A DNA stretch of 64,000 nt from a virus. Shown one piece after another: positions 1-64,000 of the stretch (within the stretch, counting starts at the first letter, position 1; every line of letters starts with the position of its first letter). A program made the translations under genes and the position numbers. The notes below the pieces were generated by a model. That model did no database searches and had not been told where the DNA came from. It saw only the letters and a list, made by a program, of their open reading frames with translations. The stretch covers positions 1 through 64,000 of the IMG/VR virus record IMGVR_UViG_3300020198_000002, one strand, 5' to 3'.

Positions 1-151
1 TCGCATCCTTGACAACATGAGCACCAAAGATTTGATGCGTTTGGTAGGCGATCAGATCGAAGAAAACCTCTCTGGTTATAGCGACGAGGAACTGATTGCA
101 GAGGTTGAAGAATACTATCCAGAACTGCTGGATGGATGCGATGACGTGTGA
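1..151 (+). CDS. Small acidic protein, 3' part (cut by window edge)
   Basis: The frame is open from base 2 and stops with TGA at 149-151. The visible 49 residues are acidic and contain the stretch SDEELIAEVEEYYPELL, which looks helical. An ATG at 17 would give a complete 44-residue protein, but the frame stays open to the edge, so the real start may lie upstream. No family is recognised. It is the first of a row of very small + strand genes. Confidence 0.5.
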   Translation, partial: RILDNMSTKDLMRLVGDQIEENLSGYSDEELIAEVEEYYPELLDGCDDV

Positions 152-171
152 CAGTTGAGGCGCTGTCCACT

Positions 172-206
172 GAGGGGGCACAGACTCCCTCCTGACCCTT
201 TATACT
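172..206 (+). promoter_or_regulatory. Intergenic hairpin followed by a TATACT box
   Basis: GAGGG at 172-176 can pair with CCCTC at 187-191, and TATACT lies at 201-206, 25 bp before the next ATG. The block TGACCCTTTATACTGATCTC resembles the block at 801-820, suggesting a common promoter type. No good -35 hexamer is seen at 16-18 bp spacing. Confidence 0.4.
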
Positions 207-230
207 GATCTCAGTTCACAAGCGAATCCG

Positions 231-419
231 ATGACCATTTCGTTTCCCTCCCGCCAGCATCATACCGCTGCCCTGTATGATGCCTGTGCCCTGATTCTGG
301 ACACCTATCGGGAGACGGATCTGTTCTCAGTGTATGAGCAAGAGAACCTGGAAGATCACATCAACTTTGCTGCTACTGCCCGTGAAATCATGGGACTGAT
401 TGCTGAAGGGACGATCTGA
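231..419 (+). CDS. Small hypothetical protein, 62 aa
   Basis: The ATG at 231 follows a putative promoter by about 25 nt, and the stop at 419 is followed at once by a G/C hairpin. The protein is soluble and probably helical, with an acidic middle (TDLFSVYEQENLEDHI). There is no Shine-Dalgarno sequence; the leader is CTCAGTTCACAAGCGAATCCG. No family is recognised. Its isolation between two promoter/hairpin modules suggests its own short transcript. Confidence 0.6.
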   Translation: MTISFPSRQHHTAALYDACALILDTYRETDLFSVYEQENLEDHINFAATAREIMGLIAEGTI

Positions 420-432
420 CAACTGTCACACA

Positions 433-466
433 GGGGGTTGAAATGCCCCCCGTTCCGTGTCATACT
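433..466 (+). promoter_or_regulatory. Promoter with its -35 inside a G5/C5 hairpin loop
   Basis: GGGGG (433-437) faces CCCCC (446-450). The loop holds TTGAAA (438-443), which stands 17 bp from CATACT (461-466), seven bases before the next ATG. The same layout occurs at 1001-1034. Confidence 0.5.
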
Positions 467-472
467 AACAGC

Positions 473-640
473 ATGAACAAAACAAACAATCCCTACGTCG
501 CTCAAATCCTCTCTCAGGGTAAGGAACCCAGCAAAGTTCCCGCTGCTAAGAAGCAGTTTCCCTGCACGATTCACGGTCGCATTTATGAGACCGAACAGGA
601 CTATCAGCAGGATTTGCATGACTTTCTGAACGGGCAATGA
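473..640 (+). CDS. Small hypothetical protein, 55 aa
   Basis: The start is set at ATG 473 because the frame upstream runs through the hairpin/promoter at 433-466. The product is MNKTNNPYVAQ to the stop at 640, polar, with a central Lys/Pro-rich part and a C-terminal acidic helix (ETEQDYQQDLHDFL). The stop overlaps the next start as ATGA, so the two are probably translationally coupled. No family is recognised. Confidence 0.6.
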   Translation: MNKTNNPYVAQILSQGKEPSKVPAAKKQFPCTIHGRIYETEQDYQQDLHDFLNGQ

Positions 641-804
641 TTCACACTTTCACCCGTTCCCGTTCTACACTTTATCATCGCCAAACCATGCTACGCCTCT
701 CTGTTGCTGCTGTGCTGCTCTGGTTGCTATGGGAACCGATCCGACCTGTTCGCGGTGTGACAGCAGACCTGCTGCACACTACCGCTGATCTGATCGCCCG
801 TTGA
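637..804 (+). CDS. Small single-pass membrane protein, 55 aa
   Basis: The ATG at 637 overlaps the preceding stop. Residues about 19-34 (LRLSVAAVLLWLLWEP) form one hydrophobic segment after a basic N-terminus (RSRS, HRQ), as in a membrane-anchored peptide with a cytoplasmic N-terminus. No family is recognised. Phage genes of this size and topology are often host-membrane or lysis-related, but nothing here proves such a role. Confidence 0.5.
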   Translation: MIHTFTRSRSTLYHRQTMLRLSVAAVLLWLLWEPIRPVRGVTADLLHTTADLIAR

Positions 805-820
805 CCCTGTAGACTCAACT
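801..820 (+). promoter_or_regulatory. TAGACT box of the 'TGACCCTKTAKACT' type
   Basis: The block TTGACCCTGTAGACTCAACT, followed by GTTCAC, closely matches the one at 191-210, which is also followed by GTTCAC. Both stand 20-30 bp before an SD-less ATG. It overlaps the stop of the membrane-peptide gene. Confidence 0.4.
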
Positions 821-841
821 CGTTCACCAATTAAACTCATC

Positions 842-979
842 ATGACTCGCTTCGAAGTTCGCTATCAGATTCCTTACAATGATTGTGAATGGCGTTCACA
901 ATTCTTCAGCACTTTGGAAGAAGCAAAGCGCATGGTAGACTTCTATCGCTCCTGCGGTTCGCCCGCTCATCTCGTGTGA
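842..979 (+). CDS. Small hypothetical protein, 45 aa
   Basis: ATG at 842 in the context CATCATG, with no Shine-Dalgarno sequence; stop at 979. The product (MTRFEVRYQIPYNDCEWRS, then a helix EEAKRMVDFY) looks like a small alpha/beta fold. No family is recognised. It lies between the TAGACT box at 801-820 and the hairpin module at 995-1034, so it may be transcribed alone. Confidence 0.55.
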   Translation: MTRFEVRYQIPYNDCEWRSQFFSTLEEAKRMVDFYRSCGSPAHLV

Positions 980-994
980 CACCTGACTAAGTGG

Positions 995-1034
995 CACACA
1001 GGGGGTTGTGAAACTCCCGAATCGGTGCAATACT
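995..1034 (+). promoter_or_regulatory. Promoter with its -35 beside a G-tract hairpin (second copy)
   Basis: CACACAGGGGGTTG at 995-1008 is identical to 427-440. GGGGGTT (1001-1007) pairs with AACTCCC (1012-1018) with one G-T pair. TTGTGA (1006-1011) is 17 bp from AATACT (1029-1034). The module follows the stop at 979 closely, so it could act as terminator and promoter at once. Confidence 0.5.
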
Positions 1035-1045
1035 AAAGGAGTCAA

Positions 1046-1086
1046 GGGGGGACAGACCTTCACCCCAAACCATTCTCTTCTCAAAC
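1046..1086 (+). promoter_or_regulatory. 5' leader element shared with the gene at 2885
   Basis: A G-tract (GGGGGG, 1046-1051) and CCCC (1063-1066) can form a hairpin. It is followed by a 22-nt segment (1065-1086) that recurs at 2860-2881 with a single mismatch, directly before the start codon of an unrelated gene. The two downstream proteins are not similar, so the conservation is in the leader itself. Confidence 0.5.
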
Positions 1087-1087
1087 T

Positions 1088-1246
1088 ATGACACAACAGG
1101 ATCTCACCATCGTTCGCAACTTCTTCTCTGATGATGAGTGGAACGCAATCGAATCTGCAATGCACGATTATGCGGACTATGGTGACGAAGAAAGTGATCT
1201 TTCGTCCAACATTCAGTCCAAACTGTATCAACTCTTTCAGAACTGA
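1088..1246 (+). CDS. Small acidic hypothetical protein, 52 aa
   Basis: ATG 1088 lies one base after the conserved leader element; stop at 1246. The protein is strongly acidic in the middle (DYADYGDEESDLSS) with flanking helices (NFFSDDEWNAIESAM, NIQSKLYQLF). No family is recognised. The next gene starts 2 nt downstream, so they probably form one transcript. Confidence 0.6.
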   Translation: MTQQDLTIVRNFFSDDEWNAIESAMHDYADYGDEESDLSSNIQSKLYQLFQN

Positions 1247-1248
1247 TC

Positions 1249-1467
1249 ATGACTTTCGTTCACGCACTTCTGTCCGCAGGTTATCTTCTCGATGAGGAGA
1301 ACTTTGATGAGAATTGCTACATCAAAACCGATTCACTTGGATTCGTTCACATCTATCAAATGGGTGAAGATGAAGGTGAATGGAACTACGTCAAAATGAC
1401 CGAGGATTATGATGTGATCACCGAGGTCACTTTCAATCCTGATTCTAACACTGTGATTCACAAATGA
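1249..1467 (+). CDS. Small acidic hypothetical protein, 72 aa
   Basis: ATG 1249 (context GATCATG) lies 2 nt after the preceding stop; stop at 1467. The beta-rich, acidic sequence (YIKTDSLGFVHIYQMGEDEGEWNYVKM) alternates hydrophobic residues as in a small sheet. No family is recognised. Its stop overlaps the next ATG, so it is part of the 1088-1571 mini-operon. Confidence 0.65.
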   Translation: MTFVHALLSAGYLLDEENFDENCYIKTDSLGFVHIYQMGEDEGEWNYVKMTEDYDVITEVTFNPDSNTVIHK

Positions 1468-1571
1468 AGTACACGATCCTCAAGTTTCAAGGTCGTTGGG
1501 TGAAAGTTTCCAGACAACTTTCCCCACCAACTGAGTGGATTCACATCATCAATCAATCCTACATCAAGTAA
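1464..1571 (+). CDS. Very small basic protein, 35 aa
   Basis: ATG 1464 overlaps the stop of the previous gene by 4 nt (ATGA); stop at 1571. The product begins MKYTILKFQGRWVKVSRQL and is basic. It is supported by the overlap and by the next start 4 nt after its stop. No family is recognised. Confidence 0.45.
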   Translation: MKYTILKFQGRWVKVSRQLSPPTEWIHIINQSYIK

Positions 1572-1575
1572 AAAA

Positions 1576-1740
1576 ATGACTCACGATTCGATTCCTTCCC
1601 CGTTAAATTGGTTCAAGATTCCAAGTAACAAATACGAGGAAATTGAGGGAATTGCTGCTCGAATGGAGATTCCTGTTGATTATCTTCTCGCGGAGTTTGG
1701 TGTGCAAGGAGGTATCATCATACCCAAGGAGTTTGCTTAA
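1576..1740 (+). CDS. Small hypothetical protein, 54 aa
   Basis: ATG 1576 to TAA 1740. The middle (YEEIEGIAARMEIPVDYLLAEF) looks like a helix-turn-helix-like helical pair, but it is too short to assign a DNA-binding fold with any confidence. It is continuous with its neighbours in spacing and direction. Confidence 0.5.
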   Translation: MTHDSIPSPLNWFKIPSNKYEEIEGIAARMEIPVDYLLAEFGVQGGIIIPKEFA

Positions 1741-1745
1741 TTTTT

Positions 1746-1898
1746 ATGATGAAAGTTCTTGGTCGTGCTACCACTTATGTCAACTGGATTGCTACTTTAA
1801 CTCCCGCGCAGATTGATCAACTTTATCGAGAAATCCTGATCGATCATTATCATCAATCTCACACACAAAACATTGACAAATCCACCGACAAAAGGTAG
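1746..1898 (+). CDS. Small hypothetical protein, 50 aa
   Basis: ATG 1746 (or the adjacent ATG 1749) to TAG 1898. The residues ATLTPAQIDQLYREILIDHYHQ form a probable helix rich in His/Asp/Gln. Its 3' end overlaps a strong promoter whose -35 and -10 boxes lie at 1873-1901, so the last coding bases are also promoter sequence. Confidence 0.5.
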   Translation: MMKVLGRATTYVNWIATLTPAQIDQLYREILIDHYHQSHTQNIDKSTDKR

Positions 1899-1901
1899 AC
1901 T
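1873..1901 (+). promoter_or_regulatory. Sigma70-like promoter TTGACA-17-TAGACT
   Basis: TTGACA at 1873-1878, a 17-bp spacer, and TAGACT at 1896-1901. The next ATG is at 1936, leaving a leader of about 28 nt. The consensus -35 and ideal spacing suggest recognition by host RNA polymerase, as expected for early phage genes. Confidence 0.7.
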
Positions 1902-1935
1902 GATTAAATACTACAGTCTTCAACATTGAACGATC

Positions 1936-2109
1936 ATGCTAACTCAAAAACGAACAGTTACACGCTATCGAGTGACCCTAGATTTCACTGTTGATGATAG
2001 CAATGGTAATCCGCCAAGTAGTTGGAACTGGAGAGAACTTTTGCAACTTCGATCCTATGAAAAGGTCAAGGATGTTTATGTCGAAAACCTTGGACAATTC
2101 AACGTGTGA
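1936..2109 (+). CDS. Small hypothetical protein, 57 aa
   Basis: ATG 1936 (context GATCATG) follows the promoter at 1873-1901; stop TGA 2107-2109. The product starts MLTQKRTVTRYRVTLDFTV, a basic beta-rich N-terminus, then SSWNWRELL and a C-terminal helix. This frame is preferred over the longer overlapping frame starting at 1991, because it fits the promoter and the start context. No family is recognised. Confidence 0.6.
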   Translation: MLTQKRTVTRYRVTLDFTVDDSNGNPPSSWNWRELLQLRSYEKVKDVYVENLGQFNV

Positions 2110-2224
2110 TCGTGACTCTCAGAATGCCGATTCGCTGCTCGCGCTTCTAGAAGATTCTGCAGAAGAGTATGAGTACGATGATGCTTCTATAGAGTCTGAA
2201 ATTGAGGACATGTATGATCCCTAA
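2078..2224 (+). CDS. Possible very acidic small protein, 48 aa
   Basis: This frame runs from ATG 2078, inside the previous gene, to TAA 2224. Its non-overlapping part is extremely acidic (LLALLEDSAEEYEYDD, then IESEIEDMYD), a composition unlikely in a random frame. It overlaps the next start by 11 nt. Strongly acidic phage proteins are sometimes DNA mimics, but that is speculation here. The start is uncertain. Confidence 0.4.
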   Translation: MSKTLDNSTCDRDSQNADSLLALLEDSAEEYEYDDASIESEIEDMYDP

Positions 2225-2426
2225 TGTCAAACAACTGTGGAGAGTTTGGTGTAAAGCATTGGGAGAGAAAGCAAGCACTAAGGATCACGAAGCGGATGCG
2301 ATTGCTGCTCTGAGAACTGTGATTCTTTTGACTTACTTTGTGACCAATGTTTTTATTGTAAGTGGAGTGATTCGCCATTGGGATGATGTGAAAAACTCGG
2401 AATCTTGTGAGCAATTAAATGGTTAA
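2214..2426 (+). CDS. Small membrane protein, 70 aa
   Basis: The ATG at 2214 is preferred to an upstream TTG at 2202. After a basic amphipathic N-terminus (VKQLWRVWCKALGEKAS) and an acidic linker there is one clear membrane segment, residues about 36-54 (TVILLTYFVTNVFIVSGVI), then RHWDD. From memory, proteins of this shape recur in T4-like cyanophages; their function is unknown. It overlaps both neighbours, in keeping with tight packing. Confidence 0.6.
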   Translation: MIPNVKQLWRVWCKALGEKASTKDHEADAIAALRTVILLTYFVTNVFIVSGVIRHWDDVKNSESCEQLNG

Positions 2427-2496
2427 AAAAATGTATTTGCGTGCTCTATCTCTTGCGTTGATTTTATGCTTTGAGGGGGATTGTGAGGTCTTCTGA
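2419..2496 (+). CDS. Possible 25-aa hydrophobic peptide
   Basis: ATG 2419 overlaps the stop of the previous gene by 8 nt and the frame ends at 2496. The peptide is a basic start (MVKKMYLR) plus a hydrophobic core (ALSLALILCF) plus a short acidic tail. It resembles a minimal membrane peptide, but at this length it could be chance. Confidence 0.25.
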   Translation: MVKKMYLRALSLALILCFEGDCEVF

Positions 2497-2884
2497 GCGC
2501 CTCTGAGTGTGCTTCTGAAATGCTCTGAGACGTTGTTATCTTAGCGTGCATTGTATCACAAAACTCCGAGAATGTCAAGTCCCCCCATATACTCGGAAAA
2601 CCCCCACATAAGTAACGCAAATACTTCGAGAATCTCAGAGAGTTGCCATAACCTACTCAGAGCATGTAAAATAACTCTGTCAGGGTTCATAAAGGGGGGA
2701 ATGCTTAAAGAACTCAGAGACCCTTAGGACGCTTACCATGAAACTCCGAGAATCTCAGAGTGCTTGTGCCAGTTCGATGAACCGTCCACTGAGCATCGCC
2801 ATGGGGGTGCTGGCAGCCTATATTGAGTACACGAGGGGGAGGGAAAGACCCGACCCCCACCAAACCATTCTCTACTCAAACCTC
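2497..2884 (+). repeat. 388-nt gene-poor stretch with CTCAGAG/CTCTGAG repeats
   Basis: No convincing gene is seen between 2497 and the ATG at 2885. The stretch holds the 18-mer ACTCCGAGAATCTCAGAG at 2743-2760, a 17/18 copy at 2623-2640, and its first half at 2563-2573; these are spaced 120 and 60 bp. Single CTCTGAG and CTCAGAG heptamers, reverse complements of each other, occur several more times. A possible promoter (TTGCCA 2643-2648, 18 bp, TAAAAT 2667-2672) lies inside, and the leader shared with 1065-1086 closes it. Confidence 0.6.
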
Positions 2885-3199
2885 ATGCGTAAGATCGAAC
2901 AGCAAATCATCACCGCAATTCGTGACAACAAAGATCTCAAAGTTGCTAACTCTGAGGTCATCACTTTCACCAACCATTCTGATGTTTACCTGCACGGTAA
3001 CCTGATTGCTCGAATCGGTGAAACTTGGATGGAATTGTTCGATGGTGGTTGGCAGACTGCTACTACCAAGTCCCGTTTGAATGCTATTCTGAGTGCGTTC
3101 GGTATGCCTGGCGAGTATGTTTTCCAGAAGAACTTTCAGTGGTTCGTTCAATACGACGGAGCACCGATTCCGTTCTTCTCAGGTATGCGTCTCGCATGA
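2885..3199 (+). CDS. Conserved cyanophage hypothetical protein, 104 aa
   Basis: The start ATG 2885 is chosen over ATG 2738 because the leader element at 2860-2881 is conserved upstream of another start (1088) and because MRKIEQQIITAI is a natural N-terminus. The protein has a helical N-terminus, a beta middle (ITFTNHSDVYLHGNLIARI), then a Trp/Tyr-rich C-terminus (FQWFVQYDG). From memory, this protein type is common in T4-like cyanophages and has no assigned function. Confidence 0.7.
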   Translation: MRKIEQQIITAIRDNKDLKVANSEVITFTNHSDVYLHGNLIARIGETWMELFDGGWQTATTKSRLNAILSAFGMPGEYVFQKNFQWFVQYDGAPIPFFSGMRLA

Positions 3200-3261
3200 T
3201 CTTTTGTCCTGGAGATGACACTAAACTCTCCGTCATTCACGTCTCTTTCTTTACTCTTCTC

Positions 3262-3408
3262 ATGTCTACTTCTCTGATGATTGCTGCTCTGCGTCGTGGT
3301 CAGACTGGTTCGGAGATTCTCTCGATTCTCGAAGCACTTACCTCTCCCTCTGAGCAGTCTACTGTGCAGTCGTCTGCTACTGCGACTTTCGAACCTGTAG
3401 AGTTCTGA
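3262..3408 (+). CDS. Conserved cyanophage small protein, 48 aa
   Basis: ATG 3262 follows a CT-rich leader (TTTACTCTTCTC) without a Shine-Dalgarno; the frame is open further upstream but overlaps the previous gene. The N-terminal half (LMIAALRRGQTGSEILSIL) is a helix-turn-helix-like pair of helices, and the C-terminal half is Ser/Thr-rich and probably disordered. It resembles a small recurrent cyanophage protein of unknown function. Confidence 0.55.
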   Translation: MSTSLMIAALRRGQTGSEILSILEALTSPSEQSTVQSSATATFEPVEF

Positions 3409-3444
3409 TTCACTCTCACCTCTTCAACACTTCGCTACTACATC

Positions 3445-3639
3445 ATGAACATGATCAACCCCGCAACCGCTAGCAAACTGGATCTGCTGATTGCTGATAC
3501 TCAAGGACAACTCAAGTACACTGTTTTGCCTACTCGCAAAGCACGTCGCTCCGATCTCATCATGAGCAGCACAAAAGGCGTGAGGACTAACACGAACCGC
3601 CAAGGTCAGAGCAGCCCTCAGGCATCACTTGTGCGCTGA
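3445..3639 (+). CDS. Small basic protein, 64 aa
   Basis: ATG 3445 (or 3451) to TGA 3639, with the start in the context CATCATGAACATG. The N-terminus is a short helix (PATASKLDLLIADTQGQL). The rest is Arg/Lys-rich (TRKARRSDL, TNTNRQGQ) and likely disordered, which would suit nucleic-acid contact. No family is recognised. Confidence 0.5.
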   Translation: MNMINPATASKLDLLIADTQGQLKYTVLPTRKARRSDLIMSSTKGVRTNTNRQGQSSPQASLVR

Positions 3640-3665
3640 GTATAGCACTGAGACCCTCGGAGTTC

Positions 3666-3694
3666 TTGACACTTTGGGGGTCTTATGTTAGAAT
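3666..3694 (+). promoter_or_regulatory. Sigma70-like promoter TTGACA-17-TAGAAT
   Basis: TTGACA 3666-3671, a 17-bp spacer, TAGAAT 3689-3694. The first plausible start codon downstream is at 3837, so the transcript would have a leader of about 136 nt. The promoter sits at the boundary between the GC-richer left part and the AT-rich remainder. Confidence 0.7.
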
Positions 3695-3836
3695 GCATTT
3701 GAGCAGTCGAGGCGGCGTTCTTATGTGTAGCGCGGGGGCGCGATGTTGCGGTTATAAAAACGCTAACTACCCTAACCTACAACGAACCAAATTCGAGATC
3801 GATATATACATCGTAATTAAAAATTTTTTTAAGATT
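3695..3836 (+). other. Long GC-rich leader, possible structured RNA
   Basis: After the promoter there are about 140 nt without a convincing gene. The first 80 nt are unusually GC-rich and contain CGCGGGGGCGCG (3731-3742), whose CGCG arms are self-complementary. The last part is AT-rich and ends AAAAATTTTTTT just before the start of the 39-aa basic protein. It could be a structured 5' UTR or a small RNA; no known riboswitch was recognised. Confidence 0.35.
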
Positions 3837-3956
3837 ATGGCAGAGAAAAAACCAAAAAAGAATCCTACATTTGGTAACGGTGATGCACGTAAAGCAACTG
3901 GTCAATGTAGATCTCAGGCACAAAAGAACGCAAGTAATCGTCGTAAGAAAAAATAA
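3837..3956 (+). CDS. Very basic small protein, 39 aa
   Basis: ATG 3837 to TAA at 3956. About a third of the residues are Lys/Arg (MAEKKPKKNP, then SNRRKKK), plus Asn/Gln/Gly. It resembles in style the basic protein at 5383 (a NAR-type C-terminal patch), although the two are not clearly homologous. It is probably nucleic-acid binding or disordered. It is the first gene after the promoter at 3666. Confidence 0.55.
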   Translation: MAEKKPKKNPTFGNGDARKATGQCRSQAQKNASNRRKKK

Positions 3957-3998
3957 TTTTTCCGGCTAAAAAATTTCCTATAAGGTCGATGAAATTGT

Positions 3999-4163
3999 AT
4001 GCTTAAATTTCACGTTTATAAAGAAAATAATCAGGTTTTAGCTCATAGTCTAACACCAGAAGAGTTGGAAGATAAAATCTCAAAAAATGAGATTGATATT
4101 ACGGAACATCAGATACAGCCAGTTGAATTCAATCAGTTTCCGACAGATGAGGTTTCGTATTAA
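3999..4163 (+). CDS. Small hypothetical protein, 54 aa
   Basis: ATG 3999 to TAA 4163. The sequence MLKFHVYKENNQVLAHSL reads as a beta hairpin and is followed by a helix (TPEELEDKISKNEI) and an acidic tail. From here on the codons are AT-rich, unlike the genes before 3.7 kb. No family is recognised, although proteins of this form are common in cyanophage small-gene clusters. Confidence 0.55.
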   Translation: MLKFHVYKENNQVLAHSLTPEELEDKISKNEIDITEHQIQPVEFNQFPTDEVSY

Positions 4164-4208
4164 AAATTGCAATTATATACATAAAGTTGATTATGTCTGA
4201 ATTGTTCC

Positions 4209-4358
4209 ATGTCAATAGAGTTAGATGCATATGAACTTGATCTGTTAATGGAAACTCTTTCATTTAGATTGGAAAATGATGATCAGCTGATTTTGAATTT
4301 AAGACTGAAGGAAGAATTAGAAGACCTATTATTATTGATAGAAGATCAGTATGTATAA
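4209..4358 (+). CDS. Small acidic helical protein, 49 aa
   Basis: ATG 4209 to TAA 4358; an ATG at 4194 leads to a frame that stops early and was not used. The product is almost entirely helical and acidic, with leucine-rich stretches (LDAYELDLLMETLSF, RLKEELEDLLLLIED) suited to a coiled coil or helical hairpin. It overlaps the next gene by 8 nt, suggesting coupled translation. Confidence 0.5.
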   Translation: MSIELDAYELDLLMETLSFRLENDDQLILNLRLKEELEDLLLLIEDQYV

Positions 4359-4512
4359 TGTATACATTGGTGAACATCTCATTATTGAAAATTGCAAGAA
4401 AGAAGATTTAGATCATAAGCTTCTTTTTGTAAAAGAATATTTTGATTGGTATACAGATGATGATCTCCGTACTCATGAGATTAAAATTGTACCAATAAAT
4501 AATTCTGACTGA
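4351..4512 (+). CDS. Small hypothetical protein, 53 aa
   Basis: ATG 4351 lies inside the end of the previous gene; stop TGA 4512. MYNVYIGEHLIIENCKK is followed by an acidic helix (FDWYTDDDLRTHE) and a beta strand (IKIVPI). No family is recognised. The gene ends four bases before the promoter of the glycosyltransferase gene. Confidence 0.5.
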   Translation: MYNVYIGEHLIIENCKKEDLDHKLLFVKEYFDWYTDDDLRTHEIKIVPINNSD

Positions 4513-4515
4513 CCA

Positions 4516-4544
4516 TTGCACTTTTTGAAATGCTGTGGTAAAAT
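4516..4544 (+). promoter_or_regulatory. Promoter TTGCAC-17-TAAAAT
   Basis: TTGCAC 4516-4521, a 17-bp spacer, TAAAAT 4539-4544. It places transcription start just before ATG 4567 and argues that the upstream TTG at 4516 is not the translation start of the glycosyltransferase. Confidence 0.55.
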
Positions 4545-4566
4545 TAACTCGTTACTATTCAATGTT

Positions 4567-5325
4567 ATGGCTAAAGGATTTACTGTAAAAGCAAACGCAC
4601 CAGCACCCAAAAAAGTCGAAGATGACTTTGATTTGGCTAAAGCAAAAGAACTCATCAAAGGCAAATCGATCATCTTCTGTCTACCTGGACGTGGTGTTTC
4701 ATATACCTTTTTAAAATCATTCGTACAAATGTGTTTCGACTTTGTACAACATGGTGCTACGATTCAGATTTCACAGGATTATTCATCGATGGTGAACTTT
4801 GCACGTTGCAAGGTCTTGGGTGCGAATGTTCTTCGTGGTCCTGATCAACTTCCATGGGATGGCAAACTGCAATATGATTATCAACTGTGGATCGACTCGG
4901 ACATTGTTTTCGATGTCGAACAGTTCTACAAGCTTCTCTGGATGGATAAAGATATTGCTTGTGGTTGGTATTGCACTGAAGATGGAAAGACAACCTCCGT
5001 TGCTCACTGGTTGGAAGAGGACGACTTTGCGAAGAACGGTGGTGTCATGAATCATGAAACAGTCGAGTCCATTTCTCGGCGCCGCAAACCCTTCACGGTT
5101 GACTACACTGGTTTTGGATGGGTGTTGATTAAGAAGGGGGTCTTTGAACACCCTGAGATGAAGTATCCTTGGTTCGCTCCAAAGATGCAGGTGTTTGAGT
5201 CGGGTGATGTTCAAGATATGTGTGGAGAGGATGTCTCCTTCTGTCTCGATGCAATTGCAGCCGGTTATGAAATCTGGTGTGATCCACAGATTCGTGTGGG
5301 TCATGAAAAAACTCGTGTTATTTGA
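4567..5325 (+). CDS. Predicted GT-A-fold glycosyltransferase, 252 aa
   Basis: ATG 4567 (MAKGFTVKA) is chosen because a promoter occupies 4516-4544 in the upstream extension. The N-terminal part (KSIIFCLPGRGVSYTFLKSFVQM) looks like a Rossmann-like nucleotide-sugar half. LWIDSDIVF at about residues 109-117 carries the DxD metal motif of GT-A enzymes, followed by DIACGWYC and a later GEDVSFC (the acidic ED of the acceptor side). Family knowledge says such enzymes transfer a sugar from a nucleotide donor. The acceptor is unknown; it may be a virion or host surface glycan, or DNA. Confidence 0.65.
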   Translation: MAKGFTVKANAPAPKKVEDDFDLAKAKELIKGKSIIFCLPGRGVSYTFLKSFVQMCFDFVQHGATIQISQDYSSMVNFARCKVLGANVLRGPDQLPWDGKLQYDYQLWIDSDIVFDVEQFYKLLWMDKDIACGWYCTEDGKTTSVAHWLEEDDFAKNGGVMNHETVESISRRRKPFTVDYTGFGWVLIKKGVFEHPEMKYPWFAPKMQVFESGDVQDMCGEDVSFCLDAIAAGYEIWCDPQIRVGHEKTRVI

Positions 5326-5327
5326 TA

Positions 5328-5357
5328 TTGGCGCGTTTAAAACCAATTTTGGCGCGT
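5328..5357 (+). repeat. Direct repeat TTGGCGCGT, two copies 21 bp apart
   Basis: TTGGCGCGT occurs at 5328-5336 and 5349-5357, so both copies face the same side of the helix (two turns). They lie between the glycosyltransferase stop and the next gene, a good place for an operator. GGCGCG is rare in this AT-rich neighbourhood. Confidence 0.4.
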
Positions 5358-5382
5358 AAGCAAACCATACTCTAAGGTAAAC

Positions 5383-5535
5383 ATGGCAACAAAATCAAAA
5401 GGTGGTCTGAATAAAACAATTGGATATATTCCTGGTAAACCAAAATCAACAAGACAGGGAATGGGCAATGGTACAAAGTATAGTGCAACGTCTCGTAACA
5501 ATGCACGTAAGCCCTATCGTGGTCAAGGTAAATAA
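5383..5535 (+). CDS. Small very basic protein, 50 aa, conserved in cyanophages
   Basis: ATG 5383 to TAA 5535, preceded by TAAGGTAAAC, a usable ribosome site. Basic and Gly/Asn-rich (KSKGGLNKTIGYIPGKPKST, then SRNNARKPYRGQGK). From memory, this small protein recurs in T4-like cyanophages near structural genes. Its composition suggests disorder or nucleic-acid binding, and no role is established. It runs into a TAAATAAATA sequence that may be the late promoter of the next gene. Confidence 0.6.
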   Translation: MATKSKGGLNKTIGYIPGKPKSTRQGMGNGTKYSATSRNNARKPYRGQGK

Positions 5536-5560
5536 ATAAAGAGAAAGATTTAATAGTAAA

Positions 5561-5704
5561 ATGGCTGATTCTTCTTCAAAAGCAAGTCCAAATCACGAAC
5601 CAGAAAAACCCGACGGCAGTCAGGTGTTCGAATATGTTGTTGGGGCACAAAGTGGTCCCGTTGATTCTGGTCCTAATCCTTATTCTCCTTTAGCCGCAGG
5701 ATAA
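5561..5704 (+). CDS. Small hypothetical protein, 47 aa
   Basis: ATG 5561 to TAA 5704, preceded at 5530-5539 by the late-promoter-like TAAATAAATA. The product (MADSSSKASPNHEPEKPDG, then FEYVVGAQSGP and SPLAAG) is Ser/Pro-rich and probably disordered, like a small virion accessory or scaffolding peptide. No family is recognised. Confidence 0.5.
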   Translation: MADSSSKASPNHEPEKPDGSQVFEYVVGAQSGPVDSGPNPYSPLAAG

Positions 5705-5713
5705 GATGTAACA

Positions 5714-6313
5714 ATGTATCCTACTGATGATGAGGAATGGAATTTAATTCATCCTCACGACTTATGGGCATACAATAAACTTCAAATAAGTCGGATTTTG
5801 GGTTATCAATGTGGTCCAGCTGGGACTACAGTACCCAAGTCCGACTTTTATATTGTCCGCCCATGTATGAATATTCAGGGGATGGGATTAAATGCAGAGA
5901 TTCGATGGATAGAAGGAGCAACAAAAGACCTTCATCCAGCTGAATTTTGGTGCGAACTCTTCTCTGGTGAACATTTGAGTGTTGATTTTTATAAAAAAGA
6001 GTGCAATCTGGTTGTGAAAGGTATAAGACATCCAGAAAATCCGATATACAAGTGGGACAGATGGGAAAAAATTGATAGAAAAATCGAATTTCCTCCGATT
6101 TTATCCAATTTAGTCGGCAATTATGACTGGATTCAGTGCGAATTCATCGATGGTCACCTAATTGAAGTGCATTTTCGAAGAAATTCGAACTTTAAGTATG
6201 GAAATAGTGTAGCAATTCCGATATGGGGCGATGTATCGCAACAAAATGACATAAATTTGAAGTATGTTGACGCTCCAAATTACCTTAGAACTGGGTTTTT
6301 GGTTGATTTTTGA
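5714..6313 (+). CDS. Hypothetical protein, 199 aa
   Basis: ATG 5714 to TGA 6313. It is a globular, Trp/aromatic-rich protein with N-terminal WNLIHPHDLWAYNKLQISRILGY, then alternating strands. It has no membrane segment or known catalytic motif that I can recognise. The closely following late-type TAATAAATA at 6314-6322 shows that its downstream neighbour has its own promoter. It may be a cyanophage-specific structural or assembly protein, given its place just before the baseplate genes. Confidence 0.6.
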   Translation: MYPTDDEEWNLIHPHDLWAYNKLQISRILGYQCGPAGTTVPKSDFYIVRPCMNIQGMGLNAEIRWIEGATKDLHPAEFWCELFSGEHLSVDFYKKECNLVVKGIRHPENPIYKWDRWEKIDRKIEFPPILSNLVGNYDWIQCEFIDGHLIEVHFRRNSNFKYGNSVAIPIWGDVSQQNDINLKYVDAPNYLRTGFLVDF

Positions 6314-6348
6314 ATAATAAATACGTTTGGAGATAGAAACCTCCTTAA

Positions 6349-6370
6349 AAGTTCTGTTTTTTCAGAACTT
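6349..6370 (+). promoter_or_regulatory. 8-bp hairpin immediately before a ribosome binding site
   Basis: AAGTTCTG (6349-6356) and CAGAACTT (6363-6370) form a perfect stem with a T6 loop, directly followed by TGGAGA and ATG 6381. A TAATAAATA late-promoter-like box is at 6314-6322. The hairpin may stabilise the mRNA 5' end or tune initiation. Confidence 0.5.
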
Positions 6371-6380
6371 TGGAGAATTT

Positions 6381-6623
6381 ATGGCTACTAATCCAAATCC
6401 AGACACCGATAAACTTCATATGATGAAAGAATGGGGCACAAAATATCTTATTACTGACCCCAAATCCGATCAACTTCTTCGTGAAGTTTGTTTTGATCAT
6501 TTAAATGATATTAAAATGCAAAATCATTTGCATGAAAATATTCGTAATGACGAAGATTATGACGATTGGGAGTATGGCACTGAACCATTCTATGGTCAAG
6601 ATTGGAAATCCGATAAAATCTAA
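6381..6623 (+). CDS. Hypothetical acidic protein, 80 aa
   Basis: The start is ATG 6381 with GGAG 8 nt upstream; the open frame from 6327 would read through the hairpin at 6349-6370. The product is acidic, with helices at KLHMMKEWGTKYLI and LREVCFDHLNDIKMQ and a very acidic C-terminal region (NDEDYDDWEYGTEPFYG). No family is recognised. It precedes gp25 and may be expressed late with the baseplate genes. Confidence 0.6.
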   Translation: MATNPNPDTDKLHMMKEWGTKYLITDPKSDQLLREVCFDHLNDIKMQNHLHENIRNDEDYDDWEYGTEPFYGQDWKSDKI

Positions 6624-6656
6624 TATAGATATAGTAATTAATCTTAAAGCTGGTAA

Positions 6657-7067
6657 ATGAAACTGCGAACGGCTCAAATTTCAAGGGGATTTAAAGACAT
6701 AAGTCTTGCATTCCGTAAACATCCAGTTACTAATGATTTAATTATTTTGCAAAATGAAGATGCCATTAAAGTATCTGTTATAAATTTAGTTAGAACACGA
6801 ATTGGCGAAAGATTCTATAATGATTTAATAGGCACTCAAATTGAAGAATCTTTGTTTGAACAACAGTGTCCAGAACTTGCTTACACAATACAATCTAGAA
6901 TTGAAAATTTATTGGAAAACTTCGAACCAAGAATCAGACTATCAGAAGCAGCCGTCGTGTTTCCAATTGATTCAAATGAAATGAATGTCTCTATTCGTTA
7001 TGCAATTGTTGGACAACAATATCCAGTTCAACAGGTAGATTTCATCTTACAACCAACTAGAATATAA
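6657..7067 (+). CDS. 25: Baseplate wedge protein gp25
   Basis: 136 aa, close to T4 gp25 (132 aa). The diagnostic W/gp25 core is visible: NDLIILQNEDAIKVSVINLVRTRIGERF, with the conserved arginine-glycine turn RTRIGERFYNDLIGTQI at about residues 46-62 and a C-terminal strand region ending in QQVDFILQPTRI. In T4, gp25 nucleates the hub-proximal part of the wedge and joins gp6 and gp53. Its stop shares one base with the gp6 start (TAATG), so the pair is translationally coupled. Confidence 0.93.
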   Translation: MKLRTAQISRGFKDISLAFRKHPVTNDLIILQNEDAIKVSVINLVRTRIGERFYNDLIGTQIEESLFEQQCPELAYTIQSRIENLLENFEPRIRLSEAAVVFPIDSNEMNVSIRYAIVGQQYPVQQVDFILQPTRI

Positions 7068-8935
7068 TGGCATTCAATCAATTTACAAATTTAGACTTTG
7101 ATAGTATTAAAACTCAGATAAAAGATTATTTGAGAACTAGTACTACGTTCACTGATTTTGATTTTGAGGGTTCTAACTTTACAACCCTCATTGATATTCT
7201 TGCTTATAATTCTTATATTACTGCCTATAATACAAATATGGCAGTAAACGAATGTTTTTTGGACAGTGCAACATTAAGAGAGAACGTAGTATCTCTTGCT
7301 AGAAACATTGGTTATATTCCAAGATCGAAAAGATCTTCAAAGGCAGTAGTTACTTTCGTTGTAGATTTGGATGGAAATGATACTAGAACAGTTACCCTGA
7401 AAGCTGGACCTGTTGCTCTAGGTAATGTTCAACAAGGCAATTATATTTTTTCTATACCAGAAGATTTTGTTACAACTAAGAATGAAGATCTCAAAGCCAC
7501 GTTTAGTGGTATAACCGTATATGAGGGAATATACTTAACTAAAACATTCACTGTTGACAATTCTCTTCCAAATCAAAGATATATTATTCCAAATCCAAAT
7601 GTTGATTCAACTTCTATTCGCATCAAAGTAAAGACTACAACAGAAGAAATTTATGAAAATTATACAAATGTTTTGAGTGTGGATTCAACATCCAAAGTTT
7701 TTCTATTGCAAGAAATTGAAGACGAGAAATATGAAATCATATTTGGAGATAATATTTTAGGAAAGAAACCTGCAGCTGGAAGTACAATCACAGTAAGTTA
7801 TATTGTAACTAATGGTCAAAATGGCAATGGAGCGTCAAACTTTACTTTTAATGGTATTTTGAAAGATGATAAGGGGTTGACAATAACAAGTGGCATTTCT
7901 TTTCTTACTACAGTTGAAAAATCCCAAGATGGCGATGATATTGAATCTGTAGATTCAATTAAGTATCTTGCTCCTCGTGTATATTCCGCTCAGTTTAGAG
8001 CAGTGACTGCAAATGACTATAAAGCAATTATTCCTTCAATATATCCAAACGTACAATCCGTAACCTCATATGGTGGAGAAGAATTAGACCCACCCGAATA
8101 TGGTAAAGTCTTCATATCCATTAAACCTAGAAATGGTAAATTTATTTCGCAAATTACCAAAGATAATATCTTACGACAACTAAAACAATATTCTATTGCA
8201 GGAATTAAACCAGTACTTGTTGACTTGAGTTATCTTTTTGTTGAGATTGATTCCACTCTATATTACAACACAAATGCCGTTGCAGATGCAGAATTGCTGA
8301 GAACAAAAACGTTCAAGACGTTGACTACCTATGCTGAATCTCCAGATGTCAATAGTTTTGGTGGTAGATTCAAATACAGTAAAGTAGTGGGTCTCATTGA
8401 TGATACTAATAAGGGTATTACATCAAATATTACTAAAATCAAAATTAGAAGGGATCTAGTTCCAGCTTTTGGTAATTTTGCCACATATGAATTATGTTTT
8501 GGAAATAAGTTTCATCAAAAAAGATCTGGGTTTAGTATTAAATCAAGTGGATTCAGTATTAAGGATGTTGACGGTACTGTTTATATTGGAGATCAACCAC
8601 AAGATTCAAAAACTGGTAAATTGATATTTTTTAAATTAGTAAACAATACTCCGATTATCGTCAAAACTAATGCTGGCACCGTAGATTATATAAGTGGTGA
8701 GATTATTCTTTCCCTAGTAAATATAACTAGTACTACATTGGAAAGTGGAGTTGTTCAAGTTGAAGCAATTCCAGATTCAAACGATATTGTTGCATTACGA
8801 GATTTGTATTTACAAGTTGATATTGCAAATAGCAAAGTTGTTACTATTCAGGATATTATCACTTCTGGAGAAAATACTTCTGCAACTCAGTATATCTCAA
8901 CTTCAAGCTATTTAAACGGATCATACACAAGATAA
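7067..8935 (+). CDS. 6: Baseplate wedge protein gp6 (baseplate J-like)
   Basis: 622 aa against 660 in T4. The N-terminus FNQFTNLDFDSIKTQIKDYL followed by FEGSNFTTLIDILAYNSYI and NMAVNECFLDSATLRENV is typical of cyanophage gp6. The middle part (SIKYLAPRVYSAQFRAVTANDYKAII) is the baseplate J-like core. In T4, gp6 dimers build the continuous ring of the baseplate. A direct internal duplication (SGFSIK twice) occurs near residues 486-497. It lies between gp25 and gp7, the standard order. Confidence 0.92.
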   Translation: MAFNQFTNLDFDSIKTQIKDYLRTSTTFTDFDFEGSNFTTLIDILAYNSYITAYNTNMAVNECFLDSATLRENVVSLARNIGYIPRSKRSSKAVVTFVVDLDGNDTRTVTLKAGPVALGNVQQGNYIFSIPEDFVTTKNEDLKATFSGITVYEGIYLTKTFTVDNSLPNQRYIIPNPNVDSTSIRIKVKTTTEEIYENYTNVLSVDSTSKVFLLQEIEDEKYEIIFGDNILGKKPAAGSTITVSYIVTNGQNGNGASNFTFNGILKDDKGLTITSGISFLTTVEKSQDGDDIESVDSIKYLAPRVYSAQFRAVTANDYKAIIPSIYPNVQSVTSYGGEELDPPEYGKVFISIKPRNGKFISQITKDNILRQLKQYSIAGIKPVLVDLSYLFVEIDSTLYYNTNAVADAELLRTKTFKTLTTYAESPDVNSFGGRFKYSKVVGLIDDTNKGITSNITKIKIRRDLVPAFGNFATYELCFGNKFHQKRSGFSIKSSGFSIKDVDGTVYIGDQPQDSKTGKLIFFKLVNNTPIIVKTNAGTVDYISGEIILSLVNITSTTLESGVVQVEAIPDSNDIVALRDLYLQVDIANSKVVTIQDIITSGENTSATQYISTSSYLNGSYTR

Positions 8936-8939
8936 TAAT

Positions 8940-11900
8940 ATGTCATCAGAAATTAAAAGAGTAAAAGTTGGAAAATTAGTTGAATCTCAAATTCCTTCAT
9001 ATTTGAATGAAGAGTCCAATCTTTTTAGAGAATTTTTAGAGTTATATTATTATTCTCAAGAACATCAGTCTGGAGTTCTTGATCTTGCTAATAATATTCC
9101 AAACTATATTAAAGGTACTTTCTTTAACAGAGAAACTCTAATTCCATATGCTGTTTTATTGAGGGACATTACATTTGCAGATAATAGAATTATTGTTAAT
9201 TCTACGACTGGTTGGCCAGATGAGTATGGTTTGTTAAAGATTGATGATGAAATTATCACATATACTAGAAGAACACAAACAACCTTTGAAGATTGTTTTA
9301 GGGGGTTTAGTGGAATTGATCAAATATCAAAAGATGCTGATGTTGAATTTTTAAATTTTTCAGCCACTGATGCAGAGAAACATGACCAGGGATCAATAGT
9401 TTATAATTTAAGTAATTTATTTTTACAAGAAATATTTACAAAGTTCAAGAGCCAATTTTTGCCTGGATTTGAAAATAGAAAGTTCACTGAGGGCGTAAAT
9501 CTCGCAAGTATTCTTAGTAGGGCTAAGGATTTTTATACTGCAAAGGGCACGGATACATCTTATAAACTATTATTTAAAATTCTATTTAATGAAGATATTG
9601 ATATTATTAAACCACAAGAATATACTTTGGTGCCTTCGGATAATGAGTATTTTGTAACTAAAAATGTTTTGGTAGAAAAAATATTTGGAGCTGGCGACCC
9701 TATTTTTTCAAAGGGAAATTTTCTATTCCAAAATATTTCTGGAATAGGAACAGTAAGTGCATCAATTTATAATGTTGAGTATAGGCCCATAAATGGTAAA
9801 GATTTTTATGAAATTTCCTTAGACTCATCCTCCTTTGATGGAAAGTTTAGAGCCCCAGGTAAGACTAAAATTATTGAGAATACTCCAATAAATTCTGCCA
9901 CAATTCTTGTAGACTCTACGATTGGATTTCAAAAAAGTGGCAATCTATTAATTAAACCAACACCAACATCTGAATATATTAAACTCACATATAGAGATAA
10001 AACTATAAACCAATTTCTTGGTGTTACTGGTATTAATACAACATTTCTATTTGGTGCTGATGTTTCGGAAGACAATTTGGCGTATGCATATGTCGGTTTG
10101 GGTCAAACTTCAAAAGTTGATCTAAGATTAGTTAATGTTATTGATGAGGTATCTACAACTGAAACCTCCAATATGAGAGTTGGTGATACTTTAATGTTGT
10201 CTTCGTTTGGATTTGATTTGATTGATGATCCAAAATTCAGTACATGGGTATATAATGTTCCAACAAAGCATAGAATACTTTCAGTAGTTCAACAAAACCA
10301 AAATACTTTTAGAATTCAGTTATACGATTCTGTTATTTTTAGTATTGGTGAGGAACTTTTTGTTCTTAATAATCGAAATCAAAAGATTCGTGGGACAATA
10401 CGATCTGTAGAATTTCCTCCAGGTGATACTCTGAAATTGAAATCAGACACGATCATTGTTCAACTTGTTGGTTCTTTGCCAAGCAATCCATATCAGATTG
10501 AAAAAATTATCGTAAAGGCGACACATAACTCAAATTATTTTCCTGGTCTTTCTGATATTGCAGTTGGAGTTCAAAATTCATATTTGGATTTTGATGAAAA
10601 GAATATGTATGTTGCTTCTAGTGGTATAGCCAATTATCCAATTTTTGCAACTGATAATAAAATATTCATAATTACTGGATCAAATTCGGATGGGATCGTA
10701 AGTATAATTAATTCTATTGATCCGTTAAATAGAACTCCTTTCAGGCACAATCTTGTAACGGGTGATAAACTATATTGGAATAACAGCACTAATAGTGGAT
10801 TGTCAACTGGAATCTATTTTGTTACAAGTATAAATGAATTTGATTTCAGATTATCATTTAGCAATTCCGATGTTTTTAGTAACAAATATATTTCCGTAAG
10901 ATCTAATTTACCTGGACAGTATGTATTCAAGTCTGGTTGGGAAAATAAAAACGCAGTTCATCAAAAACTTCTAGCCAAATTTCCATATCAAAAAGAAGTT
11001 TTTTATTTTGATGACGAATCTAAAAGATCAACAGCTAATAGACCCATTGGACTTTCTGCAAATGGAGTCGAACTCTATCCATCGACAGTTTTTGAAGAAA
11101 AAATATTCTTTGGTAAATTAGATTCGATACTTGTTACAAATCCAGGTAGGAACTTTGATGTCATTAATGGGCCACCATTAGTAATTCAGGATGATTTGGG
11201 ATTTGGGGCCAAGGCATATGCAAACATAGTGGGATCATTCAAAGAAATCAAATTAGTAACTCCAGGTATTGGTTATCAAGAAAAACCAAAAATTACCGTA
11301 TCTGGTGGTAATGGTAAAGGTGCTGTTCTTGAATCTAATCTAGTTAGAGGTAGAATTGTAGTACCATTTAAAGCTGATGGCACATCAGTTAATGTCTCTT
11401 CAGATACTATTGATTTTCCAATCAAACATAATTTTGAACTTGGTGAAGAAATTATTTACGATTCTGGCGGGAATCCACCTATTGCTGGTATTGTTGATGA
11501 TTCTAGTTATTTTGCAAGACCTGTAGATCCATTTACAATCTCATTGCATACTACACCTAAAGATGCTAGATCTGGTATTAATACTGTTAATATCGGATCG
11601 GTAAGTACTGGATTTCATAACTTTAAAACACTGAATAGTAAAAATACTATTACTAAAATTTATGTTAAAGATCCTGGATCTGGGTATTCAAATAAAAAAA
11701 TAGTTGTTCCATCTAGACCCACGAACAGAGATATTCAAAGTGGTATAAACACTTCTGATAATTATTTCTTTGCTCAAAATCATAAGTTTGAAAGTGGAGA
11801 AATAGTCATATATGAATGTACTGGTACGGTTGCAAATGGACTGTCAACAACTACCGAATATTTTGTTCATAAAATAAACGAAGATAAGTTTAGATTATCT

Positions 11901-14900
11901 GATGCTGGTCTTGGTACAACTAGAACTTCTGAAAATTATTCTAAGAAAAAATACGTAAGAATTTCTGGTGTTGGTACTGGCAATCATACAATAAGATATC
12001 CATCTATTCGCATCAATGTAGAAACTCTTGCTGGTATTTCTTCTGCTGGAATAGTTAGACCAGAAATAGAACCCGTTGTTTTGGGATCTGTAGAAAGTGT
12101 TTATGTTGAAGACTTTGGTGTTGGTTATGGATGTACAAATATTGTGAATTTCCACAGAAGACCAAACGTTGGAATTTCTACTGTAACCATCAAAGCTCTT
12201 TTAAAGCCAATTATTATTAATGGTACAATTGTTGATATTCAAATTTTAGCTCGTGGTTCGGGGTACAGGAAAGATTCTGAAATAGTCATTTTTGATAATA
12301 CTGAAAGAGGAAACTTCGCGCAGATACTTCCGATCATCAAAAATGGAAAACTGCAATCCGTTCGTATTATTGATGGGGGATTGAATTATAGTTCCGATAC
12401 TACCTATGTTGAACTTAGGAATAGAGGAACAGATGCAAAATTCTTGGCAAATGTTAATTCTTGGACTATTAATCAAAATGTTAAGAGCCAATCAATTATT
12501 AACTCTGAAGATACTCTTCTAACTAAACCTAATGATAATGGACTTCAGTTTATTGCATTAACTCTATCCAATAAACTTAGATATCAACTTAGCGATAATA
12601 TTGACTCTGCAAATATTGAATTGGTCAATAATCCTTCCCATTCTCCAATTCTTGGTTGGGCTTATGATGGTAATCCAATATATGGTCCATATGGATTTTC
12701 TGCAGCAACAGGGGGACCAATAAGAAGAATTTTAAGTAGTTATGAATTAGATATTTCCCCGAAGATTGGATTAAGGCCACCTGGTTTTGCTCCTGGGTAT
12801 TTTACAAATGATTATTACTTTAATTCTTCTGGAGATCTTGATGCATCCAATGGCAGGTATTGCATCACTCCAGAATTTCCAAATGGAACTTATGCTTATT
12901 TCTATACGATAGATATTGATTCTAGTGGAGTCTCAAATCCAAAATATCCATATCTTGTTGGAAATTATTTTAAAGATAGACCACTAACAGAAAATTTTGA
13001 CTCTACTTTTACACAAGACTTAAATCTTTCGGATTTCAATTTAATTAGAAATGTTGGCCCATATTATCTAAACAATAGAAATAGTAGTTACGATGTTATT
13101 GATAAAGTTACGAAAGAGTCAAAACAAGAGTTTACAGTTACTAAAATCAAAACCTCTGGCATAAGTTCTGTAACAATATTCTCGCAAGGTAGTGGATATC
13201 GAGTCGGCGAATTATTAAATTTGGATAATGAGGGAACTGATGGAACGGGAACCAATATTGTAGTTTCACATGTAGCTGGTAAATCTATTGATATTATTAA
13301 CGTTGGCGTTAGTACAGTAACTAATATTCAGATTCAAATTGTAAACAACCGAATCATTGGAATATCAACAGATCCGCATAATTTTGTTAATGGGGAGACC
13401 ATAATTGTTAGTGGAGTTTCTACATCCAAATTATCTTCTATTGAGGGATCCTACCGCGTTAGTGTAATTTCTAGATCCGTTGGATTATCACAATATTTGC
13501 CATCAGCGAGTGTAACTGGGATATCTACTTTCATTAACGTTTCTGATACTAGAGGATTTTTTGTAAATGACGTAATAGGAATTGGTACAGAAGTATTGAG
13601 AGTAACCAGTATAGATGAACAGTTCTCTAGGCTTGGAGTTAACAGACAAGTCGGAGTTTCATTGACCCATCCTACTGGCACTAATAATGTAATTCTTCTT
13701 CCAACTAGATTTGAATATACGGTAGAAAATGCAGTCAAGTATCCAACGTATGAAAATAAAGTTGTATATTTTAATCCAAAGTTTACCATTGGTCTAGGAA
13801 CCACTGGAACAAATTATAGAATTTCTGCAACTGGAATTGGTAGCACCTCTACAGAAACAATAATTAATAGATTTGTACGGGAACAATCAATCTATATTAA
13901 AAATCATCCATACTATACTGGGCAACAATTAAAGTATAATGCTGGGATAGGTGGGTCTACTATAGTATACTCTTCTACTGGTTATGGATCTACGAGTGGA
14001 ATTGGAACGCAAAGATTACTACCAAATTCTACGGTTTACGCAATCAATCTAGGTGTTGATTATCTTGGTATATCTACTGTTGGATTCCCTACAGTAGGAA
14101 ACGCTGTATATTTCTTTCCAGTAGGTGCTGAAGTTGGAACTGCTCACTCATTTACTACCACATTTGATAGTGTTTCTATAGTTGCTGAAAAATATAAAGC
14201 TTCTATTAAAACAACAGCAAAACATAATTTAGTAGATGGGGATTTGGTATCACTAACGAGTCTTCCACAACAGGTAGAAACTGTTAAATTGAGATATGAT
14301 CCGATTCTTTTGAAAATAACTTCGGAAACAGTATCTTTTTCCAGTACTACATTTTCAAACGATCTTACGAGTTTTAAAATTGATACTCAAAAATTTAACA
14401 ATGGGGACAAAGTTGTTTATTATTCCTCTACGGGCAACATTGGTGGATTGGTTAATAATGAAGTGTATTATGTATTGAAGGAAGATCCAGATAGAATTAA
14501 ATTGTGCAGAAATTTTTCTGATGTAGCCGAGTCTAAAGCAATTGTAATGTCATCGGTTTCTCTTGGTAGTTATTCTTTAGCAAAAATTAATCCGCCTGTA
14601 TTGGTTAACCGAGGAAATAGACTGGAGTTTGATATTTCGGATCAAAGTCTATCTAGTATGAGATTGGATTTTTATGAGGATATTAATTTTAGAAATAGAT
14701 TAGATATAACTGGAACTTCGGAATTTGGATTCTCAATTTTTAGAGATGGTATACCTGGAACTGTAGGGGCAAAAGTTATAATTTCAACAGTAAATCAATT
14801 TCCTAAAAAATCTTTTTATAATTTAACCCCAATTACACCAACAGATGAAAGAAAAAATCAAATAACAAGTGACGATAGTGTTCCAGGTAGAAATTCAATA

Positions 14901-17873
14901 ACAGTTAAAGATAGTATACTTAGTGGTGAACATGCAATTATTGTATCTGATGGTAATAATTTTTCTTTCAATCTATTATCTAAACCGGCTTTTTATGAAA
15001 ACTTTATAACAAAGGCTGGTTTAGCAACGGTATATTACGAAACCACTTCTCCTTTTGCTGTGGGTCCTGTATCAAGAACAAAAATAAATTTCAAAGGCAA
15101 AGGATACTCACGACTTCCAAAAGTACTTGGATTTGATACTATTAGTGGAAAAGACGCGGTAATTAAAATTAATAGCAATAAGATTGGTCAAGTAGAAACA
15201 TTTGAACGTATTAAAGATGGATTTGATTATCCAACTGATCCAACATTACTACCATTTTTGAGTGTACCGACTGTTTGCGATATAAGTGGAATTTCTAGAA
15301 TTGATAGGGTAGATATAACTGATGGTGGCATAAACTATCAACAACCACCGACTCTAATAGTTCCCAGAAATAGAAATATAAAATTAAGAGCCGTAGTTAA
15401 TGGTGGATCTGTTACTAATGTATTGGTTTTACAAAACGAGAATACATTTACTGAACCTTTACAAGTACTTTCAACCAGAAATTCAAACGGATATGATATT
15501 GATACTATCACACATACTGGTAATTTAGTGACCCTAGAATTGTTATTGGATCCGCAGTTCAATAGACCAATCACTGTTGGTTATGGTTCGTCCGTTATTG
15601 ATTTTCCATTCGAAATCGGTGACAGAGTTTATGTTGAGGGGTGTAGACTGACACCAAGCTCAAGGAATGCAGGAGAATTAAATTTCAATTCTGAAGACTA
15701 TTCATATAGATTTTTCGATGTCGTCGGCGTAAATACTACCAATTTTACCGTCACTTATAACATGGCAGGTATTGCTACTGGTACATTGGGACAATATGAC
15801 GATGATTTTACTTTAGGTTATGTTGTAAATGAAAAACATCTTGCAAAGTTTGATATGAAAATTATTGATGATTCTAGTTACATTTCTGGAGAAAGGGTAA
15901 CATCTAGAAAATTCACCGCAAGAGTTTCCGAAAATGGGTATGATAGTAATTTAAATCAATTACGCTTATTTGATAGTATTGGTGAACTCAGGGTAGGTGA
16001 TATTCTAGTTGGAGAACAATCTAAACTTCGTGGTAAGGTAGAAGCGGTTAATAGATTTAATGTTAAAACCAAGTTGGGAATTACAAGAGATAAGGTTGGT
16101 CAAGTAGATAAATCTCGTGGAATACTCAATGAATACCTACAGAGAATTTCTGATAATTTCTACTATCAGAAATTCTCTTATTCGATTAACAGTAAGATTC
16201 CATATGATAAGTGGAGAGAATCAGTAAGATCTATCATTCACCCATCTGGATTTAGAGAGTTTTCTGATTTAAAAATATTTGGAGATCCAAAACGAGATGC
16301 AATTGTAAACAACTACGTGAATGTTGGATTAGCAAAATCGATCAACATGAAAGTTAGGGCACTAACTCAAAATGTTAAGTTAATTATAAACATTGATAAC
16401 GAAATTTCCTTTACTTCTAGATCAAACTTTGCAATGGTTACAGAAGATGATCCTCTTGAGGATGGGGGCGTACAGAGAATATTTTTCCCAGAAAGTAGAC
16501 CACTTAGGGGATATATCTTAAATAAGACGAATAAAGTTTTAAATCTTGATGATATTAGTAATGGATTTAGCGGAAGATTAGACAGAGCTGGGAATTTAAT
16601 TGGAAATACTAATTTTAAATTAACAACAAAATCTGGAGTTCCCGTATTCAAAGCAACATTTAATTCTGCGTCTTCATCTATTGTTGATCTGACTAATAAT
16701 ATTATTAGTATTCCAAATCATAACTTCCAAAGTGGCCAAGAATTAATTTATAGTACTCAAGGTGGGTCTGTATTGGGAATAGCAACAACTTCACATACTT
16801 CAGGATCCAGAACTATCGTTATGTCGGTAACTGGTGCTGGTGGAAGCGCTCTGTTTGAAAATGGATATAATTCTTCTGTAGTAGGTCCAATAATTGGAGT
16901 TTCTACAACTGCAAACCCAATTGTTGGTGCAAAATTATTTGGATTTGGTACTGGGATTCCTGGAATTTCCACCTTCGGTACTGGCGCCAAATTCGAGGTT
17001 CTCATAACATACAGTCAAAGTACGGGAGTTCCACTTTCTACTAGTATATTACTTCGTCAAGGTGGATATGGTTACAAAGTTGGAGAAACTGTAAGTATTG
17101 CTGGAACCTTTATCGGCGGGACCAATCCAACTAATAATCTGTCCTTCGTTGTTACTAAAGTTGCTAGTACTAGAGTTGGAATTCAAACAGTTTATTCAAA
17201 CTTGCCCGCAACTACGAATGGATCTGGCACTGGAGCAACATTTGATGTCGAACGCGATGTGAATTATGATATTTCTAGAGTTTCTGTTGTTACGGGCGGA
17301 ACAGGATATGCAAATACCGAAACAATCTCTATTGCTGGAACTTATATTGGGGGATCAACTCCGATAGACAATTTATATCTAACTCCAACGGAATTGGGTA
17401 GAAATACTATCCCCTCCTCCGTATATGTTCAGAAAATTGATGATGTTAAGTTTAGATTAGCTGGATTATCTACATCTCTAGCATTCAATATTACTGGATT
17501 GGGTACTGGAACTCACTTACTTACATATCCAGAACCAAACGAAAATGCTTTGATTCTGGTAGATGGAATAATTCAAAGTCCTGTAAAAAATAAAAAATTA
17601 TCAGTAACGGTTACCGCTCCAATTTCTCCTACTGATCAACAAATTTCGGTTGGAGCTGGAATCAATTCCATATCTACAGGAGATTTGATAAAAATTGATA
17701 ATGAGTATGTAAGAGTTAATTTCATTGGTAAGGGATCCTTTGTTGTAAGTAGAACAGCAGAACCACTTAGTGAAGTAGATACCAATTTCTATTATGATAC
17801 TAATCGTATGAATTCTAATGTTACTACTGTAGATACTACTATAGTAACTGCAGATGATCGCCCGCCTTATTAA
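8940..17873 (+). CDS. 7: Giant baseplate wedge protein gp7 with YHYH domain
   Basis: 2977 aa, against 1032 for T4 gp7. The N-terminus (RVKVGKLVESQIPSYL, then FREFLELYYYSQEHQ) and position after gp6 identify it. A YHYH domain lies at about residues 1233-1345 (GWAYDGNPIYGPYGF, then YAYFYTIDID). Near residue 2400 the conserved ISDNFYYQKFSYSI and IHPSGFREFSDL occur. Between them are many beta modules: GxGY repeats, HNxxxGDxVxY modules and IDDEII-type modules. In T4, gp7 initiates wedge assembly with gp10 and gp8. The extra mass is probably peripheral decoration. A perfect 15-bp hairpin lies inside at 16141-16178. Confidence 0.87.
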   Translation: MSSEIKRVKVGKLVESQIPSYLNEESNLFREFLELYYYSQEHQSGVLDLANNIPNYIKGTFFNRETLIPYAVLLRDITFADNRIIVNSTTGWPDEYGLLKIDDEIITYTRRTQTTFEDCFRGFSGIDQISKDADVEFLNFSATDAEKHDQGSIVYNLSNLFLQEIFTKFKSQFLPGFENRKFTEGVNLASILSRAKDFYTAKGTDTSYKLLFKILFNEDIDIIKPQEYTLVPSDNEYFVTKNVLVEKIFGAGDPIFSKGNFLFQNISGIGTVSASIYNVEYRPINGKDFYEISLDSSSFDGKFRAPGKTKIIENTPINSATILVDSTIGFQKSGNLLIKPTPTSEYIKLTYRDKTINQFLGVTGINTTFLFGADVSEDNLAYAYVGLGQTSKVDLRLVNVIDEVSTTETSNMRVGDTLMLSSFGFDLIDDPKFSTWVYNVPTKHRILSVVQQNQNTFRIQLYDSVIFSIGEELFVLNNRNQKIRGTIRSVEFPPGDTLKLKSDTIIVQLVGSLPSNPYQIEKIIVKATHNSNYFPGLSDIAVGVQNSYLDFDEKNMYVASSGIANYPIFATDNKIFIITGSNSDGIVSIINSIDPLNRTPFRHNLVTGDKLYWNNSTNSGLSTGIYFVTSINEFDFRLSFSNSDVFSNKYISVRSNLPGQYVFKSGWENKNAVHQKLLAKFPYQKEVFYFDDESKRSTANRPIGLSANGVELYPSTVFEEKIFFGKLDSILVTNPGRNFDVINGPPLVIQDDLGFGAKAYANIVGSFKEIKLVTPGIGYQEKPKITVSGGNGKGAVLESNLVRGRIVVPFKADGTSVNVSSDTIDFPIKHNFELGEEIIYDSGGNPPIAGIVDDSSYFARPVDPFTISLHTTPKDARSGINTVNIGSVSTGFHNFKTLNSKNTITKIYVKDPGSGYSNKKIVVPSRPTNRDIQSGINTSDNYFFAQNHKFESGEIVIYECTGTVANGLSTTTEYFVHKINEDKFRLSDAGLGTTRTSENYSKKKYVRISGVGTGNHTIRYPSIRINVETLAGISSAGIVRPEIEPVVLGSVESVYVEDFGVGYGCTNIVNFHRRPNVGISTVTIKALLKPIIINGTIVDIQILARGSGYRKDSEIVIFDNTERGNFAQILPIIKNGKLQSVRIIDGGLNYSSDTTYVELRNRGTDAKFLANVNSWTINQNVKSQSIINSEDTLLTKPNDNGLQFIALTLSNKLRYQLSDNIDSANIELVNNPSHSPILGWAYDGNPIYGPYGFSAATGGPIRRILSSYELDISPKIGLRPPGFAPGYFTNDYYFNSSGDLDASNGRYCITPEFPNGTYAYFYTIDIDSSGVSNPKYPYLVGNYFKDRPLTENFDSTFTQDLNLSDFNLIRNVGPYYLNNRNSSYDVIDKVTKESKQEFTVTKIKTSGISSVTIFSQGSGYRVGELLNLDNEGTDGTGTNIVVSHVAGKSIDIINVGVSTVTNIQIQIVNNRIIGISTDPHNFVNGETIIVSGVSTSKLSSIEGSYRVSVISRSVGLSQYLPSASVTGISTFINVSDTRGFFVNDVIGIGTEVLRVTSIDEQFSRLGVNRQVGVSLTHPTGTNNVILLPTRFEYTVENAVKYPTYENKVVYFNPKFTIGLGTTGTNYRISATGIGSTSTETIINRFVREQSIYIKNHPYYTGQQLKYNAGIGGSTIVYSSTGYGSTSGIGTQRLLPNSTVYAINLGVDYLGISTVGFPTVGNAVYFFPVGAEVGTAHSFTTTFDSVSIVAEKYKASIKTTAKHNLVDGDLVSLTSLPQQVETVKLRYDPILLKITSETVSFSSTTFSNDLTSFKIDTQKFNNGDKVVYYSSTGNIGGLVNNEVYYVLKEDPDRIKLCRNFSDVAESKAIVMSSVSLGSYSLAKINPPVLVNRGNRLEFDISDQSLSSMRLDFYEDINFRNRLDITGTSEFGFSIFRDGIPGTVGAKVIISTVNQFPKKSFYNLTPITPTDERKNQITSDDSVPGRNSITVKDSILSGEHAIIVSDGNNFSFNLLSKPAFYENFITKAGLATVYYETTSPFAVGPVSRTKINFKGKGYSRLPKVLGFDTISGKDAVIKINSNKIGQVETFERIKDGFDYPTDPTLLPFLSVPTVCDISGISRIDRVDITDGGINYQQPPTLIVPRNRNIKLRAVVNGGSVTNVLVLQNENTFTEPLQVLSTRNSNGYDIDTITHTGNLVTLELLLDPQFNRPITVGYGSSVIDFPFEIGDRVYVEGCRLTPSSRNAGELNFNSEDYSYRFFDVVGVNTTNFTVTYNMAGIATGTLGQYDDDFTLGYVVNEKHLAKFDMKIIDDSSYISGERVTSRKFTARVSENGYDSNLNQLRLFDSIGELRVGDILVGEQSKLRGKVEAVNRFNVKTKLGITRDKVGQVDKSRGILNEYLQRISDNFYYQKFSYSINSKIPYDKWRESVRSIIHPSGFREFSDLKIFGDPKRDAIVNNYVNVGLAKSINMKVRALTQNVKLIINIDNEISFTSRSNFAMVTEDDPLEDGGVQRIFFPESRPLRGYILNKTNKVLNLDDISNGFSGRLDRAGNLIGNTNFKLTTKSGVPVFKATFNSASSSIVDLTNNIISIPNHNFQSGQELIYSTQGGSVLGIATTSHTSGSRTIVMSVTGAGGSALFENGYNSSVVGPIIGVSTTANPIVGAKLFGFGTGIPGISTFGTGAKFEVLITYSQSTGVPLSTSILLRQGGYGYKVGETVSIAGTFIGGTNPTNNLSFVVTKVASTRVGIQTVYSNLPATTNGSGTGATFDVERDVNYDISRVSVVTGGTGYANTETISIAGTYIGGSTPIDNLYLTPTELGRNTIPSSVYVQKIDDVKFRLAGLSTSLAFNITGLGTGTHLLTYPEPNENALILVDGIIQSPVKNKKLSVTVTAPISPTDQQISVGAGINSISTGDLIKIDNEYVRVNFIGKGSFVVSRTAEPLSEVDTNFYYDTNRMNSNVTTVDTTIVTADDRPPY
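16141..16178 (+). repeat. Perfect 15-bp inverted repeat inside gene 7
   Basis: AGAGAATTTCTGATA (16141-16155) and TATCAGAAATTCTCT (16164-16178) are exact reverse complements separated by 8 nt. The encoded residues (RISDNFYYQKFSYS) belong to a conserved gp7 segment, so the palindrome may partly be a by-product of codons, but 15 exact pairs is far beyond chance expectation. Confidence 0.7.
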
Positions 17874-17874
17874 C

Positions 17875-17882
17875 TATAAATA
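17875..17882 (+). promoter_or_regulatory. T4-type late promoter TATAAATA
   Basis: Exact T4 late-promoter octamer two bases after the gp7 stop and 22 bp before the next ATG (17904). Confidence 0.65.
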
Positions 17883-17903
17883 ACAGAAAAGTGTACTGAA
17901 ATA

Positions 17904-18920
17904 ATGGCTAAACAGGGTATAATTACTGGGACTACTCCAAATGATGGCACAGGAGATACTTTACTTGCTGCTACTTTAAAAATAAACTCTAATTTTGGTG
18001 AATTATATAATATTTTTGGTGATGGAACCAATTTAGTAAGTTTTGTCTCGTTTGCTAGTACTGCTGGTTATTCTACTGCTTGTGGAGTTGCATCTACGTC
18101 TACTTATGCCCAAATTTCCAGATTTGTTTCTACCGAAGTAAGTATCAATAGTACTGGAGTTTCTACTTTTTCATATTCCGATACTGGTGGAATTATAATT
18201 GAAAAATCTGGAGTACCAGCAAACACTCCATTTCAAGTTGGATTTGCTGGTACTATGCTTCGTGTTGAGAAATCTAAGGTTGGTATAGGTACGTCTGTTC
18301 CAACTTCTCAACTTGAAGTGGTCTCTTTTGATCCAGAATTACCAGTATTGCAAATAGTTCCAAAAAGCAATGGTCATGCAATAAGAGTTTCCAATAAACC
18401 CGTAGTATCTGCAAACAGTTTTGTAGTTACTAATGATGGTAAAGTAGGAGTTGCTTCTACTGCTCCTGGTTCTAAATTGACAGTTATTGGCGATATTTCC
18501 ATAACTGGCATTTCAACATTTACTGGTGTAACACACTTTGACGGTTCGGTTACTGAAAAGGTGATTGGTAATTTTTCTAGTGCGTTAACAGCCATTGGTG
18601 GAACTCTGACGATAGATGTTTCTCAAGGAGCAGTAATTCTTGGTGGATTGACTACATCTGTTACAACATGGTCTTTTATAAACGTGAGTACTCTAAACAG
18701 CAAATCAACTACAGTAACAATAATAAATGATGCCGGCACTAGTTCCACATATGGAGATGTTTGTCGTGTTAATGGATCGTTGATATCTGGTGGAATACGA
18801 TGGGTCGGAGGCAATCCCCCACCAGCAACAAATCAAGAAGATATTTTGACTTTTAGTATTATTCGAGATTCCACTGGCGAAGCAAGAGTTTACTGTAATA
18901 GTTCGCTTAATATTAGTTGA
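17904..18920 (+). CDS. Virion structural/fibre protein, 338 aa (gp9-like position)
   Basis: The N-terminus (MAKQGIITGTTPNDGTGDTLL, then KINSNFGELYNIFG) is the motif that opens many cyanophage tail and fibre proteins. The middle holds a tail-fibre-like repeat (KVGIGTSVPTSQLEV, later KVGVASTAPGSKLTVIGDIS), typical of trimeric beta fibres. The C-terminal domain is beta-rich. Position between gp7 and gp8 suggests a baseplate-fibre connector like T4 gp9, but sequence similarity to gp9 is not visible to me. It is preceded by an exact TATAAATA late promoter. Confidence 0.65.
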   Translation: MAKQGIITGTTPNDGTGDTLLAATLKINSNFGELYNIFGDGTNLVSFVSFASTAGYSTACGVASTSTYAQISRFVSTEVSINSTGVSTFSYSDTGGIIIEKSGVPANTPFQVGFAGTMLRVEKSKVGIGTSVPTSQLEVVSFDPELPVLQIVPKSNGHAIRVSNKPVVSANSFVVTNDGKVGVASTAPGSKLTVIGDISITGISTFTGVTHFDGSVTEKVIGNFSSALTAIGGTLTIDVSQGAVILGGLTTSVTTWSFINVSTLNSKSTTVTIINDAGTSSTYGDVCRVNGSLISGGIRWVGGNPPPATNQEDILTFSIIRDSTGEARVYCNSSLNIS

Positions 18921-18931
18921 GGATCCTCTAG

Positions 18932-21900
18932 ATGCCCACAAGATTTACTCCAGGTGCAGGTGCTGTTCTGAGACCCTTTTTTGATTCTACTTATGGTGTT
19001 GAAAGGATAGAAGTTGTTTTTGGTGGTTCTGGATATGCGAAAACCGATCCACCAAAGGTACAGATATTTGGCACACAAACACCAATAACTGAAGGTGTTT
19101 TTTATCCAGTTATCAGTGGTGTTGGTACTATAAAATCTGTAGTTATTTTTAAGTCTGGAGAAGGGTATTATCCAGTTTTTTCGACTACTACTGGTGGCCA
19201 AGTTTATGTTGATAGGGGAGTTTTTGGTACAACTGCAGGAGTACATACTACTGGGATTCAAAGTGTTTTTAACGGAGATTTCAATATTGTTGATGATAAC
19301 ATTTATTTTGCTTCTGCACCATATGGTAAAAGTGGACCCGTTGGTCTAGAAACTGGATCTAACTTTACTGGAAGAATTTTTTCTAGAAAAATTGATCCAT
19401 TAAAGACTCAAGATAAAAATTTAATTTTAGATGACATATCCTTAGAATTTACTGGTCTGGCCGGCACTCAATTTAAATTGACAGAAAATTTTAACAAAGT
19501 TGACGCATTATTCAATAATGTCAATTCTGGATCTGACATCAATAATAATCCATTTATTTTAATTAATAATGTAAGTCAGACTCCAGGACTTGATTTTGAA
19601 ATTGTAAATTCTACTGAAAATAATATTAATTTTCTAAGTGGAGTACCTAGAGCTGGAAGAATAACAAAAGTCGGATTGCAAACTGGTTCTGGATATTATA
19701 CTCAACTAAAAGCGTCAGGAACCATCGGTGTAAGCACCACAGGGACGTTATCATCAGTAAACCTTACTGGACCAGGAGCCGGGTACAGAAGTGCCCCAGA
19801 GGTCATTGTGAGGGGATCTCATGGATCTGGTGGACTTGTAACCGCGTTCTTGGGAACACTAGATCCCACCGTCTATAATATTTCCACTGCAGTTTACAAT
19901 AGACATGTTGGAATTGTAACTTTTACTACTTCGACAGCACACAATTACAAAGTTAATCAAAGAGTCAGAGTCGTTGGAGCGGGATTTACTTTTCCTGCAC
20001 TTTCCGCAGTAAGAAATGTAAACACATTTGCATACAATCCAGTCAGTGGAATTGCAAGTATAACTGTTTATGGTGGACATTATATTGGTACAGCAACTAA
20101 TCGATCCAGAAATCTATTAGTAAAATCTATAGAAGTAACTGATGGTATATCTACTTTTCTTCTTAGAGAAGATGCATATCCAATAATTTCGGTTGGATCT
20201 ACAAATAATGTAGAAATTAATATTGGAATTGGAACTACCTCATTAAGTTACGTTGCCGGTGGGCTAGTTCAGGCTGGTGTCGATACTGCTATTTTGGAGG
20301 GAGCGGACGTAGTTGGATTTGATATTCTTGGTGTAACTACTAACACCTTCAAAGTTTTTGTTGGACTATCTACATTCGATCACACATATACTTCTGGTGG
20401 AAAGGTCCAAAGAAATGAAGTTGGCATTGTTACTGGATTGCAAATTATAAATGCAGGTCAAAATTATTATACATCCCACAACGTTGCTTATGTTGATTAT
20501 GAACCAGTAACTGGAGTAACTACAATAACTGGATATGGAAAAAAACTCGGAATAACAACAACAATTGCAAATGTTTTTTATACCCCATCTACTGGTATTG
20601 CCACTATTCAGGGGACAAATGTCCATGGGTTGTCCATAAATGATATTGTTAAATTATCTGGAATTGGATTTAGTACTATAAATGGAAACATTACATTTCC
20701 ATACACTTCCGATGCATTTTTTGCGGTAAAATCAATTCCAAGTACATTAGATTTTTCTGTCAATATTGGTATTTCCACCATTGGGGTACATACTCATCAA
20801 ATGAGTACCGGCACATTTACTTTATACGAGGGACATGGATTAAAAACCGATGATTTTGCGGTGGTTTCTGGAATAGCCATGACCACAAATTATTGGCCAC
20901 CAATTGATATAGGAAACGTTACGTATGATCATGTTACTGGTATAGCAACTATCACCACCAATTCTAATCATTATTTGGAAGAACGAGATTTTGTTATTCT
21001 TAGTGGTATTGCTATGACTTGCGGATATGATAATGGTGTAGGCATACTTACTTTCCCGAGAACTACGGATCCTGCATATAATGGAGTTTTTGTTACTAAT
21101 GTTGGTACGTCTACAGTATTCACTGCTAATGTAGGACCATCAACAACCCCACACACATATAATTCTGGCGGAACAATCCAACATGCGATAAGATATCCAT
21201 TGCCCTACATGCAAGGATTTGATTTAATTTCACGACAATTTGGAGATGGATTTTATATCTTAGAAGTATATGATCAAGCTAGATTCAGAGTGTCCTCTGG
21301 ACTGATTACCTCTAGATATAATTACAATAGAGGGGGAACTATAGAAAAACCAATTTCTTTGGAAATTGTGGATCCAGATCCCTATTATAATATGAATTTA
21401 GAGTATGTATCTGGTTCTACTGGAATTGGAACAACGGGAATCGGAACTGGGGCTAAAGCAAACTTTTCAATTAATGTTGATGGTGATATCGGAGTTTTTG
21501 ATGTAATTGAGGAGGGGTTGGCATATAAAGTTGGAGATAGACTAACAGTATCTGGTATATGCACAGATGTTACAGTTGGTATAGTAACCCAATTTGAATT
21601 ATCCGTTTTGGAAATTGCAAATGATAAATTTTTTGGATTTTATCCAGGTCAATTTATATTGTTTGATGATATTTCAAAATTTTTCAATGGAATTCGCAAA
21701 AAGTTTACTCTTTCTGTTACTACTGGTGGAGTGGTTTCTATTTTAAGTTTAAAAACAGAACCTGGTTCCGACTTGGATGTTACAAATAATATGTTCATTT
21801 ATATTAATGATATATTGCAAACTCCAAATATTTCATATTCTTTTAGAGGAAGTAGAATTATATTCACTGAAGCTCCAAAATCAGATTCCAAGTGTTCCGT

Positions 21901-24178
21901 CTTTTATTATAGAGGATCTGATGCTGATGTTGAGTTAATTGAACCAATTCCGACAGTGAAACCAGGAGATATTGTACAGATAAAAGAAAACCGATTAGAT
22001 ATTTTCGATAGAGACCAATTTCCAAGAACTACAAAAAGAATTGTTGCTTCCGATGTAATGGAGACATTTACTTACGACAGCGTAGGTATTGATACAAATC
22101 AAGACAATGAGAGACCATTATCTTGGGAAAAACAGAAAGTAGATAAAATCTTAAATGGCGTATATTTCTCAAAAGCAAGAGATATTAATAAATGCAAAGT
22201 ATCTCCAGCAACATTCCCGATAAAAAATATTGGACCTACTGATTCAGAAATATATGTTGCAAATGCATTTCCAGTCTTCAGTGAAGTTGACTTGTTGGTA
22301 GAGTCCGAACGGCATCTGAGGATATTTGAAAATAGAGATATATCTCCTGCACTTGTTACTTCTGTTGTTTCTGCTTCCTCAAGTATATCTTCACTAGGTA
22401 TTACATCTTCTGGATCGGGTTATCTAAATTTAACAAATCCTGTTGTTTCAATATCTGCATCAAAACTTACTAAAAAAGATCCAATCAAAAACTGGAAATT
22501 TGATGTTATTACATCTATTTCTACTTCAATAACTTTAAAAGGAATAACCAGATCTATTCCCGTTGTTGCTGTTGGAAGTAGCAGTCAATATATCAACACA
22601 TTGAGCGGAACTTTCTGGGAAAGAGGTAAAATTGGATTTGGGGATACAATAACATTCAATGCAATTGAAGTCGGATCTGATGGTAGGACTCTATTGACGG
22701 TTGGAGAATATGGAAAAGCAGCTAAAGCAGTATCTTATGGAACTACAATTTCTTCTTGGACTCCAGTTTCTCTTAAAGAAGAAAGACAGATTCCAGCAAT
22801 TGGAGTAAATGTAGTTTACGATTCTAATTATGTTGGAACTTTTAATGATGTTGTATATGAACCAATTCTTTCTACTTGGGTAGCTGTAGGTGCAGGAGGA
22901 AGTATATTTAATGGAGTGGGGATTGGTACAACCACACTATTCAGCCAGTTCTCGGGAACTATTCAAAGTTTGAATTCAATTGTTTATGCACAGGGAACGT
23001 ATATCGCAGTCGGAAATGGTGGTGTAATTATTAGTTCTGTTACAAGTAGATTTTGGGAACCAAAAATAAGCAATACTCCACAAAACCTTAGAGATGTGAT
23101 CTATGACGGAAATAGATTTATAGCCGTTGGTGATTCTGGAACGATTATCATATCTTCTGATAGAGATTATTGGCAACCCTTTAGTGAACAAAATTATAAC
23201 ATTGCACTAAATCCAGCAACATTTTCTTTTAGGAAAATTAGATTCGTAAATGGAATTTACATTGCTTTAAGTGATGTCGGCGTTCTATACTATTCGTTAG
23301 ATCTTCTCAATTGGATACCTAGATCAACCATTCAAAATAATCCAGTAAATGATTTGCTTTTCTCTCCATTTGGTTTGGAGGGCAGATTTATTGCGGTTGG
23401 TGGAGCCGGTACGGTTTTCTACTCGGAACCAATTTACAATAGAGCAACAGCGACATCCTCAGTTACAAATGGGATTGTTACCTCTATCAGTATTACTAAT
23501 GGTGGATTTGGATATCAATTATATTCTTCTCCACCAGTTCTCGTTGAATCAGATAAGACGGTAGAAGAGAAAATTTATTCATATAAAACAAAGGGAGATT
23601 TCGGAACAATAGTTGGGGTAAATACTCAGATTCCAGGCCAATCTGTCAATGGACTTGCTCCTAGATTGGAATTCCAACTTAAATCTGAATTTAATGATAA
23701 TACTAATCTTGGGTATGGATATTCATCTCTGAATGTTTTTGGAATCAATCATAGTCAACTACAAATTGGAGATTATTTTATAATCTATGACAGTCCAGTA
23801 AAAGTTGGACATGCTTTAACTGGAATCAGCACTCATGTTGGTGGATTAACAAATTATCCAACAAATAAAGTTGGAATTGCATATTCAACAATAGATGGAT
23901 TGTACAGAGTAGATGCAGTCACGACTGCAGATCAAATTAGTGGAATTGTAACAGTAACCTGTTCGTTCTTACCAGCACCAAATAGTAATAGTCAAATTCG
24001 GGTTGGAGTTGGAACTACGGCTTTAACAAAATATTATGGTAAATACTCCTGGGGTTTGATTTATGACTATCAAAATAGAGCTTCATTTAGTCCCAAACAA
24101 TTCCTAGTTAATCCAGATAATGGTTTAGTTGGTTTTGCCACAGCTCCATTGATTACCAGAACTAAACCCCTAACTTAA
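18932..24178 (+). CDS. Large virion structural protein with propeller-like domain, 1748 aa
   Basis: ATG 18932 follows GAGGA. The N-terminal two thirds are chains of the same beta modules as gp7: GGSGYAKTDPPKV, GAGYRSAPEVIV, HNYKVNQRVRVVG, HGLSINDIVKLSG. Residues about 1290-1500 contain repeated units of the form YxxxxxWVAVGAGGSIF, GTYIAVGNGGVIISS, NRFIAVGDSGTIIISSD, GRFIAVGGAGTVFYS, about five blades of a BNR/Ycf48-like beta propeller. This fits a baseplate-attached appendage that could bind a surface ligand. No catalytic residues of sialidases (such as an Arg triad) are evident. Confidence 0.7.
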   Translation: MPTRFTPGAGAVLRPFFDSTYGVERIEVVFGGSGYAKTDPPKVQIFGTQTPITEGVFYPVISGVGTIKSVVIFKSGEGYYPVFSTTTGGQVYVDRGVFGTTAGVHTTGIQSVFNGDFNIVDDNIYFASAPYGKSGPVGLETGSNFTGRIFSRKIDPLKTQDKNLILDDISLEFTGLAGTQFKLTENFNKVDALFNNVNSGSDINNNPFILINNVSQTPGLDFEIVNSTENNINFLSGVPRAGRITKVGLQTGSGYYTQLKASGTIGVSTTGTLSSVNLTGPGAGYRSAPEVIVRGSHGSGGLVTAFLGTLDPTVYNISTAVYNRHVGIVTFTTSTAHNYKVNQRVRVVGAGFTFPALSAVRNVNTFAYNPVSGIASITVYGGHYIGTATNRSRNLLVKSIEVTDGISTFLLREDAYPIISVGSTNNVEINIGIGTTSLSYVAGGLVQAGVDTAILEGADVVGFDILGVTTNTFKVFVGLSTFDHTYTSGGKVQRNEVGIVTGLQIINAGQNYYTSHNVAYVDYEPVTGVTTITGYGKKLGITTTIANVFYTPSTGIATIQGTNVHGLSINDIVKLSGIGFSTINGNITFPYTSDAFFAVKSIPSTLDFSVNIGISTIGVHTHQMSTGTFTLYEGHGLKTDDFAVVSGIAMTTNYWPPIDIGNVTYDHVTGIATITTNSNHYLEERDFVILSGIAMTCGYDNGVGILTFPRTTDPAYNGVFVTNVGTSTVFTANVGPSTTPHTYNSGGTIQHAIRYPLPYMQGFDLISRQFGDGFYILEVYDQARFRVSSGLITSRYNYNRGGTIEKPISLEIVDPDPYYNMNLEYVSGSTGIGTTGIGTGAKANFSINVDGDIGVFDVIEEGLAYKVGDRLTVSGICTDVTVGIVTQFELSVLEIANDKFFGFYPGQFILFDDISKFFNGIRKKFTLSVTTGGVVSILSLKTEPGSDLDVTNNMFIYINDILQTPNISYSFRGSRIIFTEAPKSDSKCSVFYYRGSDADVELIEPIPTVKPGDIVQIKENRLDIFDRDQFPRTTKRIVASDVMETFTYDSVGIDTNQDNERPLSWEKQKVDKILNGVYFSKARDINKCKVSPATFPIKNIGPTDSEIYVANAFPVFSEVDLLVESERHLRIFENRDISPALVTSVVSASSSISSLGITSSGSGYLNLTNPVVSISASKLTKKDPIKNWKFDVITSISTSITLKGITRSIPVVAVGSSSQYINTLSGTFWERGKIGFGDTITFNAIEVGSDGRTLLTVGEYGKAAKAVSYGTTISSWTPVSLKEERQIPAIGVNVVYDSNYVGTFNDVVYEPILSTWVAVGAGGSIFNGVGIGTTTLFSQFSGTIQSLNSIVYAQGTYIAVGNGGVIISSVTSRFWEPKISNTPQNLRDVIYDGNRFIAVGDSGTIIISSDRDYWQPFSEQNYNIALNPATFSFRKIRFVNGIYIALSDVGVLYYSLDLLNWIPRSTIQNNPVNDLLFSPFGLEGRFIAVGGAGTVFYSEPIYNRATATSSVTNGIVTSISITNGGFGYQLYSSPPVLVESDKTVEEKIYSYKTKGDFGTIVGVNTQIPGQSVNGLAPRLEFQLKSEFNDNTNLGYGYSSLNVFGINHSQLQIGDYFIIYDSPVKVGHALTGISTHVGGLTNYPTNKVGIAYSTIDGLYRVDAVTTADQISGIVTVTCSFLPAPNSNSQIRVGVGTTALTKYYGKYSWGLIYDYQNRASFSPKQFLVNPDNGLVGFATAPLITRTKPLT

Positions 24179-24182
24179 CCTT

Positions 24183-24190
24183 CATAAATA
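24183..24190 (+). promoter_or_regulatory. Late promoter-like CATAAATA before gp8
   Basis: CATAAATA directly follows the stop at 24178 and lies 20 bp before ATG 24211; it differs from the T4 late octamer in its first base. Confidence 0.5.
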
Positions 24191-24210
24191 TAAAAAAAAC
24201 TAGCTTTAAA

Positions 24211-25806
24211 ATGCCTGCTATTATATCAGATCAATTTAGAATATTAAACGCTGAAACTTTCGTAAGAAGTTTTGTTGGTATTGGGTCTACAGTAAACAAA
24301 TATTATTCTTTCATTGGCTTGCCTGGATCTACAAATCCAAAAGCTGGTGGAACTCCCGATTGGAATTCCAATACACCTGCACCCCTAGACGGATTTAAAG
24401 AAGAATATGAGGTGAAGGAATCTGTTATTGCAATGAAAAAAATAACGGATAGGGACGTTAGACGACTTGTTCGAAAAGTCCAATGGACTGCTGGACAAAC
24501 ATATGAAATGTACAGGCATGATTACAATATTTACAATTTGACTCCTCTTACAAATCAAGCTAGTTTATATGAAGCATATTTTTATGTTATAAATGAAGAC
24601 CTTAGAGTTTATATTTGTCTCCAAAATGGATCAGATCCAGAAAATCCAAAAGGTAGGCCATCATATGACCAACCCACATTTATTGACCTTGAACCAAGAG
24701 CAGCTGGTACAAGTGGCGATGGTTACATTTGGAAATATCTTTATACGATTAAACCATCGGAAGTAGTTAAGTTCGATTCCATCGAATATATACCAGTTCC
24801 AGAAAATTGGGGGTATGAGGGGGAATCTATAGCCACAAGAGGCAATGCAATAGATGGTAGAATTGAAGTAGTAGTTATTAATAATAGAGGCAGTAGTTAT
24901 CAACCAATTTCTACATCTTTTGCAAATGTTCCTATTTTGGGAGATGGTACTGGAGGAAAAGCAACTATAACCATTGACTCGTTTGGAAAAATTTCCGAAG
25001 TTTTTGTTACTGATGGCGGCATTGGATATTCTCATGGCAGTATTCAATTTTTTCCTGGAGCCCCAGGAACTGAACAAGGGGGTCCATTAGAAAACCTAAC
25101 AAACACAGGCATCGGTACAACTGCTAGAGCTATATTTGATGTTATTATTCCACCCAAAGGTGGACATGGTGCTGATATTTACAGAGAACTTGGTTCATAT
25201 CGAGTATTACTCTATTCTAGATTCGAAACCTTGGACACAAATCCAGATGTCATTGAAGGTAATGATTTTGCTAGAATCGGAGTCATAAAAAATCCCACTG
25301 TTTTTGGTAGTACATATGAATTACTTGATTCTTCTGTTGTTAGTGGATTGAAGGCATTGAAACTGGTTGGATTAGCAACAGAGACTACTTACGCTGTGGA
25401 TGCAGTTATTAAACAAACTGTTGGGGTTGGATCTACCGCGATTGGTATTGTAGCTTCTTGGGACAAAAAAACCAATGTCCTCAAATACTATCAACCCATG
25501 GGACTTGCATCAAGTGAGAGTGGTTATAAAATTATCCCATTTACATCAACACCAGAGACTGGTTATGGATTAACAGTTAGTTGTTCTTCCATCATTGGCC
25601 CAGTATTGCAAATTAATAACAATTTCAACGGGGTCACTACGTCAATAAATAACACAACATACCAGTTGGGAATGAACTTTGTTGCTGGAATAGCTTCCGC
25701 TGAATACAACACTAAATCTGGAGAAATAATCTACATAGATAATAGGATTGCAATTCCAAGATCCTCAAGCCAAAAAGAAGATATTAAGATTGTACTGGAG
25801 TTCTAA
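24211..25806 (+). CDS. 8: Baseplate wedge protein gp8
   Basis: 531 aa (T4: 334). The N-terminus (FRILNAETFVRSFV, then NKYYSFIGLP) and the conserved core VQWTAGQTYEMYRHDY, FYVINEDLRVYICLQNG, and GDGYIWKYLYTIKPSEVVKF match the gp8 family. The C-terminal extension holds the dispersed GxGY module (VVINNRGSSYQPI, then FVTDGGIGYSHGSI, about residues 225-280), which T4 gp8 lacks. In T4, gp8 dimers bind gp7 and gp10 in the wedge. The stop is 6 nt before the next gene, so both are probably on one transcript from the late promoter at 24183. Confidence 0.88.
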   Translation: MPAIISDQFRILNAETFVRSFVGIGSTVNKYYSFIGLPGSTNPKAGGTPDWNSNTPAPLDGFKEEYEVKESVIAMKKITDRDVRRLVRKVQWTAGQTYEMYRHDYNIYNLTPLTNQASLYEAYFYVINEDLRVYICLQNGSDPENPKGRPSYDQPTFIDLEPRAAGTSGDGYIWKYLYTIKPSEVVKFDSIEYIPVPENWGYEGESIATRGNAIDGRIEVVVINNRGSSYQPISTSFANVPILGDGTGGKATITIDSFGKISEVFVTDGGIGYSHGSIQFFPGAPGTEQGGPLENLTNTGIGTTARAIFDVIIPPKGGHGADIYRELGSYRVLLYSRFETLDTNPDVIEGNDFARIGVIKNPTVFGSTYELLDSSVVSGLKALKLVGLATETTYAVDAVIKQTVGVGSTAIGIVASWDKKTNVLKYYQPMGLASSESGYKIIPFTSTPETGYGLTVSCSSIIGPVLQINNNFNGVTTSINNTTYQLGMNFVAGIASAEYNTKSGEIIYIDNRIAIPRSSSQKEDIKIVLEF

Positions 25807-25812
25807 ACTAAA

Positions 25813-28800
25813 ATGCCGCAAAATACTAATCTAAATGCATCTCCATATTTTGATGATTTTAAGGAAGATAAAAATTATCAAAGAGTTCTTTTTAAACCAG
25901 GATTCCCAATCCAAGCAAGAGAATTAACAACTTTACAGTCTATACTTCAAAATCAAATAGAAAAATTTGGGAAACATTTTTTCAAAGAAGGATCTGTAGT
26001 AGTTCCTGGACAACTTGCTTATGATTCTGACTATACTTGTGTTCTAATTGATGAAACCCATCTTGGGATACCAGTATCAATTTATCTCGATGCATTGATA
26101 GGAAAAACTATCAAAGGAGAAACAAGTGGTGTAACGGCAAAAGTAGAAAATTATATTACAAATTCGGAATCCGAATTAAAGAGTTATACATTGTATGTAA
26201 AATATCAAAGTTCTAGTGATACAGATTTTGCTAGACAAAAGTTTGTAGATGGGGAAAATCTAATAACTTTAGATGAAATTGAATATTCAATATCCAACAT
26301 TAGATCGGGATCTACATTTGCAACTACTCTAATTGCAAATTCAACAAGAACTGGTTCTGCTGCTAAAATTGCAGATGGAGTATATTTTATTAGAGGGTTT
26401 TTTGTAAATGTTCAAGCGCAGACTGTAATCCTCGATCAATATTCAAATAAACCAAGTTATAGAGTTGGACTTGTAGTTTCGGAAGAAATTACCACGGCTT
26501 CTTCAGAGTACAACGACTTGTTCGATAATGCAAAGGGATTTTCTAACTTTGCTGCGCCTGGAGCCGATAGATTTAAACTCTCTACGCAATTAGTAAAAAA
26601 ATCTTTGAATGATTTTAATGATGAAGATTTTATTGAATTGATTAGAGTTGAGAACGGGATACTTTCAAAATTCGTAAAAACAAGTAATTATAATTTAATT
26701 AGAGATGAACTGGCTAGAAGAACATACGATGAATCTGGAGATTATTACGTAAAACCTTTCACAATTAGTGTGAAAGAATCACTAAATGATAGACAAGGAA
26801 ATCATGGAGTTTATTTTGAGAATCAGAAAACTTTAAGTGGAAATACTCCATCTGATGATTTACTAACATTATCAATAAGCCCTGGGAAAGCATATGTAAG
26901 GGGCTATGAAATTGAAACTATTAATACTTCAAATGTAGATATACCGAAAACTAGAGAACCAGAAAATCAAGAAAATGAATCAATTCAATTTAGCCTAGGA
27001 AGACAAATTGAATTAAATAACGTTTATGGATCAGCTCCTGTTGGATTTGGAACTACTTCCCATGTAAGATTATTTGATAAAAGAACAGAAACTCCTGGCA
27101 CTCCATCTGGAATTCAAGTTGGAATTGCTAGATTATATGATTTAAAATTAAAAAACTCAGAATATCTTAATGCCACAACAAAATTTGAAGCGTCACTGTA
27201 TGATATTCAAACATTTACGTATCTGGAAATAAACACCCATATGCTCCTTCCCACTCCAGCTTTTGTTGAGGGTAGGAGTAGTAATGCATCTGGATTTTTA
27301 TATCAAACTGTGAATGATGTTCGTCAGATGATTCTTTACCAGTCTTCTGGAACTTTTCAAGTCGGTGAAGAAATTTTAGTTAATGGTGAAGATATTTCTA
27401 GAACAATTACTAGAGTATCTGATTATAGAATCTCTGATGTCCATCAAATATGTGGTATTGATGGAGTAAACTTTACTGGTGATCCAGTTTTAAATTCTTT
27501 AAAATTATTAGCACCAGCTGGCAGTCAATTCACAATCTCTGCATCTAGTGGTGGAGTGTCTACGGTAACTTCTCCAAATACATCTTTTTCGGTTGGAATA
27601 CAAACTGGAGATATTATTTCTTATAGTATACCTGGATCTTCTGTGCCTACTTTTAACAGGGTAAAAGAAGTAAATACGACCGCAAGATCATTGATTATTG
27701 AACCAACAACTTCAGTTACTGGAGTTTGTACAGGCGGACTTCCTGCAGCTGCTGGATTAACTGTAAATGACTTTGTAGTTGCCTCCACACAGGTAAACAA
27801 TGTAGGGGATGCATATTTATTCAGTGATTTGACTCGTAGAAATGTATCTAATACGAATTTATCATCATCTCAAATTGTAATTAGAAAATCATATGCTGTA
27901 ACCATATCATCTGGTGCTTTTAGTCAAGTTTTAGAAACCGATCCAAACCTAACTTTGGAACCTTTTGATGAAGAAGACTATACTGTATCATTTAATTCAA
28001 ACGGAGCGGTGGAATCGTTAAACAACCAGAAAGTATCTGTGAGTGGAAGAACAATTTCTTTACAGAATATAAGCCAAAATGGAGCTGCTACTCTCACAGT
28101 TACTTGGAGGAAAATTAATTTACGTCCTAAGAAAAAAGTATATCAAAGATGTAGTATTAGTGTTATAAACAAATCGAGTAAAAATGCTTCAGGAGTTTCT
28201 ACGAGTTCATTGAATGATGGACTTACTTTCTCTAATGAATATGGAACAAGAGTTCAAGATAAAAGGATTTCCCTTGGAATTTCTGATGTTGTTTCGGTTA
28301 TTGGCGTTTTTGAAGCATCAGGACCAAACGATCCACAACTACCAAAATTAGTTTTAGCAAATTTAAATTCTAATATTTTAAATTCCATTCGTGGAGAAAC
28401 TATTATCGGTCAAAATTCAGGGGCGGCCGCCTCTTTTGTTCTAACGAATGGTACTAATGAAATCGATTTTGTATATTTAAATGAAAATATATTTGAAATT
28501 AATGAGGTAGTTTCATTCCAGGAGTCAAAAATAACTGCAACAGTTTCATCATTCATACCTGGAGATAGAGATATTAAGAATAATTATGAGTTTGACCCAG
28601 GACAAACTAGAGAAATTGTAGATTGTTCTGCTATCGTTAGAAAGTCAACGGCATCCGCTGCTACTAGAAGATTGTCAATTGTTTATAATAATTATTATAT
28701 TGATCCTGCGGATCCTGGTGATTTTGTAGTTGTGAACTCTTACGATAAGGATCGTTATACGTATGATATGCCCAGAATCTCTGGACTTTCGGCTTCGGAT

Positions 28801-31800
28801 ATTATTGATGTAAGACCAAGAGTTTCTTCGCATACAAGTGGTTCTGGAACTTCTCCATTTGAGTTTAAATCTAGAGTTTTCAATCCATTTACATCGTCAT
28901 CATCTCATATTTTTGCAAAAGATAAAGCAACTACGATTTCATATGATTATTATGTGGGAAGAATTGATAAACTTTTCTTAACAAAAGAAGGAATATTTAA
29001 TGTTTCGAGAGGGCTTCCATCTCTCAGTCCAAAAGTGCCCACTTCTATTGAAAATGCTTTAGAAATTGCCACTATTGTTTTACCTCCTTACGTTTATAAT
29101 CCAGATGAAGTTTCTATATCTCTTAATAGTCATAAGAGATATAGAATGAAAGATATCTCTGTGATTGAAAAAAGGTTAAAGAATGTAGAATATTACACTG
29201 CACTATCTCTCTTGGAGAGTGAGACTGCTAATATGTCTTTGAGAGATTCCCAGACAAATCTGAATAGATTTAAAGCTGGATTTTTTGTCGATAACTTCAA
29301 ATCGGTTCTTGGTGGAGATATTACTAATGTACTATACAAAGCAAGTGTAGATACAGTTGAAGGTAGACTTAGACCATCTCACTATACGACTTCTGTTGAT
29401 CTTCTTCTTGGTTCTGAAGTGGTAATTGGTGCTGCAGTCACATCAAATCCATCCGCAGATTATCGATTTGTCAATGATCTTGGCGATACAAATGTCAAAC
29501 GTGTGGGTGATGTTGTGTGTCTGAATTATACTGATGTCGTTTTTGTTCAAAATAAATTTGCAACAAGGAGTGAAAATGTAAATCCATTTGCTGTCGTTAA
29601 CTGGATTGGTCAAATTGAATTGAATCCATCTACCGATACTTGGATTGAAACTAGAAGAAGTGCAAGAACATATGATATTGAAGGAAGTTATTCCGCATCC
29701 ATTGGCATTACTGGTGCTGACTCGAATACAGGAATATCTCCAATTGATTGGGGTGGATGGGAAACTACCTGGACAGGACAATCGATTTCAAACGGACCAA
29801 CTATATTCAGCAATACAACATCGACACAAACAGGGTCTCAAGAACAACAAGGTGGATTCCAAAATGGCCGTGGTATTCCTATCACTACAACAACTACACA
29901 TCAAGATAGAACAGTTTCTTTTAGAAATCAAACTGTAAATACAACTACTAATCAAACGAGACAGGGAATTCAATTTAGAGTTGGAGAAAGATTTGACTCT
30001 ACAAGTCTTGGAGATAAAGTTGTTTCTCTTGATGTTGTCTCTACTATGAGATCTAGAAATATTGAATTTATTTGCAAGAGATTGAAACCAAATACAAGAC
30101 TGTATGGATTCTTCGACAACATTGACATGAACAAGTATGTTGTTCCAAAGTTGATCGAAGTTACAATGGTAAGTGGAACTTTTGGTTCTAATGAAATTGT
30201 TTCTGGTTCATTTGGGTCAGCTGCAATCAGATTTAGACTTGCACAACAAAATCATAAGTATGGTCCATACAACGCTCCAACTGAAACATATAAGGTAAAT
30301 CCATATTCCCCAGAATCTGTTCTGTCAAGTATCTATTCATCAACCTCTACGGTATTAAACGTAGATACTGCATCTTTAGAACTGCAATCTGCGTCTGGAT
30401 ATTACGGTTATGTTACTACTGGTATGAGATTAGTTGGACAATCTAGCGGTGCGATTGCAACAGTAAAAGATATACGTTTAATCACTGACCAAGCAGGCGT
30501 TGTAATTGGATCTTTATTCATCCCAGATCCAACAACTCCAGCTGCACCCAGATTCGATACTGGCACAAAAACATTTACACTAACGACAAGTTCTACCAAC
30601 GAAACTATTTCTGGATTTACTGATAGTTCGGCTGAGGCAAACTTTACTTCATCTGGAACTCTTCAAAATGTCGAAGCAAGCACTCTTAGAATGAGAAATG
30701 CGGATGTTCAAAGAATTCCAAGATCAGATTCTAGAACAATTCAGTCTTCTGAGACGAGAGTTGTAGCAGACACTACTTTTGCAAATAGAACTACCCAACA
30801 AACAAGATGGGTTGATCCTCTTGCACAATCATTTGAAGTTCCAGATGTCAATGGAGTATATTTAACTAAATGCGAAGTCTTCTTTAGAACAAAGGATACA
30901 AAGAGTCTTCCAATTACACTGCAAGTAAGAACTCTGCAAACAGGTCTACCCACTCAAACAATCTTACCTTTTGGTGAAGTTGTTTTGGATCCAGATCAAG
31001 TGGCACTTTCTGGAGATGGTACGGTTCCAACTACGTTTACGTTCCCATCTCCAGTTTACTGTGAAGGTGGTGGGGAGTTCGCTATTGTTTTACTTTCGGC
31101 ATCTAATGAGTATACCGTATTCATTTCTCGAATGGGAGAAGAAGACGTTACTACTATTAATAAACCAGACTCTGAGAAAATTATTGTTTCTCAACAACCA
31201 TTGTTGGGATCACTATTTAAGTCTCAGAATGGTGCTACTTGGGATCCAAGTCAGTTAGAAGATCTTAAGTTTAATTTGTATCGAGCTAACTTTACAAGTA
31301 AAATTGGAAATGTAAGATTCTATAATCCAGACCTTGATATTGGTAATAGACAAATTGCTTCTTTGAGAGAAAATCCAGCTGACATGATTTCTAGAAGTGT
31401 AATTGTTGGTCTGGGAGTAAGTTTGAGTGCATCTCAGGTTTCCAATTTAACCGCTGGTATAACTGTCATACAACAAAATAATCCAAACTTTAAGGCAAAA
31501 TTAAGTAAAATTTTAGGATCTATCGGGATTGGTAGTGTTCTAAGTTTGAGTTCTATTGGTGCTGGATTTACTGCTGGTGCTGTTACTTACACAAATGTTC
31601 CTTTAGTTTCAAAAACTGGAAGGGGATTTGGGGCAAAAGTGAATATATCTGTAAATTCTGGAGTTGCAGTCGCAGCAACAGTTTCTGTTGGTGGAACTGG
31701 ATATTCTGCTGGAGATATTTTAACCGTAAATTCTGTTGATACTGGTGGATTTGGTAAAAATCTTATATTAACAATTCCAAACAACATTGGTATTATTAGT

Positions 31801-33318
31801 GCATATAATACTTTAATTCTAGATAATTTACAAGGCACTCCGACTGTTGATGGTGGTTCTGCTATTGTATATGTAAGTGCGGCCGGAACAACTATTCTAA
31901 GTGGTGCAACAGTTCAATCATCAAATACAATCAATGACGGACTTCATATTAGAGTAAAACATAACAGCCATGGGATGTATTCTCCTTTTGAGAGGGTTAT
32001 CCTCAGTGGATTCCAATCTGATTCCAAATCGGAAAAACTAACGGCTTCTTATGATTCATCAAGCACCGATTCTATTTCAGTATCTTCTGTTGGAATATTC
32101 ACTTCTTTTGAAAACTATGAGGTTAGTGTTTCAAACCCAGGATATGCTTTGATTGGAAATGAAATAATCAGATATGTTGGGGTGTCAAGTTCTTTAGGAA
32201 CATTAACTGGAATTACTAGAGCAATTGACAATACTAGAGCAAGTGATCATTTGAACAATGCATTAATTTCTAGATATGAATTGAATGGCATTTCATTGAG
32301 AAGAATAAATGCAGAACATAGTTTCGCTGATGTAGATTCAAGTACATATCCTGTTGATATTGATCACTATTGGGTTAAAGTTGGTGTTTCTAGTAGAGGC
32401 GTCGATAGATCAATTGGAAATTCAAGTGGACTTCCAGAACTATTTTTCAATAAAACAATGTCTGGCGGTTCTTATGATGTTAATTATGTTATTGTTGGAG
32501 TTCCATTTGGACCTAGAGCAACGCAAAATATTCCATTCAATGCACTAACACCAAATGTATCAATTCTTAATCCAGAAGGAACATCTGTTTCTGCACGGGT
32601 GCGAACGTTCACTGGAAATAGTGTTGATGGAGAAACCACTGCATTTGTTGATCAAGGATTCGAACCAATTTCTCTTACTGGTATAAACTACTTCACTTCA
32701 CCAAGAATTATTGCTTCAAAGATTAATGAACTTTCCAAGTTAACAGACTTCCCAGGAAGAAAGTCATTCACAATGGAATTTACTTTGTCAACTCAGGATG
32801 GAAAAGTAAGTCCAATGATTGACTTGGATAGGGTAAATATAATTACAACTATGAATAGGATTAATAGTAAGGTTCTTAACTATGCAACCGATTTTAGAGT
32901 TAATTCTTTAGATGCAGATCCAAGTGCCGCAATATATCTTTCCAAACCAGTTAGATTGGAAAAGCCTGCAGACGGACTAAAAGTGCTTTTTGATGCATAT
33001 AGACATTCTAGTAATGACATTAGAGTAATGTATAGAATACTAAGACCAGATTCACCAGCAGAATATCAACTGTTTGAATTATTCCCTGGTTTTGATAATA
33101 TAGACGGTGATGGAGTCCCTCTTGATATTGCAAAAAATAGTGGATTGCCCGATAAAAGAGTATTGGCTTCAAACGGATTGGAGGATTATAGAGAATATGA
33201 ATATAATGCTGTTAATTTGCCTCCATTCAATGGATTCCAAATTAAGATTATTATGACTGGAAATAATTTTGCTTATGTTCCAAAAATTAGAGATTTACGA
33301 GCAATTGCATCCATTTGA
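25813..33318 (+). CDS. DUF4815-type virion protein, 2501 aa
   Basis: The N-terminal region (FDDFKEDKNYQRVLFKPGFP, then IQARELTTLQSILQNQIEKFG) and the later VDPLAQSFEVPDVNGVYLTKC and FVQNKFATRSENVNPF are typical of the large DUF4815 proteins of T4-like cyanophages, often called baseplate or tail-fibre proteins. A conserved block MRSRNIEFICKRLKPNTRLYGFF lies near residue 1411. GxGY modules occur near residue 1960 and an IGNEIIRYVGV module near residue 2115. It sits where T4 has gp9/gp10, so it may supply the tail-pin or long-fibre attachment; that is inference. A 14-bp hairpin lies inside at 29112-29146. Confidence 0.77.
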   Translation: MPQNTNLNASPYFDDFKEDKNYQRVLFKPGFPIQARELTTLQSILQNQIEKFGKHFFKEGSVVVPGQLAYDSDYTCVLIDETHLGIPVSIYLDALIGKTIKGETSGVTAKVENYITNSESELKSYTLYVKYQSSSDTDFARQKFVDGENLITLDEIEYSISNIRSGSTFATTLIANSTRTGSAAKIADGVYFIRGFFVNVQAQTVILDQYSNKPSYRVGLVVSEEITTASSEYNDLFDNAKGFSNFAAPGADRFKLSTQLVKKSLNDFNDEDFIELIRVENGILSKFVKTSNYNLIRDELARRTYDESGDYYVKPFTISVKESLNDRQGNHGVYFENQKTLSGNTPSDDLLTLSISPGKAYVRGYEIETINTSNVDIPKTREPENQENESIQFSLGRQIELNNVYGSAPVGFGTTSHVRLFDKRTETPGTPSGIQVGIARLYDLKLKNSEYLNATTKFEASLYDIQTFTYLEINTHMLLPTPAFVEGRSSNASGFLYQTVNDVRQMILYQSSGTFQVGEEILVNGEDISRTITRVSDYRISDVHQICGIDGVNFTGDPVLNSLKLLAPAGSQFTISASSGGVSTVTSPNTSFSVGIQTGDIISYSIPGSSVPTFNRVKEVNTTARSLIIEPTTSVTGVCTGGLPAAAGLTVNDFVVASTQVNNVGDAYLFSDLTRRNVSNTNLSSSQIVIRKSYAVTISSGAFSQVLETDPNLTLEPFDEEDYTVSFNSNGAVESLNNQKVSVSGRTISLQNISQNGAATLTVTWRKINLRPKKKVYQRCSISVINKSSKNASGVSTSSLNDGLTFSNEYGTRVQDKRISLGISDVVSVIGVFEASGPNDPQLPKLVLANLNSNILNSIRGETIIGQNSGAAASFVLTNGTNEIDFVYLNENIFEINEVVSFQESKITATVSSFIPGDRDIKNNYEFDPGQTREIVDCSAIVRKSTASAATRRLSIVYNNYYIDPADPGDFVVVNSYDKDRYTYDMPRISGLSASDIIDVRPRVSSHTSGSGTSPFEFKSRVFNPFTSSSSHIFAKDKATTISYDYYVGRIDKLFLTKEGIFNVSRGLPSLSPKVPTSIENALEIATIVLPPYVYNPDEVSISLNSHKRYRMKDISVIEKRLKNVEYYTALSLLESETANMSLRDSQTNLNRFKAGFFVDNFKSVLGGDITNVLYKASVDTVEGRLRPSHYTTSVDLLLGSEVVIGAAVTSNPSADYRFVNDLGDTNVKRVGDVVCLNYTDVVFVQNKFATRSENVNPFAVVNWIGQIELNPSTDTWIETRRSARTYDIEGSYSASIGITGADSNTGISPIDWGGWETTWTGQSISNGPTIFSNTTSTQTGSQEQQGGFQNGRGIPITTTTTHQDRTVSFRNQTVNTTTNQTRQGIQFRVGERFDSTSLGDKVVSLDVVSTMRSRNIEFICKRLKPNTRLYGFFDNIDMNKYVVPKLIEVTMVSGTFGSNEIVSGSFGSAAIRFRLAQQNHKYGPYNAPTETYKVNPYSPESVLSSIYSSTSTVLNVDTASLELQSASGYYGYVTTGMRLVGQSSGAIATVKDIRLITDQAGVVIGSLFIPDPTTPAAPRFDTGTKTFTLTTSSTNETISGFTDSSAEANFTSSGTLQNVEASTLRMRNADVQRIPRSDSRTIQSSETRVVADTTFANRTTQQTRWVDPLAQSFEVPDVNGVYLTKCEVFFRTKDTKSLPITLQVRTLQTGLPTQTILPFGEVVLDPDQVALSGDGTVPTTFTFPSPVYCEGGGEFAIVLLSASNEYTVFISRMGEEDVTTINKPDSEKIIVSQQPLLGSLFKSQNGATWDPSQLEDLKFNLYRANFTSKIGNVRFYNPDLDIGNRQIASLRENPADMISRSVIVGLGVSLSASQVSNLTAGITVIQQNNPNFKAKLSKILGSIGIGSVLSLSSIGAGFTAGAVTYTNVPLVSKTGRGFGAKVNISVNSGVAVAATVSVGGTGYSAGDILTVNSVDTGGFGKNLILTIPNNIGIISAYNTLILDNLQGTPTVDGGSAIVYVSAAGTTILSGATVQSSNTINDGLHIRVKHNSHGMYSPFERVILSGFQSDSKSEKLTASYDSSSTDSISVSSVGIFTSFENYEVSVSNPGYALIGNEIIRYVGVSSSLGTLTGITRAIDNTRASDHLNNALISRYELNGISLRRINAEHSFADVDSSTYPVDIDHYWVKVGVSSRGVDRSIGNSSGLPELFFNKTMSGGSYDVNYVIVGVPFGPRATQNIPFNALTPNVSILNPEGTSVSARVRTFTGNSVDGETTAFVDQGFEPISLTGINYFTSPRIIASKINELSKLTDFPGRKSFTMEFTLSTQDGKVSPMIDLDRVNIITTMNRINSKVLNYATDFRVNSLDADPSAAIYLSKPVRLEKPADGLKVLFDAYRHSSNDIRVMYRILRPDSPAEYQLFELFPGFDNIDGDGVPLDIAKNSGLPDKRVLASNGLEDYREYEYNAVNLPPFNGFQIKIIMTGNNFAYVPKIRDLRAIASI
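29112..29146 (+). repeat. Perfect 14-bp inverted repeat inside the DUF4815 gene
   Basis: TTCTATATCTCTTA (29112-29125) and TAAGAGATATAGAA (29133-29146) are exact reverse complements with a 7-nt loop. The coding product here (VSISLNSHKRYRMKDISVIE) is in the conserved part of the protein. Confidence 0.65.
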
Positions 33319-33319
33319 T

Positions 33320-33526
33320 ATGAAGATAAAGGTAGAAAATAGCACATCTCTTTATAGAGACAGTCATAGTAATGCAATTATAAATTGTTCTGATTTGGAA
33401 TATGATAATTATATAAAAATTAAAAACAAAAAACTTAACGAAATTAATGAGATGCAACAATTAAAAAATGATGTTGATGAGTTGAAAGATATGATGAAAC
33501 TAATTTTAGAAAAATTAAATAAATAG
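33320..33526 (+). CDS. Small coiled-coil protein, 68 aa
   Basis: ATG 33320 is one base after the previous stop (TGATATG); the frame is open 51 nt further up but inside the DUF4815 gene. The C-terminal half (NEINEMQQLKNDVDEL, then KDMMKLILEKL) has heptad leucines/methionines of a short coiled coil. It may oligomerise or act as a small assembly factor for the preceding giant protein. AAATAAATAG at its end may be a weak late promoter for the next gene. Confidence 0.6.
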   Translation: MKIKVENSTSLYRDSHSNAIINCSDLEYDNYIKIKNKKLNEINEMQQLKNDVDELKDMMKLILEKLNK

Positions 33527-33547
33527 TTAAACACTTCCCTGTGACAA

Positions 33548-33880
33548 ATGGCAGCAAGAGTTATAAATTTAGTTTTGGATCAGGGTGTAGATTTTCAAGC
33601 AAGTTTTACGCTTAAAAATCAAAATAACACTCCATTAAATCTTACTGGATATACAGCAGTATCAAAAATTAGAAAACATCCAGCCGCAACTAAGTCATAT
33701 CCATTTACAGTGACATTCCCAGATAGACTAAATGGAGTGGTACAAGTTTCTATGGGATTTACATCGACTGGATTAATTGAAGGAGGTAGATATGTCTATG
33801 ACATAATTCTCACATCGCCGAATGCATATAAAACTAAACCAATACAGGGAAATATTCTAGTTATTCCTGGAGTTTCATAA
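33548..33880 (+). CDS. Virion structural protein, 110 aa (BppU-N-like)
   Basis: ATG 33548. VLDQGVDFQASFTLKNQNNTPLNLTGYTAVSKIRKHPA and GGRYVYDIILTSPN match the pattern of the beta-sandwich N-terminal domain of phage baseplate upper proteins (BppU_N type): a membrane-free Ig-like fold at about residues 8-105. Such domains anchor fibres to the baseplate. The match is by eye, so the family name is tentative. Its stop shares one base with the next start (TAATG). Confidence 0.6.
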   Translation: MAARVINLVLDQGVDFQASFTLKNQNNTPLNLTGYTAVSKIRKHPAATKSYPFTVTFPDRLNGVVQVSMGFTSTGLIEGGRYVYDIILTSPNAYKTKPIQGNILVIPGVS

Positions 33881-34560
33881 TGACAAATTCCTACTTTGTA
33901 ACAGTAAATCAACCCGATCCATATAATATTGGGGTAAACTATGAAATTCCAACAAAGTCTGTACAATATGGAAATGTAATTCTGGATAGTATAAATTCTC
34001 TTTTTAATGGAACTTCTTTGAATTTTCCACTGGCTGCTACGGGAACATCATATCTTCCAGTAAACGATCAACAATTAATAGTATCGAAAAATAATTTAAT
34101 ACTAGAACCAGTTGAAGATTTTACTATTTCTGGTTCCAATATAATCTTTACAACTCCTCCAACTTTGGGAGATGATGTTTTTATCATAGCTCTTGCTACT
34201 ACTGCAGATTTGACCAGGACTATTAATTACGTCATTGATAGTGGCAGTTCACCAATGTTGCCAGGAAAAAAAGGAAAAGTTACATTAGATGTAAGTGGTA
34301 TTATTGATTCTGTAAAAATATTTTCAGATCAAACTGGAGGAGTTGTTTTTGAGATTTCAAAATCAAATTATACCAACTATCCTACTTTTACAAGTATCAC
34401 TGCAGGACAACGAGTCCAATTGATAAACAATAATAAGTATTTTGATGATATTCTAAATAATTGGGATAAAACAATTGTTGCGGGTGATATTTTAGATTTC
34501 GAAGTCATTAGCGTTTCCAATATCCGAAGATTTCTAATCTCTTTAAAATTAAAATTATAA
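33880..34560 (+). CDS. Virion structural protein, 226 aa
   Basis: The N-terminus (YFVTVNQPDPYNIGVNYE) leads into an SLFNGTSLNFPLAATGTSY segment and a beta-hairpin (NNLILEPVEDFTISGSNIIF) with TPPTLGDDVFIIAL. This is the form of the repeated 'surface-of-fibre' domains found in cyanophage tail proteins, where strands alternate with GDD turns. The C-terminal half is another beta domain. It is cotranscribed with, and overlaps by 1 nt, the BppU-like gene. The function is presumed to be a tail or fibre component. Confidence 0.6.
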   Translation: MTNSYFVTVNQPDPYNIGVNYEIPTKSVQYGNVILDSINSLFNGTSLNFPLAATGTSYLPVNDQQLIVSKNNLILEPVEDFTISGSNIIFTTPPTLGDDVFIIALATTADLTRTINYVIDSGSSPMLPGKKGKVTLDVSGIIDSVKIFSDQTGGVVFEISKSNYTNYPTFTSITAGQRVQLINNNKYFDDILNNWDKTIVAGDILDFEVISVSNIRRFLISLKLKL

Positions 34561-34563
34561 ATA
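34556..34563 (+). promoter_or_regulatory. T4-type late promoter TATAAATA
   Basis: Exact octamer overlapping the stop at 34558-34560. A short CCCCTAAGAGGAGTT sequence with a strong AGGAG site follows before ATG 34607. Confidence 0.65.
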
Positions 34564-34606
34564 ATCATAGTTCTTAAAAGTCTAACCCCTAAGAGGAGTT
34601 GTTTCG

Positions 34607-35614
34607 ATGGCATTACTAGTTCCTAATATTGGTGAAATTGAGACTCTACGTTATCTGATTGCTCAAAATAACTTTGTTGCTGATCTTGAGGACACTTCAC
34701 CAAGAAATCTTGTCCTAAAGTTGTATACAAGTAACACCACTCCGGCTGAGGGTGATGTTCCCACGGCTTCTGCGTATTTTGAACCATATATTGACGGTAA
34801 CGTCAACGGTTACGGAACTATCCCAGTTACTGGGTATCCACCTTTGGTAAATAATAGAACTGATCAAGTCTATACTTCCCAGTATGGTATTCTCTTAAAT
34901 GGTTCTCGTTGGGTTATTAAGAACGTTGGTAGCGGCACAACCGCTACATATCCAGAACAGACATTTACCTTCAGTGGTCCTGCGGGTAATATCTATGGTT
35001 ATTATGTAACTAGAGCAAACAATATGCCAATCGCGGTACAAGGTGTTGTACATGCTGCCAGTGTTGGTATTGGAACAACTATTACTAAGGGTACTGGTTC
35101 AGATCCATGTATTGGTATTGTTGGTAACTTCTACTTTATTGTTGATCCCGATGTAAGCATCGATGATCTAACTCTTGGTCAGTATATTGCAGGAAACGCT
35201 GGTATTCAAACTGGAACTAGGATTATCGGAATTGATAGGGCATTAAAAGTTGTTTATGTTGATAAACCACTTGTTGATAACATTCAAACTGCAACCGATC
35301 CATCTATTACTTTCAGTTTCGGTAAGATCTCGATTGTCAATCACCAACTCAAGAAGGGAGATGTTATTTACATCGCCGCGGGTACAGGAAATACTACTTT
35401 AGAATCAAACGTATATACTGTATTTGATGTTCCTAATGCAAATGAGTTCATTACGACTCCTTCACTAACTGCAACATCAAATGGTGTTCTTGGTCTAAAC
35501 ACTGCAACTCTTTACAGTTCAATCATGTATGCTGAAAGATTTACAAATGGACCATACAATATCCAAAACAATGGCGACCAAATTAAGATCACTCTAAACG
35601 TCGCTCTCGACTGA
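34607..35614 (+). CDS. Virion structural protein, 335 aa
   Basis: ATG 34607 with AGGAG 11 nt upstream and its own TATAAATA promoter and intrinsic terminator (35647-35675), a monocistronic unit. Codon use is somewhat richer in C-ending codons than its neighbours, as expected of an abundant virion protein. The N-terminus is VPNIGEIETLRYLIAQNNF. A central HQLKKGDVIYIAAGTG module recalls the repeats in gp7. The strong expression signals suggest a major tail or fibre component; the exact role is unknown. Confidence 0.65.
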   Translation: MALLVPNIGEIETLRYLIAQNNFVADLEDTSPRNLVLKLYTSNTTPAEGDVPTASAYFEPYIDGNVNGYGTIPVTGYPPLVNNRTDQVYTSQYGILLNGSRWVIKNVGSGTTATYPEQTFTFSGPAGNIYGYYVTRANNMPIAVQGVVHAASVGIGTTITKGTGSDPCIGIVGNFYFIVDPDVSIDDLTLGQYIAGNAGIQTGTRIIGIDRALKVVYVDKPLVDNIQTATDPSITFSFGKISIVNHQLKKGDVIYIAAGTGNTTLESNVYTVFDVPNANEFITTPSLTATSNGVLGLNTATLYSSIMYAERFTNGPYNIQNNGDQIKITLNVALD

Positions 35615-35646
35615 TATATATTTAAAATAAAATTATTGTCATGGTT

Positions 35647-35685
35647 GGGGGTTGCTTTATTACTAAGCAATCCCCATTTTTCTTC
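35647..35685 (+). terminator. Intrinsic terminator
   Basis: An 11-bp stem, 35647-35657 (GGGGGTTGCTT) with 35665-35675 (AAGCAATCCCC), one G-T pair, a 7-nt loop, then ATTTTTCTTC. Confidence 0.88.
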
Positions 35686-35704
35686 AAATGAGAATTATTA
35701 AACT

Positions 35705-38700
35705 ATGCCAAATGTCTACGTCTACGATGAAACAAGAGTAGATTACTTTGTTACTGACGATTTGGGGAATGTTCCTCAACCAGTAACAGAGTTCATTGAC
35801 TATGGCAATGTTTCTGCACAAGCAGATCCACCAGAAATTGATTCATTGCAGTTTAATATAAATGATTACGGATTTGTATCGAGAATTGGTGATGTTTATC
35901 CATACGGCAAGATAAACATAACTGGAAATATTTCGACAGAAAGAGCATATGTACCTGTAACCACTGGACTTGGAATTGTTAGTGGTGCAGCTAAACAAAG
36001 ATTTATTAAATCGACCTGGATCGGGTCTGGCACCCTCTTTGAAATTGGTGGAGGACTGGAAAGACTTGTCATACCCGATTTGGGTGCCGCAGGACCATCT
36101 CCACGCATCACTGGTGGTTCTAGAGAAAGAACTACTAATCGTTATAATGGAACAACCGCAACATTTAAAGTCGTTGCTACTTCTGCGGTAACAAAGGAAT
36201 TTAATGTATATCCAGTAGTCTCTACAATTACCATATCGGTAACTGGAGGTACATCACAAGAATATCCATATGAGTATATCCAAACTATTGTTCAAGAACA
36301 GTTAGTTGGTAAAGCTCGAGAAAAAATTGCGTATCAGTATGCACTTACTGAGATTCTTCCTTTTGAAGAGGATGATTGGGGAGAGTTATCTGATGTAAAT
36401 GGAAGTGCGTTTGATGAAACAACAACAACATTTGATAGTACACTCACACAAAACGTTGCATTTAGTGATCAAGTTATTGTAGAAAAGGAATATTGGGGAG
36501 TAATAACACAAAATCCAAGTCAGACAGAAGATTATGGAAATATTGAGTCTGCCTTCCTGAATAAATTTGGCAAAATACGAACGGTCAAATATACTAAGGC
36601 GAAGTATTGTAAATCATTTGATTACTCTGGTTCTGGTTCAATTTCAGTTTCTACTGGAGTACCACCTACAGATACAGATAGAGCTCGCAAATTTGCAGGA
36701 TCTGGAAACATTGTTATTAATGGTCAACTGGGTCTTTCTCAAGCTCCTCAACATAGAGTATTTGGTCTTGGTGATAAAATTGTTCTTTCTGGCGGATCTA
36801 ATCAAAGATTTATACCAAAACCAATTAGGGGATCTGGACTCGTTAAGATCTTGGGTTCAGCTAGACACAGAAAGACATCCAATCCACCAGAAAGGAAAGC
36901 GGAAATCCTTATCTATGGTTATGTTGATAACGTTAAGACTATATTCCAGCCACAAAGAAAGACAGTCAGAATCAATGTTTCTGGCCAGGCTACAAGGGTA
37001 AAACTATTCAAGGCGTTTAAGGGATCCGATACGATTAGGGTTCTTGGTGCTCTTTCTACTCTGGATATCAGATTTGGTCCACATTGGAGGAGTCCCCTTG
37101 AGAGAGATGGTTATATCGAACCAATTGATTATGGATTTATTACTCAATCAACGACAGAACCTAATGAGGATTGGGGATTAGTAAGTGAAATTCCATTAGT
37201 CATTAATGGTGGCGGATCTCTTGACTTTGGTTATATTATTCCAATATTTACTCGAATCAATATCGTTGGAATTGCTGCTCAAGCATTTGCTAGAGATGCA
37301 TATAAGGGATTGGGTCTGATTAATCTATCTGGAATAAAGGCAGAAAAATCGGCTTATATCTTCAAATCTAATGGACTTTCTGGTATTGCAACTCATCCAG
37401 CCGGATTCTTCTTCTCTGGTGCAAATTGGTTCAGTCAGGCTCCTCAACATAGAGTATTTGGTATTGGTGATTACGTCAAGGTTCTTGGAACTGGTAATGA
37501 ATCCATAACTCCTACAACGGAAATTGGATCTGGAAATATATCAATTTCTGGTGGACTTTCTAATCTTAAGTTTGTAAGTTCTGCAGGAGAACAAACAATT
37601 CTTACCACTATTAGTGGTTCCTCAAAAGAAAGATTCATTCCCAACTTTAATGGATCTGGAAAACTTACTCTCAGTCAGGGAAGAGAGGCTGGACAAACCT
37701 ATCTCAGAATTATTACTGTGGATCCAAAAAGATCTGCAGTTCTATTCTCAGTATATAACAGTCTATCAATATTTGAGAAAAATACAGAATCTTACAATAA
37801 TTCATCAATCAGCAAGAGCGGTGGTGGATCTGCAGATTATGGAAGTATTCTTAATATTCCTTCTTATGGATTTGACCTATCACAACAAGGAAGTGGAAAT
37901 GGCGCATTAACACAAACCTTTGATAATGAAACTAATACTTATGATCAGGATATTGTTACAGGTCGTCGTTATAGTGATGATTTAATTAGCTCTGGATTGC
38001 TGCCAACATTTGATAAGACTTCTTCATATGAAGTCAATTTTGGTTCAAGAAATGTCAGCGAAGATTATGGATATGTCTATCCAAATACTGTTGGTGGACC
38101 GGCATACGATCAATACTTATATCCATATAATACTGGATTCTCTGATCAGGATGGAATTGATAAGGGATACGAAGATCTAGGGTTCTTGAATGAGAATCCG
38201 AATGAACAGGCAAAGGCTCCATTTGGAACAATCCGTCTCCAACAACCATCGTTTGCAAATATTTCCCGAGTTATTCCAAAATATCCAGGAAAAGTTACAC
38301 TATTTGTTTCTGGATTTGCTTCGCAGAAATTTGTACCGAATTGGAATGGATCTGGTACATTAAGTGTTCTTACTGGAGCTGCAGAAGCTTACAGTGCTCA
38401 GACCCCAGAAAATACACCACTAGTTGTAATTTCTGGATCCAGAATTAGTGAAAGGGCAACCTTTGCTATCGAAGGATCTGGTAATATTACAGTTTCTGGA
38501 CAAATTGTAGAAAGAGCAACATTTAGTGAAGTCGGTTCTGGATCTATTAATATTTCTGGAGATTCTCTCAATAGTGTCAGAGCCGATCCAATTGAAAATA
38601 CGGTCCTATTTACATTATATGGTGAATACGAGAAACTTAAGTTTGCCGTTAATCCACCAGTAATAAAAGCCACACTGCGACTTGCTGGGGAACTTAAACA

Positions 38701-40285
38701 TCCATTTATTGACTATACCCCACATTACGGTATTGACAGGAACGTTGGAATTGAGACTGGTATATTCATTCTACCTGGCGGGGCTGGTGGTGAATATGGA
38801 AATCCAGGTATTGTTACTACAAGATATATTCCACAATATCCTGGTGGTTATTCCAATGGTGGAACTGCAGGACCAATTATACTCAGAGATAGAGCAATTT
38901 CGCGTACAAATGCTCCTATCTTTACTGAAGGTACAATTTACATTCTTGGTATTGGTACTGCAGCAAATGGCGATCTCAATGGGGTCCAAGTTGGCGCTAA
39001 ATGGAGATTTATTCCGCAACTTGTTCGTGGTGGTCCTGGACTTATTTCAATCAAAGGTATTGCAGTCACAGCACCACGTCGAGTTTATGGTTACTACGGA
39101 GATCAGAAAAACCCAGGCACTTCTGGAACCATTGTTCTATCTACAGAAAAGAGAAAAACAGAAGAAAGGAAGATTATCAAAATCACTTCTTCAGCTGGAA
39201 TTATTTCTGTTTCTGGAACTGCAACCGAGAGAAAAACAAATGCGTATCAGGGTACTGGAACCCTATTCAAACTATCAGATGCACTGGATTCCAGAACAAA
39301 ATCTTATGTTGCAAGTGGCACTGTACGAGTACAAAGTCAGTCCATATCTTCAGAATCCTTTGTCGCACAAACTCCAGAAAATACAGTCCTCTACACTATC
39401 AGCGGACAAGCGAAAAAATCCGTTCTACTCACTACAGATTTCACTGGAGTTGTGCAAGTTTCGGGAACCAGTGGGGATCCCATTATTCGCAAATCTTTTG
39501 GAGGATCTGGAAAACTATCAACCCGTTCTGGAGCTGCTTGGAACTTTACTCGAAAGTCAATATCAAACGTTGTTCTCGTCAGTATTTCTGGAATCTCAAG
39601 AACCAAGATTGTCCAAGTATTTGGATATTATGGAGATCAAAAGAATCCAGGAACTTCTGGGACTATTACGATTTCTGGACAACTCAGCCATCCACAAATC
39701 GATTATACTCCGGCGTACAAAACTTCTGGATTGTTCAGAGTTGGTGGAACCGCAAAAACAAATCCAAGTCTTCTTGTCATTGGTATCGGCCGAATTTCAA
39801 TTTCTGGGGCATCAAAACAGAAATTCTCCTATCAGGGTTCGGAAAGAACAATTCTCACCACTATTTCTGGATCTGCAAATACCAGAGAACTCAATGTATA
39901 TCAAGACTTTATTACATCTGGTCTTTACAGGATATCTGGTATTTCGGCTACAAGGGAAATACAACTTTATGGATATTATGGGGATCAAAAGAATCCAGGA
40001 ACTTCTGGTGTTATCAGAATATCTGGGACACCTCTGGTACATCCAAATGTCAGATATATTCCATCTCCAGATGGCAGCGGCACAATCTTTATCAGTGGTG
40101 TTGGAAGAAGAAGAAGGATATTCCCACTATACACTGGCGCAGGAATTCTATTTGCATTTTCATCTGGAAAAGAATCTTATTCCAGATCAACATATGTTGG
40201 TATTGGAAATGTTATCCTATCTTCCTCTGGCATTACAGAAATATTGCAATTCGAAGAAGGCAGAACTTACGTTGTTATCATATAA
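35705..40285 (+). CDS. Repeat-rich tail fibre-like protein, 1526 aa
   Basis: ATG 35705, 30 bp after the terminator. The protein is built of many short 'SG(S/T)GxxxxSG' beta units (GSGTLFEIGG, GSGNISISGG, GSGKLTLSQG), as in an elongated beta fibre. Longer units repeat: YGYYGDQKNPGTSG three times (codons near 39083, 39619 and 39967), APQHRVFG twice, AQTPENT twice and TILTTISGS twice. The N-terminus (PNVYVYDETRVDYFVT) is probably the anchor. Such fibres commonly bind receptors. From 39001 onward all three forward frames are open, which I attribute to repeat codon composition. Confidence 0.72.
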   Translation: MPNVYVYDETRVDYFVTDDLGNVPQPVTEFIDYGNVSAQADPPEIDSLQFNINDYGFVSRIGDVYPYGKINITGNISTERAYVPVTTGLGIVSGAAKQRFIKSTWIGSGTLFEIGGGLERLVIPDLGAAGPSPRITGGSRERTTNRYNGTTATFKVVATSAVTKEFNVYPVVSTITISVTGGTSQEYPYEYIQTIVQEQLVGKAREKIAYQYALTEILPFEEDDWGELSDVNGSAFDETTTTFDSTLTQNVAFSDQVIVEKEYWGVITQNPSQTEDYGNIESAFLNKFGKIRTVKYTKAKYCKSFDYSGSGSISVSTGVPPTDTDRARKFAGSGNIVINGQLGLSQAPQHRVFGLGDKIVLSGGSNQRFIPKPIRGSGLVKILGSARHRKTSNPPERKAEILIYGYVDNVKTIFQPQRKTVRINVSGQATRVKLFKAFKGSDTIRVLGALSTLDIRFGPHWRSPLERDGYIEPIDYGFITQSTTEPNEDWGLVSEIPLVINGGGSLDFGYIIPIFTRINIVGIAAQAFARDAYKGLGLINLSGIKAEKSAYIFKSNGLSGIATHPAGFFFSGANWFSQAPQHRVFGIGDYVKVLGTGNESITPTTEIGSGNISISGGLSNLKFVSSAGEQTILTTISGSSKERFIPNFNGSGKLTLSQGREAGQTYLRIITVDPKRSAVLFSVYNSLSIFEKNTESYNNSSISKSGGGSADYGSILNIPSYGFDLSQQGSGNGALTQTFDNETNTYDQDIVTGRRYSDDLISSGLLPTFDKTSSYEVNFGSRNVSEDYGYVYPNTVGGPAYDQYLYPYNTGFSDQDGIDKGYEDLGFLNENPNEQAKAPFGTIRLQQPSFANISRVIPKYPGKVTLFVSGFASQKFVPNWNGSGTLSVLTGAAEAYSAQTPENTPLVVISGSRISERATFAIEGSGNITVSGQIVERATFSEVGSGSINISGDSLNSVRADPIENTVLFTLYGEYEKLKFAVNPPVIKATLRLAGELKHPFIDYTPHYGIDRNVGIETGIFILPGGAGGEYGNPGIVTTRYIPQYPGGYSNGGTAGPIILRDRAISRTNAPIFTEGTIYILGIGTAANGDLNGVQVGAKWRFIPQLVRGGPGLISIKGIAVTAPRRVYGYYGDQKNPGTSGTIVLSTEKRKTEERKIIKITSSAGIISVSGTATERKTNAYQGTGTLFKLSDALDSRTKSYVASGTVRVQSQSISSESFVAQTPENTVLYTISGQAKKSVLLTTDFTGVVQVSGTSGDPIIRKSFGGSGKLSTRSGAAWNFTRKSISNVVLVSISGISRTKIVQVFGYYGDQKNPGTSGTITISGQLSHPQIDYTPAYKTSGLFRVGGTAKTNPSLLVIGIGRISISGASKQKFSYQGSERTILTTISGSANTRELNVYQDFITSGLYRISGISATREIQLYGYYGDQKNPGTSGVIRISGTPLVHPNVRYIPSPDGSGTIFISGVGRRRRIFPLYTGAGILFAFSSGKESYSRSTYVGIGNVILSSSGITEILQFEEGRTYVVII

Positions 40286-40289
40286 AAAG

Positions 40290-40297
40290 TATAAATA
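40290..40297 (+). promoter_or_regulatory. T4-type late promoter TATAAATA
   Basis: Exact octamer 5 bp after the fibre stop and about 36 bp before ATG 40333. Confidence 0.65.
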
Positions 40298-40332
40298 AAT
40301 CAGAAGCAAAATCGGTTCATGATTTTTGACTC

Positions 40333-40791
40333 ATGACAAAACAAGTACAGTTTAGAAAGGGCACAACTGCGGAGCATTTTAACTTCACAGGCGCCCTTGC
40401 TGAAATTACAGTTGATACTGATAAAAAGACAGCCATTGTACACGATGGAGTAACTCCTGGTGGTTTTGAACTTACGAAATCTAGATGGACATTAGCAACT
40501 GGAAATGCATATTTGGGGACAAATCAAAAGTATACTGTTGATTCCCAAAACAGTCCTGGTGGATTTACTTTAACAATGCCAGAACCAAGATCTGTTGGAG
40601 ACTGGGTTTGGATTGAAGATTTCGCAAATTTTTGGAGTCAAAATCCAGTAAATATTGTGTCCGCCTATGATTTTGAAAACGGACATTTGGTTAGAGAATC
40701 ATCTCCACTTATTCTTGATGTATCTGGTGCTTCAATTTCTTTAATTTGGAATGGAACCTTATGGAAAATCTTCAACAATAGAGGAAGTTAA
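40333..40791 (+). CDS. Fibre protein with tropism-determinant-like N-terminus, 152 aa
   Basis: MTKQVQFRKGTTAEHFNF, then GALAEITVDTDKKTAIVHDG is the pattern of the N-terminal beta-prism (Mtd_N-like) domain found in many phage fibres. The C-terminal part (GGFTLTMPEPRSVGDWVWIED, then LIWNGTLWKIFNN) is a small beta domain that also ends the 1272-aa fibre downstream (VTLPANPVIGDTVRIYD, then NDTWGWRIFSI). In this family the N-terminal domain anchors and trimerises. It probably forms a short fibre or cap, in a transcript started at 40290. Confidence 0.7.
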   Translation: MTKQVQFRKGTTAEHFNFTGALAEITVDTDKKTAIVHDGVTPGGFELTKSRWTLATGNAYLGTNQKYTVDSQNSPGGFTLTMPEPRSVGDWVWIEDFANFWSQNPVNIVSAYDFENGHLVRESSPLILDVSGASISLIWNGTLWKIFNNRGS

Positions 40792-40793
40792 CT

Positions 40794-41198
40794 ATGGCAT
40801 TAACATTAAGTAATAGTATCTCTGGTGAGTTTATTCCATCAGAATCTTCTGGATTTTATGTTTATGCTTTAAGAAGAGATGCAGAATCAATGCTGTATCT
40901 ATCAAAAGTTAGCGCTGCCTCTACTGAAACTGGAGAATTTTATAGGGCAAATGGTACTGCAATTCCTGAATTTGGTGATGGTATTGATTATGGTTGTTAT
41001 GATGTAGGTGTAGGAAAAACTTCAGAAATTAGAAATGATATTGCAAGTAATAAAAAATTTCTAGATGATCCAAATGATAAATATCAACAGATCCGTTTCG
41101 ATAGAAGAAACTTATACTACTACATAGATAATGATGGTTTCTTCGTCATCCGATTCAATGGACCAGATTATGATTACCTCTCTATCGGACCCAAATAA
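40794..41198 (+). CDS. Hypothetical protein between fibre genes, 134 aa
   Basis: ATG 40794, 2 nt after the previous stop. LTLSNSISGEFIPSESSGFYVYAL and a C-terminal strand block (LYYYIDNDGFFVIRFNG) suggest a compact beta protein. The middle is acidic and polar. It may be a fibre component or fibre chaperone because of its location, with no sequence evidence for either. It is followed after 15 nt by the ribosome site AGGAG of the long fibre gene. Confidence 0.55.
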   Translation: MALTLSNSISGEFIPSESSGFYVYALRRDAESMLYLSKVSAASTETGEFYRANGTAIPEFGDGIDYGCYDVGVGKTSEIRNDIASNKKFLDDPNDKYQQIRFDRRNLYYYIDNDGFFVIRFNGPDYDYLSIGPK

Positions 41199-41216
41199 TA
41201 ATTAACAGGAGAAAAA

Positions 41217-44200
41217 ATGGCTGAGTTTAGACTTGGAAGAGTAAAATTCAACTGGACTGGCAATTGGCAGCCATCCAAATCCTACTTGATTGATGACATC
41301 ATCAAGTTCGGTGGGAATAGTTACGTGGCGGTCGTTAATCACACTTCCGTAGCCAGTACAGCAGATTTTTATGTAACTGATTTTGCTAAATGGAATGTCC
41401 ATTTAGAGGGTATTTCTAATACTGGAGAGTGGGCACCCAATTATTTGTATAAGGAAAACGAGGTTTTCAAATTTGGTAACGTTCAATATAGAGTTGTTGT
41501 CTCTCACCTTTCACATGGATCTTTTCCAGATCTAAGTAAAGTAGTTGAATACGTAGCTGGATTTAAAGCTGAAGGTGAGTGGAACAATAATACTCAATAT
41601 CAAACTGGAGATGTTGTCAACTATCAAGGATCTTCTTACGTTGCTTTAACAACATCCCTCGCTGGATTTTTGCCGCCAATTAACGTTGCAATTGGAACCG
41701 ATGTCGCCGGCAAATCTTGGCAAATTCTTGCCGATGGTCTTGCAGGTGCCGCAATCACCTTTACTCCTGGTACTTACTATAGAGGTCAATTAGTACAGTA
41801 TGGTGGACATATTTTTAGACATAAACTAGGTGTTACTACAAGCGTTTATCCTTTAGGGTCTGGTGATCCCGTAACTGGAACTGGTATTGGGAATTCTGCT
41901 TGGGAGCTCTTAGTACAAGGATTCAAATTTGTAGGTAATTTCTCGACAACATTTAATTACAATGTTGGGCATGTTGCAAGATTTGGTTCAAATTCATATG
42001 TTGCAGTAGGTAATTCATTCATAAATATTGACCCTTTAGCTGGTCTTGGTACATATTGGGAGACTCTTGCTGCTGGAGACAGTTCTGCAGCTCTTACTAC
42101 CAAGGGTGATATTTTAACTTACAATGGCGGTCCATTTAGAATCGGGATTGGTTCTACTGGATATGCACTTGCAGTAAATCCTGATGGGCTTCCTGGTTAT
42201 CAAATTGTGGGTGCTCAAACTCGTGTTTACTACGTAGACTCTGAGTCTGGTGATGATGGCTCCAATGGTCTTGCACCTAACCTAGCGTTCAAAACAATTA
42301 AGCAAGCTTGTCAGGCTGCACGTCCTGATAGAAGTATCACTAATTTTGAATATACTGCATCAACTGGACTTTCAACAATTACCGCTCCTGGTCACGGATT
42401 GGCAAACGTTGGAACATTCGTTCAGTTAGCTGAAATTGAATTTGAGTGTACCTCTGGTGGTAACACTTATGGAGTTCTTGGATTCAATTACACTCCAACA
42501 ACTGGTATTGCTACAGTAACTGCTATTAATATTGGTCTTGCTCCAGAAACTGGTATTGGAAATCTATTAAGAGTGAGAGATGTTCAAGTTTCATATAACA
42601 CGGGTGCAGGAAGTACTACGGCATTATTTGCAAATGCATTTGGTGGATCAAACTTCCCAATCACTGCAATTCCAAGCAACAACTCGGTAGCATTGAACGT
42701 TGGTATTAGAACATTCTCACTCAACTATATTGGTGGAGGTACTATCTTTGCTGGTATCACTACAACCATCTTCCCAGATGTTGCTTCCAAGTCTTATTTT
42801 GAAGTTCTTCAAGTTCTTGATACGAATAGAATTGTTGTTAACGTAGGTCCTTCTACTATTGCACACACCTACGTAGGCGGAGGACATATAACTGACCTAA
42901 CTCCTGCTGTTCTAAGACTTTCTGCCTCTCAGTTCTATGAGCAACTACCAATCATTGTTCCTCCATTCACTTCTATTGTTGGACATACACTTAGAGGTAC
43001 TACTGTCTTACCTAAGACTGGATTCTCCGATGACAATTCAACTCCAAATAATAGAGCTACAATGTTCCAGTTGAGTGATGCAACTACAATTCAAGCGTTG
43101 GCATTCAAAGGATTAGAAGGATTCCATTACGACTCTGCAGCTCCTTTTGAAATTAATAATACAAACGTTAGAACTGGTGTTGGTACAACCGCTTGTGGTA
43201 AGTTCTTTGCACTTAATCCAAATTCTCCAGTTAACAATAAGTCGCCTTATGTTAAGGATTGCACATGTTTCTCCGATCCTGCCAGTGCAGATGGCAGATT
43301 TGGCGGCGGTGGAGTAGGGGTATTCCTTGATGGTGGAGTCCATGAAGAGGGTGCGAGATCAATGGTATTTGACTCGTTTACCATGGTCAACTCTGATGGT
43401 GCTGGATATATTCTTGATAAAAACGCAATTGCAGAAATCGTTTCCTGCTTTACTTATTATTGCAAGTGGGGATATTATTCTGGTGGTGGATCCAGAATTC
43501 GTGCAGTTGGTGGTAATAACTCTTATGGTGATTATGGCGTCATTGCTTCTGGATTCTCTACCTCTGAACCAGTAAGATCCGCAAGACTCTTTGGTGATCT
43601 GATGAAGATGCAACCAGCAACAATTTTGGGTACAGTCGCTGTCGGGCAGACAATGGTTGGTGAAACATCTGGTGCTCACGGTTGGCTCATAAACGATCAA
43701 AGAGCTGCAGATAAATTCCACTTCAAGTATTATCCTGGTTACGGTGCAACTGCAACTACAGCAAACGGTAACATTGCGATTGGTACTTCACCATTTATTG
43801 ATGGAGAACTCGTCAATACATATAGCCCCACTAGTGGTGCAGGTGTAGCTGGTTCTTTCTATGTTGGTGCTGCTTCCAGTTCTATAAGTGGACAGAAGGG
43901 AACTATCGTCGAAGTTGATGCTGTTAGTGGTACGCTTCTTGTTGGAGACTCGGTTGGTTTCAAAACTACTTTTGGTCAAGAATCACTATTCTACATCATT
44001 AACACAATTACTAATGTTTCTGCTGCTCAGACTTTCATCGATGGTATGACTGGTATTGCATATACTTACTACAATAGAGCAACTTTGACAATTTCTCCTG
44101 ATAAGTCAAGAGCCACTCCAGATACTAGAAATATCCACCCACTTGGTAACTTCTCTACTTCCGTATCGGCTGGTTCTTCAATTGATGTAAGAACCAAGTT

Positions 44201-45035
44201 CTCACAAGTTCGTCTAACTGGTCACGACTTCCTCTATGTCGGTACTGGTAATAAGACCGAAACCAACTATCCATTTGTTGATGAAACAGCCCTTCAACAG
44301 GGCAATGAAACAAGAACATTTGGTCCTGGTAAGGTATTCTTCGTATCTACTGACCAAGGAGGCAACTTCCGTGTTGGTCAATTCTTCTCGGTTAATCAGT
44401 TAACTGGTCGTGCAACTTTGGATGCATCCGCATTCAACCTATCTGGTCTAACAGAACTTAGACTTGGTGCGATTGGTGGTCAGGTTGGAGAATCGATTAA
44501 TGAATTCTCTTCTGATGAACAAATGGGGGGCAACTCAAATAGTGCTTGCCCAACCGAATTTGCAGTTCGTGGTTTCTTACTTAGAGACAAAATGGGTACA
44601 GGCGCAATGGTTCCACCTAGAGGAACAACTGCACAGAGACCTTCAGGCCTAGATGCAAGTTTTGTTGCAGGTGCTCTTAGATTCAATCTAACCAACTCAT
44701 CACTAGAATTTTATGATGGATCAAAATGGGTTCAGCCTGGTAAACTGACTTATAACACAATTAACTCCGCAACCACCCTGGTGGCGCAGAATGTGTACTT
44801 TGTAAATACTGTATCGGGTGCTATCACAGTCACTCTCCCCGCTAACCCAGTTATCGGGGATACGGTTAGAATCTATGACCTTGCTAAAACCTTTGATAAT
44901 AATGCATTAACCGTCAACAGAAACGGCAAATTGATTCAAGGTGATGCACAAGATTTGACAGTTAACATCGAGGGTTCTGCTTTTGATCTAACCTTCTCTA
45001 ATGATACTTGGGGATGGAGAATCTTCTCAATCTAA
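41217..45035 (+). CDS. Long tail fibre with tandem carbohydrate-binding-like modules, 1272 aa
   Basis: ATG 41217 follows AGGAG. Residues 1-300 hold five successive modules of about 50 aa with the form W..xxxYxxGDVVxYxGxxYVA (NWQPSKSYLIDDIIKFGGNSY, WNNNTQYQTGDVVNYQGSSY, FNYNVGHVARFGSNSY), similar to CBM5/12 chitin-binding-like domains. At about residue 340, YYVDSESGDDGSNGLAPN begins a probable right-handed beta-helix. The C-terminus is a small domain shared with the 152-aa fibre protein. This is the layout of a receptor-binding fibre. C-rich codon choice in its second half suggests high expression. An intrinsic terminator follows. Confidence 0.77.
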   Translation: MAEFRLGRVKFNWTGNWQPSKSYLIDDIIKFGGNSYVAVVNHTSVASTADFYVTDFAKWNVHLEGISNTGEWAPNYLYKENEVFKFGNVQYRVVVSHLSHGSFPDLSKVVEYVAGFKAEGEWNNNTQYQTGDVVNYQGSSYVALTTSLAGFLPPINVAIGTDVAGKSWQILADGLAGAAITFTPGTYYRGQLVQYGGHIFRHKLGVTTSVYPLGSGDPVTGTGIGNSAWELLVQGFKFVGNFSTTFNYNVGHVARFGSNSYVAVGNSFINIDPLAGLGTYWETLAAGDSSAALTTKGDILTYNGGPFRIGIGSTGYALAVNPDGLPGYQIVGAQTRVYYVDSESGDDGSNGLAPNLAFKTIKQACQAARPDRSITNFEYTASTGLSTITAPGHGLANVGTFVQLAEIEFECTSGGNTYGVLGFNYTPTTGIATVTAINIGLAPETGIGNLLRVRDVQVSYNTGAGSTTALFANAFGGSNFPITAIPSNNSVALNVGIRTFSLNYIGGGTIFAGITTTIFPDVASKSYFEVLQVLDTNRIVVNVGPSTIAHTYVGGGHITDLTPAVLRLSASQFYEQLPIIVPPFTSIVGHTLRGTTVLPKTGFSDDNSTPNNRATMFQLSDATTIQALAFKGLEGFHYDSAAPFEINNTNVRTGVGTTACGKFFALNPNSPVNNKSPYVKDCTCFSDPASADGRFGGGGVGVFLDGGVHEEGARSMVFDSFTMVNSDGAGYILDKNAIAEIVSCFTYYCKWGYYSGGGSRIRAVGGNNSYGDYGVIASGFSTSEPVRSARLFGDLMKMQPATILGTVAVGQTMVGETSGAHGWLINDQRAADKFHFKYYPGYGATATTANGNIAIGTSPFIDGELVNTYSPTSGAGVAGSFYVGAASSSISGQKGTIVEVDAVSGTLLVGDSVGFKTTFGQESLFYIINTITNVSAAQTFIDGMTGIAYTYYNRATLTISPDKSRATPDTRNIHPLGNFSTSVSAGSSIDVRTKFSQVRLTGHDFLYVGTGNKTETNYPFVDETALQQGNETRTFGPGKVFFVSTDQGGNFRVGQFFSVNQLTGRATLDASAFNLSGLTELRLGAIGGQVGESINEFSSDEQMGGNSNSACPTEFAVRGFLLRDKMGTGAMVPPRGTTAQRPSGLDASFVAGALRFNLTNSSLEFYDGSKWVQPGKLTYNTINSATTLVAQNVYFVNTVSGAITVTLPANPVIGDTVRIYDLAKTFDNNALTVNRNGKLIQGDAQDLTVNIEGSAFDLTFSNDTWGWRIFSI

Positions 45036-45044
45036 TAATATGGT

Positions 45045-45066
45045 GGGGAGGCAACTCCCCGTTTTA
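45045..45066 (+). terminator. Intrinsic terminator after the long fibre
   Basis: GGGGAG (45045-45050), a GCAA tetraloop, CTCCCC (45055-45060), then GTTTTATT. GNRA-type loop. Confidence 0.82.
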
Positions 45067-45107
45067 TTACTTAATTTTGCAACCAAAAAACAATGGGATT
45101 GTAATCA

Positions 45108-45890
45108 ATGGCAACATATGGAAGTTATAAAAGAATCACTACTGATCGAGTAACACCTGCAAGTCTACCAGATAATGCATTTGCTACTGGTGTCGGATTC
45201 AAGTATGGCATTGCATGGATTAGAGGTCCTATAGGTGGCACTACTTCTGGGTGTTGCTGCCTTTGGACAGTACCGGCGGGTGTTCATAAATTAACTTTTG
45301 AACTTTGGGGAGCCGGTGGTAATAGTCACGGATTTTGTTCCTGGAACCGCTGCCATCACTATTTTGGTGCTGGGTCTGGCACTTACGCAACAAAAACAAT
45401 TGCAACCGCGCCAGGGTGCCAGTACACTGTTTGTGCAGGCGGAACATTTCCTTGTTGTTCTTTTGAATGTGTTGGCTGTTGTGGTTGTGTTACGTATGTT
45501 AATGGATATAACTTGAGCAACTTCTGTTCTGTCGGAGGCAATCCAGGATGTGCTAATACAGACTGGAACACAATGTGTTATTCAGATTGGGACTGTTGTG
45601 TAGGCAGAACCATGAATAGTTCAGATTTTGCTATGGGAAATATGAGACCTGCAGGTACTGGACCGTTTAACTGCCATTGTTATAGACATACTTGGTGTGC
45701 TGCTAATGCTCCATTCCTCGCTGGATCAACCACCGGCGGTGAACTTGCTGAATGCTGGGTGCGACATGCGTGTTGGACTTCGGTCTATGCCCAGGGTGGC
45801 GGCGGCGGAATGACCACTTATTGTGGAAACTGGGATAATGGTTATGGGGGAATCGGCGGCAGCGGCGTAGTTAAAATTACATACGTGTAA
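45108..45890 (+). CDS. Cysteine/glycine-rich tail protein, copy 1, 260 aa
   Basis: It follows the pattern of phage Gly-rich beta domains: LWTVPAGVHKLTFELWGAGG near residue 53 and a C-terminal GGSGVVKITYV. Unusually it carries about 24 cysteines (9%), in clusters such as SGCCCLW, NRCHH, PCCSFECVGCCGC, CVGR and FNCHCYRHTWC. Repeated Cys with His suggests metal ligation or extracellular disulfides. A T4-like phage assembles in the reducing cytoplasm, so metal binding is the more natural first guess. Two homologues follow in tandem. It is preceded by the terminator of the long fibre gene and has no clear late promoter. Confidence 0.68.
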   Translation: MATYGSYKRITTDRVTPASLPDNAFATGVGFKYGIAWIRGPIGGTTSGCCCLWTVPAGVHKLTFELWGAGGNSHGFCSWNRCHHYFGAGSGTYATKTIATAPGCQYTVCAGGTFPCCSFECVGCCGCVTYVNGYNLSNFCSVGGNPGCANTDWNTMCYSDWDCCVGRTMNSSDFAMGNMRPAGTGPFNCHCYRHTWCAANAPFLAGSTTGGELAECWVRHACWTSVYAQGGGGGMTTYCGNWDNGYGGIGGSGVVKITYV

Positions 45891-45916
45891 ATATTAAGAG
45901 AGGAACCAAGTAAAAA

Positions 45917-46714
45917 ATGGCAAACTATTCATCTTACAAAAAAGTCTCTAGCGATATGGTTCCAGATGCATTCGTAACGGATGCTATGCTTGCTCCTGGA
46001 ACTAGAAAAAACTACGGTGTTCAGTGGTTCCGTGGATCACCAAACTCTGTGAGCAGTGGTTGTTGCTGTTTATGGACAGTGCCAGCTGGCGTTTCTAAAA
46101 TGCATATTGAGGCTTGGGGTAGTGGTGGTAATGGTCATGGATCTTGTTCCTGGGACCGCTGCCATCACTTTAAAAGTGCCGGCGGCGGGCAATACAATTC
46201 AAAATATATATTAACTGTACCTGGGTGTCAGTATACTATTTGCGCTGGTGGTGTATTTCCTTGTTGTTCTTTTGACTGCACTGGATGTGAGGGATGTTCA
46301 TCTTATGTGAATGGATATAATTTAAGTAACTTCTGTGCAGTTGGTGGAACCAGAGGATGTGCAAATACTTCTTGGGCAGAAACTTGTTACTCCGCGTTTG
46401 AGTGTTGTTTAGCACCTGGTAATAATGGTGGAGATTTTGGTTTTATTTCTCACGGTGGCCGTTTTGGTTCGGTAGAGTGGTGGTTTGGTGTTGGATTCTG
46501 TCACTGTCACAAACAAACTACAAGATCATCAACGGCTCCTCTAATTGGAGCTAACGTAGAAATATCAATTAATTACTGTTGGATTCGTCATGGTTGTTGG
46601 ACTGTTCCATATGGCACTGGCGGCCAAGGATCACAGACGAGTTATTGTGGAGACTGGAATAATGGTTATGGAAATACTGGTGGTCCAGGATTAGTTAAAA
46701 TTACGTATTTCTAA
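45917..46714 (+). CDS. Cysteine/glycine-rich tail protein, copy 2, 265 aa
   Basis: ATG 45917, 26 nt after copy 1, with AGAGAGGAACC as ribosome site. It has the same order of motifs: SGCCCLWTVPAGV, SCSWDRCHH, GCQYTICAGG, PCCSFDCTGCEGC, YVNGYNLSNFC, CHCHKQT, then GGPGLVKITYF. There are about 22 cysteines. The region between the cysteine blocks (about residues 170-225) differs from the other copies in length and sequence (GGRFGSVEWWFGVGFCHCH), suggesting that this is the variable, possibly ligand-facing part. Confidence 0.67.
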   Translation: MANYSSYKKVSSDMVPDAFVTDAMLAPGTRKNYGVQWFRGSPNSVSSGCCCLWTVPAGVSKMHIEAWGSGGNGHGSCSWDRCHHFKSAGGGQYNSKYILTVPGCQYTICAGGVFPCCSFDCTGCEGCSSYVNGYNLSNFCAVGGTRGCANTSWAETCYSAFECCLAPGNNGGDFGFISHGGRFGSVEWWFGVGFCHCHKQTTRSSTAPLIGANVEISINYCWIRHGCWTVPYGTGGQGSQTSYCGDWNNGYGNTGGPGLVKITYF

Positions 46715-46740
46715 TAAATAATATAAACAGGATCTAAAAA

Positions 46741-47523
46741 ATGGCAAGTTACAGTTCCTACAAGCAATTAGCACCAACACAGTATGATGATGGTATCTTT
46801 ACAGATGCAAAAATATCAAATGCAGCTTTTGCATCCTGGTGTGTTCAGTGGGTTTATGGGCAACCAGAGGTTCTTGCTAGTGGGTGTTGCTGCCTTTGGA
46901 CAGTTCCTGCTGGTGTATCAAGAGTAACTTTTGAACTTTGGGGATCTGGTGGTAATGGTCATGGATCTTGTTCCTGGGACCGCTGCCATCACTTTAGAGG
47001 TGCTGGTGGTGGATATTACAACACAAAAACAATCACCACTGCAGCTGGGTGTCAGTACACTGTTTGTGCTGCTGGTGTATATCCTTGTTGTTCTTTTGAA
47101 TGTGTTGGCTGTAACGGATGTTCATCTTATGTGAATGGATATAACTTGAGCAACTTCTGTGCAATTGGTGGATACCGTGGCGAAGCTAATACTGCCTGGA
47201 ACACAGCGTGCAATAGTGTTTATGAGTGTTGTTTAGGTCCTGGTGATAATGGTGGAGACTTTGGTATGGGTAACCACTCTGGAAACTTTGGTTGGCACGC
47301 GAGTAACTGCCATTGTCATTGTGTTGGAACAGCCCCTTCAGCAGCTCCTTTCATTGGGGGGGATAGTCAACAACAACTTCATGAATGCTGGATTCGTCAT
47401 GGTTGTTGGACTGTTCCAGCTGGATATGGTGGTATGGGAGCGATGACCACTTATTGTGGAAACTGGGATAATGGTTATGGAAATACTGGTGGTAGTGGTC
47501 TAGTTAAAATTACTTACGTTTAA
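46741..47523 (+). CDS. Cysteine/glycine-rich tail protein, copy 3, 260 aa
   Basis: ATG 46741 after AGGATCTAAAAA; a TAATAAATA late-type box overlaps the stop of copy 2 at about 46713-46720. The architecture is the same, with about 22 cysteines (GCCCLW, DRCHH, CSFECVGCNGC, NCHCHC). At DNA level, 50 nt (46947-46996) are identical to copy 2, and 38 nt near the 3' end (47443-47480) are identical to copy 1. Copy 3 is therefore a mosaic of the other two. A strong terminator (47548-47578) closes the cluster. Confidence 0.67.
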   Translation: MASYSSYKQLAPTQYDDGIFTDAKISNAAFASWCVQWVYGQPEVLASGCCCLWTVPAGVSRVTFELWGSGGNGHGSCSWDRCHHFRGAGGGYYNTKTITTAAGCQYTVCAAGVYPCCSFECVGCNGCSSYVNGYNLSNFCAIGGYRGEANTAWNTACNSVYECCLGPGDNGGDFGMGNHSGNFGWHASNCHCHCVGTAPSAAPFIGGDSQQQLHECWIRHGCWTVPAGYGGMGAMTTYCGNWDNGYGNTGGSGLVKITYV

Positions 47524-47547
47524 TTTTAATATAAACAAAAAACTAGG

Positions 47548-47578
47548 TGAGTTGGAGTACAATCCGACTCATTTTTTT
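47548..47578 (+). terminator. Intrinsic terminator after the Cys-rich cluster
   Basis: A 9-bp stem, TGAGTTGGA (47548-47556) with TCCGACTCA (47563-47571), one G-T pair, 6-nt loop, then seven T. Confidence 0.9.
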
Positions 47579-47588
47579 GTGTGATTAT

Positions 47589-47596
47589 TATAAATA
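47589..47596 (+). promoter_or_regulatory. T4-type late promoter TATAAATA
   Basis: Exact octamer 34 bp before ATG 47630 and just after the terminator, so the 292-aa gene starts a new unit. Confidence 0.68.
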
Positions 47597-47629
47597 ATAT
47601 CGAAGGATAGTTAACCTGGACAAATAACG

Positions 47630-48508
47630 ATGGCAACAAAAATTATTAAAGTAGAGTTTGATCTACCTCTTCCAAATGAGTACCTTGTAGATCATGGATA
47701 TGATAAAGGAAATTCAAGAAAATACACATATCATGGGCCAGATAAAATATATTTACAAATTGGCCAGGATGGCAGCGAAAAATATGGCCCACTCACCGAA
47801 GATGACATTGCAGATGGTCGTCCTCAACCCCTTGATGTCGTAGAGTGGTTTGAAGTTGATTGCACCAAATACCCTCTTGTTTGCCAACTAAGAGGTCCCA
47901 TCGTAAATGAGTCGCAGGAAATTTCTGGACCTATTGGTCCAGACGGGAAAACACCGAATCCACAAAAAGGTGCAGCTGCCGGGTCTGTTAAGGCACATCC
48001 ACAATCACCAGATCTGGATGGATATGAGCGGTATGTATATAGTTTGCCCATCCTTCCAAAATTTATTCATGATCCTCTTTCCGTAAAAGTAGTTGATGGT
48101 GTTCCCGTTGTAAGACCATTTACGGTAAACGAGTGTGTATTAGGAGTTGATAGAGAATTTACTATCACTGATTTGAGAATTCATAGAAACCAAATGTTAA
48201 ATGCTTCAGATTCTAGCATTTCATCGGATATGCCAGAATTTGCAGTAAATGCATTTAAGACATTTAGACAGGGTTTACGAGATTGGCCAGATTTGGTGGA
48301 AACCAAAAAGATTCCAGTACATATTGCCTTAAAAATGGCTCCTATCCATCCAGATACAAATACTCCTAATGTTGGAGTAGGCGCATATGCTGCAGCTGCT
48401 GCTGGTGATGCACGAGCTGCAGAGATTAAATCAAGACAGGAGGAACTTAGAGAATTGGCTGAGGAAGAAGGCCGTAAACAGATGGAAAGAGCGAAGTATA
48501 AGGGATAA
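47630..48508 (+). CDS. Hypothetical virion-associated protein, 292 aa
   Basis: ATG 47630. The N-terminal half is beta-rich (KIIKVEFDLPLPNEYLVDHG, then KIYLQIGQDGSEKYGPLTEDD) and the C-terminus is an Ala/Glu/Arg-rich helix (RAAEIKSRQEELRELAEEEG), a probable coiled coil. A short Gly/Pro stretch (SGPIGPDGKTPNPQKG) links them. It is monocistronic, between a late promoter and a terminator. A fibre-assembly or fibre-tip protein is plausible from the setting; nothing in the sequence proves it. Confidence 0.6.
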   Translation: MATKIIKVEFDLPLPNEYLVDHGYDKGNSRKYTYHGPDKIYLQIGQDGSEKYGPLTEDDIADGRPQPLDVVEWFEVDCTKYPLVCQLRGPIVNESQEISGPIGPDGKTPNPQKGAAAGSVKAHPQSPDLDGYERYVYSLPILPKFIHDPLSVKVVDGVPVVRPFTVNECVLGVDREFTITDLRIHRNQMLNASDSSISSDMPEFAVNAFKTFRQGLRDWPDLVETKKIPVHIALKMAPIHPDTNTPNVGVGAYAAAAAGDARAAEIKSRQEELRELAEEEGRKQMERAKYKG

Positions 48509-48525
48509 TAATTACATAGTTAAAA

Positions 48526-48545
48526 GGGGGGGTCAATGACCCCCC
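48526..48545 (+). terminator. G7/C6 hairpin terminator
   Basis: GGGGGGT (48527-48533) faces ACCCCCC (48539-48545) around CAATG, directly followed by CTAAATAG, which resembles a late promoter, and then TTTTAAG. It separates virion genes from the accessory cassette. Confidence 0.65.
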
Positions 48546-48583
48546 TAAATAGTTTTAAGTTGAATTTGATATTTTAAATTCTC

Positions 48584-49729
48584 ATGAGATCTAAAGCATT
48601 TTTTATTAACGGCGGCGCCGGTAGAGTAATTTGTTCTATTCCTGCATTTGAAAAGTATGCAGAAACACATGAAGATTTTATTATCGTGTGTGAAGGGGGA
48701 ACCGATTTTTTCAAAGGACATCCAATATTACACAATAAAGTTTACGACAATTGGCACAAGGGACTATTCGAAGATCAACTGATTCATAGAGATCTTATTA
48801 GTCCAGAACCATATAGAAATTGGCATTATTACAATCAAAAGTGCAGTCTTTCTCAAGCTTTTGACATCATTATTAACGATCTGGATGATCCTAGGGAACT
48901 TCCAGATCCAACATTAAACCTCACTAAAATGGAGGTTTGTACAGCTCAAAATATACTAAAAGAAATTAAATCTGGTACAGGAAAAGATAAAGTTGTAATC
49001 ATACAACCTTTTGGTAGATCAGTACAATCTCTAGAAGATTTTATTGTTGACCCCACTTCAAGAAGTATGAATTTGGTCAATACTATTGATATTATTAATG
49101 ACCTTAAAAAAGATTATTCGATAATTATTATGAGTGAAATTCATTTTCCTCTTGAAGAAAACGAAGATAAATCAAAATATAAGGTTGCTAGACCCCAAAT
49201 TGAAGATGTTCGACTTTGGGCCGCATTAATTGAAGGTGCAGATCATTTCATTGGATGCGATAGTGTAGGACAACATATTGCAAAAGCCGTTGGTACGACA
49301 GCAACGATTATTATTGGATCAACTTTCCCAATCAATATTTCTTATCCAAATTTTTCTGGATTCGATATTATTGATATTGGAGATGGTAAGAGGAAGTATG
49401 ATCCAATCAGGGTTTCTATCGATGATGAAAGAACAAGATTTAACGATCAATCATGCGAAATGTCCAAAGAACAGGTTAAAATGGTAATTGAGTCCGCAAG
49501 AAAGAGATTGGGAAAATCAGTTGAATATAAACGACCCCAAATAGAACCAAAAAAACCCGATAGTTCTACTAATAATAATTCTGGATATCCAATTGTTCCA
49601 AGTCAACTACCAAGTTTAAAACCACAAAAATTGGAAATTCCCAACTCAATCCTCAGTTCCGCAAGTAAAACAAAAGTATCTAAGGGTTTTAAAGAAGAAG
49701 TAGAAAATTTGCTTAAGTCAACAAAATAA
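48584..49729 (+). CDS. GT9-like (heptosyltransferase-type) glycosyltransferase, 381 aa
   Basis: The N-terminus (AFFINGGAGRVICSIPAFEKYAE) and C-terminal HFIGCDSVGQHIAKAVGTTATIIIGST (residues about 221-247) match the ends of GT-B heptosyltransferases of family GT9. In that family the 'DSGPxHLA' loop binds the ADP-heptose donor; here it reads DSVGQHIA. The last 80 residues are a Lys/Pro/Ser-rich disordered tail (PQIEPKKPDSSTNN), which bacterial enzymes lack. ADP-heptose-type synthesis genes 7-10 kb downstream support a heptosyl donor, although the acceptor is unknown. First gene of the accessory cassette. Confidence 0.7.
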   Translation: MRSKAFFINGGAGRVICSIPAFEKYAETHEDFIIVCEGGTDFFKGHPILHNKVYDNWHKGLFEDQLIHRDLISPEPYRNWHYYNQKCSLSQAFDIIINDLDDPRELPDPTLNLTKMEVCTAQNILKEIKSGTGKDKVVIIQPFGRSVQSLEDFIVDPTSRSMNLVNTIDIINDLKKDYSIIIMSEIHFPLEENEDKSKYKVARPQIEDVRLWAALIEGADHFIGCDSVGQHIAKAVGTTATIIIGSTFPINISYPNFSGFDIIDIGDGKRKYDPIRVSIDDERTRFNDQSCEMSKEQVKMVIESARKRLGKSVEYKRPQIEPKKPDSSTNNNSGYPIVPSQLPSLKPQKLEIPNSILSSASKTKVSKGFKEEVENLLKSTK

Positions 49730-49743
49730 CAAGGAGATTTATT

Positions 49744-51546
49744 ATGGATCAATGGATTGCTGGTATAACCAGAGGTCACAATTCTGGTGTATGTTTGATT
49801 AAGAACGGCGAATTGGTATTTGCCATTGAAGAAGAAAGACTATCAAGAGCAAAGTATGATGGTGGACCTTTTGCAGCAATGATAAAGATCCTAGAATATA
49901 CCAACAGATTGGATTACCTCGTTGTAGCACATACGCAATCGTTAGTTCAAACTGCAGGCCGAGTTGATTTTAGTGGGGATGATGTCTATACTGGTTTGGC
50001 AAGAAAACTTGGATTAATAGACAGGAAATCCAAACTACAGGATCATCCACAAGTCATTGATTTAAGTAGAACTCACCACAAACTTCATGCTGCTTGTGCA
50101 TTCTATAGATCTGGATTTAAAGATGCTGTCGCATTAATTGTTGATGGTGCAGGAACATTCATCCAAATGAATATTGGTAATCAAGTAGAAACTACTTGGG
50201 AACTAGAAACCATTTTTGATTGTAAATATCCTGCAGATTTTAAAACACTCTATAAACATCAGGGTGGTAGAGGACCTTGGGGATCAGCAAGAATTGAAAA
50301 ATTCCCAAGTGATGGGGAAGGTGAGGAAGGAACTCACGAATTCGTTCTTGATGACAGTGCAGGTATCACAAAAGCATACGAAGCAGTAACGCAATACTGC
50401 GGTTGGGCTCCAATTGAGGCTGGTAAAACTATGGGACTATTCCCATACGGACAACCAAATGAAAAAATTCCAAAAATTTACTCTGATATTGGTGGAAATT
50501 CAAATTGGAAGACGGCAAACCGAGATGTAATTATTCCAACATATCCAAATGGTGCTCTAGTTAATGAAGGTAGATTTCCAGAATTGTACACACCAGAAAA
50601 CTTTGATGGGGATCTAACCCAATTAAAAAATAGAAGAGATATGGCTTATGCAATCCAAACCCAATCTCAATCAATGGTTTTGGATTTAATTAGAAAGGCC
50701 GTAAAAATTAGTGGCAAAAATAACGTTGTTATCTCAGGTGGTTATGCACTAAATTGTGTTGCAAATTACTGGTATCTAGAACAACTGAAAGACGAAGGAA
50801 TCAATCTATATGTAGAACCAGTTAGTAATGATGCGGGGACTGCAATTGGAGCTGCATATTTGCAATATTACAGAACAACAAATGATAATAAAATTAGAGA
50901 ACCACTTAAAACTTTATATTCTGGACCAATATACACGTACACAATCGAAGATATCGTAGATATTGCCGATAAGTATGGTGCTGATAGAGTATTTGAAGCA
51001 AGCAATGAAGATGTCGTTGAATTGATTTCTGATAAAAATATTGTTGCTCTCTTCCAAGGAAGATCGGAAGCTGGTCCTCGTGCTCTTGGTAATCGTTCCA
51101 TTCTTTATGATCCTCGTGATCCTGATGGAAAAGACCATGTGAATTCAATTAAACATAGGGAATATTTCCGACCATTCGCTGGATCTATTCTAAACGAACA
51201 TGTTCATGAATGGTTTGATCTTCGTGGAATGGAAGATACTCCTTTCATGATGTATGCTGTCAATTGTAAAGAAGGCATTGAGGAAAAAATTCCAGCGATC
51301 ATTCATGTTGATGGGACATGTAGAATTCAGACAGTAACAAAAGAAGAAAATAAGAACTATCATGATCTAATTGAGACATTTTACAAAAAAACTGGCTGTC
51401 CAATTATTTTCAATACGTCTTTCAACTTAGGTGGAGAACCACTAGTAGAAGATCTTGATGATGCTTGTCGCACTTTAGAAAACAGTCTAATCGAGTACTT
51501 ATATCTTCCAGAATATGGATTAATGATTGAGGTGAAAAATAAGTAA
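49744..51546 (+). CDS. NodU/CmcH-family carbamoyltransferase, 600 aa
   Basis: ATG 49744 after AAGGAG. All family landmarks are visible: N-terminal GITRGHNSGVCLIKNGELVFAIEEERLSR, HHKLHAACAFYRSGF, GKTMGLFPYG, VISGGYALNCVANYW with NDAGTAIGAAY (ASKHA fold), and the C-terminal GRSEAGPRALGNRSILYDPR with FNTSFNLGGEPLVED. The enzymes of this family make carbamoyl-adenylate from carbamoyl phosphate and ATP and transfer the carbamoyl group to a sugar or antibiotic hydroxyl. The length fits the family (about 550-600). The stop overlaps the halogenase start by 1 nt, so the two are probably coupled. Confidence 0.92.
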   Translation: MDQWIAGITRGHNSGVCLIKNGELVFAIEEERLSRAKYDGGPFAAMIKILEYTNRLDYLVVAHTQSLVQTAGRVDFSGDDVYTGLARKLGLIDRKSKLQDHPQVIDLSRTHHKLHAACAFYRSGFKDAVALIVDGAGTFIQMNIGNQVETTWELETIFDCKYPADFKTLYKHQGGRGPWGSARIEKFPSDGEGEEGTHEFVLDDSAGITKAYEAVTQYCGWAPIEAGKTMGLFPYGQPNEKIPKIYSDIGGNSNWKTANRDVIIPTYPNGALVNEGRFPELYTPENFDGDLTQLKNRRDMAYAIQTQSQSMVLDLIRKAVKISGKNNVVISGGYALNCVANYWYLEQLKDEGINLYVEPVSNDAGTAIGAAYLQYYRTTNDNKIREPLKTLYSGPIYTYTIEDIVDIADKYGADRVFEASNEDVVELISDKNIVALFQGRSEAGPRALGNRSILYDPRDPDGKDHVNSIKHREYFRPFAGSILNEHVHEWFDLRGMEDTPFMMYAVNCKEGIEEKIPAIIHVDGTCRIQTVTKEENKNYHDLIETFYKKTGCPIIFNTSFNLGGEPLVEDLDDACRTLENSLIEYLYLPEYGLMIEVKNK

Positions 51547-53066
51547 TGCAAAGAAAAGCCAAATCAATAACCATTGTTGGTGGTGGTAGTTCTGCGTGGT
51601 TAACTGCAGCACTTTTAAATAATAGTATTAAAAAATATAGAGAAATCTACGTTATTGATAAAGAAGTAGGCACTCCAGTTGGAGTGGGAGAAGCTACAAT
51701 CCTAAGTTTCAAAAAATTTATGGATGATTGTGGATTCTCTATCCTAGATTGGTTCAGTGAAATATCAGCAACTTTCAAAGGTGGTATTTTATTTGAGAAT
51801 TGGCTTGGAAAAGAAAATCATGTTTGGCATCCATTTGCATTTCCAGATTTCCAATATAATCAAACAACAATGTTGGAACATTGGTCAAATTGTCAAGAAT
51901 TAGATTTTAAAACACATTCTCTTGTCCACTATAATGTTTGCACAAAAGACCAAAAAATAGATCCAGATAACATAGGAATCTATGCATTTCATATTGATGC
52001 TGCACTACTAGTCAAATACATCAAATCAAGAATTGTTGGAAATGGAGTGACATTCATACAATCTGAAGTAAAAGGTATTGTCAGGGACGATAATGGTTAT
52101 GTTACAGAATTGGTTTTAAACAATGGGGAAGTTCATAAGTCAGATTTGTTTGTTGATTGTACTGGATTCAATGGACTATTAAAAGAAAAGAATGATAGAG
52201 TTGATTTAAGTGACAGACTATTCTGTGATACTGCAGTTTGCACTCAAGTTCCATATTTGAATAGAGAGATTGAACTCAAACCATACACTGGATGTGATGC
52301 AGTAGATCATGGATGGATTTGGAAAATTCCAGTAAAGAATAGAATTGGTTCTGGTTTAGTTTTTAATAGATCAGTTACTGATATTGAAGAGGCAAAAGAG
52401 TACTTTGTTAAATATTGGGACAATAGGATTACCAAAGAAGAACTAAAAGTTCTGGATTGGACACCTTTCTACAATAAAAACTTCTGGGAAAAAAATATTG
52501 TTTCCGTTGGACTTGCTGCTGGATTCATTGAACCTTTGGAAAGTACTGGTATTGGACTTGCTTGTGCAGGAGCATGGGGATTATTGAATCGAATTAAAAC
52601 AACAGAATTTGATTCACATGATATCGATTTTTATAATGCAGAACTAAAATGTTTCTTTGAAAACTGCATAGATTTTGTCAATATGCATTATTCAAAATCT
52701 AAGAAAGAAGGTAAATTCTGGGAGTGGGTACATCAAACTTATAAACCAACCGAAAAATTCTCATATCACATTGATGAGATGAAATCGAACACGATTGATA
52801 TTGTTGACGAAGGGAAAGAAATGTTTTCTTTTAACAACTGGATGTGTTGGATGATTCAATTGGGTCATGAAATTTCGCCAAAAATTAGATCAAACTCAGT
52901 TCAAAATTCTGAAGATCTGGTTAAAGATTTCTATTCTAATGAAAAAAATAAGTATGATTACTTACCTACAGCTTCGGTATACAATGACTACTTTAACGCA
53001 CTAACTACACTCACAAAAGAAGTGATAAATCCGTATAAGAACAATGAAAAGACCAAACTTTATTAA
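51546..53066 (+). CDS. Flavin-dependent tryptophan-halogenase-family protein, 506 aa
   Basis: The FAD site GGGSSAWLTAALL is at residues 12-24. Lys78 in ATFKGG corresponds to the catalytic lysine (Lys79 in PrnA). GWIWKIP at 256-262 is the WxWxIP motif that keeps these enzymes from acting as monooxygenases, and EPLEST (329-334) carries the active-site Glu-Ser region. All key residues are present, so activity is expected. Known members use FADH2, O2 and halide to halogenate tryptophan or other indoles and aromatics. The substrate here could be free tryptophan, a protein residue or another aromatic. It needs a flavin reductase, which is not in this window. Confidence 0.9.
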   Translation: MQRKAKSITIVGGGSSAWLTAALLNNSIKKYREIYVIDKEVGTPVGVGEATILSFKKFMDDCGFSILDWFSEISATFKGGILFENWLGKENHVWHPFAFPDFQYNQTTMLEHWSNCQELDFKTHSLVHYNVCTKDQKIDPDNIGIYAFHIDAALLVKYIKSRIVGNGVTFIQSEVKGIVRDDNGYVTELVLNNGEVHKSDLFVDCTGFNGLLKEKNDRVDLSDRLFCDTAVCTQVPYLNREIELKPYTGCDAVDHGWIWKIPVKNRIGSGLVFNRSVTDIEEAKEYFVKYWDNRITKEELKVLDWTPFYNKNFWEKNIVSVGLAAGFIEPLESTGIGLACAGAWGLLNRIKTTEFDSHDIDFYNAELKCFFENCIDFVNMHYSKSKKEGKFWEWVHQTYKPTEKFSYHIDEMKSNTIDIVDEGKEMFSFNNWMCWMIQLGHEISPKIRSNSVQNSEDLVKDFYSNEKNKYDYLPTASVYNDYFNALTTLTKEVINPYKNNEKTKLY

Positions 53067-53769
53067 TGAATCCGAAGTATTTGCAATAAACCCAGGACTT
53101 GAAGCTTCTGTACATGTAATTGGACCAGAAGAAGTAAAAGTAGTCGTTATTGAAAATTTTTATTTAAATCCAGATTTGGTAAGAGAATTGGCGTTAACAA
53201 TTCCGCCAACAGAAAATTCAAAAATTTTAGCAGGATCTCCTGGAACTAGGGTTTTTGGACATTATAATTTTGTTAGTATGTTCCCCATCTTTCAACATAT
53301 TTTTAGAAACGTATATCCTGAGGTGACAAAAGAAGTAACAGACGAAGAAATGAAGTCCAGTATCTGCAATACTCCATTCTGTGTAAATATCAGTCAGTCT
53401 GACAAGATGCCTCCTGTTGTTCCCCATATTGATGATGAAGATAGAATGTTATTTGCTGGAGCTTTATACCTCAATAAACCCGATGAGTGTTCTGGTGGAA
53501 CATCTTTTTACATGTTAGATGGAAAACAACAAGTAACAAATACATATGTTGGTGATTGGTTGAAAAAAAATAATCATACAAATTTTTATACTCATTACTT
53601 AACTGACAGTGAAGATGATTGGGATCTTTTATCTGTTGCAGAAATGAAGTATAATAGATTAATAATTTATCCTGGAAACGTTCTGCATACTGCATACGTA
53701 AAACCAGAAATGTTTACAGATGACAAATATAGACTAGTCCAGATGTTTTTTATAGCACTTAAATCATAA
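53044..53769 (+). CDS. Fe(II)/2-oxoglutarate oxygenase-like, DUF6445 type (1), 241 aa
   Basis: ATG 53044 overlaps the halogenase by 23 nt. The motif PHIDDEDRMLFAGALYLN (His128, Asp130), GGTSFY, and YPGNVLHTAY (His215) with Arg230 in DKYRLVQMFF is the HxD...H...R set of a double-stranded beta helix oxygenase. I recall DUF6445 proteins as frequent neighbours of tryptophan-halogenase-family genes in marine bacteria, which matches this order. It would hydroxylate a peptide or small-molecule substrate. A close paralogue lies at 54482. Confidence 0.75.
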   Translation: MKRPNFINESEVFAINPGLEASVHVIGPEEVKVVVIENFYLNPDLVRELALTIPPTENSKILAGSPGTRVFGHYNFVSMFPIFQHIFRNVYPEVTKEVTDEEMKSSICNTPFCVNISQSDKMPPVVPHIDDEDRMLFAGALYLNKPDECSGGTSFYMLDGKQQVTNTYVGDWLKKNNHTNFYTHYLTDSEDDWDLLSVAEMKYNRLIIYPGNVLHTAYVKPEMFTDDKYRLVQMFFIALKS

Positions 53770-54485
53770 TGAGTTTTACTTCTAGATTTCCATCAATTTG
53801 TATTGATGGATTTTATTCCGAACCAGATGAAATCGTCAAATGGGCTTCATCTTTAGAATATAATAAAGACCCCAAGTCTGGATGGCCTGGTTGGAGAACT
53901 CCGCCACTATCCACTATTGATTATCAATTTGATGATCAATTTAGTAAAAAATTAATGGGAGTATTTTTTGATCTAGATCGAGATTGGGTTAGTTGGGAGA
54001 TACAAACTCATTTCCAAATTATAAAACCATTTTCTGGTGATAAAAATGATCCAAGGAATTGGGGTTGGGTTCATCAGGATTCTGATGGTGTTTATGATTT
54101 GGTAAAAGGATTTGAACCAATGAAATGCGAGTACGCAGGAATTTTATATTTAACTCCAGAGGCAGATTTGGACACTGGTACATCTATTTTTAGATCAAAA
54201 GTAAAAGATCCAGACACAAAACAGCCTTTCAAAAAAGAACTATTTTCTGGAGAAGAAATTGAGTTTGAAAAATATAAAGAAGGTATGATTAATGCTAGAT
54301 CTCAATTTGAAGAGACAATACGTTACTGCAATGTATACAATAGATTAATTGCATTTGAAGCGTCAAATTACCATGCAGCAATGAACTTCAAAATGGATTC
54401 CGATAAGATTAGATTGACTCAAGTATTTTTTATAAAAAATATTAAAACACAGGTCAATCCAATTCTAAGAGGATTTTTAAGATGA
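53769..54485 (+). CDS. Fe(II)/2-oxoglutarate oxygenase-like (2), 238 aa
   Basis: It starts with one base of overlap (TAATG) to the previous gene. WVHQDSDGVYDLV supplies His102 and Asp104, YAGILYLTPEADLDTGTSIF the strand after, and NRLIAFEASNYHAAMNF His202, with Arg215 in DKIRLTQVFF. The fold order is the same as in its neighbours, but the sequence is clearly different (SGWPGWRTPPL), so its substrate is probably different too. It is in the middle of the coupled operon. Confidence 0.72.
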   Translation: MSFTSRFPSICIDGFYSEPDEIVKWASSLEYNKDPKSGWPGWRTPPLSTIDYQFDDQFSKKLMGVFFDLDRDWVSWEIQTHFQIIKPFSGDKNDPRNWGWVHQDSDGVYDLVKGFEPMKCEYAGILYLTPEADLDTGTSIFRSKVKDPDTKQPFKKELFSGEEIEFEKYKEGMINARSQFEETIRYCNVYNRLIAFEASNYHAAMNFKMDSDKIRLTQVFFIKNIKTQVNPILRGFLR

Positions 54486-55273
54486 AAAAAAATTTTATTA
54501 ATGAGGATGAAGTTTTTGCCTTGAATGAAGGATTGGAAGCAAAAGTTTATACTATAGGTCCAGAAAAAGCCAAAATAACCTATGTTGATAATTTTTATAA
54601 AAATCCAGATTTGGTTAGGGACCTTGCGTTAACAATTCCACCAACAAGGAATCCAATTATTATGGCTGGAGCTCCTGGATCTAGAGTCGATGCGTATTAT
54701 AATTTTTCCCCCATGTCTCCATTTTTTCATTATATTTTTAGAAATGTTTACGGAGATATAGTTAAAGATATATCTGATGAAAAAATTTATGATTCCATGA
54801 AAGGAGTCACTTTTTGCGTAAATGTAACTCAATCAGACATTCTCAATCCAATTGTCCCACATGTAGATGATACTGGAGACCTACTTTTTGCAGCAACCGT
54901 ATATCTCAATAAACCAGAAGAATGTGCGGGAGGAACTTCCTTTTATACTTTAGAAGGAGAACAGCGAAGTAGTGCAGATAAAATTGATGCATGGTTAAAA
55001 AAAGTAGGCAAGTATCCATACTATGATAATTATATTACTGACAGTGAATCTGACTGGGAAATGATTCATTTGGCTGAAATGCAGTATAATAGGTTTGTAA
55101 TCTATCCAGCAAATATTTTACACACAGGATATATAAAACCAGAAATGTTTACTGGAGACACTCATCGTTTAGTCCAGATGTTCTTTGTTTTTCTTGGCGG
55201 ACCAGGATCATTCTTACCAGTGAATCATAATGAATATAAAAAATACTTAGAGAATAAAGATGCATCTAGTTAA
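54482..55273 (+). CDS. Fe(II)/2-oxoglutarate oxygenase-like, DUF6445 type (3), 263 aa
   Basis: ATG 54482 overlaps the previous stop by 4 nt. It is a paralogue of the gene at 53044 (both begin with a KxxFINExEVFAxNxGLEA block). Iron ligands are His127, Asp129 (PHVDDTGDLLF) and His214 (YPANILHTGY), with Arg229 for 2-oxoglutarate. A C-terminal tail of about 28 residues (GGPGSFLPVNHNEYKKYL) is absent from copy 1. Two copies on either side of a third, different oxygenase suggest duplication with insertion. Confidence 0.74.
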   Translation: MKKNFINEDEVFALNEGLEAKVYTIGPEKAKITYVDNFYKNPDLVRDLALTIPPTRNPIIMAGAPGSRVDAYYNFSPMSPFFHYIFRNVYGDIVKDISDEKIYDSMKGVTFCVNVTQSDILNPIVPHVDDTGDLLFAATVYLNKPEECAGGTSFYTLEGEQRSSADKIDAWLKKVGKYPYYDNYITDSESDWEMIHLAEMQYNRFVIYPANILHTGYIKPEMFTGDTHRLVQMFFVFLGGPGSFLPVNHNEYKKYLENKDASS

Positions 55274-55847
55274 GGCTTTTGAAAATTTTATTTCTATAGA
55301 AGAAAAAAATATTTTAAACAAATGGACTCTTGCGAATTATAATCAAGATTATTTTATTGACCCAAGAATGGATTCTCGGGGATTAAAAAGAACGAAGTTA
55401 ACAACTAGGTTTGCTACTCCATTAGTTACACCATCATTATTTGTAAGTTCAAACTCAAATTTTGAGTATCCGAGTTTAGTATACAACATACAAAGAAGAA
55501 TAATATATACCTTTGGATTTAATGAATATGGTTTGTCTCCAGTTGGCAAGAATGGTATAATTACAGAAATAGGTTTTAAGGGAGGAACTGTACATCCACA
55601 TATTGATCCAGTTTGGATTGAAAATACGGATACTATTCATTGCAATATAATAACACAAAAACCAAAATCTGGTGGAATTACATATATTGAAAATGAACCG
55701 TGGGAGGTTAATGAAACTGATCTTCTGATGTATGTTGTATCTTCGGCAGAACATAAGGTAGATGAAATCATTGGGGACAAAAATAGAATATTATGGATTT
55801 TTAGTTTTATCTTATCAAAAAATGATGCGGAGAAAATTTTATCATGA
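55260..55847 (+). CDS. Fe(II)/2-oxoglutarate oxygenase-like (4), 195 aa
   Basis: ATG 55260 overlaps the previous gene by 14 nt. The ligands are His114-x-Asp116 (VHPHIDPVW) and His165 (SSAEHKVDEI) with Arg176 (NRILWIFSF). The sequence is not close to the other three. GGITYIENEPWEVNETDLLMYVVSS reads as the double-stranded beta helix core. Its four-base overlap with the next gene (ATGA) ties it to the sugar-activating genes. The substrate is unknown. Confidence 0.62.
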   Translation: MHLVKAFENFISIEEKNILNKWTLANYNQDYFIDPRMDSRGLKRTKLTTRFATPLVTPSLFVSSNSNFEYPSLVYNIQRRIIYTFGFNEYGLSPVGKNGIITEIGFKGGTVHPHIDPVWIENTDTIHCNIITQKPKSGGITYIENEPWEVNETDLLMYVVSSAEHKVDEIIGDKNRILWIFSFILSKNDAEKILS

Positions 55848-56245
55848 AAACAGTTTTTGTTAATGGTACTTTCGATATCCTGCACCCAGGACATATAGAA
55901 CTTTTCAAAGTTGCTAAATCTTTGGGAGATAGGGTCATTGTCGCAACGGATAGTGACGAAAAAATTCGTAGGGATAAAGGACCAAATAAACCCATTAATG
56001 ATCTATGTCACAGAGTTTCTATGCTCCAATCAATTAGATACATAGATATGGTTCTATATTTTAATACTAAAGAAGAGTTGGAATCAATTATAAAATTATA
56101 CCAACCAGACATTCTTCTTTTGGGAAATGATTGGGAGAATGGAGTAGTAATTGGAAAAGAATTTGCAAAATCCGTAAGATTTTTTCCTAGGGTTGGAAAT
56201 TATTCTACTAGTAATATTGTTAATAAGATCAAAAATCATGAGTAA
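55844..56245 (+). CDS. HldE C-domain-like sugar-phosphate nucleotidyltransferase, 133 aa
   Basis: NGTFDILHPGHIELFKVAKSLGD carries the HxGH nucleotidyl-transfer motif (His14-His17). VATDSDEKIRRDKGPNKPIND, DILLLGNDWENG and NYSTSNIVNKI follow the order of the C-terminal (ADP-heptose synthase) half of HldE/RfaE. It would convert a heptose 1-phosphate to ADP-heptose. TagD-type glycerol-3-phosphate cytidylyltransferases share the fold and are the main alternative; the kinase gene directly downstream favours HldE. It overlaps the kinase start by 8 nt. Confidence 0.8.
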   Translation: MKTVFVNGTFDILHPGHIELFKVAKSLGDRVIVATDSDEKIRRDKGPNKPINDLCHRVSMLQSIRYIDMVLYFNTKEELESIIKLYQPDILLLGNDWENGVVIGKEFAKSVRFFPRVGNYSTSNIVNKIKNHE

Positions 56246-57011
56246 TTTTTCGGTATTAGTTATTGGCGATTCATGCGAAGATGAGTATGTTTATGGATCG
56301 GTCACTAGGATCAGTCCAGAAGCTCCCGTACCCGTATTAAAGTATGAATACTTAAAAAAGTCTTTAGGAATGGCTGCAAATGTCAATGAGAACTTAAAAT
56401 CTTTTGGAATGCAAACAAATCTTGTCACACAAAAAGAAAAAATAGTAAAAAGAAGATTTATTGATAGACAAACAGGACAACAGTTGATGCGAATGGATGA
56501 AGAAAACGTATCTACATTTTGCAGTGCAGCTCAGATCCGAATTGCTTTCATTCATGGAAATTATGATGTCTTAGTGATTTCGGATTATGATAAGGGATTT
56601 TTGGGTTACAGTGAATTAGAAGATCTATGTCAAAGTTTTGATGGTCCTGTTTTTGTAGATACAAAGAAAAAAAGACTTATTAAAAAAGAAAATGTATTTT
56701 TCAAAATAAATTTAAAAGAGTATGAGAAATTAGACAAGGATTGTTTGCCGGATCCAACAAATTTAATTGTAACTCTTGGGGCAAATGGTGTAAAATGGAA
56801 TGGTATAGACTTTGCATCCGAGAAAGTACCAGTATATGATGTAGTTGGAGCGGGAGATACTTTTCTTGCGGCTTTAGTTTATCATTATATGATTACGTCA
56901 ACTATGAAAGAGTCTATTGAATTTGCAAATAAAGCTGCTGCACTTGCAGTTCAGCATCCTGGGACTTATAAACTTACTGAAAATGACATTAATTTACTGT
57001 GTGGATATTGA
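56238..57011 (+). CDS. HldE N-domain-like (PfkB) heptose-phosphate kinase, 257 aa
   Basis: ATG 56238 is chosen because the product then opens MSNFSVLVIGDSCEDEYVYG as HldE kinases do. VTRISPEAPVPVLKYEYLK is the near-diagnostic HldE/RfaE motif, MAANVNENLKSFG follows, and VYDVVGAGDTFLAALVYH holds the PfkB catalytic Asp. HldE kinases phosphorylate D-glycero-D-manno-heptose 7-phosphate at C1. The protein is about 60 residues shorter than the usual kinase domain (about 318). The gene order (transferase then kinase) is the reverse of the bacterial fusion. Confidence 0.82.
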   Translation: MSNFSVLVIGDSCEDEYVYGSVTRISPEAPVPVLKYEYLKKSLGMAANVNENLKSFGMQTNLVTQKEKIVKRRFIDRQTGQQLMRMDEENVSTFCSAAQIRIAFIHGNYDVLVISDYDKGFLGYSELEDLCQSFDGPVFVDTKKKRLIKKENVFFKINLKEYEKLDKDCLPDPTNLIVTLGANGVKWNGIDFASEKVPVYDVVGAGDTFLAALVYHYMITSTMKESIEFANKAAALAVQHPGTYKLTENDINLLCGY

Positions 57012-57309
57012 TGGTACAATCTGTAATAATTCCAAAGATGGAAATTATATATCAGTTATTCCAAATCCCGATAGAATTGCAAAAATAAATAACCTGTATG
57101 ATGAAGGCCACTACATCATATACTTAACAGCAAGAGGAATGTCGAGATATAAAAATTCCAGAGTGGCTGCTCATAACGAATTTTATAATTTTACCTACAA
57201 TCAATTAAGATCTTGGGGTTGTAGATTTCATGAACTTCATATGGGTAAACCTGCTGCAGATATATATGTAGATGATAAAGGGGTGAACGACAATGACTTC
57301 TTCAATTAA
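56983..57309 (+). CDS. Small HAD-superfamily phosphatase, 108 aa
   Basis: ATG 56983 lies 29 nt inside the kinase gene, so translation is coupled. HAD motif I is VDIDGTIC (Asp8, Asp10), motif II IIYLTARG (Thr49) and motif III/IV MGKPAADIYVDDKG (Lys89, Asp96/Asp97): a full catalytic set in a minimal, capless protein. In the bacterial heptose pathway a HAD enzyme (GmhB) removes the C7 phosphate between the two HldE steps; its presence here fits that slot. The protein is much shorter than GmhB (about 190 aa) and more like the capsule-locus HAD proteins, so the step is inferred. Confidence 0.7.
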   Translation: MTLIYCVDIDGTICNNSKDGNYISVIPNPDRIAKINNLYDEGHYIIYLTARGMSRYKNSRVAAHNEFYNFTYNQLRSWGCRFHELHMGKPAADIYVDDKGVNDNDFFN

Positions 57310-57652
57310 ATTTGTTTCTAAAGGATGGGGATTCGAAAAGTGGATTGTAAACTGCGATAAGTACTGCGGAAAACTTCTTTATTTTATAAAAGGAGGACAG
57401 TGCTCTTGGCATTATCATAAAGTAAAAGACGAAACATTTTATATTCAATCTGGAAAACTTATTTTGTTTTACGGGGAAGATGATGATATTAATTCAGCAC
57501 AAAAGAAAGTTTTGAGAAAGGGCGATCATTTTCATGTTCCTGTAGGACTTAGACATAGGATGTATGCTCTAGAAGATACTGAATTATTTGAATTCTCTAC
57601 AGAGCATTTTGAGGAGGATAGTATTAGGATAATTCTTGGAGATACTGTTTAA
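57293..57652 (+). CDS. Cupin protein, possibly a sugar isomerase or epimerase, 119 aa
   Basis: ATG 57293 overlaps the HAD gene by 17 nt. Cupin motif 1 is CSWHYHKVKDETFYIQSGKL (His40, His42, Glu47) and motif 2 GDHFHVPVGLRHRM (His81, His88), so a metal site is intact. Small cupins of this type occur in sugar and polysaccharide loci as isomerases or as carbohydrate-binding proteins; the exact reaction cannot be read. Its 3' end overlaps the 3' end of the opposing epimerase gene by 29 nt. Confidence 0.68.
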   Translation: MTSSIKFVSKGWGFEKWIVNCDKYCGKLLYFIKGGQCSWHYHKVKDETFYIQSGKLILFYGEDDDINSAQKKVLRKGDHFHVPVGLRHRMYALEDTELFEFSTEHFEEDSIRIILGDTV

Positions 57653-58433
57653 CTGAAATATAATCATGATCATACCATGATGTATCTGCACATGTGTATG
57701 TCTGATATTGGCCACTCAAATGTTCTGGGAAGGGGACGAGTTCAATCTCACCCCCTTCTTTTTTTGCAACCAATTCCGCAACTTCTTTAAATGAAATTGG
57801 ATTCCCAGTCCCAATATCATAAATTCCACTATCGCAGTTATTGTTTAATACGACATCAACTATGTCACCAACATATACAAAGTCTCTGTAGAATTTTTCG
57901 GATCCTTCAAATAGTTTTAACTTTCCAGTTTCACGAATTTGTTTTGTAAATTTTGATATGGGACTAGCCTGTTCTCCTTTATGATCTTCCCCCGAGCCAT
58001 ACACATTAAAATATCTAAATCCTTGGATTGATTTAAAGTTTCTAATGTTATCAAGAACAAAATAATCAATTTGCAATTTTGATATTGCGTAATAGTTTAA
58101 TGGATTAATCAATTTTTGTTTTTTAGTTTGATTGCCATACACAGATGCAGAAGATGCATATTTTACTGGGATTTGATATTTGATCGCATAATCAAACAAC
58201 ATTAAAGTGAAAGCGACATTGTGGTGATGTATTGTTCGTATATCTTTTTCCGTAGTTGAAGATATTGCTCCTTGATGGATAATCATTGTTACCTTATCCC
58301 AATCTTGGAAACTACTTAAAAATTTCCAAGAATTTTCTCGTTCTATGCATTTTGTTGGCAATCTGATTTCTTCTTCTAAAACACGAAGAAAATTTGATCC
58401 GATAAATCCGTTATATCCAGTTAGTAAGATCAT
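57624..58433 (-). CDS. HldD-like ADP-L-glycero-D-manno-heptose 6-epimerase, 269 aa
   Basis: The NAD(P) motif TGYNGFIG is at residues 5-12, then IIHQGAISSTTEKD, YASSASVYG, Tyr115-x3-Lys119, GFRYFNVYGSGEDHKGEQAS (Lys152, equivalent to the second catalytic Lys of HldD), LFEGSEKFYRDFVYVGD and PFPEHLSGQYQTYTCADTS. This series is specific to HldD rather than GalE. It would epimerise ADP-D-glycero- to ADP-L-glycero-D-manno-heptose. It is shorter than the E. coli enzyme (310 aa). On the minus strand, AGGAG (58444-58448) precedes the start and TATAAT lies at 58454-58459. It is the only minus-strand gene I support in the window. Confidence 0.88.
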   Translation of the reverse strand: MILLTGYNGFIGSNFLRVLEEEIRLPTKCIERENSWKFLSSFQDWDKVTMIIHQGAISSTTEKDIRTIHHHNVAFTLMLFDYAIKYQIPVKYASSASVYGNQTKKQKLINPLNYYAISKLQIDYFVLDNIRNFKSIQGFRYFNVYGSGEDHKGEQASPISKFTKQIRETGKLKLFEGSEKFYRDFVYVGDIVDVVLNNNCDSGIYDIGTGNPISFKEVAELVAKKEGGEIELVPFPEHLSGQYQTYTCADTSWYDHDYISVKQYLQELS

Positions 58434-58443
58434 AAGTATTTTG

Positions 58444-58468
58444 CTCCTGATAAATTATAACATAAATA
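58444..58468. promoter_or_regulatory. Divergent control region between HldD-like gene and gp13
   Basis: On the minus strand: AGGAG (58444-58448) and TATAAT (58454-58459), with no good -35. On the plus strand: CATAAATA (58461-58468), a late-promoter-like box 26 bp before the gp13 ATG. The two sets are interleaved within 25 bp, so expression of the two directions may interfere. Confidence 0.5.
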
Positions 58469-58493
58469 TCTCTAGAAATAGGAGAAAGTTGGA

Positions 58494-59312
58494 ATGGCCC
58501 GTCCTTCTAGTAGAGAAGAATTGAAGGAATATTGTCTTAGAAAGTTAGGCAAACCTGTGCTAGAAATTAACGTTGACGATGATCAAATTGAAGACGCTAT
58601 AGATGAAGCCGTCCAATTTTATCAGGAAAGACATACTGACGGTATTGATAGAGTATTTTTAAAGCACAAATTAACCAATCAAGATATTACTACAATTGTA
58701 GGTATTGCGAGTACAACTATAGGCACTAGTACTAAGGGAGGAATTCCATCTGCACAGTGGCAAGAAGGTGCAAACTATTTACCACTCCCAGACCCAGTAA
58801 TTAGCGTAACAAAAATATTTAAACTAGACTCAAGTTCTATCTCAGACGGACTATTCAATATAAAGTATCAATTATTTCTTAATGACTTATATTATTACGG
58901 TGCAATTGATTTACTAAATTATTCAATGGTAAAAACATATCTAGAAGATTTGGATTTTTTGATAAATCCAACGGCACAAGTTAGATTTAATCAAAAAAAT
59001 CGTAGACTATATTTGGATATTGATTTAAAAGATATTTCCGAGGGTAGATATTTACTTATAGATTGTTACAGAGTAATAGATCCAGAAGGAGAAAATGCTG
59101 TTTACAATGATTTTTGGTTAAAGAGATATACAACGTCTTTGATTAAGAAACAGTGGGGCCAAAATTTAATTAAATTTCAAGGAGTGAAACTTCCAGGCGG
59201 AGTCGAACTAAACGGTAGACAAATATATGATGATGCAGTTTCTGAACTAGAAGTTTTGGAAGAGAAGTTGATGACTGAATATTCTTACCCACCATTAGAT
59301 ATGATAGGATAA
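58494..59312 (+). CDS. 13: Neck protein gp13
   Basis: 272 aa (T4: 309). The start MARPSSREELKEYCLRKLG, then VLEINVDDDQIEDAIDEAVQFYQERH and the later LLDCYRV-like stretch LLIDCYRVIDPEG are typical of cyanophage gp13. In T4, gp13 and gp14 form the neck that closes the filled head and receives the tail. It has AGGAG at 58480-58484 and shares one base with the start of gp14 (TAATG). This restarts the conserved gp13-gp17 block after the accessory cassette. Confidence 0.92.
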   Translation: MARPSSREELKEYCLRKLGKPVLEINVDDDQIEDAIDEAVQFYQERHTDGIDRVFLKHKLTNQDITTIVGIASTTIGTSTKGGIPSAQWQEGANYLPLPDPVISVTKIFKLDSSSISDGLFNIKYQLFLNDLYYYGAIDLLNYSMVKTYLEDLDFLINPTAQVRFNQKNRRLYLDIDLKDISEGRYLLIDCYRVIDPEGENAVYNDFWLKRYTTSLIKKQWGQNLIKFQGVKLPGGVELNGRQIYDDAVSELEVLEEKLMTEYSYPPLDMIG

Positions 59313-61591
59313 TGCCATTAAATCCTTTTTTCCTACAAGGTTCACAGAGCGAACAGAGATTAGTACAAGATCTCGTCAACGAACATTTAAAAATGTTTGG
59401 ACAGGATATTCTGTATTTGCCAAGAAAAATTATAAATGAAAAGACTATTATAAAAGAAATTGCTGATTCGAAATTTGATGATAGTTATAGAATAGAAGCA
59501 TACCTAGAAAACTATGATGGTTACGGAGACTCTCCAGATTTTCTCACAAAGTTTGGTGTAAGAGTTGCAGAAGAAATTACCCTCATACTTTCTAAAGAAA
59601 GATATGATGATTTCATTACTCCATTTTTAAGACTCTATCCAGAAGGAACTTTCAAATTAACAAATAGACCAGCAGAAGGAGATTTGATTTACTTCCCACT
59701 CGATAATGCCTTATTTGAAGTTAAGTTTGTTCAATATGCAGTTCCTTTTTATCAGTTGAACGATTTGTATATGTATCAACTCAAGTGTGAGTTGTTTGAG
59801 TTTGAAAACGAAGTCATTGATATTCCAGATTCTGAAACTGGGACGAATGGCGAATCAATTATTGAACCAATTGGTGGTGCTGGCACGGCAATGATTGTGA
59901 ACTTTGTTGGTTCTGGTGCAAGTTCAGCAACCGCTAACATTTCCTATGCATCTACAATTCAAGGAGTAAAATCTGTACAATACATTGATTTAATTAATGA
60001 TGGTGCAAATTATATTTCTGCTCCAATAATTACTATAAGTAGGCCAGAAATTGGTAGATCTGCTGTTGCAATAGCTGGAATTGATACTGGAAGCGTATCT
60101 TCAATTACACTCATGGACTCGGGGTATAATTATACCAATATTCCATCAATTACTTTTACTCCTCCCAATAGACCAATATCTGCTCAATTAAAATTTGGAA
60201 ATAATACATTACATCATAGTAATTTTTCAATGGTAGAAAATTCTACTTTTAATTTTCCTTCGAATATTGATGCTAGGAATGGAAGAGTAGTTATTAGTTT
60301 TTGGATTTATCCAACTATTTTAGACCCAGACCCATCATACGGTGGATCTATACTTTGGTCTAATACTTTAAAAGTATATCATCTCCCAGACGGCAAAATT
60401 AGATTCTCATCAGCACAAGCAACTGCGGGAACAAATAATACATTAAATTTAAATCAATGGAATTTTGTAAGAATAGTACAATATCAAAACCAAGCGAGTA
60501 TTTCTTTAAATGGAACTGTACATGGACCATTTTCAAATTACAATCCGATTCCATTCCCAGGACATAAACCTTTATACATTGGATCCGATGCACAAGGAAG
60601 TAGTGTTTCAGTTTATCCAACCAGAGGGTTTGTGGGATACTTTGATCATTTAACTATCAATGTAACTTCCGATAATAATTTTAGGTCTGTTGTTGCTTCA
60701 CAAATACCAACGTCAACAACTGAACAAGAGGTTGACTCATACACAGGAACTTCTGCTCAATATGTAAGGCCATTTAATAATTTACATCCAGTGGCTACAG
60801 CTACTTTAGGTTTAGATAACAAAGTATCAGGTATTACTTTAAATAGTCCAGGATATGGGTATCTAAATCCACCAAATATAATTCTAACTCCTCCAGTTTC
60901 TGGTAGACAAGCAACAGCAGTTGCAATAATGACCAGTAGAACTGGTGTTCCAAAGTTAGCAATTGATCGAATACTTTTGGTCGATCCAGGAGTTGGATAT
61001 GATAATCCTCCTACAGTAACCATAACTAGTGGAAACGGATCTGGAGCCATTGCAACAGCAGTTATTAACCGAGGTGTAATGGGCCCTGTTGCAATAACAA
61101 CTGGTGGAGTTGGATATTCTACGATTCCGAATGTTTATGTTGATCGTACTTTCATACCATCTGGAGTAGGCATTTCATCAAATATTAGGAATGTATCAGC
61201 CGAAGCAATTATTAATTCAGCTGGTACGGTAACTCAAGTTAGATATGTAAATGCGGGAACTGGATATAGTTCTATTCCAAATATTACTTTTGATCCCGTA
61301 CAAGATCCATCTTTTGGTAATTTTACTTTTAACGAAAAGGTAAAAGGATTGCAAAGCAACACAGAAGCATATGTTAAATCGTGGGACTTTAAAAACAGAA
61401 CTCTGTCACTATCTTCTCCAAATGGAAAATTTATTATTGGAGAAACTATCGTTGGGATCGGTGCAAGTTACACGATATCAGAAATAGATTTCCAAGATTC
61501 GAGTTTTGGTTATGGGGAAAATGATACTATTGAAGAGGAAGCAGATGATATTTTAGATTTCTCCGAGAGAAACCCATTCGGTGAGTTCTAA
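59312..61591 (+). CDS. 14: Enlarged neck protein gp14 with inserted LamG-like domain, 759 aa
   Basis: Residues 1-175 are gp14: PFFLQGSQSEQRLVQDLVNEHLKMFGQDILYLPR, LTKFGVRVAEEITLILSKERY and EGDLIYFPLDNALFEVKFVQ. Cyanophage-type gp14 ends with an acidic tail, seen here at the C-terminus (EEEADDILDFSERNPFGEF). In between are GxGY repeats (about residues 205-290 and 490-670) and a concanavalin/LamG-like domain at about 290-458 (VVISFWIYPTILDP, NQWNFVRIVQYQNQASISLNGT, KPLYIGSDAQGS, GYFDHLTINV). T4 gp14 has 256 aa. The insert probably forms a carbohydrate- or surface-binding decoration at the neck. Confidence 0.87.
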   Translation: MPLNPFFLQGSQSEQRLVQDLVNEHLKMFGQDILYLPRKIINEKTIIKEIADSKFDDSYRIEAYLENYDGYGDSPDFLTKFGVRVAEEITLILSKERYDDFITPFLRLYPEGTFKLTNRPAEGDLIYFPLDNALFEVKFVQYAVPFYQLNDLYMYQLKCELFEFENEVIDIPDSETGTNGESIIEPIGGAGTAMIVNFVGSGASSATANISYASTIQGVKSVQYIDLINDGANYISAPIITISRPEIGRSAVAIAGIDTGSVSSITLMDSGYNYTNIPSITFTPPNRPISAQLKFGNNTLHHSNFSMVENSTFNFPSNIDARNGRVVISFWIYPTILDPDPSYGGSILWSNTLKVYHLPDGKIRFSSAQATAGTNNTLNLNQWNFVRIVQYQNQASISLNGTVHGPFSNYNPIPFPGHKPLYIGSDAQGSSVSVYPTRGFVGYFDHLTINVTSDNNFRSVVASQIPTSTTEQEVDSYTGTSAQYVRPFNNLHPVATATLGLDNKVSGITLNSPGYGYLNPPNIILTPPVSGRQATAVAIMTSRTGVPKLAIDRILLVDPGVGYDNPPTVTITSGNGSGAIATAVINRGVMGPVAITTGGVGYSTIPNVYVDRTFIPSGVGISSNIRNVSAEAIINSAGTVTQVRYVNAGTGYSSIPNITFDPVQDPSFGNFTFNEKVKGLQSNTEAYVKSWDFKNRTLSLSSPNGKFIIGETIVGIGASYTISEIDFQDSSFGYGENDTIEEEADDILDFSERNPFGEF

Positions 61592-61595
61592 ATAA
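61588..61595 (+). promoter_or_regulatory. Late-promoter-like CTAAATAA before gp15
   Basis: CTAAATAA overlaps the gp14 stop and lies 19 bp before ATG 61614; it resembles the T4 late octamer in its last six positions. Confidence 0.35.
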
Positions 61596-61613
61596 CTAAT
61601 AAACAGTCTCATT

Positions 61614-62675
61614 ATGTTATCAAATCAATATTACCACGAAATAATAAGAAAAACCATCATCGCTTTTGGTACATTATTCAATAATATTGAAATTGCATCG
61701 AAGAATGAACAGGGAGATATAATCAAACAACTGAGAGTTCCTATTGCATATGGACCTACTCAGAAATTTTTGGCTAGACTTGAAGCAAGAAATAATATAA
61801 AAGGACCTGGGCCCGCAAAAGTAGCAATTACATTACCAAGAATGTCATTCGAAATGACAGGCATTCAATATGATCCCTCAAGAAAGATAAGTACCCTACA
61901 AAGTTTTAATTCAATAACAAAAACTGGCAAACTAGTGAAAAATTTTATGCCAGTTCCATATAATATTTCAATGCAGTTGAATATCCTTACGAAGTTAAAT
62001 GATGATGCATTACAAATATTAGAACAAATACTTCCATACTTTCAGCCAAACTTTACACTAACTGTAGATTTGGTTAATACCTTAGGTGAAAAAAGAGATA
62101 TTCCAGTTACTATAGAAAACATAAGTTTTGATGATAACTACGAGGATGATTTCACAAGTAGAAGAAATTTGACTTATACTATAAACTTCCTATGTAAGAC
62201 ATATCTATTTGGTCCTACAGTAAATAATTCAACTGGACTTATCAAAAAAGTTCAAATTGATTATCACGGAAATACACAAAATCTAAAAAATTCATCTAGA
62301 CAATTAAGATATACAGCTGTTCCTACTGCAGCTAAAGATTATGATTCTGATAATCAAGCTGTTCTTGCAGAACTTTTAAATGAGTCTGTTACCGAGTTTA
62401 ATGTAAGTATAACAGGAACTCTTCTTTACAATATGTTTATTCAAATTGATGATGAAGTAATGAAAATTAAAAATATAGAAGGTAATACTTTAACGGTACT
62501 TAGAGGTCAAAATGGCACAAGAATGGTTCCACATGATGTTGGAACAATAATTCATAGTCTAACGGAAGCCGATAATAATTTAATTGAGATCGATGATGAT
62601 TTTGGATTCTCGGAAACTATAGAAGAATTTGGTGATGGAAGATTATATAGTACAACAAAAAGGACTGATGTATGA
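61614..62675 (+). CDS. 15: Proximal tail sheath stabiliser gp15
   Basis: 353 aa (T4: 272). QYYHEIIRKTIIAFGTLFNNIEI, LRVPIAYGPTQKFLARLEAR, TLPRMSFEMTGIQYDPSRK and FMPVPYNISMQLNILTK are the conserved core of gp15. In T4 a gp15 ring caps the tail tube and sheath and binds the neck. Residues about 260-320 carry an extra module (IQIDDEVMKIKNIEG, then VLRGQNGT, PHDVGTIIHS) that recurs in gp7 and the DUF4815 protein. The stop overlaps the gp16 start by 4 nt (ATGA). Confidence 0.92.
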   Translation: MLSNQYYHEIIRKTIIAFGTLFNNIEIASKNEQGDIIKQLRVPIAYGPTQKFLARLEARNNIKGPGPAKVAITLPRMSFEMTGIQYDPSRKISTLQSFNSITKTGKLVKNFMPVPYNISMQLNILTKLNDDALQILEQILPYFQPNFTLTVDLVNTLGEKRDIPVTIENISFDDNYEDDFTSRRNLTYTINFLCKTYLFGPTVNNSTGLIKKVQIDYHGNTQNLKNSSRQLRYTAVPTAAKDYDSDNQAVLAELLNESVTEFNVSITGTLLYNMFIQIDDEVMKIKNIEGNTLTVLRGQNGTRMVPHDVGTIIHSLTEADNNLIEIDDDFGFSETIEEFGDGRLYSTTKRTDV

Positions 62676-63094
62676 ATACTGATTTTGATGAGATAAACAA
62701 ATCTTTAGATATTGAATCTACTTCAGTGTCTAAAGATATTGTGAGATCTAAAAAATCACCCATTACAAAACAAGACAAATCAGAACCAGAAGCTGATTAT
62801 GAATATACAAGGGCTCAACTTTACTCGTTAATCGAAAAGGGACAGGAAGCAATCGATGGAATTTTGGAAGTTTCTCAAGCAAGTGATTCTCCACGAGCAT
62901 ATGAAGTTGCAGGTCAACTAATTAAAAGTGTTGCAGACACTGCAGATAAACTAATTGATCTACAACAAAAAATGAAAGATTTAAGTAAAGATGATTCTAA
63001 AGGACCAGCAAATATAACAAATAATGCTCTATTCATTGGATCTACTCACGATTTGCAAAAATTTTTAAAGGCTCAAAACAGTGAAAAGAAATAA
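62672..63094 (+). CDS. 16: Terminase small subunit gp16
   Basis: 140 aa (T4: 164). The N-terminus is acidic and Ser-rich. The core is helical (YEYTRAQLYSLIEKGQEAIDGILEVSQASDSP, then YEVAGQLIKSVADTADKLIDLQQKMKDL), the coiled-coil pair that forms the gp16 ring. In T4, gp16 recognises DNA and stimulates the gp17 ATPase. Assigned by sequence pattern and by its place between gp15 and gp17. Confidence 0.87.
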   Translation: MNTDFDEINKSLDIESTSVSKDIVRSKKSPITKQDKSEPEADYEYTRAQLYSLIEKGQEAIDGILEVSQASDSPRAYEVAGQLIKSVADTADKLIDLQQKMKDLSKDDSKGPANITNNALFIGSTHDLQKFLKAQNSEKK

Positions 63095-63248
63095 TGTGAA
63101 TCCCAAAAAAGAATGGGAAAAGACTTTGGGATCAATGTTAAATAATAAAAATACTTTTGTTCCCCAAAAGTTAACAGCAAAACAACTCCAAAAAGATAGT
63201 CCATTGCGTATGATAATGTATTATCTCAATAGTAAATTGAAAAAATAA
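63081..63248 (+). CDS. Small basic protein between gp16 and gp17, 55 aa
   Basis: A GTG at 63081 (after AAAGG) or at 63096 opens a frame to TAA 63248, ending 2 nt before the gp17 ATG. The sequence (NPKKEWEKTLGSMLNNKNTF, then QKLTAKQLQKDSPLRMIMYYLN) is basic and helical. Without it, the stretch between gp16 and gp17 would be noncoding in an otherwise packed operon. It may assist the terminase, but no family is recognised and both starts are non-ATG. Confidence 0.5.
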   Translation: MKRNNVNPKKEWEKTLGSMLNNKNTFVPQKLTAKQLQKDSPLRMIMYYLNSKLKK

Positions 63249-63250
63249 TT

Positions 63251-64000
63251 ATGGCTGATAAAAGTTTATATCTTGGTAATCCGAATCTAAAAAGAACTAA
63301 TGTTGCCATTCAATTTACCCAAGATCAGATTCAAGAATATTTGAAATGTAAAAGTGATCCAGTTTATTTTGCACAAAATTATGTAAAAATTATTAATCTC
63401 GATCATGGATTGGTTTCATTTGACATGTATCCATTCCAAGAGAAGTTAGTAAAAAATTTCCATCATAGTAGATTTAATATATGTAAGATGCCTAGACAGT
63501 CGGGAAAATCCACGACAGTCGTTTCTTACTTATTACATTATGCTCTCTTTAATGACAGTGTAAATATTGGTATTCTTGCAAACAAGGCTCAAACTGCAAG
63601 AGAACTCTTACAGAGATTACAAACTGCATATGAGGCATTACCCGACTGGATGCAACAGGGGGTTGCTGTGTGGAATAGGGGTTCCGTAGAGTTAGAAAAC
63701 AAATCCAAAATCATTGCTGCTTCCACATCAGCATCTGCTGTCCGAGGAATGTCATTCAATATCATTTTTCTAGATGAATTTGCGTTCATTCCAAATCACA
63801 TTGCTGATGATTTCTTTAGTTCAGTATACCCCACAATTTCATCTGGTACATCTACAAAAGTAATTATTGTTTCTACCCCCAAGGGTATGAATCATTTCTA
63901 TCGTTTATGGCATGATGCAGAACTTGGTAGAAATGAATATGTGACTACAGAAGTTCATTGGTCTGAGGTTCCTGGTAGAGATGAGGCGTGGAAGGAACAA
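63251..64000 (+). CDS. 17: Terminase large subunit gp17, N-terminal part (cut by window edge)
   Basis: ATG 63251; the frame is open to the window end (250 codons; T4 gp17 has 610). The Walker A-like motif is KMPRQSGKSTT (residues 79-89), Walker B IIFLDEFAF (171-179) and the coupling motif IIVSTPKG near 205-215. This is the ATPase half; the nuclease domain lies beyond the edge. It powers DNA packaging into the prohead with gp16 and cuts the concatemer. Confidence 0.95.
   Translation, partial: MADKSLYLGNPNLKRTNVAIQFTQDQIQEYLKCKSDPVYFAQNYVKIINLDHGLVSFDMYPFQEKLVKNFHHSRFNICKMPRQSGKSTTVVSYLLHYALFNDSVNIGILANKAQTARELLQRLQTAYEALPDWMQQGVAVWNRGSVELENKSKIIAASTSASAVRGMSFNIIFLDEFAFIPNHIADDFFSSVYPTISSGTSTKVIIVSTPKGMNHFYRLWHDAELGRNEYVTTEVHWSEVPGRDEAWKEQ

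What the first reader, a model, noticed from the sequence alone, without database searches (positions are those of the whole stretch)
2497..2884. Gene-poor stretch with 60-bp phased repeats
ACTCCGAGAATCTCAGAG-type copies begin at 2563 (half), 2623 and 2743, so at multiples of 60 bp. CTCTGAG and its complement CTCAGAG occur about seven times within 260 bp. Arrays of inverted and direct short sites are typical of replication origins or multi-operator control regions; the setting in a packed genome makes it stand out.
Basis: seen in the sequence. Interest (0 to 1): 0.55.

Follow-up and report, generated by a model that had tools for sequence, protein, structure and literature searches.

The report
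Origin-like control region of a cyanophage
The repeats sit in a gene-free control region of a virus of marine cyanobacteria, where two back-to-back promoters of types shared by many such viruses lie beside a conserved AT-rich block that, in relatives, adjoins binding sites of the host's replication starter protein DnaA, so it may be where these viruses start copying their DNA.

Summary
A 458-bp gap (2427-2884) in a T4-like cyanophage carries three copies of the 18-mer and 8 CTCNGAG sites (0.2 expected; no more than 1 per 458 bp outside 1.8-4.2 kb). The 60-bp phasing looks incidental.

What conservation picks out is the promoters, not the repeats. P1 (minus, 2578-2550) and P2 (plus, 2643-2672) are divergent sigma-70-type promoters with conserved sequence downstream of the -10. 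The P2 tag AACTCTGTMAGGGTTCA occurs in at least 120 viral stretches, 118 of 120 with an exact TTGACA at the right distance. P1 reads towards a conserved AT block (2436-2411). In P1 loci elsewhere, cyanobacterial-type DnaA boxes follow P1 at 3.5/kb against 0.06/kb elsewhere. A motif model trained on anonymous P1 loci finds the AT block as top hit beside the DnaA-box cluster in 5 of 6 named Synechococcus phages. S-SCSM2R has the same P2/P1/AT-block layout.

Best reading: a conserved promoter plus unwinding-block module, probably a replication origin, with CTCNGAG sites as likely protein-binding sites. Here the DnaA cluster is missing, apart from one degenerate box. Against it: no GC-skew switch, and no DnaA-box enrichment around the neighbouring gene in 80 relatives. 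Origin activity is inferred, not shown.

The parts
2202..2426 (+). Upstream gene, PHROG_1679 (unknown function); true start uncertain
   Evidence: E 1.7e-28
2427..2884 (.). Noncoding gap holding the control region
2387..2395 (-). Single degenerate DnaA-type box TTTTTCACA in the slot where relatives have DnaA boxes; weak, since one-mismatch boxes are common in this record
2411..2436 (-). AT block ATACATTTTTTTAACCATTTAATTGC, candidate unwinding element
   Evidence: motif models trained without the window: rank 2 and rank 6 of 127,950 positions; same block in S-SCSM2R, S-PM2, DSL-LC02
2535..2549 (-). Conserved sequence just after the P1 -10 (GCACGCTAAGATAAC)
2550..2578 (-). Promoter P1: TTGACA-17-TACAAT
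2563..2580 (+). 18-mer copy 1 (half copy), overlapping the P1 -35 and spacer
2623..2640 (+). 18-mer copy 2, directly upstream of P2
2643..2672 (+). Promoter P2: TTGCCA-18-TAAAAT, with CTCAGAG in the spacer (2656-2662)
2673..2689 (+). Conserved P2 tag AACTCTGTCAGGGTTCA, directly after the -10
2743..2760 (+). 18-mer copy 3, in the presumed P2 leader
2501..2760 (.). Cluster of 8 CTCNGAG sites (starts 2501, 2523, 2564, 2634, 2656, 2713, 2744, 2754), likely protein-binding sites
2885..3199 (+). Kyano_Gp96 gene (PF23790, PHROG_554), first gene downstream of P2
3646..3663 (-). Fourth, diverged 18-mer copy, directly upstream of P3
3666..3694 (+). Promoter P3: TTGACA-17-TAGAAT

Best explanation
This is a cyanophage control region built round two divergent sigma-70-type (host RNA polymerase, presumably early) promoters. 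P2 reads right into the Gp96 gene. P1 reads left, with no gene of its own here, into a conserved AT-rich block that in most of the Synechococcus phages examined is followed by clustered cyanobacterial-type DnaA boxes. Most likely the P1 / AT block / DnaA-box unit is a replication origin: transcription from P1 and binding of host DnaA together open the AT block. CTCNGAG sites in and around P1 and P2 are probably binding sites of an unknown regulator or initiator; in this phage they lie between P1 and the AT block and the DnaA cluster is reduced to one degenerate box. Shown: repeats, promoter sequences, conserved tags, AT block, DnaA boxes in relatives, synteny. Inferred: transcription, protein binding, replication start.
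For: P1 family: 27 unique sites from a pattern covering only the -10 and downstream; 24 of 27 have TTGACA (at most 1 mismatch) at the right distance, control 2 of 27. DnaA boxes TTWTCCACA in the 250 nt after P1: 23 (3.51/kb), reversed control 0, rest of the same loci 0.063/kb; 15 of 27 have at least one (the window has none); AT content peaks at 0.78 about 120-160 nt after P1. AT-block model trained on 19 anonymous P1 loci: rank 1 of 39,950 positions, right strand, beside the DnaA cluster in S-PM2, S-RIM32, S-CREM1, DSL-LC02 and S-SZBM1; rank 12 in Syn19; rank 1 of 6,066 in S-SCSM2R; rank 6 of 127,950 in the window. S-SCSM2R has P2, a P1-like site and AT block in the same order, P1-to-P2 distance 110 vs 112 bp. 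Two or more TTTTCCACA within 60 bp: 6 of 12 records; none in T4, KVP40, HTVC008M, P-SSM4. TTTTCCACA as the cyanobacterial DnaA box: PMC4674748 (passages). Module in 68 phage records, nearly all cyanophages; in Syn19 it lies 1.6 kb before gp25-gp6, in the window about 4 kb before the matching baseplate-wedge genes.
Against: No cumulative GC-skew minimum at the module in the stretches of seven named phages, only local dips; in the window a weak minimum at 3628. Around 80 Gp96 genes of viral contigs DnaA boxes are not enriched (12 in 142 kb near, 40 in 258 kb further off), and P1 with at most 2 mismatches occurs in only 3 of the 80, one being this phage. This phage has no DnaA-box cluster; one-mismatch boxes are common in its record (95 within one mismatch). 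No cluster in P-SSM2, P-RSM1 or P-SSM4. In S-PRM1 and S-8S53 P1 lies upstream of genes that it probably drives. Box order differs between loci: before the AT block in some (L208), after it in S-PM2 and others. T4-like phages carry their own replication machinery and T4 is not known to need DnaA (recalled).
Confidence: 0.45

Rival explanations
1. Only a transcription control region: two divergent early promoters with operator sites (CTCNGAG) for a phage or host regulator; P1 makes a short untranslated or antisense RNA, and the AT block is a leader or terminator feature.
For: Promoters and conserved tags are the best supported parts; P1 lies upstream of sense genes in S-PRM1 and S-8S53; CTCNGAG sites sit in or beside the promoters; no GC-skew switch.
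Against: Does not explain the concentration of DnaA boxes after P1 or the sequence-conserved AT block beside DnaA clusters; no RNA structure (z -1.42 and +1.55).
Confidence: 0.3
2. A DnaA trap or DnaA-controlled switch: the phage boxes titrate host DnaA to stop host replication, or let DnaA tune P1; phage replication starts elsewhere.
For: Host-type boxes in closely spaced sets next to a promoter; DnaA is also known as a transcription regulator (PMC11317965, abstract in the search listing).
Against: A trap needs no conserved AT block, yet one lies beside the boxes; the window phage keeps the block but not the cluster.
Confidence: 0.17
3. Chance or low-complexity repeats with no function.
For: 60-bp phasing not conserved.
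Against: 8 CTCNGAG against 0.2 expected, 0 of 5000 shuffles; P1, P2 and the AT block recur in other records.
Confidence: 0.03

Closest known systems
Bacterial oriC with DnaA boxes and an AT-rich unwinding element (cyanobacterial type, TTTTCCACA)
   Same: Box sequence, clustering and adjoining AT-rich block in relatives
   Different: Lies in lytic T4-like phages, joined to a phage promoter; no dnaN or dnaA in the annotated flanks seen; the window copy has only one degenerate box
Phage T4 oriF/oriG (promoter plus downstream unwinding element, R-loop start; recalled)
   Same: A promoter reading into an unwinding-type block, often with no gene of its own
   Different: Sigma-70-type promoter with no MotA box sought or seen; T4 itself has no DnaA-box cluster
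Predicted single theta origin of cyanophage Syn9 (Weigele et al., cited in PMC2984593, passage)
   Same: Same phage family; Syn9 has a TTTTCCACA pair at 52565/52589
   Different: I could not see where the published prediction lies, nor a DnaA-box description
CfrI antisense RNA of S-PM2 (PMC2984593 passage)
   Same: Conserved noncoding or antisense transcription in cyanophages
   Different: CfrI lies at psbA; the P2-type promoter lies mostly antisense between gp55 and an Sm-like gene

Membership tests
Sigma-70-type promoter | TTGACA and TATAAT-like hexamers 16-18 apart | tested here: met
   P1 11 of 12, P2 10 of 12, P3 11 of 12 matches; families 24 of 27 and 119 of 120
Sigma-70-type promoter | Transcription starts at the site | not testable with these tools
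   no RNA data
DnaA-dependent replication origin | Cluster of DnaA boxes (this window) | tested here: not met
   no TTWTCCACA in the gap, one TTTTTCACA at 2387
DnaA-dependent replication origin | Cluster of DnaA boxes (homologous module in relatives) | tested here: met
   6 of 12 records, Syn9; controls none
DnaA-dependent replication origin | Adjoining AT-rich unwinding element | tested here: met
   AT-rich and conserved, unwinding itself not tested
DnaA-dependent replication origin | GC-skew switch at the site | tested here: not met
   stretches of seven named phages; parts of genomes only
DnaA-dependent replication origin | Replication starts there and DnaA binds | not testable with these tools
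   experiment needed
T4 oriF-type R-loop origin | Promoter transcript persisting as an R-loop at the unwinding element | not testable with these tools
   only the layout fits
Iteron array | Regularly spaced identical repeats bound by an initiator | tested here: inconclusive
   one exact and two imperfect 18-mers, spacings 60 and 120, no 60-bp series seen in S-SCSM2R
Structured RNA leader | Fold more stable than shuffles, or an Rfam match | tested here: not met
   z -1.42 and +1.55; no Rfam match in the window

The most novel reading that the evidence does not exclude
Lytic T4-like cyanophages carry one conserved replication origin, a phage promoter joined to an AT-rich unwinding block and host-type DnaA boxes, so that they recruit the host initiator DnaA, unlike T4. 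In some lineages, such as this phage, the DnaA boxes have been lost and other repeats (here CTCNGAG, elsewhere iterons or inverted repeats) take their place, meaning the initiator has been swapped while promoter and block stayed.
Probability: 0.3. Interest if true: 0.8.

Novelty: new variant of a known kind. Interest (0 to 1): 0.6.

Why it matters
Where T4-like cyanophages, among the commonest viruses in the sea, begin DNA replication is little known; PMC2984593 says only that one origin was predicted in Syn9 and that others are unknown (passage). A sequence-defined module in S-PM2, Syn19, S-CREM1 and others, and a DnaA-box pair in Syn9, give a direct place to test, and would tie phage replication to the host's DnaA. 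The promoter tags also give a way to annotate presumed early transcription units in cyanophages, including a conserved antisense promoter at the late sigma factor gene.

Tried and rejected
Symmetric operator in the P2 tag: AACTCTG/CAGRGTT looks like a dyad and is perfect in the second copy of this phage (76377-76399), but across 80 gp55 loci positions 4-5 vary without matching change on the other arm, and there is a one-base length variant; rejected.

Structured RNA: no Rfam match, folds no better than shuffles. tRNAs: none in the window.

Host origin of the P2 tag: one hit in the prokaryote genome collection, a 4.4-kb contig of a metagenome bin; treated as virus-specific.

Gp96 as marker of the module: rejected, since 80 Gp96 loci show no DnaA-box enrichment. 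Gp96 as a known DNA-binding fold: confident model (pLDDT 92.8) but no solved-structure match at E below 0.001 (sequence search).

GC skew as proof of an origin: failed. RNA-level search of the P1 leader by covariance model: not done. The first 18-mer loci from viral contigs other than the near-identical L024 showed no such cluster and led nowhere.

Print: ten paper searches showed no paper on DnaA boxes in cyanophages nor on the AACTCTGT tag; I judged this from listings and from passages of the papers that I opened. Most subscription papers, including Weigele 2007 and the Syn9 transcriptome paper that I recall, did not turn up.

Full report
WHAT THE WINDOW IS. The window is bases 1-64000 of a 116.6-kb viral record of a T4-like cyanophage: its genes match PHROG families of baseplate wedge proteins, and further along the record uvsW, an Sm-like gene and gp55 follow in the cyanophage order. 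The flagged stretch is a 458-bp noncoding gap between a PHROG_1679 gene (ends 2426) and the Kyano_Gp96 gene (starts 2885; PF23790, E 7e-40).

THE OBSERVATION. The 18-mer copies at 2563, 2623 and 2743 are there. CTCTGAG/CTCAGAG occurs six times, not seven, and CTCCGAG twice. Eight CTCNGAG in the gap compares with 0.20 in dinucleotide shuffles (none of 5000 reached 8), and no 458-bp stretch outside 1800-4200 has more than one. The 14-mer core is exact only once in the whole record and within one mismatch only at the other two copies. The 60-bp spacing is real but I found nothing that makes it meaningful.

PROMOTERS. A consensus scan found two near-perfect promoters in 2000-4400, at 3666 (+) and 2578 (-), and a good one at 2643 (+) (9 sites against 4.9 in shuffles, so the scan alone proves little). 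Conservation settles it. BLAST of the gap alone hit S-PRM1 and S-8S53/55/56 over P1, and S-SCSM2R and S-CREM1 over P2. In S-PRM1 and S-8S53 P1 lies upstream of genes on its strand.

P2 CLASS. Of those 120 sites 119 have TTGACA within one mismatch at 16-18 bases from the -10 (118 exact), 119 have a TANNNT -10, control 0. With up to 3 mismatches the -10-plus-tag pattern gave 17 hits in 10 of 12 records, reversed control 0. Only one hit appeared in the prokaryote genome collection. Of the 120 sites 94 lie between gp55 and the Sm-like gene, pointing antisense into the latter, and 26 elsewhere. The same place holds in S-PM2, Syn19, P-SSM2, S-CREM1 and P-RSM1, and this phage has its own copy there (record 76377-76399). 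In 80 gp55 loci chosen without the tag, 72 score at least 14 of 22 for it. The gene that records call methylamine utilization matches the Pfam Sm_like domain.

P1 CLASS AND THE AT BLOCK. A pattern covering only the P1 -10 and the bases after it hit 33 viral stretches. With S-8S53 and S-8S56 added and duplicates removed these give 27 unique sites, 24 with TTGACA within one mismatch (15 exact), control 2. Many have no sense gene nearby and face a convergent gene. After P1 come cyanobacterial-type DnaA boxes in 15 of 27 (23 boxes in 6.6 kb against 18 in 287 kb elsewhere in the same loci; reversed control 0 and 9), and AT content peaks at 0.78 some 120-160 nt after P1. Other loci have tandem or inverted repeats there instead. 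A motif model of the AT block trained without the window ranks the window's own block second of 127,950 positions. A stricter model, trained on 19 anonymous loci only, ranks it sixth, and finds the block as first hit beside the DnaA cluster in 5 of 6 named phages.

DnaA BOXES IN NAMED PHAGES. TTTTCCACA is described as the DnaA box of most cyanobacteria (PMC4674748, passages). Two or more within 60 bp occur in S-PM2, Syn19, S-RIM32, S-CREM1, S-SZBM1 and DSL-LC02 (6 of 12 records) and in Syn9. Syn1, S-CAM1 and DSL-LC03 also have them, but I had picked those by BLAST with the S-PM2 module. There is none in T4, KVP40, HTVC008M or P-SSM4, nor in P-SSM2, P-RSM1, S-SCSM2R, S-8S53, S-PRM1 or this phage. 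Of 121 unique viral double-box sites, 15 have the AT motif upstream (mirrored control 0) and 7 the P1 core (control 1); most double-box sites are thus of other kinds. BLAST with the S-PM2 module matches 68 phage records, some only in part, and in Syn19 the module lies just before gp25-gp6.

SAME LAYOUT ELSEWHERE. S-SCSM2R, an isolated phage, has P2 (54058, +), a P1-like site (53928, -; 3 mismatches) and the AT block (53840, -) in the window's order and nearly its distances, with CTCTGAG at 53991 and in the P2 spacer at 54047. It too lacks the DnaA cluster.

RESULTS AGAINST. No GC-skew minimum at the module in stretches of seven named phages. DnaA boxes are not enriched round 80 Gp96 genes; five of those loci have 10 or fewer bases upstream of the gene and so could not show P1. 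The single box at 2387 is weak, as boxes within one mismatch number 95 in the record against 53 for the reversed control. P1 lies before genes in some phages, so it is a promoter first.

HOW IT LIKELY WORKS. Host RNA polymerase uses P1 and P2 (both sigma-70-like; PMC2984593, passage, notes that cyanophage early genes are thought to use unmodified host polymerase). P2 transcribes Gp96. P1 transcribes towards the AT block. In relatives host DnaA would bind beside the block and, helped by transcription, open it. In this phage CTCNGAG sites lie between P1 and the block and flank P2; a regulator or a different initiator may bind there. The promoter sequences and conservation are shown; transcription, binding, opening and replication are inference.

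Noticed in passing
record 76377-76399 (-), L040 4578-4600: A conserved antisense promoter with the AACTCTGT tag lies between gp55 and an Sm-like gene in 94 of 120 tagged viral sites; it may make an antisense or small RNA next to a phage Sm-like (Hfq-like) protein gene.
   Followed up: partly
L040 4171-4587 and homologues: The gene annotated 'methylamine utilization' (T4-GC 139) in cyanophages matches the Pfam Sm_like domain and weakly PDB 3by7; the annotation looks wrong.
   Followed up: partly
gp55 loci L227-L306: Many gp55-locus promoters have an inverted repeat TTGACAA-n-TTGTCAA joining the -35 to the spacer.
   Followed up: no
S-PM2 NC_006820 17414-19333: tRNA genes annotated there, two of them over the DnaA/AT module, are not found by ARAGORN; the annotation appears misplaced.
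   Followed up: partly
window 2885-3199: Gp96 protein: confident predicted fold (pLDDT 92.8) with no solved-structure match at E below 0.001; possibly a new fold.
   Followed up: partly
L042 about 2976-2994 and 3561-3580; L050 about 1695-1712: A CTTAAAGAGTCAAAGGA-like sequence recurs shortly before start codons in DSL-LC02, and in a related form in S-SCSM2R.
   Followed up: no
L211, L212, L210, L213, L216 downstream of P1: Other P1 loci carry tandem iteron-like repeats (L211, L212) or TTCTCAA/TTGAGAA inverted repeats (L210, L213, L216) in the DnaA-box slot.
   Followed up: no

Follow-up and report, generated by a model that had tools for sequence, protein, structure and literature searches.

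Three tandem cysteine-rich paralogues of T4-like cyanophages as a tentative heterotrimeric, cysteine-stapled tail-fibre tip

The solved structure closest to the proteins described here is that of gp24 of the myocyanophage Pam3, a trimeric fibre which combines TNF-like and Gly-rich domains and has its own chaperone, gp25 (PDB 7ypx/7yfw, PMC9608196). Gp24 is the product of a single gene and forms a homotrimer, it displays a long N-terminal helix, and its Gly-rich domain, with 39% Gly, is organised as a lattice; cysteines and disulfides are unmentioned in PMC9608196. The S16/T2 gp38 adhesin, a Gly-rich loop sandwich, likewise provides a Gly-rich fibre tip in T4-like phages (PMC9608196). Among cyanophages, S-SSM7, S-CAM1, S-CAM3 and P-SSM2 encode proteins of phrog_4205 or phrog_35878 that are annotated only as hypothetical or of unknown function, and a literature search for cysteine-rich cyanophage tail proteins found none. 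By profile, Cys richness and gene place, these proteins belong to the same family as three tandem paralogues, here designated A, B and C in gene order, which we tentatively propose, at slightly less than an even chance, to form a heterotrimeric, Cys-stapled tail-fibre tip.

The DNA analysed, hereafter the window, comprises the initial 64 kb of a virus record of 116.6 kb. The source virus is a T4-like cyanophage of the Kyanoviridae syntenic with S-SSM7, its gene order and content agreeing with those of the Synechococcus phages S-SSM7 (Kyanoviridae, Lipsvirus) and Sf-FS3, and the trio is surrounded by T4-type baseplate wedge genes (gp6, gp8 and gp9/10-like) and by genes for large fibre proteins, neck and tail sheath stabiliser. 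Other traits of the window deserve mention in their own right. The neck-protein homologue (PF11649, 59312-61591) bears an additional laminin-G/concanavalin-like lectin domain at about residues 320-450, and a modification cluster adjoining the fibre genes (49744-57652) encodes a carbamoyltransferase, a tryptophan halogenase, a PfkB-type kinase and a cupin, as in S-SSM7. Positions 1-2700 have about 46% G+C, compared with about 35% elsewhere, and both strands are devoid of a long open frame; Rfam and tRNA matches were looked for in this segment without any being found, as was the case for an Rfam scan of the whole window, and it is possibly a fragment of foreign origin, a frameshifted stretch or non-coding DNA.

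The three genes of the trio are as follows.

45108..45890, + strand: subunit A, 260 aa, 24 Cys, predicted Gly-rich fibre-tip protein of phrog_4205 (ORF, profile matches)
45917..46714, + strand: subunit B, 265 aa, 22 Cys, predicted Gly-rich fibre-tip protein of phrog_4205 (ORF, profile matches)
46741..47523, + strand: subunit C, 260 aa, 23 Cys, predicted Gly-rich fibre-tip protein of phrog_4205 (ORF, profiles, AlphaFold model)

An earlier note on this DNA, made from the sequence alone, had described three tandem virion-type proteins, and these were recovered with identical limits and with 24, 22 and 23 Cys, i.e. 8.3-9.2% of residues, together with 7, 8 and 9 His in A, B and C, respectively. Its account of the Cys clusters stands for CCC (residues 49-51), CC (116-117 and 163-164) and CHC (190-192), but a literal HCxC, as HCHC, occurs in the third protein only. 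The Gly-rich beta domain that it had assigned finds support in matches to PF21722 (Gly_rich_2) with E values of 7e-6 for the third protein, 2.5e-4 for the first and 1e-3 for the second; of the corresponding scores of 26.6, 21.6 and 19.6, that of the third protein alone exceeds the Pfam gathering threshold of 24.3. Gly accounts for 16-17% of the whole protein, so that the trio, with its 9% Cys, differs from the much more Gly-rich domain of Pam3 gp24. A contig of another record, IMGVR_UViG_3300020193_000025 (locus L007, 4368-6783), encodes an identical C protein and identical or near-identical A and B proteins, and probably represents the same virus or a sister virus.

One explanation for such a composition would be that these are Gly-rich fibre proteins of an ordinary kind that have gained Cys by drift or codon bias, with no bonding role for it; in its favour, TGT, which is rich in A+T, predominates among the Cys codons, and the genome has about 35% G+C. 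Nonetheless, the predicted neighbouring genes of the baseplate, fibre and sugar region contain 0-2.5% Cys (mostly below 0.9% for fibre and baseplate genes), which argues against drift and indicates that the unusual density pointed out previously is not due to chance. Furthermore, comparison of the trio with its nearest relatives, loci L008 and L009, gives dN/dS values of about 0.07-0.17 where dS is unsaturated, denoting purifying selection, and the conservation of the cysteines asserted in the earlier note is apparent in the 22-23 Cys sites kept and in the 5-10 Cys codons that changed just between TGT and TGC. As dN/dS is well below 1 and Cys is retained despite silent codon changes, selection acts on the reading frames and on the cysteines alike. 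With this strong conservation, the compensating positions and, above all, the exclusive slots described below, which speak strongly against it, an origin by drift is highly improbable.

The phrog_4205 profile, of unknown function, matches most of each protein, with E values of 5.8e-37 (A), 1.5e-52 (B) and 2.3e-52 (C). A single scan of viral contigs yielded 282 relatives, and genome contigs gave 3 matches only, all in marine MAGs (L094-L096, assigned to Actinomycetota, Flavobacteriales and Rhodobacteraceae), in which the trios are possibly misbinned phage DNA. Family members contain about 14-18% Gly and 8-12% Cys, and 75 of 117 match PF21722 at E<=0.01. Searching the PDB by sequence with the 117-member profile gave no match. 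The AlphaFold model of subunit C, computed as a monomer from 117 homologues, is confident, with a pLDDT of 84.3 and a pTM of 0.79. In the PDB, the model matches the Pam3 fibre 7ypx best (E 9.9e-7, TM 0.51), in an alignment that covers most of the chain with a loose rmsd of 6.1, and both proteins share a beta domain with Gly-rich loops. The next matches are the tail tip of the mycobacteriophage Bxb1 and the extracellular Gly-rich domains of ALK/LTK (E about 2e-4 to 1e-3, TM 0.2-0.3), the latter being animal receptor domains whose Gly-rich packing is analogous at most. The best viral fold matches are to S-CAM3, P-SSM2 and many phage proteins named 'Glycine-rich domain', and S16/T2 gp38 does not appear in the top 50 fold matches. 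Residues 1-24 of the model consist only of short, low-confidence helices, unlike the long N-terminal helix of gp24, and 17 of the 23 Cys of subunit C fall outside strands.

The gene neighbourhood points in the same direction as the fold. The elements around the trio are listed below.

40290..40297, + strand: late promoter motif of T4 type, TATAAATA, 43 bases 5' of the fibre cluster (motif)
40333..40791, + strand: tail protein with an Mtd_N domain, phrog_9648 (profile matches)
40794..41198, + strand: small conserved protein of the fibre cluster, phrog_8997 (profile; order shared with S-SSM7 and Sf-FS3)
41217..45035, + strand: large tail-fibre protein with two CBM_5_12 stretches, phrog_9851, directly upstream of the trio (profile matches)
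45042..45063, + strand: terminator-like hairpin in the gap between the fibre gene and the trio, with a similar hairpin at 32 of 53 related loci
47545..47574, + strand: terminator-like hairpin 3' of the trio, with a similar hairpin at 38 of 53 related loci
47589..47596, + strand: late promoter motif, TATAAATA, 5' of the chaperone gene (motif)
47630..48508, + strand: predicted chaperone of tail-fibre assembly, phrog_9740 (its helical C-terminal region resembles the Phage_tail_APC and tail fiber assembly families)

The protein encoded by the gene preceding the trio would be the fibre that likely carries the tip. As for the gene that follows, 51 of its 67 homologues match Phage_tail_APC (best 1e-11) and 50 match 'tail fiber assembly' phrog_4912, and nearly all loci read have a homologue after the trio, an arrangement reminiscent of the dedicated chaperone adjacent to Pam3 gp24. 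Since a fold search with the model of the window's protein returned no PDB match, its assignment as a chaperone is based on sequence profiles. All four copies of TATAAATA in the window (17875, 34556, 40290 and 47589) lie on the + strand and precede a gene start by 29-51 bases; their number is not above chance and it is their placement alone that is suggestive, making them probable late promoters. A late-promoter-like motif separates the trio from the chaperone gene at 41 of 53 loci. The suggestion that these proteins could be adhesins or tips is thus strengthened by the Pam3 fibre being the best PDB fold and by the genes on either side. Because the trio is flanked by a tail-fibre gene on one side and the gene of the predicted assembly chaperone on the other, its assignment to fibre-tip subunits is well supported, and on gene context and fold we consider it probable; the virion-type character given in the earlier note has the same two foundations. 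Regarding virions, no proteome of any carrier phage was found in the literature, and the literature on S-SSM7, P-SSM2 and Syn9 contains no virion detection of these proteins. Cyanomyovirus virion proteomes are available for S-SM1, S-PM2 and Syn9 (PMC3037559), three phages that gave no match in the family searches.

The copy number is nearly constant. Outside the P-SSM2 group, every carrier locus read whose array is not truncated by the end of its contig has exactly three copies; these 255 loci amount to 151 distinct arrays, as several loci are stretches of one contig, and the counts pertain to Cys-rich members, a fourth, Cys-poor one being missed by the Cys filter used for counting. S-CAM1 and S-CAM3 are among the carriers of three: their Cys-rich, Gly-rich genes occupy the corresponding position but have weak sequence similarity to the window trio, with which they align well by profile comparison only. 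P-SSM2 and two relatives, of the phrog_35878 type, have two longer copies, separated by another gene in P-SSM2. The A, B and C positions follow ancestry, the tree requiring 6 label changes where shuffled labels give 58.7, and some clades show signs of copy exchange (A with C, B with C). Diverged copies held constant at three suggest a heterotrimer, with which they are compatible without being proof of it, and we give an A:B:C heterotrimer an even chance.

Three independent receptor-binding proteins, either homotrimeric tips or alternative adhesins arising by tandem duplication for different receptors, would be another way to account for three genes. Tandem adhesin paralogues are known in phages, Pam3 gp24 is itself homotrimeric (PMC9608196), and in Syn9 the Gly-rich paralogues gp38 and gp39 are encoded in tandem. 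Alternative adhesins should nevertheless vary in number, when the 151 distinct arrays, across several subfamilies, hold three, and the Cys-bearing loops are conserved as opposed to the hypervariable Gly-rich tip of Pam3 type (PMC9608196), which makes this explanation rather unlikely. At the corresponding place, downstream of its fibre genes, Syn9 encodes proteins that are Gly-rich and Cys-poor, gp36 having 35% Gly and 2.5% Cys, and gp38 having 22% Gly and 0.8% Cys. Syn9 gp39 (L132, 17150-18328) contains the gp38-type Gly-rich segment twice with an odd sequence in between, which suggests a duplication or a frameshift.

Examination of 372 unique homologues revealed 18 Cys positions conserved at >=97% and, beside them, pairs of positions which exclude each other. 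Cys is found at position 104 only in 279 sequences, at 134 only in 63, at neither in 30 and at both in none. The tree implies about 24 and 20 changes, and over independent branch pairs the sign test gives a p of about 0.0002. C104 mostly faces Tyr, Phe or His at position 134, and C134 is always accompanied by Trp104. Likewise, C163 is present in 327 sequences and C142 in 37, never together, albeit with few independent events (2 and 5 changes on the tree), and C242 and C243 never co-occur, the sign test being non-significant here (p 0.25). C220 and C244 are coupled (344 sequences with both, 11 and 1 with a single one), again through few independent events, and for most other Cys pairs (31/145, 58/160, 117/148, 45/79) the coupling seen in raw counts is gone over independent branches. 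Some positions are specific to a copy, Cys198 being present in 34 of 39 A and in 0 of 78 B and C proteins, and Cys34 being absent from B (0 of 39). The mutually exclusive slots support the specific structural roles that had been envisaged for the cysteines and suggest, at the level of sequence, that these are specific bond partners or ligands rather than products of drift.

The nature of these bonds can be weighed from the same data. Cys parity shows a weak lean to even counts only: odd totals are found in 48 of 117 proteins (41%) and 22 of 39 trios, which counts against a scheme with all Cys paired in intrachain disulfides, and not all Cys can be in disulfides within the trio. Given these totals, some thiols would be free, metal-bound or bonded elsewhere, as judged from the predicted proteins. 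A functional tip locked by metal, in which Cys and conserved His bind Zn, Cu or Fe in the cytoplasm, would face no problem with odd numbers; moreover, it has at its disposal the CCC, CC and CHC clusters, three conserved residues (His191 at 97%, His179 at 83% and His84 at 82%) and position 220, where His and Cys exchange (12 H, 105 C), and predicted iron-binding domains have been reported for the tail fibre of a marine phage (PMC11705849). On the other hand, conserved His are near few of the Cys, His193 is conserved at only 31%, and HxH motifs (0 in A, 1 in B, 1 in C) are not conserved as they are in iron-binding HxH fibre proteins. The CHC motif is also absent from the distant subfamilies of S-CAM type, and strict one-Cys slots are expected if a spare thiol is harmful, which is more natural for disulfides. 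A metal-locked tip is accordingly unlikely in our estimation, and disulfides, favoured because a second thiol in a slot is avoided, are the likelier of the two chemistries.

In the heterotrimeric tip that we tentatively favour, each subunit would attach through a short N-terminal segment and consist otherwise of a small beta-sandwich, TNF-like as in Pam3 gp24, from which Gly-rich loops project. A, B and C would assemble as one heterotrimer on the preceding fibre, folded with the help of the chaperone encoded downstream, and their loops, with 9-11% Cys, would form specific staples, most likely disulfides completed once the particle leaves the reducing cytoplasm. Cys bonds may in this way partly fulfil the function of the dense polyglycine lattice by which the loops are held in ordinary relatives. 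A bolder version, which we regard as speculative and improbable, is an obligate A:B:C adhesin in which the polyglycine lattice has in large part given way to Cys staples or metal clusters that do not lock until the particle is out in oxygenated seawater. Its design would be analogous to that of C1q, with its three-chain TNF-like head, and if it were true the virion would complete its receptor-binding tip chemically outside the cell.

Phage particles assemble in the reducing cytoplasm, and for this reason 9-11% Cys at a fibre tip is unexpected. The constant three copies, the chaperone and the breadth of the family go beyond the earlier note, and the recurrence of three copies, the mutually exclusive Cys slots and the Cys-poor counterpart in Syn9 are new here. 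Together, the count of three and the exclusive cysteines predict a 1:1:1 complex with defined bonding partners, and the pattern of Cys exchange constitutes a natural experiment in the evolutionary migration of disulfide or metal-ligand positions. Since many marine viral contigs carry members of the family, the heterotrimeric tip, if our reading is true, would be a common and hitherto undescribed design of rigid fibre tip.
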